The notes beneath the pieces were generated by a model. That model ran no database searches. It was given only the letters and a program-made list of their open reading frames with translations, and was not told the DNA's origin. A program made the position numbers and the translations under genes. This document shows, piece after piece, positions 1 to 9,649 of a stretch of DNA of 9,649 bases (within the stretch, counting starts at the first letter, position 1; each line of letters opens with the position of its first letter). Source of the DNA: Phycisphaerae bacterium (GTDB lineage Bacteria; Planctomycetota; Phycisphaerae; Tepidisphaerales; Tepidisphaeraceae); assembly GCA_014380825.1 (NCBI GenBank), contig JACMJD010000648.1, positions 1-9,649 on the forward strand. The letters are read 5' to 3'.

Positions 1-1157
1 CCCCAGCCCGCCCATCTGCTGAAGCTCGCGCCGCGCTCGTCCTTCTTCGCGGAGTGGTCGTAGTAATATTTGTTTAGCCACGCGAGGTTGGATAGATCCG
101 GGATGCTTTTCGTGAACGGGAATTGCTGCCAATCGAGCCACCAGAAATCCACGCCCGCATCCAGCAGCGGCTGATGCGTGAACTTCCAGAACGTGTCCAG
201 AAATTTCTTGTCGCCGGCGTCGAACGGAATTGTTTTCTTCGTCGATGGATCCTCGCCCATCGCTTGCATGAACGCGTCGTACATCGATTCGTGCGGCTGA
301 ACTCCGTCGGCAGGGTGATCGTTCAGCGTGACGCGAAGGCCCTGATCGTGAAACCATTTGATCAGCTCTTCGGCATCGGGCAGCAGCTTTCGATCCCATG
401 TGTAACCGGACCAGATCTGCCCGGCGTGCGCTCGCTTCACATTCGGCACTTCGGTGACGTGCCAATCCATGTCCATCACGATGACATCGAGGGGAAAATC
501 GTGATCGGCATACTCTTTCACAATCGCGCGATAATCATCGGATGAGTATGGCCAGTATCGAGAATACCAAACGCCGAGCATGTATCGCCGCGGCATCGGC
601 ACGGGTCCGGAAATGGCCGCGAGCGATTTGAACGCGGCGCGATAGTCGTGGCCGTAGCCGAAAAGATACCAATCGGTGCCGGCATCGGTCGGGCGGGATT
701 TCACCCAATCATTCGTCAACAGCGGCGAGCGCGAATCATCCAGCAGATACCAACCATTGCGAGACAGAATTCCTTCACCAAGATCGACCGGGCCGGAAAC
801 GCCATCGAGCGTCCGGATCGTCCCGCCCAGATTGGCTTCGTTTTTCATTTCCGGCGACCAGTCGATCCATTTGCCGTCGACGAGAATCTGGCCGGTGAGC
901 TTGTCGCCGGCATGTGTTAGCCGAATCGCTCCGCTGTCGATCGTCAGTGTGTCGCCATCGCGCGAGACATTGGCGTCGAAGGAAGCTTCGCGGTTGACGG
1001 CGAACATCGAACGATCGTCGGTAAACTTCTTGTCTTTTGAAATCTCGATGCGAATGAGGTTTGGCGTGATGACAGTAAACCGCGCATCGCCATTTACAAT
1101 TGGGGCGGCCGCGGCTGTTTGGGCAAGCAGGCAGATGAAGAGTGCGAGTCGTTTCAT
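1..1157 (-). CDS. Secreted glycoside hydrolase family 31 (alpha-glucosidase/alpha-xylosidase type), 3' end cut off
   Basis: The minus-strand frame is open from the ATG at 1157 to the window edge, giving 385 residues. Residues 1-18 (MKRLALFICLLAQTAAAA) form a textbook signal peptide, so the enzyme should act outside the cytoplasm. Next is a beta-rich N-terminal domain (about 19-185) of the kind that precedes GH31 barrels. The catalytic barrel starts near 186 with PMPRRYMLGVWYSRYWPYS. It includes VIVMDMDWH (Asp229, Asp231) and DFWWLDWQQ, whose Asp342 aligns with the GH31 catalytic nucleophile. Full GH31 enzymes are about 650-800 residues, so the acid/base residue and C-terminal domains lie outside the window. 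The family hydrolyses alpha-linked glucosides, xylosides or galactosides by a retaining mechanism; the substrate cannot be told here. The frame stays open upstream to an ATG at 1316 with AAGGAG five bases before it, so a start 53 codons earlier is possible. I prefer 1157 because of the signal peptide. Confidence 0.88.
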   Translation of the reverse strand, partial: MKRLALFICLLAQTAAAAPIVNGDARFTVITPNLIRIEISKDKKFTDDRSMFAVNREASFDANVSRDGDTLTIDSGAIRLTHAGDKLTGQILVDGKWIDWSPEMKNEANLGGTIRTLDGVSGPVDLGEGILSRNGWYLLDDSRSPLLTNDWVKSRPTDAGTDWYLFGYGHDYRAAFKSLAAISGPVPMPRRYMLGVWYSRYWPYSSDDYRAIVKEYADHDFPLDVIVMDMDWHVTEVPNVKRAHAGQIWSGYTWDRKLLPDAEELIKWFHDQGLRVTLNDHPADGVQPHESMYDAFMQAMGEDPSTKKTIPFDAGDKKFLDTFWKFTHQPLLDAGVDFWWLDWQQFPFTKSIPDLSNLAWLNKYYYDHSAKKDERGASFSRWAGW

Positions 1158-1316
1158 GGTGATGAGAACCAGTAACGTAAACGGGTTCGTTCCTCCAGAT
1201 TGATCTACAAATTTCGTCGCGTGCCGCAAACGCGAAGTCATAACACCCGGCCCGGCCAATCGTTCCGGCCATCGGGTGAAAAACGCAAACGGCTTCGTTG
1301 TCGACACCTTTTTCAT

Positions 1317-1354
1317 GCGTTCTCCTTGGTCCGCGCATACGTGCGCCCCATATA
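1317..1354 (-). promoter_or_regulatory. Possible -10 box and ribosome binding site ahead of the GH31 gene
   Basis: On the minus strand a TATATG hexamer (1354-1349) is followed by AAGGAG (1327-1322), then five bases, then an in-frame ATG at 1316. The AAGGAG is the best Shine-Dalgarno match seen for this gene and competes with the signal-peptide start at 1157. No convincing -35 box precedes the TATATG, so the promoter part is tentative. Confidence 0.35.
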
Positions 1355-1361
1355 CCCTTAG

Positions 1362-1390
1362 GCGCTGCGCGCCACCGGCGCGCGGAGCGC
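1362..1390. terminator. GC-rich hairpin between fmt and the GH31 gene
   Basis: GCGCT-GCGCGCC, loop ACC, then GGCGCGC-GG-AGCGC forms a 12-bp GC stem with a two-base bulge. It lies 31 bp beyond the fmt stop. No U-run follows on the minus strand; on the plus strand a T6 run lies 13 bases away. It may end or attenuate fmt transcripts, but the class of terminator is not proven. Confidence 0.35.
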
Positions 1391-1420
1391 AGCGCAAGCG
1401 GATTTTTTGGAAGAATTTTT

Positions 1421-2347
1421 TCAGACCGACTCGACCCGCATTCCAGCGCGCCACGGGTGGCCGTTCTTGAACGAAGAGAGGGTCATGACCCGGCCGTTCT
1501 CGGGTTGGAGTTCGACAATCTCGACGGCACCGTCACCCGTGACGACCAACCCGGCATCACCGATAATTCCAGGCTTCGCGTCGCTCGCGGCAGCGACGGG
1601 ACGGGCGCGGACCAGCGTGGCACGGACGAGCTCGCGATCGCCATCCAGCAGCTTCACGTGACAGCCTGGCCATGGATGCATCGCGCGAATCTGTCGTGAA
1701 AGTTCGACGGCGGGGCGGGTCCAGTCGATTTTCGTCGCCTCGCGTTTGATCTTCGGCGCGAGGCTGGCCTGTGAATGATCCTGCTCGATTTCGACCGCGC
1801 GACCGGATGCGAGTTCTTCGATCACGCGCGGCACGAGCGTCGCGCCGTCCTCGGCCAATCGATCGTGCAGCTCGCCGGTCGTTTCGAGTTCCCCGACTGG
1901 AAGCGATGACATCCCAAGCACCGCGCCGGCGTCCATCTTTTGCGCGAGTCGGATGACGGAATTTCCCGCGACCGTTTCCCCCGCGAGAATCGCCGCGTGG
2001 ATTGGCGCGGCGCCGCGATATTTCGGCAAGCGCGATCCGTGCAGGTTGATCGCGCCGAGCCGCGCGTGATTGATGACGTGCTCGGCGATCTTCTGTCCGA
2101 ACGCGATCACGACCATCACGTCGGCCGTCGGAAGCTGCTCGGCGTTGATGTCGTTGGTGCGCGTCAGCGGGAGATTATTATCGAGCGCGAATTGCCCGAC
2201 CGGTGTTGGAGTCAATTTCCGCCCGCGACCGGCGGGACGATCGGGTTGGGTGAAGATTTGGACAATCTCGTGCTGCGCCACGAGCGCGCGCATCGTCGGG
2301 ATCGCAAACTCGCCGGCTCCACAGAAGATGACGTTCAGTCGTGTCAT
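1421..2347 (-). CDS. fmt: Methionyl-tRNA formyltransferase
   Basis: This 308-residue cytoplasmic enzyme transfers a formyl group from 10-formyltetrahydrofolate to Met-tRNA(fMet), preparing the initiator tRNA. The N-terminus reads MTRLNVIFCGAGEFAIP, the Rossmann-like start of the family. The signature INLHGSRLPKYRGAAPIHAA carries Asn101 and His103, and KMDAGAVLG carries Asp139; these match the catalytic Asn106, His108 and Asp144 of the E. coli enzyme at a constant offset of five. The C-terminal part (about 205-308) is the OB-fold domain that holds tRNA. Length is normal (E. coli 315). An in-frame ATG seven codons upstream (2368) gives MPGSSVT, which is not family-like, so I chose 2347. No clear Shine-Dalgarno precedes it. 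The gene follows def in the same direction, the common bacterial def-fmt pairing, but a palindrome of about 80 bp separates them. Confidence 0.96.
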   Translation of the reverse strand: MTRLNVIFCGAGEFAIPTMRALVAQHEIVQIFTQPDRPAGRGRKLTPTPVGQFALDNNLPLTRTNDINAEQLPTADVMVVIAFGQKIAEHVINHARLGAINLHGSRLPKYRGAAPIHAAILAGETVAGNSVIRLAQKMDAGAVLGMSSLPVGELETTGELHDRLAEDGATLVPRVIEELASGRAVEIEQDHSQASLAPKIKREATKIDWTRPAVELSRQIRAMHPWPGCHVKLLDGDRELVRATLVRARPVAAASDAKPGIIGDAGLVVTGDGAVEIVELQPENGRVMTLSSFKNGHPWRAGMRVESV

Positions 2348-2371
2348 GGTGACGCTGGATCCCGGCAACCG

Positions 2372-2451
2372 TCATCCCGAGCGGAGCGAGGGATCTCGAT
2401 TCGAATGGTGCGCACTTCGCTTCCCGAGATCCCTCGTTGCGCTCGGGATGC
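2372..2451. repeat. Palindromic intergenic repeat, copy 1 (CATCCCGAGCG type)
   Basis: The left arm (2372-2398, starting TCATCCCGAGCGGAGCG) and the reverse complement of the right arm (2425-2451, starting GCATCCCGAGCGCAACG) agree at about 24 of 27 bases around a 26-base loop. The element fills most of the def-fmt gap and ends about 24 bp before the fmt start. A second copy with the same consensus, roughly TCATCCYGAGCGNAGC followed by RARGGATCTCG, lies at 8644-8720. The form fits a REP-like dispersed palindrome. On the transcript it would form a stem of about 27 bp between two genes expected to share an operon. Confidence 0.85.
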
Positions 2452-2471
2452 CAGGGCGGGAAAGTTCCTTG

Positions 2472-3002
2472 TCATTTCTTCTTCTTCGGATGAGCCGCTT
2501 CGTACTCTTTCTCCAACTCCCGCAGCGTTTTCCGGTGCGTCATCCGCGCGACGTCGCCCATGCGGTCGGTGATCAGCACACCGTTCAAATGGTCGAATTC
2601 GTGTTGCCAGATGCGCGCAATGTAGCCCGTTTCGGTCTGCTCGAACGGGTTGCCGTTCACGTCCTTGGCGACGATCCGCAGTGTCTGCCCGCGGTTGATC
2701 AGGGCGGTGATTCTCGGCAGGCTCAGGCAGCCTTCTTCGCCTTCCTCGTTGCCGGTGATGTCGAACAGCTCCGGGTTGATGTACACCCGATCGTCCGCGG
2801 GTTGACCGGTGTAATTCATCACGAACACTCGCTGATTAATCCCAACCTGCGGCGCGGCCAGACCGACGCCTTTGTCTAATCGCATCAGTTCGAACATGCG
2901 TTGCGTCAGTATCTTGAGACGATCGTCGAACACCTCGACGGATTTACTCAGTTGACGCAGACGCGGGTCTGGATATTGGATGATTTGGAGTTTTTCAAAC
3001 AT
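2472..3002 (-). CDS. def: Peptide deformylase
   Basis: This 176-residue metalloenzyme removes the N-formyl group from new proteins as they leave the ribosome. All three family motifs are intact: GVGLAAPQ (45-52), EEGCLSLP with metal ligand Cys92, and QHEFDHLNG with ligands His134 and His138 and catalytic Glu135. The metal is normally Fe(II). The length and the MFEKLQIIQYPDPRLR start fit the family. The tail ends in a lysine run (HPKKKK). No Shine-Dalgarno is visible before the ATG. The gene diverges from the TPR-protein gene across a 181-bp gap and is followed by fmt, so one transcript could encode both formyl-group enzymes. Confidence 0.97.
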   Translation of the reverse strand: MFEKLQIIQYPDPRLRQLSKSVEVFDDRLKILTQRMFELMRLDKGVGLAAPQVGINQRVFVMNYTGQPADDRVYINPELFDITGNEEGEEGCLSLPRITALINRGQTLRIVAKDVNGNPFEQTETGYIARIWQHEFDHLNGVLITDRMGDVARMTHRKTLRELEKEYEAAHPKKKK

Positions 3003-3124
3003 CGCCGATTGATCGACTGGTGATCGCGCTAACGTGGAGGAGTTGATCCATGTGTACTACAATCGGCCCGACGAGAATCGTGTGGACCGATCGCGCAGAT
3101 GCGCGCAGACAGTAGACCAATTTA

Positions 3125-3175
3125 TTGACAGGTTCAACCATAAGCGTTTACATTTCGCGACCTTACCACAGGAAG
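3125..3175 (+). promoter_or_regulatory. Probable promoter and ribosome binding site of the TPR-protein gene
   Basis: A perfect -35 hexamer TTGACA (3125-3130) is followed after 17 bases by TTACAT (3148-3153), a weak -10. AGGAAG (3170-3175) then lies eight bases before a GTG at 3184. The stretch is visibly more AT-rich than its surroundings. The short leader this predicts agrees with the GTG start rather than the ATG at 3034. Confidence 0.5.
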
Positions 3176-3183
3176 TAGAAACA

Positions 3184-4590
3184 GTGTCAGGACCCCCACA
3201 AGGCTATCGCGACATCCCCGAAGAAGACCGTCGCAAGGCGAAGCAATTCTACGACCGCGGCGCGACCATCGCCGCCACGGGCAACTACGAATACGCCATC
3301 GAAATGTATCTGCAAGGGTTGGCGCTCGATGCGGAATCGATCGAAGCACACCAGGCGCTGCGCGACATCAGCATGAAGCGAAAAGCCAGTGGCGGGAAAA
3401 AGCTCGGCATGATGGACTCGATGAAGCTCCCGCGCGCGAAGGACGACAAGCAGAAGATCCTGAACGCCGAAAAGCAGCTCGCCTACGACCCGGGCAACAC
3501 CGACCACATGCTCGCCGTCATGGAGCCGGCGGCGAAATTTGGCTATTACGACACGGTCATGTGGATGGGCCCGATCCTTCTGAAGGCGAACAACGACGGA
3601 AAAAAAGAGCTGAGTAAGTTCCAGGCGCTGAAGGACATCTACGTCAAGCTGCACCAATGGAAGCGCGCCACCGAGGCCGCGCAGTATGCGCTGTCGGTCA
3701 AGCCTGAAGACATGGACATGCAGCGCGAGGTGAAAGATCTCGCCGCGCGTCAGACCATGGACGAAGGCAACTACGAGAAGAGCGAAAGCTTCCGCGGCAG
3801 CATCCGCGACATGGAAGGCCAGCAAAAGCTCATGCGCTCGGACACCGACGTCCGCACCGAAGATCAGATGGGCGGCATGATCCGCGAAGCCGAAGCCGAG
3901 CTGGCGGCGGAGCCGAACGAGCCGGGCAAGCTCTTGAAGCTGGTTGATCTGCTGGTGAAGACCGACAATCCCGAACACGAAAATCACGCGATCGATCTGC
4001 TCGAAACGGCGTTCCAGCGGACCAAGCAGTTCCGATATCGGTTACGCGTGGGCGAAATTCGCATGCGCCAGCTCAGCCGCATGGAGCGATCGCTTCTACA
4101 GCGCGCAAAAGCCAATCCAGCGGATAAGACGATGCTCGCCGAATACGCGCAGTTCCGGAAGGAACGGTCGCAAGAAGAGCTGAACGAATACACGCTGGCA
4201 GCGGAGAACTATCCGACGCAGCTTGAGTACCAATTCCAGATGGCCAAACGCATGTTCGATCTGGAACAGTTCGGCGAAGCGATTCCCGTGTTCCAGAAAG
4301 CTCGCCAGGATCCGAAATATCGCGTCGATGCGACCGTGATGCTCGGCCGCGCGTTCCTCGAGGCTGGTTTTTCGGACGAAGCGGTCGATACGTTTAAGGG
4401 CGCAATCGACGATTACCAGTTGAAGGGCGACGAGAAGAGCATCGAAATGACTTACTGGTACGGCCGATCGCTCGAAGAAAAGGGCGAAAAGCCGCTGGCC
4501 GCCAAGGCGTACAGCCAGGTCGCACAGTGGAACTTCAACTACCGCGACACGCAGGTCCGGATCAAGAAGATGCGCGAGAAGCCGCAGTAG
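3184..4590 (+). CDS. TPR-repeat protein of unknown function
   Basis: This is a 468-residue soluble, strongly charged, almost wholly alpha-helical protein with no signal peptide or membrane segment. A TPR unit is clear at about 19-52 (AKQFYDRGATIAATGNYEYA onward). Further helical pairs follow, and two or three better TPR-like units lie at about 347-460, including MAKRMFDLEQFGEAIPVFQK and LGRAFLEAGFSDEAVDTF. Between them is a Lys/Arg/Glu-rich stretch with degenerate repeats. TPR arrays hold protein partners, so a scaffold or assembly role is likely, but no partner can be named. I chose the GTG at 3184 because AGGAAG lies eight bases upstream and because the earlier in-frame residues from the ATG at 3034 are low in TPR character and overlap the apparent promoter. 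I associate this protein type with planctomycetes from general knowledge only. A long palindrome starts at its stop codon. Confidence 0.8.
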   Translation: MSGPPQGYRDIPEEDRRKAKQFYDRGATIAATGNYEYAIEMYLQGLALDAESIEAHQALRDISMKRKASGGKKLGMMDSMKLPRAKDDKQKILNAEKQLAYDPGNTDHMLAVMEPAAKFGYYDTVMWMGPILLKANNDGKKELSKFQALKDIYVKLHQWKRATEAAQYALSVKPEDMDMQREVKDLAARQTMDEGNYEKSESFRGSIRDMEGQQKLMRSDTDVRTEDQMGGMIREAEAELAAEPNEPGKLLKLVDLLVKTDNPEHENHAIDLLETAFQRTKQFRYRLRVGEIRMRQLSRMERSLLQRAKANPADKTMLAEYAQFRKERSQEELNEYTLAAENYPTQLEYQFQMAKRMFDLEQFGEAIPVFQKARQDPKYRVDATVMLGRAFLEAGFSDEAVDTFKGAIDDYQLKGDEKSIEMTYWYGRSLEEKGEKPLAAKAYSQVAQWNFNYRDTQVRIKKMREKPQ

Positions 4591-4667
4591 AGAGGGTAGA
4601 GGGTAGAGGTCAGAGGTTAGGAAGAGCCGAATTCTCTTCCGTCCTGACCTCTACCCTCTGACCTCTC
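4590..4667. repeat. Purine-rich/pyrimidine-rich palindrome after the TPR-protein gene
   Basis: The left arm (4590-4626) is built from GAGGGTAGAGG and GGTCAGAGG units and ends in GGAAGAG. The right arm (4634-4667) is its near reverse complement (CTCTTCC, then CCTGACCTCTACCCTCTGAC). The loop is only seven bases. The element begins on the last base of the TAG stop codon. It would fold into a stem of roughly 34 bp with a few bulges and could block read-through, but no U-run follows. All purines lie on one strand of each arm, which is unusual for an ordinary terminator. Confidence 0.8.
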
Positions 4668-4674
4668 CCGATAC

Positions 4675-4702
4675 TGGACATAATTTCACCTTCTATTATG
4701 CT
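4675..4702 (+). promoter_or_regulatory. Probable rpsT promoter
   Basis: TGGACA (4675-4680), 16 bases, then TATGCT (4697-4702) gives a sigma-70-like promoter in the only AT-rich part of this gap. An overlapping TATTAT (4694-4699) is an alternative -10 with poorer spacing. It predicts a leader of about 55 nt that carries two GATTTTGA copies and AGGAG (4751-4755), nine bases before the GTG start of rpsT. Confidence 0.45.
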
Positions 4703-4764
4703 ATCCGCCCCTCGTTGATCGATTTTGATCGGCGGGCGATTGATTTTGACAGGAGATACCTGAC

Positions 4765-5100
4765 GTGGCCCATTCACTGTCCGCCAAGAAACGCATCCGC
4801 CAGAGCATCAAGCGCCGCGCGCGAAACCGTTCGCGCAAGGACGTCCTCAAGGGTCAGGTGAAGTCTTTCCTGTCCGCGCTCACGGGCGGCGACATCAATA
4901 AGGCCAAGGAAGAGATGAACAAGACGGTGCAGCGGCTGGACAAGACCGCCGCCAAGCGCACGATTCATCGTCGCGCCGCATCGCGCAAGCGCAGCCGCCT
5001 GCAGCTTCGTCTCAACGCCATGATCGCCAACGCCGGCCAGCCCGCAAAGCCCGAGAAAAAGGGCGGCAAGGGTACGAAGGCCGCGAAGGCAAGCTCGTAA
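4765..5100 (+). CDS. rpsT: 30S ribosomal protein S20
   Basis: This 111-residue, very basic protein of the small ribosomal subunit binds 16S rRNA near the bottom of the body. MAHSLSAKKRIRQSIKRRAR at the N-terminus and the pattern KTAAKRTIHRRAASRKRSRL are diagnostic for S20. The start is GTG, with AGGAG nine bases upstream. The usual length is about 85-90 residues; here the conserved part ends near residue 90 and an extra tail rich in Lys, Ala, Gly and Pro (AGQPAKPEKKGGKGTKAAKA) follows. In E. coli S20 starts with a poor codon and regulates its own translation; a GTG start would allow something similar, but that is only an analogy. The gene appears to have its own promoter and is followed by a large palindrome before glyQS. 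Confidence 0.96.
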   Translation: MAHSLSAKKRIRQSIKRRARNRSRKDVLKGQVKSFLSALTGGDINKAKEEMNKTVQRLDKTAAKRTIHRRAASRKRSRLQLRLNAMIANAGQPAKPEKKGGKGTKAAKASS

Positions 5101-5140
5101 GCGCGAGCTCGCATCGTCTTCGTGGCCGTCACGAAATTGC

Positions 5141-5258
5141 ATGACCAATGACGAAACCAGAATGACGAATGAATGACGAAGTCCGAATGACGAATTCATA
5201 CGCATTCGTCATTGGTCCTTGGTCATTGATTCGGAATGCTGGTTTCGTCATTGGTCAT
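5141..5258. repeat. Long palindrome with 55-bp arms built from AATGACGAA units
   Basis: The left arm is 5141-5195 and the right arm 5204-5258, both 55 bases, around an eight-base loop. Both arms, read inward, start with ATGACCAATGACGAAACCAG and end with AATGACGAAT. Most mismatches fall in the middle third. Inside each arm the short unit AATGACGAA or AATGACCAA recurs, so the element is repetitive as well as palindromic. A run of five T bases (5258-5262) follows directly, so it could serve as an intrinsic terminator for rpsT. It ends only 20 bases before the glyQS ATG. Confidence 0.9.
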
Positions 5259-5278
5259 TTTTCTGCGCGAGATTAATC

Positions 5279-6874
5279 ATGGCTGAAGCAACCACCAACG
5301 TGATGGAACAAATCGTCTCCCTCTGCAAACGCCGCGGGTTCGTCTACCCCGCGAGCGAAATCTACGGCGGTCTGAACGGTTTCTGGGACTACGGCCCGCT
5401 GGGGACGCTGCTCAAGAACAACATCCGCGACTCGTGGTGGCGGAACATGGTCCTTACGCCGCCGCTTGGACCGGATGGGCATCCGATTGAGATGGTCGGG
5501 CTCGACAGCGCGATCATCCAGAATCCGAAAACCTGGATCGCGAGCGGTCACACGGCCAACTTCAACGATCCGATGGTCGATTGCACGGAGACGAAGAAGC
5601 GTTACCGGGCCGATCACATCAACGTCGCGCACTGTTTCGCCGAACGAAACGGCGAGCAGCGCGAACTTGGTTGGATCAGCGCCGTCGCCGATGGGGACGA
5701 AGCGCGCAAAGAAATCGCCACTCGCGCAGGGAAACTCACCAAGAAAACCGGCGGAGGGGAGTTCGTCTGCCCTGATGGCGGAACAATCACGCCGTTCACC
5801 AAGCTGCCGCCGGATGTTCAGTCGAAAGTGATCGGCCCCGATACGGACAAGCCCGGCACTCTCACCGAGCCGCGCACGTTCAACATGATGTTCGAGACGA
5901 TCGTTGGCGCGATTCAGTCGGACGACGCCAAAGCGTATCTTCGCCCCGAAACCGCGCAAGGAATCTTCCTCAACTTCAAGAACATCGTCGACACGATGCG
6001 CGTGAAAATTCCGTTCGGCGTCGCGCAGGTCGGCAAGAGTTTCCGCAACGAAGTCACGCCGCGGAATTTCATCTTCCGCTCGCGCGAGTTCGAGCAGATG
6101 GAGATGGAATGGTTCTGCCATCCGGATGAAGCCCTCAAGTGGTACGAATTCTGGAAGGCCGAGCGGATGAAGTGGTGGCGGTCGATTGGGGTTTCCGATT
6201 CAAACCTTCGCGTGCGCGAGCACGAGCAGGATGAGCTCAGCCATTATTCGAAGATGACGGTTGACATCGAATACAAGTATCCATTCACCGCGCCCGATTT
6301 CGGGGAGCTCGAAGGGATCGCGCATCGCGGGACATACGACCTGACGCAGCATCAGACGCATTCCGGCCAGAAACTGGATTACTTCGATCAGGAATTGCAG
6401 ATCAAGCTGAAGGAGCAGGGCGTCGCGGATGAGGACGTCAAGGCGAAGAGCCGCTACATCCCCAACGTCATCGAACCGGCGGCGGGGCTCACCCGCGCGG
6501 TGGTCGTGCTATTGTGCGAAGCGTTCACGATCGACACGAATCGGCCCAGCGGGTTGTTCATGAAGTTCACACCCGCGATGGCGCCGATCAAGGCTGGGAT
6601 TTTTCCGCTCGTGAATAAGGACGGAATGCCCGAGATCGCCGAGAAGCTGTATCTCGATCTCCGCAACGAGTTCACGTGTGAATACGATCCGAAGCAGGCG
6701 ATCGGCAAGCGCTACGCGCGCAATGACGAGATCGGCACGCCGTTTTGTTTTACGGTTGATGGACAAACCCAGCAGGATCAGACCGTGACCGTCCGTGATC
6801 GCGACACGGCAGGGCAGCAACGAATCGGGATCGATCAGGTGCGGGCGTTCCTGCGGGATCGACTGGCCAAGTAA
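5279..6874 (+). CDS. glyQS: Glycine-tRNA ligase, alpha2 type
   Basis: This 531-residue class II synthetase attaches glycine to tRNA(Gly) in the cytoplasm. It is the single-chain homodimeric form, not the glyQ/glyS tetramer. FWDYGPLGTLLKNNIRDSWW and WIASGHTANFNDPMVDC are typical of the N-terminal catalytic region. FRNEVTPRNFIF (255-266) with REFEQMEMEWF is motif 2, and EPAAGLTRAVVVLL with Arg406 is motif 3. The anticodon-binding domain spans roughly 430-531 (IKAGIFPLVNKDG, ARNDEIGTPFCFTVD). Where many relatives have a CPxCG zinc site, this one reads VCPDGGTIT with a single cysteine (Cys164) and an insertion before LTEPRTFNMMF, so the zinc site appears lost. An in-frame ATG at 5219 lies inside the upstream palindrome; I chose 5279 because MAEATTNVMEQIVSLCKRRG is family-like. 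No good Shine-Dalgarno is present. Confidence 0.95.
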   Translation: MAEATTNVMEQIVSLCKRRGFVYPASEIYGGLNGFWDYGPLGTLLKNNIRDSWWRNMVLTPPLGPDGHPIEMVGLDSAIIQNPKTWIASGHTANFNDPMVDCTETKKRYRADHINVAHCFAERNGEQRELGWISAVADGDEARKEIATRAGKLTKKTGGGEFVCPDGGTITPFTKLPPDVQSKVIGPDTDKPGTLTEPRTFNMMFETIVGAIQSDDAKAYLRPETAQGIFLNFKNIVDTMRVKIPFGVAQVGKSFRNEVTPRNFIFRSREFEQMEMEWFCHPDEALKWYEFWKAERMKWWRSIGVSDSNLRVREHEQDELSHYSKMTVDIEYKYPFTAPDFGELEGIAHRGTYDLTQHQTHSGQKLDYFDQELQIKLKEQGVADEDVKAKSRYIPNVIEPAAGLTRAVVVLLCEAFTIDTNRPSGLFMKFTPAMAPIKAGIFPLVNKDGMPEIAEKLYLDLRNEFTCEYDPKQAIGKRYARNDEIGTPFCFTVDGQTQQDQTVTVRDRDTAGQQRIGIDQVRAFLRDRLAK

Positions 6875-6878
6875 GTGC

Positions 6879-6950
6879 GATTACTTGATTACGTGAGAAG
6901 ACCAGACTCTTCTCACGTAATCACGTAATCACGTATTCAGGTAATCACGT
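6879..6950. repeat. Palindrome plus tandem ACGTAATC repeats after glyQS
   Basis: GATTACTTGATTACGTGAGAAG (6879-6900, just after the glyQS stop) pairs with 6909-6930 at 21 of 22 positions around an eight-base loop. The right side continues as four consecutive eight-base units: ACGTAATC (6915), ACGTAATC (6923), ACGTATTC (6931), AGGTAATC (6939), then ACGT. The stem could end glyQS transcripts, though no U-run follows. The tandem part suggests growth by slippage. Confidence 0.85.
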
Positions 6951-6981
6951 TCCCCCCCTCGTTCAACTCACGTCGGCGCTT

Positions 6982-6987
6982 TATAAT
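6982..6987 (+). promoter_or_regulatory. Probable -10 box of the glycosyltransferase gene
   Basis: A perfect TATAAT lies 63 bases before the ATG at 7051. No good -35 is present at 16-18 bases spacing (TCGTTC at 17), so strength is uncertain. The predicted leader is about 57 nt and contains AGGGAAG (7034-7040), ten bases before the start. Confidence 0.5.
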
Positions 6988-7050
6988 GCGAACCAGCTTG
7001 CGGCAAGGTTGTCGTTGCGGTCCGATTGTGCGCAGGGAAGAACTGGGTTC

Positions 7051-8196
7051 ATGCCAACCACGCAGTTAGACATTCTCGCGCTCGAACCGTTTTACGGCGG
7101 GGCACGCCGCGTCATGCTCGAGTCGCTGATCAAGTGCAGCCGGCATCGCTGGACGCTTCTCAAACTTCCGCCACGCCGAATCGAACGACGATTGATCGCC
7201 GCCGCCCATTGGTTCGCGGAGCAACTTTCCCGACACTGGGCGGGGCGGTGCGATATCCTGTTTACCAGCGAGGCGATGAACCTGGCGGATCTGTATCGCC
7301 TGGTTCCCGCGCTCACCAAGCAGCCGTCCGTCGTTTATTTTCATGGCAATCAGTTGCCCGATCCGAACGCGACGACCGAGTCGGCGCTGGATCTGGTCAA
7401 CCTGAACACCGCGGCCGCGGCGACGGAGATCTGGTTTAACTCGATGTTTCACCTGCGCAGCTTCCTCGCAAAGGCGACGGCGCTGGTCCGAAAGCATCCG
7501 GAATTATCGGCACAGAATCCGATGCCCGAAATTGCCGGCAAGGCGCAGCTCATGTCGCCGCCGGTCGATCTGCGCCATCTGAATGACCTCATGCGCAGCT
7601 CGCAGGTAAAGCGCGAAAAGCGGACGATCTTCTGCGAGACCCGCGACGCCGATCGCGATCTATTGAACAGGGCCCTTTCGACGCTCATGCGTCGCGGCGA
7701 ACATTTCAAACTGATCACGATCGGAAATCTGGACGGCGTCAGCGAAGAGCTGCCGCGCGAAACATTGTCCGAAAACGACGACACGGCCCAGCTTCAGGCG
7801 ATGCTTCGCGCGGGCGTGTTCATGAGCGTGAAAGTCGCCGCGCCGAACGATCACCACGCCGTCCGCGCCCTGGCGGCCGGTTGTTTTCCGATGATGCCCA
7901 ACACGGGCGTGTACCGCGAATTACTCCCGGAGATGCTTCACCCAGCCTGCCTGTACAACGGCGAGCCGGACCAGCTCGCCGGCCGAATGCAGGATGTCTG
8001 GCACCTGGAGCGCCCGCAAGGCTACAACGAACAGCTCGGCACGATCCTGCGGAAATTCGATCCCGTCGTCGCGTGTGCCGCGATCGACCAGCGGCTTGAA
8101 GATCTGGTCACGTCGCGGCTGATGCAGGCCGAGTTGAGTTCGATGAGCAGCAACACGGCGAGCGGAAATGCGACGCAGAAAACCAACCGCGGATAA
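7051..8196 (+). CDS. GT-B glycosyltransferase of the DUF3524 / queuosine-tRNA mannosyltransferase-like family, with degenerate active-site motifs
   Basis: This is a 381-residue soluble protein. The N-terminal half matches, as I recall it, the DUF3524 domain of human GTDC1/QTMAN, which mannosylates queuosine in tRNA(Asp): LALEPFYGGARR (9-20), then FTSEAMNLADL, VVYFHGNQLPDP with His98, and EIWFNSMFHLRSFL. The C-terminal half is the nucleotide-sugar side (FKLITIGNLDGV; ALAAGCFPMMPNTGVYRELLPE around 272-292). Several hallmark residues differ. The family's FHENQL reads FHGNQL, the EHDK segment reads TRDADRD, and the two glutamates of the EX7E motif (HEFFGxAxxEA in QTMAN) align to Pro and Arg in APNDHHAVRALAAG. 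The fold is therefore well supported but mannosyl transfer is not. It may use another donor or be inactive. A TTG at 7009 could add 14 residues; ATG 7051 is preferred because the conserved domain begins just after it. It probably has its own promoter. Confidence 0.82.
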   Translation: MPTTQLDILALEPFYGGARRVMLESLIKCSRHRWTLLKLPPRRIERRLIAAAHWFAEQLSRHWAGRCDILFTSEAMNLADLYRLVPALTKQPSVVYFHGNQLPDPNATTESALDLVNLNTAAAATEIWFNSMFHLRSFLAKATALVRKHPELSAQNPMPEIAGKAQLMSPPVDLRHLNDLMRSSQVKREKRTIFCETRDADRDLLNRALSTLMRRGEHFKLITIGNLDGVSEELPRETLSENDDTAQLQAMLRAGVFMSVKVAAPNDHHAVRALAAGCFPMMPNTGVYRELLPEMLHPACLYNGEPDQLAGRMQDVWHLERPQGYNEQLGTILRKFDPVVACAAIDQRLEDLVTSRLMQAELSSMSSNTASGNATQKTNRG

Positions 8197-8427
8197 CCCG
8201 TCGACCGCAAATTCAACACGCCGCCCCTGAGCGTACCCGCGAAGGGTCGGATCGTCTTGTCGAGTCACCACCACGACGAAGACCAGCGGTCCGAAGTCCG
8301 CGGCTCTAAAAATCACCCGTGTCTACCGAGTGAATCTGGAGACTCTGCGCCCCCACGTCCGATAATCAGTGTTATGTTAAGTTCGATGGCGGTGGGAAAG
8401 TTTGATGCTGGAGGATGCTTCAACACA

Positions 8428-8546
8428 GGCAGGTGCGGGAATTGAACCCGCTCCGGTTCAGAGTGCTTGGACTACCCGTCCACGCACACATTGCCGCCGG
8501 GGTTTGTCCAGATGGACCCCGGGCCTTACCGTTCGGCCAACCTGCC
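8428..8546 (-). tRNA. Atypical tRNA-like gene with an oversized anticodon loop and 43-nt variable arm; identity unresolved
   Basis: Numbering runs from 8546 on the minus strand. GGCAGGT (1-7) pairs perfectly with ACCTGCC (113-119), giving a 7-bp acceptor stem. U8 is present. A D-arm follows (GCC 10-12 / GGC 22-24, loop with GAACGGTAA). The T-arm is GCGGG / CCCGC (96-100 / 108-112) with loop TTCAATT, a perfect TTCRANY loop. Where the anticodon arm belongs, CCGGGGT / ACCCCGG (25-31 / 44-50) encloses a 12-nt loop, CCATCTGGACAA, with no standard U33-xxx-R37 setting. Residues 51-93 form a variable arm: CGG/CCG, a 6x6 internal loop, then GTGC/GCAC, a G-A mismatch and TGGAC/GTCCA closed by GGGTA. 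Total length is 119 nt against about 75-95 for tRNAs. No CCA is encoded; the next base is U. The parts are too regular for chance, but it may be a non-decoding tRNA-like RNA or a decayed serine/leucine-type tRNA. Confidence 0.6.
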
Positions 8547-8564
8547 ACCAACGTGACACGGACA

Positions 8565-8570
8565 ATTGTA
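8565..8570 (-). promoter_or_regulatory. -10 box for the tRNA-like RNA
   Basis: On the minus strand TACAAT (8570-8565) matches the -10 consensus at five of six bases and lies 18 bases before the first acceptor-stem base. Transcription starting about seven bases downstream would give an 11-nt leader before the structured RNA. A clear -35 is not visible. Confidence 0.4.
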
Positions 8571-8643
8571 CATCTGGCGTTGACGTTCCCGCCGGCTCGG
8601 CTCTCGTGTGAGCATGCCCAAGTGGAAGTCGGTGGACGCCCGC

Positions 8644-8720
8644 TCATCCTGAGCAACGCAAAGGATCTCGGCGGCGGGATGGTTTCCGGCTACCGAGATC
8701 CTTGACTGCGTTCAGGATGA
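8644..8720. repeat. Palindromic intergenic repeat, copy 2 (CATCCTGAGC type)
   Basis: The left arm (8644-8671, starting TCATCCTGAGCAACGC) and the reverse complement of the right arm (8693-8720, starting TCATCCTGAACGCAGTC) share their outer and inner parts, including AAGGATCTCGG, around a 21-base loop. It is the same family as 2372-2451 although 6.2 kb away, with C/T differences that keep base pairing within each copy. It sits between the tRNA-like gene and the downstream end of the small-protein operon. Confidence 0.85.
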
Positions 8721-8765
8721 CAGACTGCGATGATCCGTGCGGCAATATTAACGAAAGATCAGTCA

Positions 8766-9038
8766 TCAATCGTGGAACAGATCGAGCACCGGCTTCAAGT
8801 CGCGCAGGCGAATCTGTCGTGCGGCGGCTTCCCAGGTGAAGACAGCCATCTGGCCCGTTCGGTTGTCGCAGATATAGAGCGCCTCGCCGCCCAGGGAGAT
8901 GCGCGAGGTGACCAGGGTGAAGTCGCGTTCCTTGAACGCCATATCCGCCTGCGCCGTCCGAATCGGCATGAGGTTCGCCAGGAACAGGACCAGCGCGGTG
9001 ACCGTTAGAATTCCGATTCCGTAAGTTTTCTTATCCAT
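8766..9038 (-). CDS. Small exported protein, 90 residues, unknown function
   Basis: I do not recognise a named family. Residues 1-31 form a signal peptide or membrane anchor: MDKKTYGIGILTVTALVLFL, then ANLMPIRTAQA with a possible cleavage site after AQA (29-31). The remaining 59 residues look beta-rich: FTLVTSRISLGGEALYICD, then NRTGQMAVFTWEAA and a C-terminal LRDLKPVLDLF. The segment ALYICDNRTGQMAVFTW resembles VVYILDTTNGVMTAATY of the upstream neighbour, in the same position relative to the C-terminus. The start at 9038 was chosen because the signal sequence begins there and GAGG lies six bases upstream; an in-frame ATG at 9098 would bury the signal sequence. It lies 56 bp after the neighbour's stop, probably in one operon. 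Confidence 0.72.
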   Translation of the reverse strand: MDKKTYGIGILTVTALVLFLANLMPIRTAQADMAFKERDFTLVTSRISLGGEALYICDNRTGQMAVFTWEAAARQIRLRDLKPVLDLFHD

Positions 9039-9094
9039 GATTGGCCTCGTCGAATTAATGATGAGTTTGAAAAAGGGTGATCGCATCGCGGAAT

Positions 9095-9436
9095 TCATTT
9101 ACGCCCTTTTGGCGCATTCGGCTGATTCTGAGCGGCGCCGCGGGCGAAGATCTCGGTGACGTTGATCTGCGCCTGGCTGACGAGCTTTCCGCCCCCCGTG
9201 GCTTGATCGTACGTCGCGGCGGTCATCACGCCGTTGGTCGTATCGAGGATGTAAACGACGCCCGCGCTGCCGCCGGTGACTTCGCCGGGGATCATCGCAT
9301 ACTCACCCGGCCGGCGCGCGTTTTGCGCATTATTCTGCGCGGCGACGGCGGTGTTGCCGGGCGTGAACCGGCCCAGGAATGTGACGAGCAAAAGCGCGTT
9401 GAGCGCAATCAGCGCCCAGAACATGGTCGACTTCAT
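9095..9436 (-). CDS. Small exported protein, 113 residues, unknown function
   Basis: No named family is recognised. Residues 1-32 are a signal peptide or anchor: MKSTMFWALIALNALLLVTF, then LGRFTPGNTAVA with a likely cleavage site at AVA (30-32). A low-complexity Asn/Gln/Ala stretch (AAQNNAQNARRPGEY) follows. Then comes a beta-type segment, GGSAGVVYILDTTNGVMTA, similar to one strand-turn-strand unit of a beta-propeller, and a tail rich in Gln, Asn, Pro and Lys (GAAQNQPNAPKGRK). GGGAGG lies six bases before the ATG, a strong Shine-Dalgarno that decides this start over an ATG 46 codons earlier. It precedes the 90-residue protein by 56 bp and follows the membrane-protein end at 9526 by 89 bp, all on the same strand, so joint transcription is likely. 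Confidence 0.75.
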   Translation of the reverse strand: MKSTMFWALIALNALLLVTFLGRFTPGNTAVAAQNNAQNARRPGEYAMIPGEVTGGSAGVVYILDTTNGVMTAATYDQATGGGKLVSQAQINVTEIFARGAAQNQPNAPKGRK

Positions 9437-9500
9437 ATCAGACCTCCCAAAACAAGTTGGTGAATCGATCGTGAAGGATAGATTGTTTTCGTCGCGGCGT

Positions 9501-9529
9501 GAATCCCGGCATTTAATCCCGGCACTTAA
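9501..9529. repeat. Short direct repeat AATCCCGGCAYTT
   Basis: GAATCCCGGCATTT is followed at once by AATCCCGGCACTTAAT, two 13-base units differing at one position. The second overlaps the stop codon of the gene to its right. The position between two minus-strand genes could make it a protein-binding site or simple slippage. Confidence 0.5.
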
Positions 9530-9649
9530 TCGAGGTGTGAGCGATTGGCATTCTTGAACATCACGCCCACACACAAAGCGGTCAGCACGATGAAGATGAT
9601 CCAGGAGAGCGCCGTGCCACTTTCTTCGAGCGTGACCTTCTGTGGATAA
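9526..9649 (-). CDS. C-terminal end of a membrane protein, 5' part outside the window
   Basis: Only the last 40 residues and the TAA stop are present. They read YPQKVTLEESGTALSWIIFI and then VLTALCVGVMFKNANRSHLD. This holds one hydrophobic segment of about 20 residues (WIIFIVLTALCVGVMF) followed by a short positively charged tail, which fits the last transmembrane helix of a membrane protein with its C-terminus in the cytoplasm. The ending resembles that of planctomycete ABC-2-type permeases as I remember them, but 40 residues cannot establish this. It is the first gene of the apparent minus-strand group with the two small exported proteins. Confidence 0.65.
   Translation of the reverse strand, partial: YPQKVTLEESGTALSWIIFIVLTALCVGVMFKNANRSHLD

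Follow-up and report, generated by a model that had tools for sequence, protein, structure and literature searches.

The window analysed here is a stretch of 9,649 nt from a contig of a Phycisphaerae bacterium (Tepidisphaeraceae), and its minus strand raises the question of what a gene can be when it keeps the elbow of a tRNA and carries abnormal arms in its inner half. The reading that we prefer, with roughly even confidence, is that the element is a non-decoding irregular tRNA or a relic of one, foreign and probably of the serine type, which a mobile element may have brought beside a dif-like site.

Structure of the Element and Its Place in the tRNA Family

The irregular tRNA-like gene occupies positions 8427..8546 and is read on the minus strand from 8546 to 8427 (120 nt counting the discriminator U73 at 8427; RNA position p is window coordinate 8547-p); CCA is not encoded. 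Its tRNA domain is more than chance: in the Rfam search that the first-pass annotation had proposed, run on 261 bases, the tRNA model RF00005 matched the minus strand with 37.3 bits against a cut-off of 29 (E 1.3e-6), and the match includes the letters of the T-loop and the D-loop. A search of the whole window listed at the element only the tRNA-Sec model RF01852, with 26.7 bits against a cut-off of 47.

The annotation's description, a tRNA-like elbow of normal form joined to an abnormal inner half, was borne out in both parts. The acceptor stem, in both sequence and fold, joins GGCAGGT (8540..8546) to ACCTGCC (8428..8434) in 7/7 pairs. The D-arm, GGCC GAACGGTAA GGCC (8522..8538), is canonical in sequence and predicted fold, holds the GG of the D-loop, and has a motif that also occurs in tRNAs of viral contigs. 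The T-arm, GCGGG TTCAATT CCCGC (8435..8451), is perfectly paired and is covered by RF00005.

The two remaining arms, both claimed earlier, are also present. At the place of the anticodon arm, the predicted fold has a helix of 5 bp (CGGGG/CCCCG) with a 14-nt loop (8498..8521), or alternatively 7 bp with a 12-nt loop when bases 8522 and 8497 on either side are taken in; the outermost pair of the 7-bp form takes a base that the predicted fold joins to G9, and an inner TCC/GGA pairing is predicted inside the arm. The variable arm of 43 nt (8454..8496) is predicted to pair as CGG/CCG, an internal loop, and GTGC-TGGAC / GTCCA-GCAC around a GGGTA loop. A canonical decoding tRNA has a 5-bp anticodon stem, a 7-nt loop, and a readable anticodon, whereas the loop here is 12-14 nt. 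Ordinary decoding is therefore unlikely, because the loop fits no normal frame. ARAGORN, another proposed check, called 0 tRNAs in the window.

Several known families were considered and rejected. For tRNA-Sec, RF01852 stayed below its cut-off, the element has 7+5 bp rather than a 13-bp acceptor and T domain, and its anticodon-place loop contains no UCA. The selC* tRNA-Cys and allo-tRNA types have an 8/4 or 9/3 arrangement; that of the element is 7/5, with U8 and C65 unable to pair. YrlA (RF02553) was absent among the family-model matches to E 10.

Folding Relative to Chance, Strand, and Promoter

The inner pairing beats chance only mildly. The whole molecule folded with z -2.77 (2/200 shuffles equally good), the inner 70 nt with z -1.95 (78/2000), the variable arm with z -2.15 (62/2000; stretch folded 8452-8497), and the anticodon-place arm with z -1.45 (161/2000). 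At the anticodon place, a perfect 5-bp helix arose in 16% of the shuffles and a 6-bp helix in 3.9%. The reverse (+) strand of the element folded better (z -4.28, 0/200 shuffles equally good), so energy cannot pick the strand, and the choice of strand rests on the RF00005 covariance model.

A -10-like box, TACAAT (8565-8570, minus strand), ends 18 nt before G1, with no recognisable -35. Its spacing had been called right for a tRNA gene, and the comparison agrees: 18/23 TATAAT-like hexamers (no more than one mismatch) sit 9-21 nt before G1 in 45 tRNA entries, which come from fetched loci that partly overlap, with some tRNAs repeated and two tRNA arrays omitted. A promoter consensus scan found none on the minus strand and one promoter-like match on the plus strand (8337-8366).

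Gene Neighbourhood and a dif-Like Site

Among nine ORFs of the window that were tested, Pfam recognised fmt, def, a TPR protein, ribosomal S20, GlyRS, a QTMAN (tRNA-queuosine mannosyltransferase) homologue, and a glycosyl hydrolase of family 31; two small ORFs (sp1 and sp2) belonged to no Pfam family, and none of the nine was a phage gene. The GlyRS shares 74% identity with its counterpart in a Humisphaera MAG, which makes the source organism Tepidisphaerales-like. The block is rich in tRNA-related genes (fmt, GlyRS, and QTMAN) and is partly common to relatives. L127 retains these neighbours, with about 90 bp between the dif-like site and sp1 where the window has 383 bp.

A sequence of dif form, ACGTCCGATAATCAGTGTTATGTTAAGT (11+6+11; 8355-8382, plus strand), lies 44 bp from the element and recurs in relatives. 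In 11 relatives it lies downstream of QTMAN with 0-2 mismatches; two of these (L127 and L140) had been used in drawing the dif-like pattern, and in L140 its orientation relative to QTMAN is opposite. Elsewhere in the 1.79 Mb searched, no match had fewer than 6 mismatches. Among 150 class genomes, the site occurred with at most two mismatches in 61 (one copy in 58, two copies in 3), and the reversed-pattern control gave 1 match in all. The 11+6+11 form has a right half, TTATGTTAAGT, that we take to be that of dif by comparison with E. coli. Judged by its form, 8355-8382 is probably the chromosome dimer resolution site dif. GC skew around the site on one 7.19-Mb chromosome gave a noisy signal that lends no further support. 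In G015 the site and QTMAN are 1.7 Mb apart, so they are not invariably adjacent.

dif is a target of mobile elements that use Xer, and such an element may have delivered a tRNA-derived gene to this place. No good second dif copy was found in the window, where a single match with 3 mismatches stood at chance level. Of 64 places where the site was found, 30 loci were examined, and these contained no element-like sequence; two held ordinary tRNAs. The dif-like site is useful in itself, given that a published dif survey predicted no dif in the one planctomycete tried (PMC3025954).

Searches for Homologues

A homologue of the odd inner half turned up in none of the places searched: 26 genomes of the order, 397 of the class, and 392 of the phylum (sets that overlap), 21 syntenic loci, and viral loci fetched by pattern. 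The absence of homologues is likely, within searches that are lossy: a 31.6-bit tRNA-Cys of G007 was missed by the order search with the model of the element (R1), and in the class and phylum sets scoring covered no more than nine candidates from each genome among the matches listed. In the order genomes, R1 retrieved one tRNA-Leu (35.1 bits) and 13 others below 23 bits, one of which overlapped a tRNA-Met. Five matches of 25.0 to 28.6 bits were obtained in the class genomes, including the locus L120, and four in the phylum genomes, of which three were ordinary tRNAs and the fourth (L295) was no tRNA by ARAGORN. The remaining R1 matches look like chance. None of the 21 QTMAN loci scored above 16.1 bits, in flanks of at most 1500 bp that were shorter at contig ends (51 bp in L134). 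The first-pass annotation had raised a regulatory or aminoacyl-donor role, and by the refuting condition that the annotation itself had set, this reading was weakened when the lossy search of related genomes returned no homologue.

The locus L120 (1501-1607, G166) is itself an odd tRNA-like sequence whose acceptor and T-arm pair well, with an anticodon stem that looks bulged and no ARAGORN call; its arms are unlike those of the window element. Another such sequence, 106 nt long (L351, 8165-8270), lies within a run of tRNAs on a viral contig and has a tRNA acceptor and T-arm, also with no ARAGORN call.

Phage and plasmid records matched short pieces only, with a best E of 0.3; this match aligned the T-arm with tRNA genes of Streptomyces phages (two tRNA-Ser and one tRNA-OTHER). 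Three other patterns gave 0 matches in viral contigs. Among the papers listed as matches, covered by their titles and abstract openings and with subscription papers mostly outside, no such element was described for planctomycetes.

Origin of the Outer Half

The exact D-arm, TTGGCCGANNGGTAAGGC, occurred in 0/397 class genomes and in 66 viral stretches (58 ARAGORN tRNAs and 8 not), figures that allow no comparison of rates, since the viral collection is far larger than the 397 genomes and the motif is rare in viruses too. With at most 3 mismatches, it was found at 18 places in 16 of the class genomes, against 22 for the reversed control, and the best R1 score at these places was 23.1 bits. The 56 distinct viral tRNAs with this D-arm, which had been fetched for holding the motif, comprised 44 Ser, 3 His, 3 Cys, 2 Gly, 2 Tyr, and 2 Thr.

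The closest viral tRNA to the outer half is a tRNA-Ser(gct) of L321 (score 78, U73); a viral tRNA-Gly scored 72 and a viral tRNA-Cys, also of L321, scored 66, both with U73. In the tRNA-Ser(gct) of L298 (IMG/VR), 22/25 of the first and 21/27 of the last bases are identical to those of the element, the 20 bases GGTTGGCCGAACGGTAAGGC are shared unchanged, and the T-arm is near-identical. The viral tRNAs-Ser share the D-arm motif, the 9-nt D-loop, and the pairs G1-C72 and G2-C71 with the element, and U73 appears in L321 and L303. On the other hand, they are called by ARAGORN, have normal anticodons and lengths of about 84-94 nt, and end in CCA where it is encoded. Viral tRNAs without the motif (570) were no nearer to the element than 127 cellular tRNAs (p 0.91), and the nearest among 123 distinct tRNAs of bacterial loci was a tRNA-Ser of an array, with a score of 62.

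The suggestion of a serine-type tRNA therefore stood in part: the viral D-arm was Ser in 44/56 and the best outer-half match was a viral tRNA-Ser, whereas the GGA triplet on which the suggestion had been based gives no support. A tRNA-Ser has a long (type II) variable arm, and the paired 43-nt arm is of this kind, exceeding the usual length. A tRNA-Ser also has G73, where the element has U73; viral tRNAs called Ser with U73 exist (L321 and L303). By these sequence resemblances, the outer half is probably Ser-type, a D-arm non-native to the class is fairly supported, and viral origin is to be taken as a lead.

Other origins were less successful. The acceptor ends, U73, and the 5' half of the element resemble an array tRNA-Cys of G007 (score 47-49), which was the one match of a tRNA-Cys pattern search, and the viral tRNA-Cys of L321; a Cys-type origin is less favoured, since the viral tRNA-Ser and tRNA-Gly outscore the viral tRNA-Cys. 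Descent from the tRNA arrays of relatives was unsupported (45 array against 78 other distinct tRNAs, p 0.60), as was a tidy tRNA split by one insertion, where 212/2345 single deletions were called as tRNA against 83-921 in 10 shuffled controls.

The arrays are of note as loci. A contig of G007 (C25; L176, 4237-10715) contains 29 ARAGORN tRNAs in a row, their labels covering all 20 amino acids; this run encloses an EF-Tu-like gene (7888-9090, minus strand) and lies beside a YrlA match of 38.9 bits, under the cut-off of 69; a second run, in L177, has 16 tRNAs.

Likeness to Known Systems

Several described RNAs resemble the element in part. Allo-tRNAs and irregular tRNAs of soil bacteria, as reviewed (PMC7609411), are likewise Ser-like, with a long variable arm and a non-standard inner half; some are suspected of linkage to mobile elements, and some are unusable in E. 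coli translation. The allo-tRNAs are 8/4 or 9/3, whereas the element combines 7/5 with an expanded anticodon loop. According to the same review, selC* tRNA-Cys shares U73, a long variable arm, and a lengthened anticodon stem with the element, but has an 8/4 arrangement, a bulged A51a, and a GCA or UCA anticodon, none of which is seen here. The tRNA-Other pseudo-tRNA of Bacillus cereus, likened by its published description (PMC3399842), is a tRNA-shaped gene with no role in translation; unlike the element, it has a Trp anticodon and sits within a longer regulatory RNA.

Interpretation and Rival Explanations

If the element is a non-decoding irregular tRNA or a relic, the TACAAT box would give a transcript predicted to fold with a normal elbow, and tRNA-processing enzymes may cut this RNA, which may then receive CCA. 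Both steps are plausible because the elbow is intact, and the expanded anticodon and variable arms would leave it no ordinary adaptor role. Charging by SerRS is possible in principle, since SerRS recognises the variable arm. In the review, however, G73 is named for SerRS recognition (PMC7609411) and the element has U73, so that we prefer this reading to that of a selected non-decoding RNA, bound or charged through its normal elbow as a regulator, decoy, or aminoacyl donor. The selected RNA, a possibility to which we give clearly less weight, agrees with intact acceptor, D-, and T-arms, with a -10 box at a tRNA-like distance, with the z values of the inner arms (-1.95) and the variable arm (-2.15), and with tRNA-related neighbours (fmt, GlyRS, and QTMAN); it also has a precedent in the Bacillus cereus pseudo-tRNA, whose deletion gives a phenotype (PMC3399842). 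However, no homologue was found in the searched genomes and loci, hence no covariation; relatives share the tRNA-related neighbours, yet no element was found there; and the variable arm is far beyond the usual length, beside the U73 that departs from the G73 of the review (PMC7609411). In the preferred reading a conserved function is presumed to be lacking, although all outer helices are intact and the inner hairpins pair somewhat beyond chance, which a decaying relic need not show. A foreign Ser-type origin, for its part, has against it the viral tRNA-Gly and tRNA-Cys scores near the best Ser score, a window with no phage gene among the nine ORFs tested, and no good second dif.

The other explanations are weaker still. 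That the element decodes through an unusual anticodon arm, for example with a Ser GGA read from CUGGA, is improbable: CUGGA does stand in the loop and most viral tRNAs with this D-arm are Ser, but the loop of 12-14 nt has no 7-nt frame, the predicted TCC/GGA pairing closes it, and ARAGORN makes no call. Even less credible is a functional RNA on the plus strand of which the tRNA likeness would be a mirror, a proposal consistent with the better fold of that strand and with its promoter-like match, because RF00005 matches the minus strand including the T-loop and D-loop letters, and the promoter-like match shares bases with the dif-like site, in which ATAAT is conserved on other grounds. Chance pairing without tRNA descent, which would agree with an inner half that is weak against shuffles, is the least credible of all, being nearly refuted by the RF00005 score and set against ends closely like those of a viral tRNA-Ser.

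A bolder form of the foreign-origin reading, which we regard as speculative and rather doubtful, is that a virus-derived Ser-type tRNA was kept by the host beside dif, with two arms rebuilt as recognition hairpins and the elbow feeding the processing and charging machinery; this would be a new kind of non-decoding RNA of tRNA shape. If expressed, the element would offer a natural experiment on how much of the molecule processing, CCA addition, and charging require in the absence of the decoding half, and possibly an instance in which a captured virus-type tRNA was remodelled. If it is a relic, it warns that tRNA-shaped genes recognised by eye need homologues before functions are claimed for them; non-canonical tRNA genes are described as a trap in another paper (PMC9897764).

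Finally, the window contains long imperfect palindromes between genes (8644-8720, 2368-2455, and 4589-4668). The first two have a AGGATCTCG / AGGGATCTCG core in common and resemble hairpins of the REP or terminator type.
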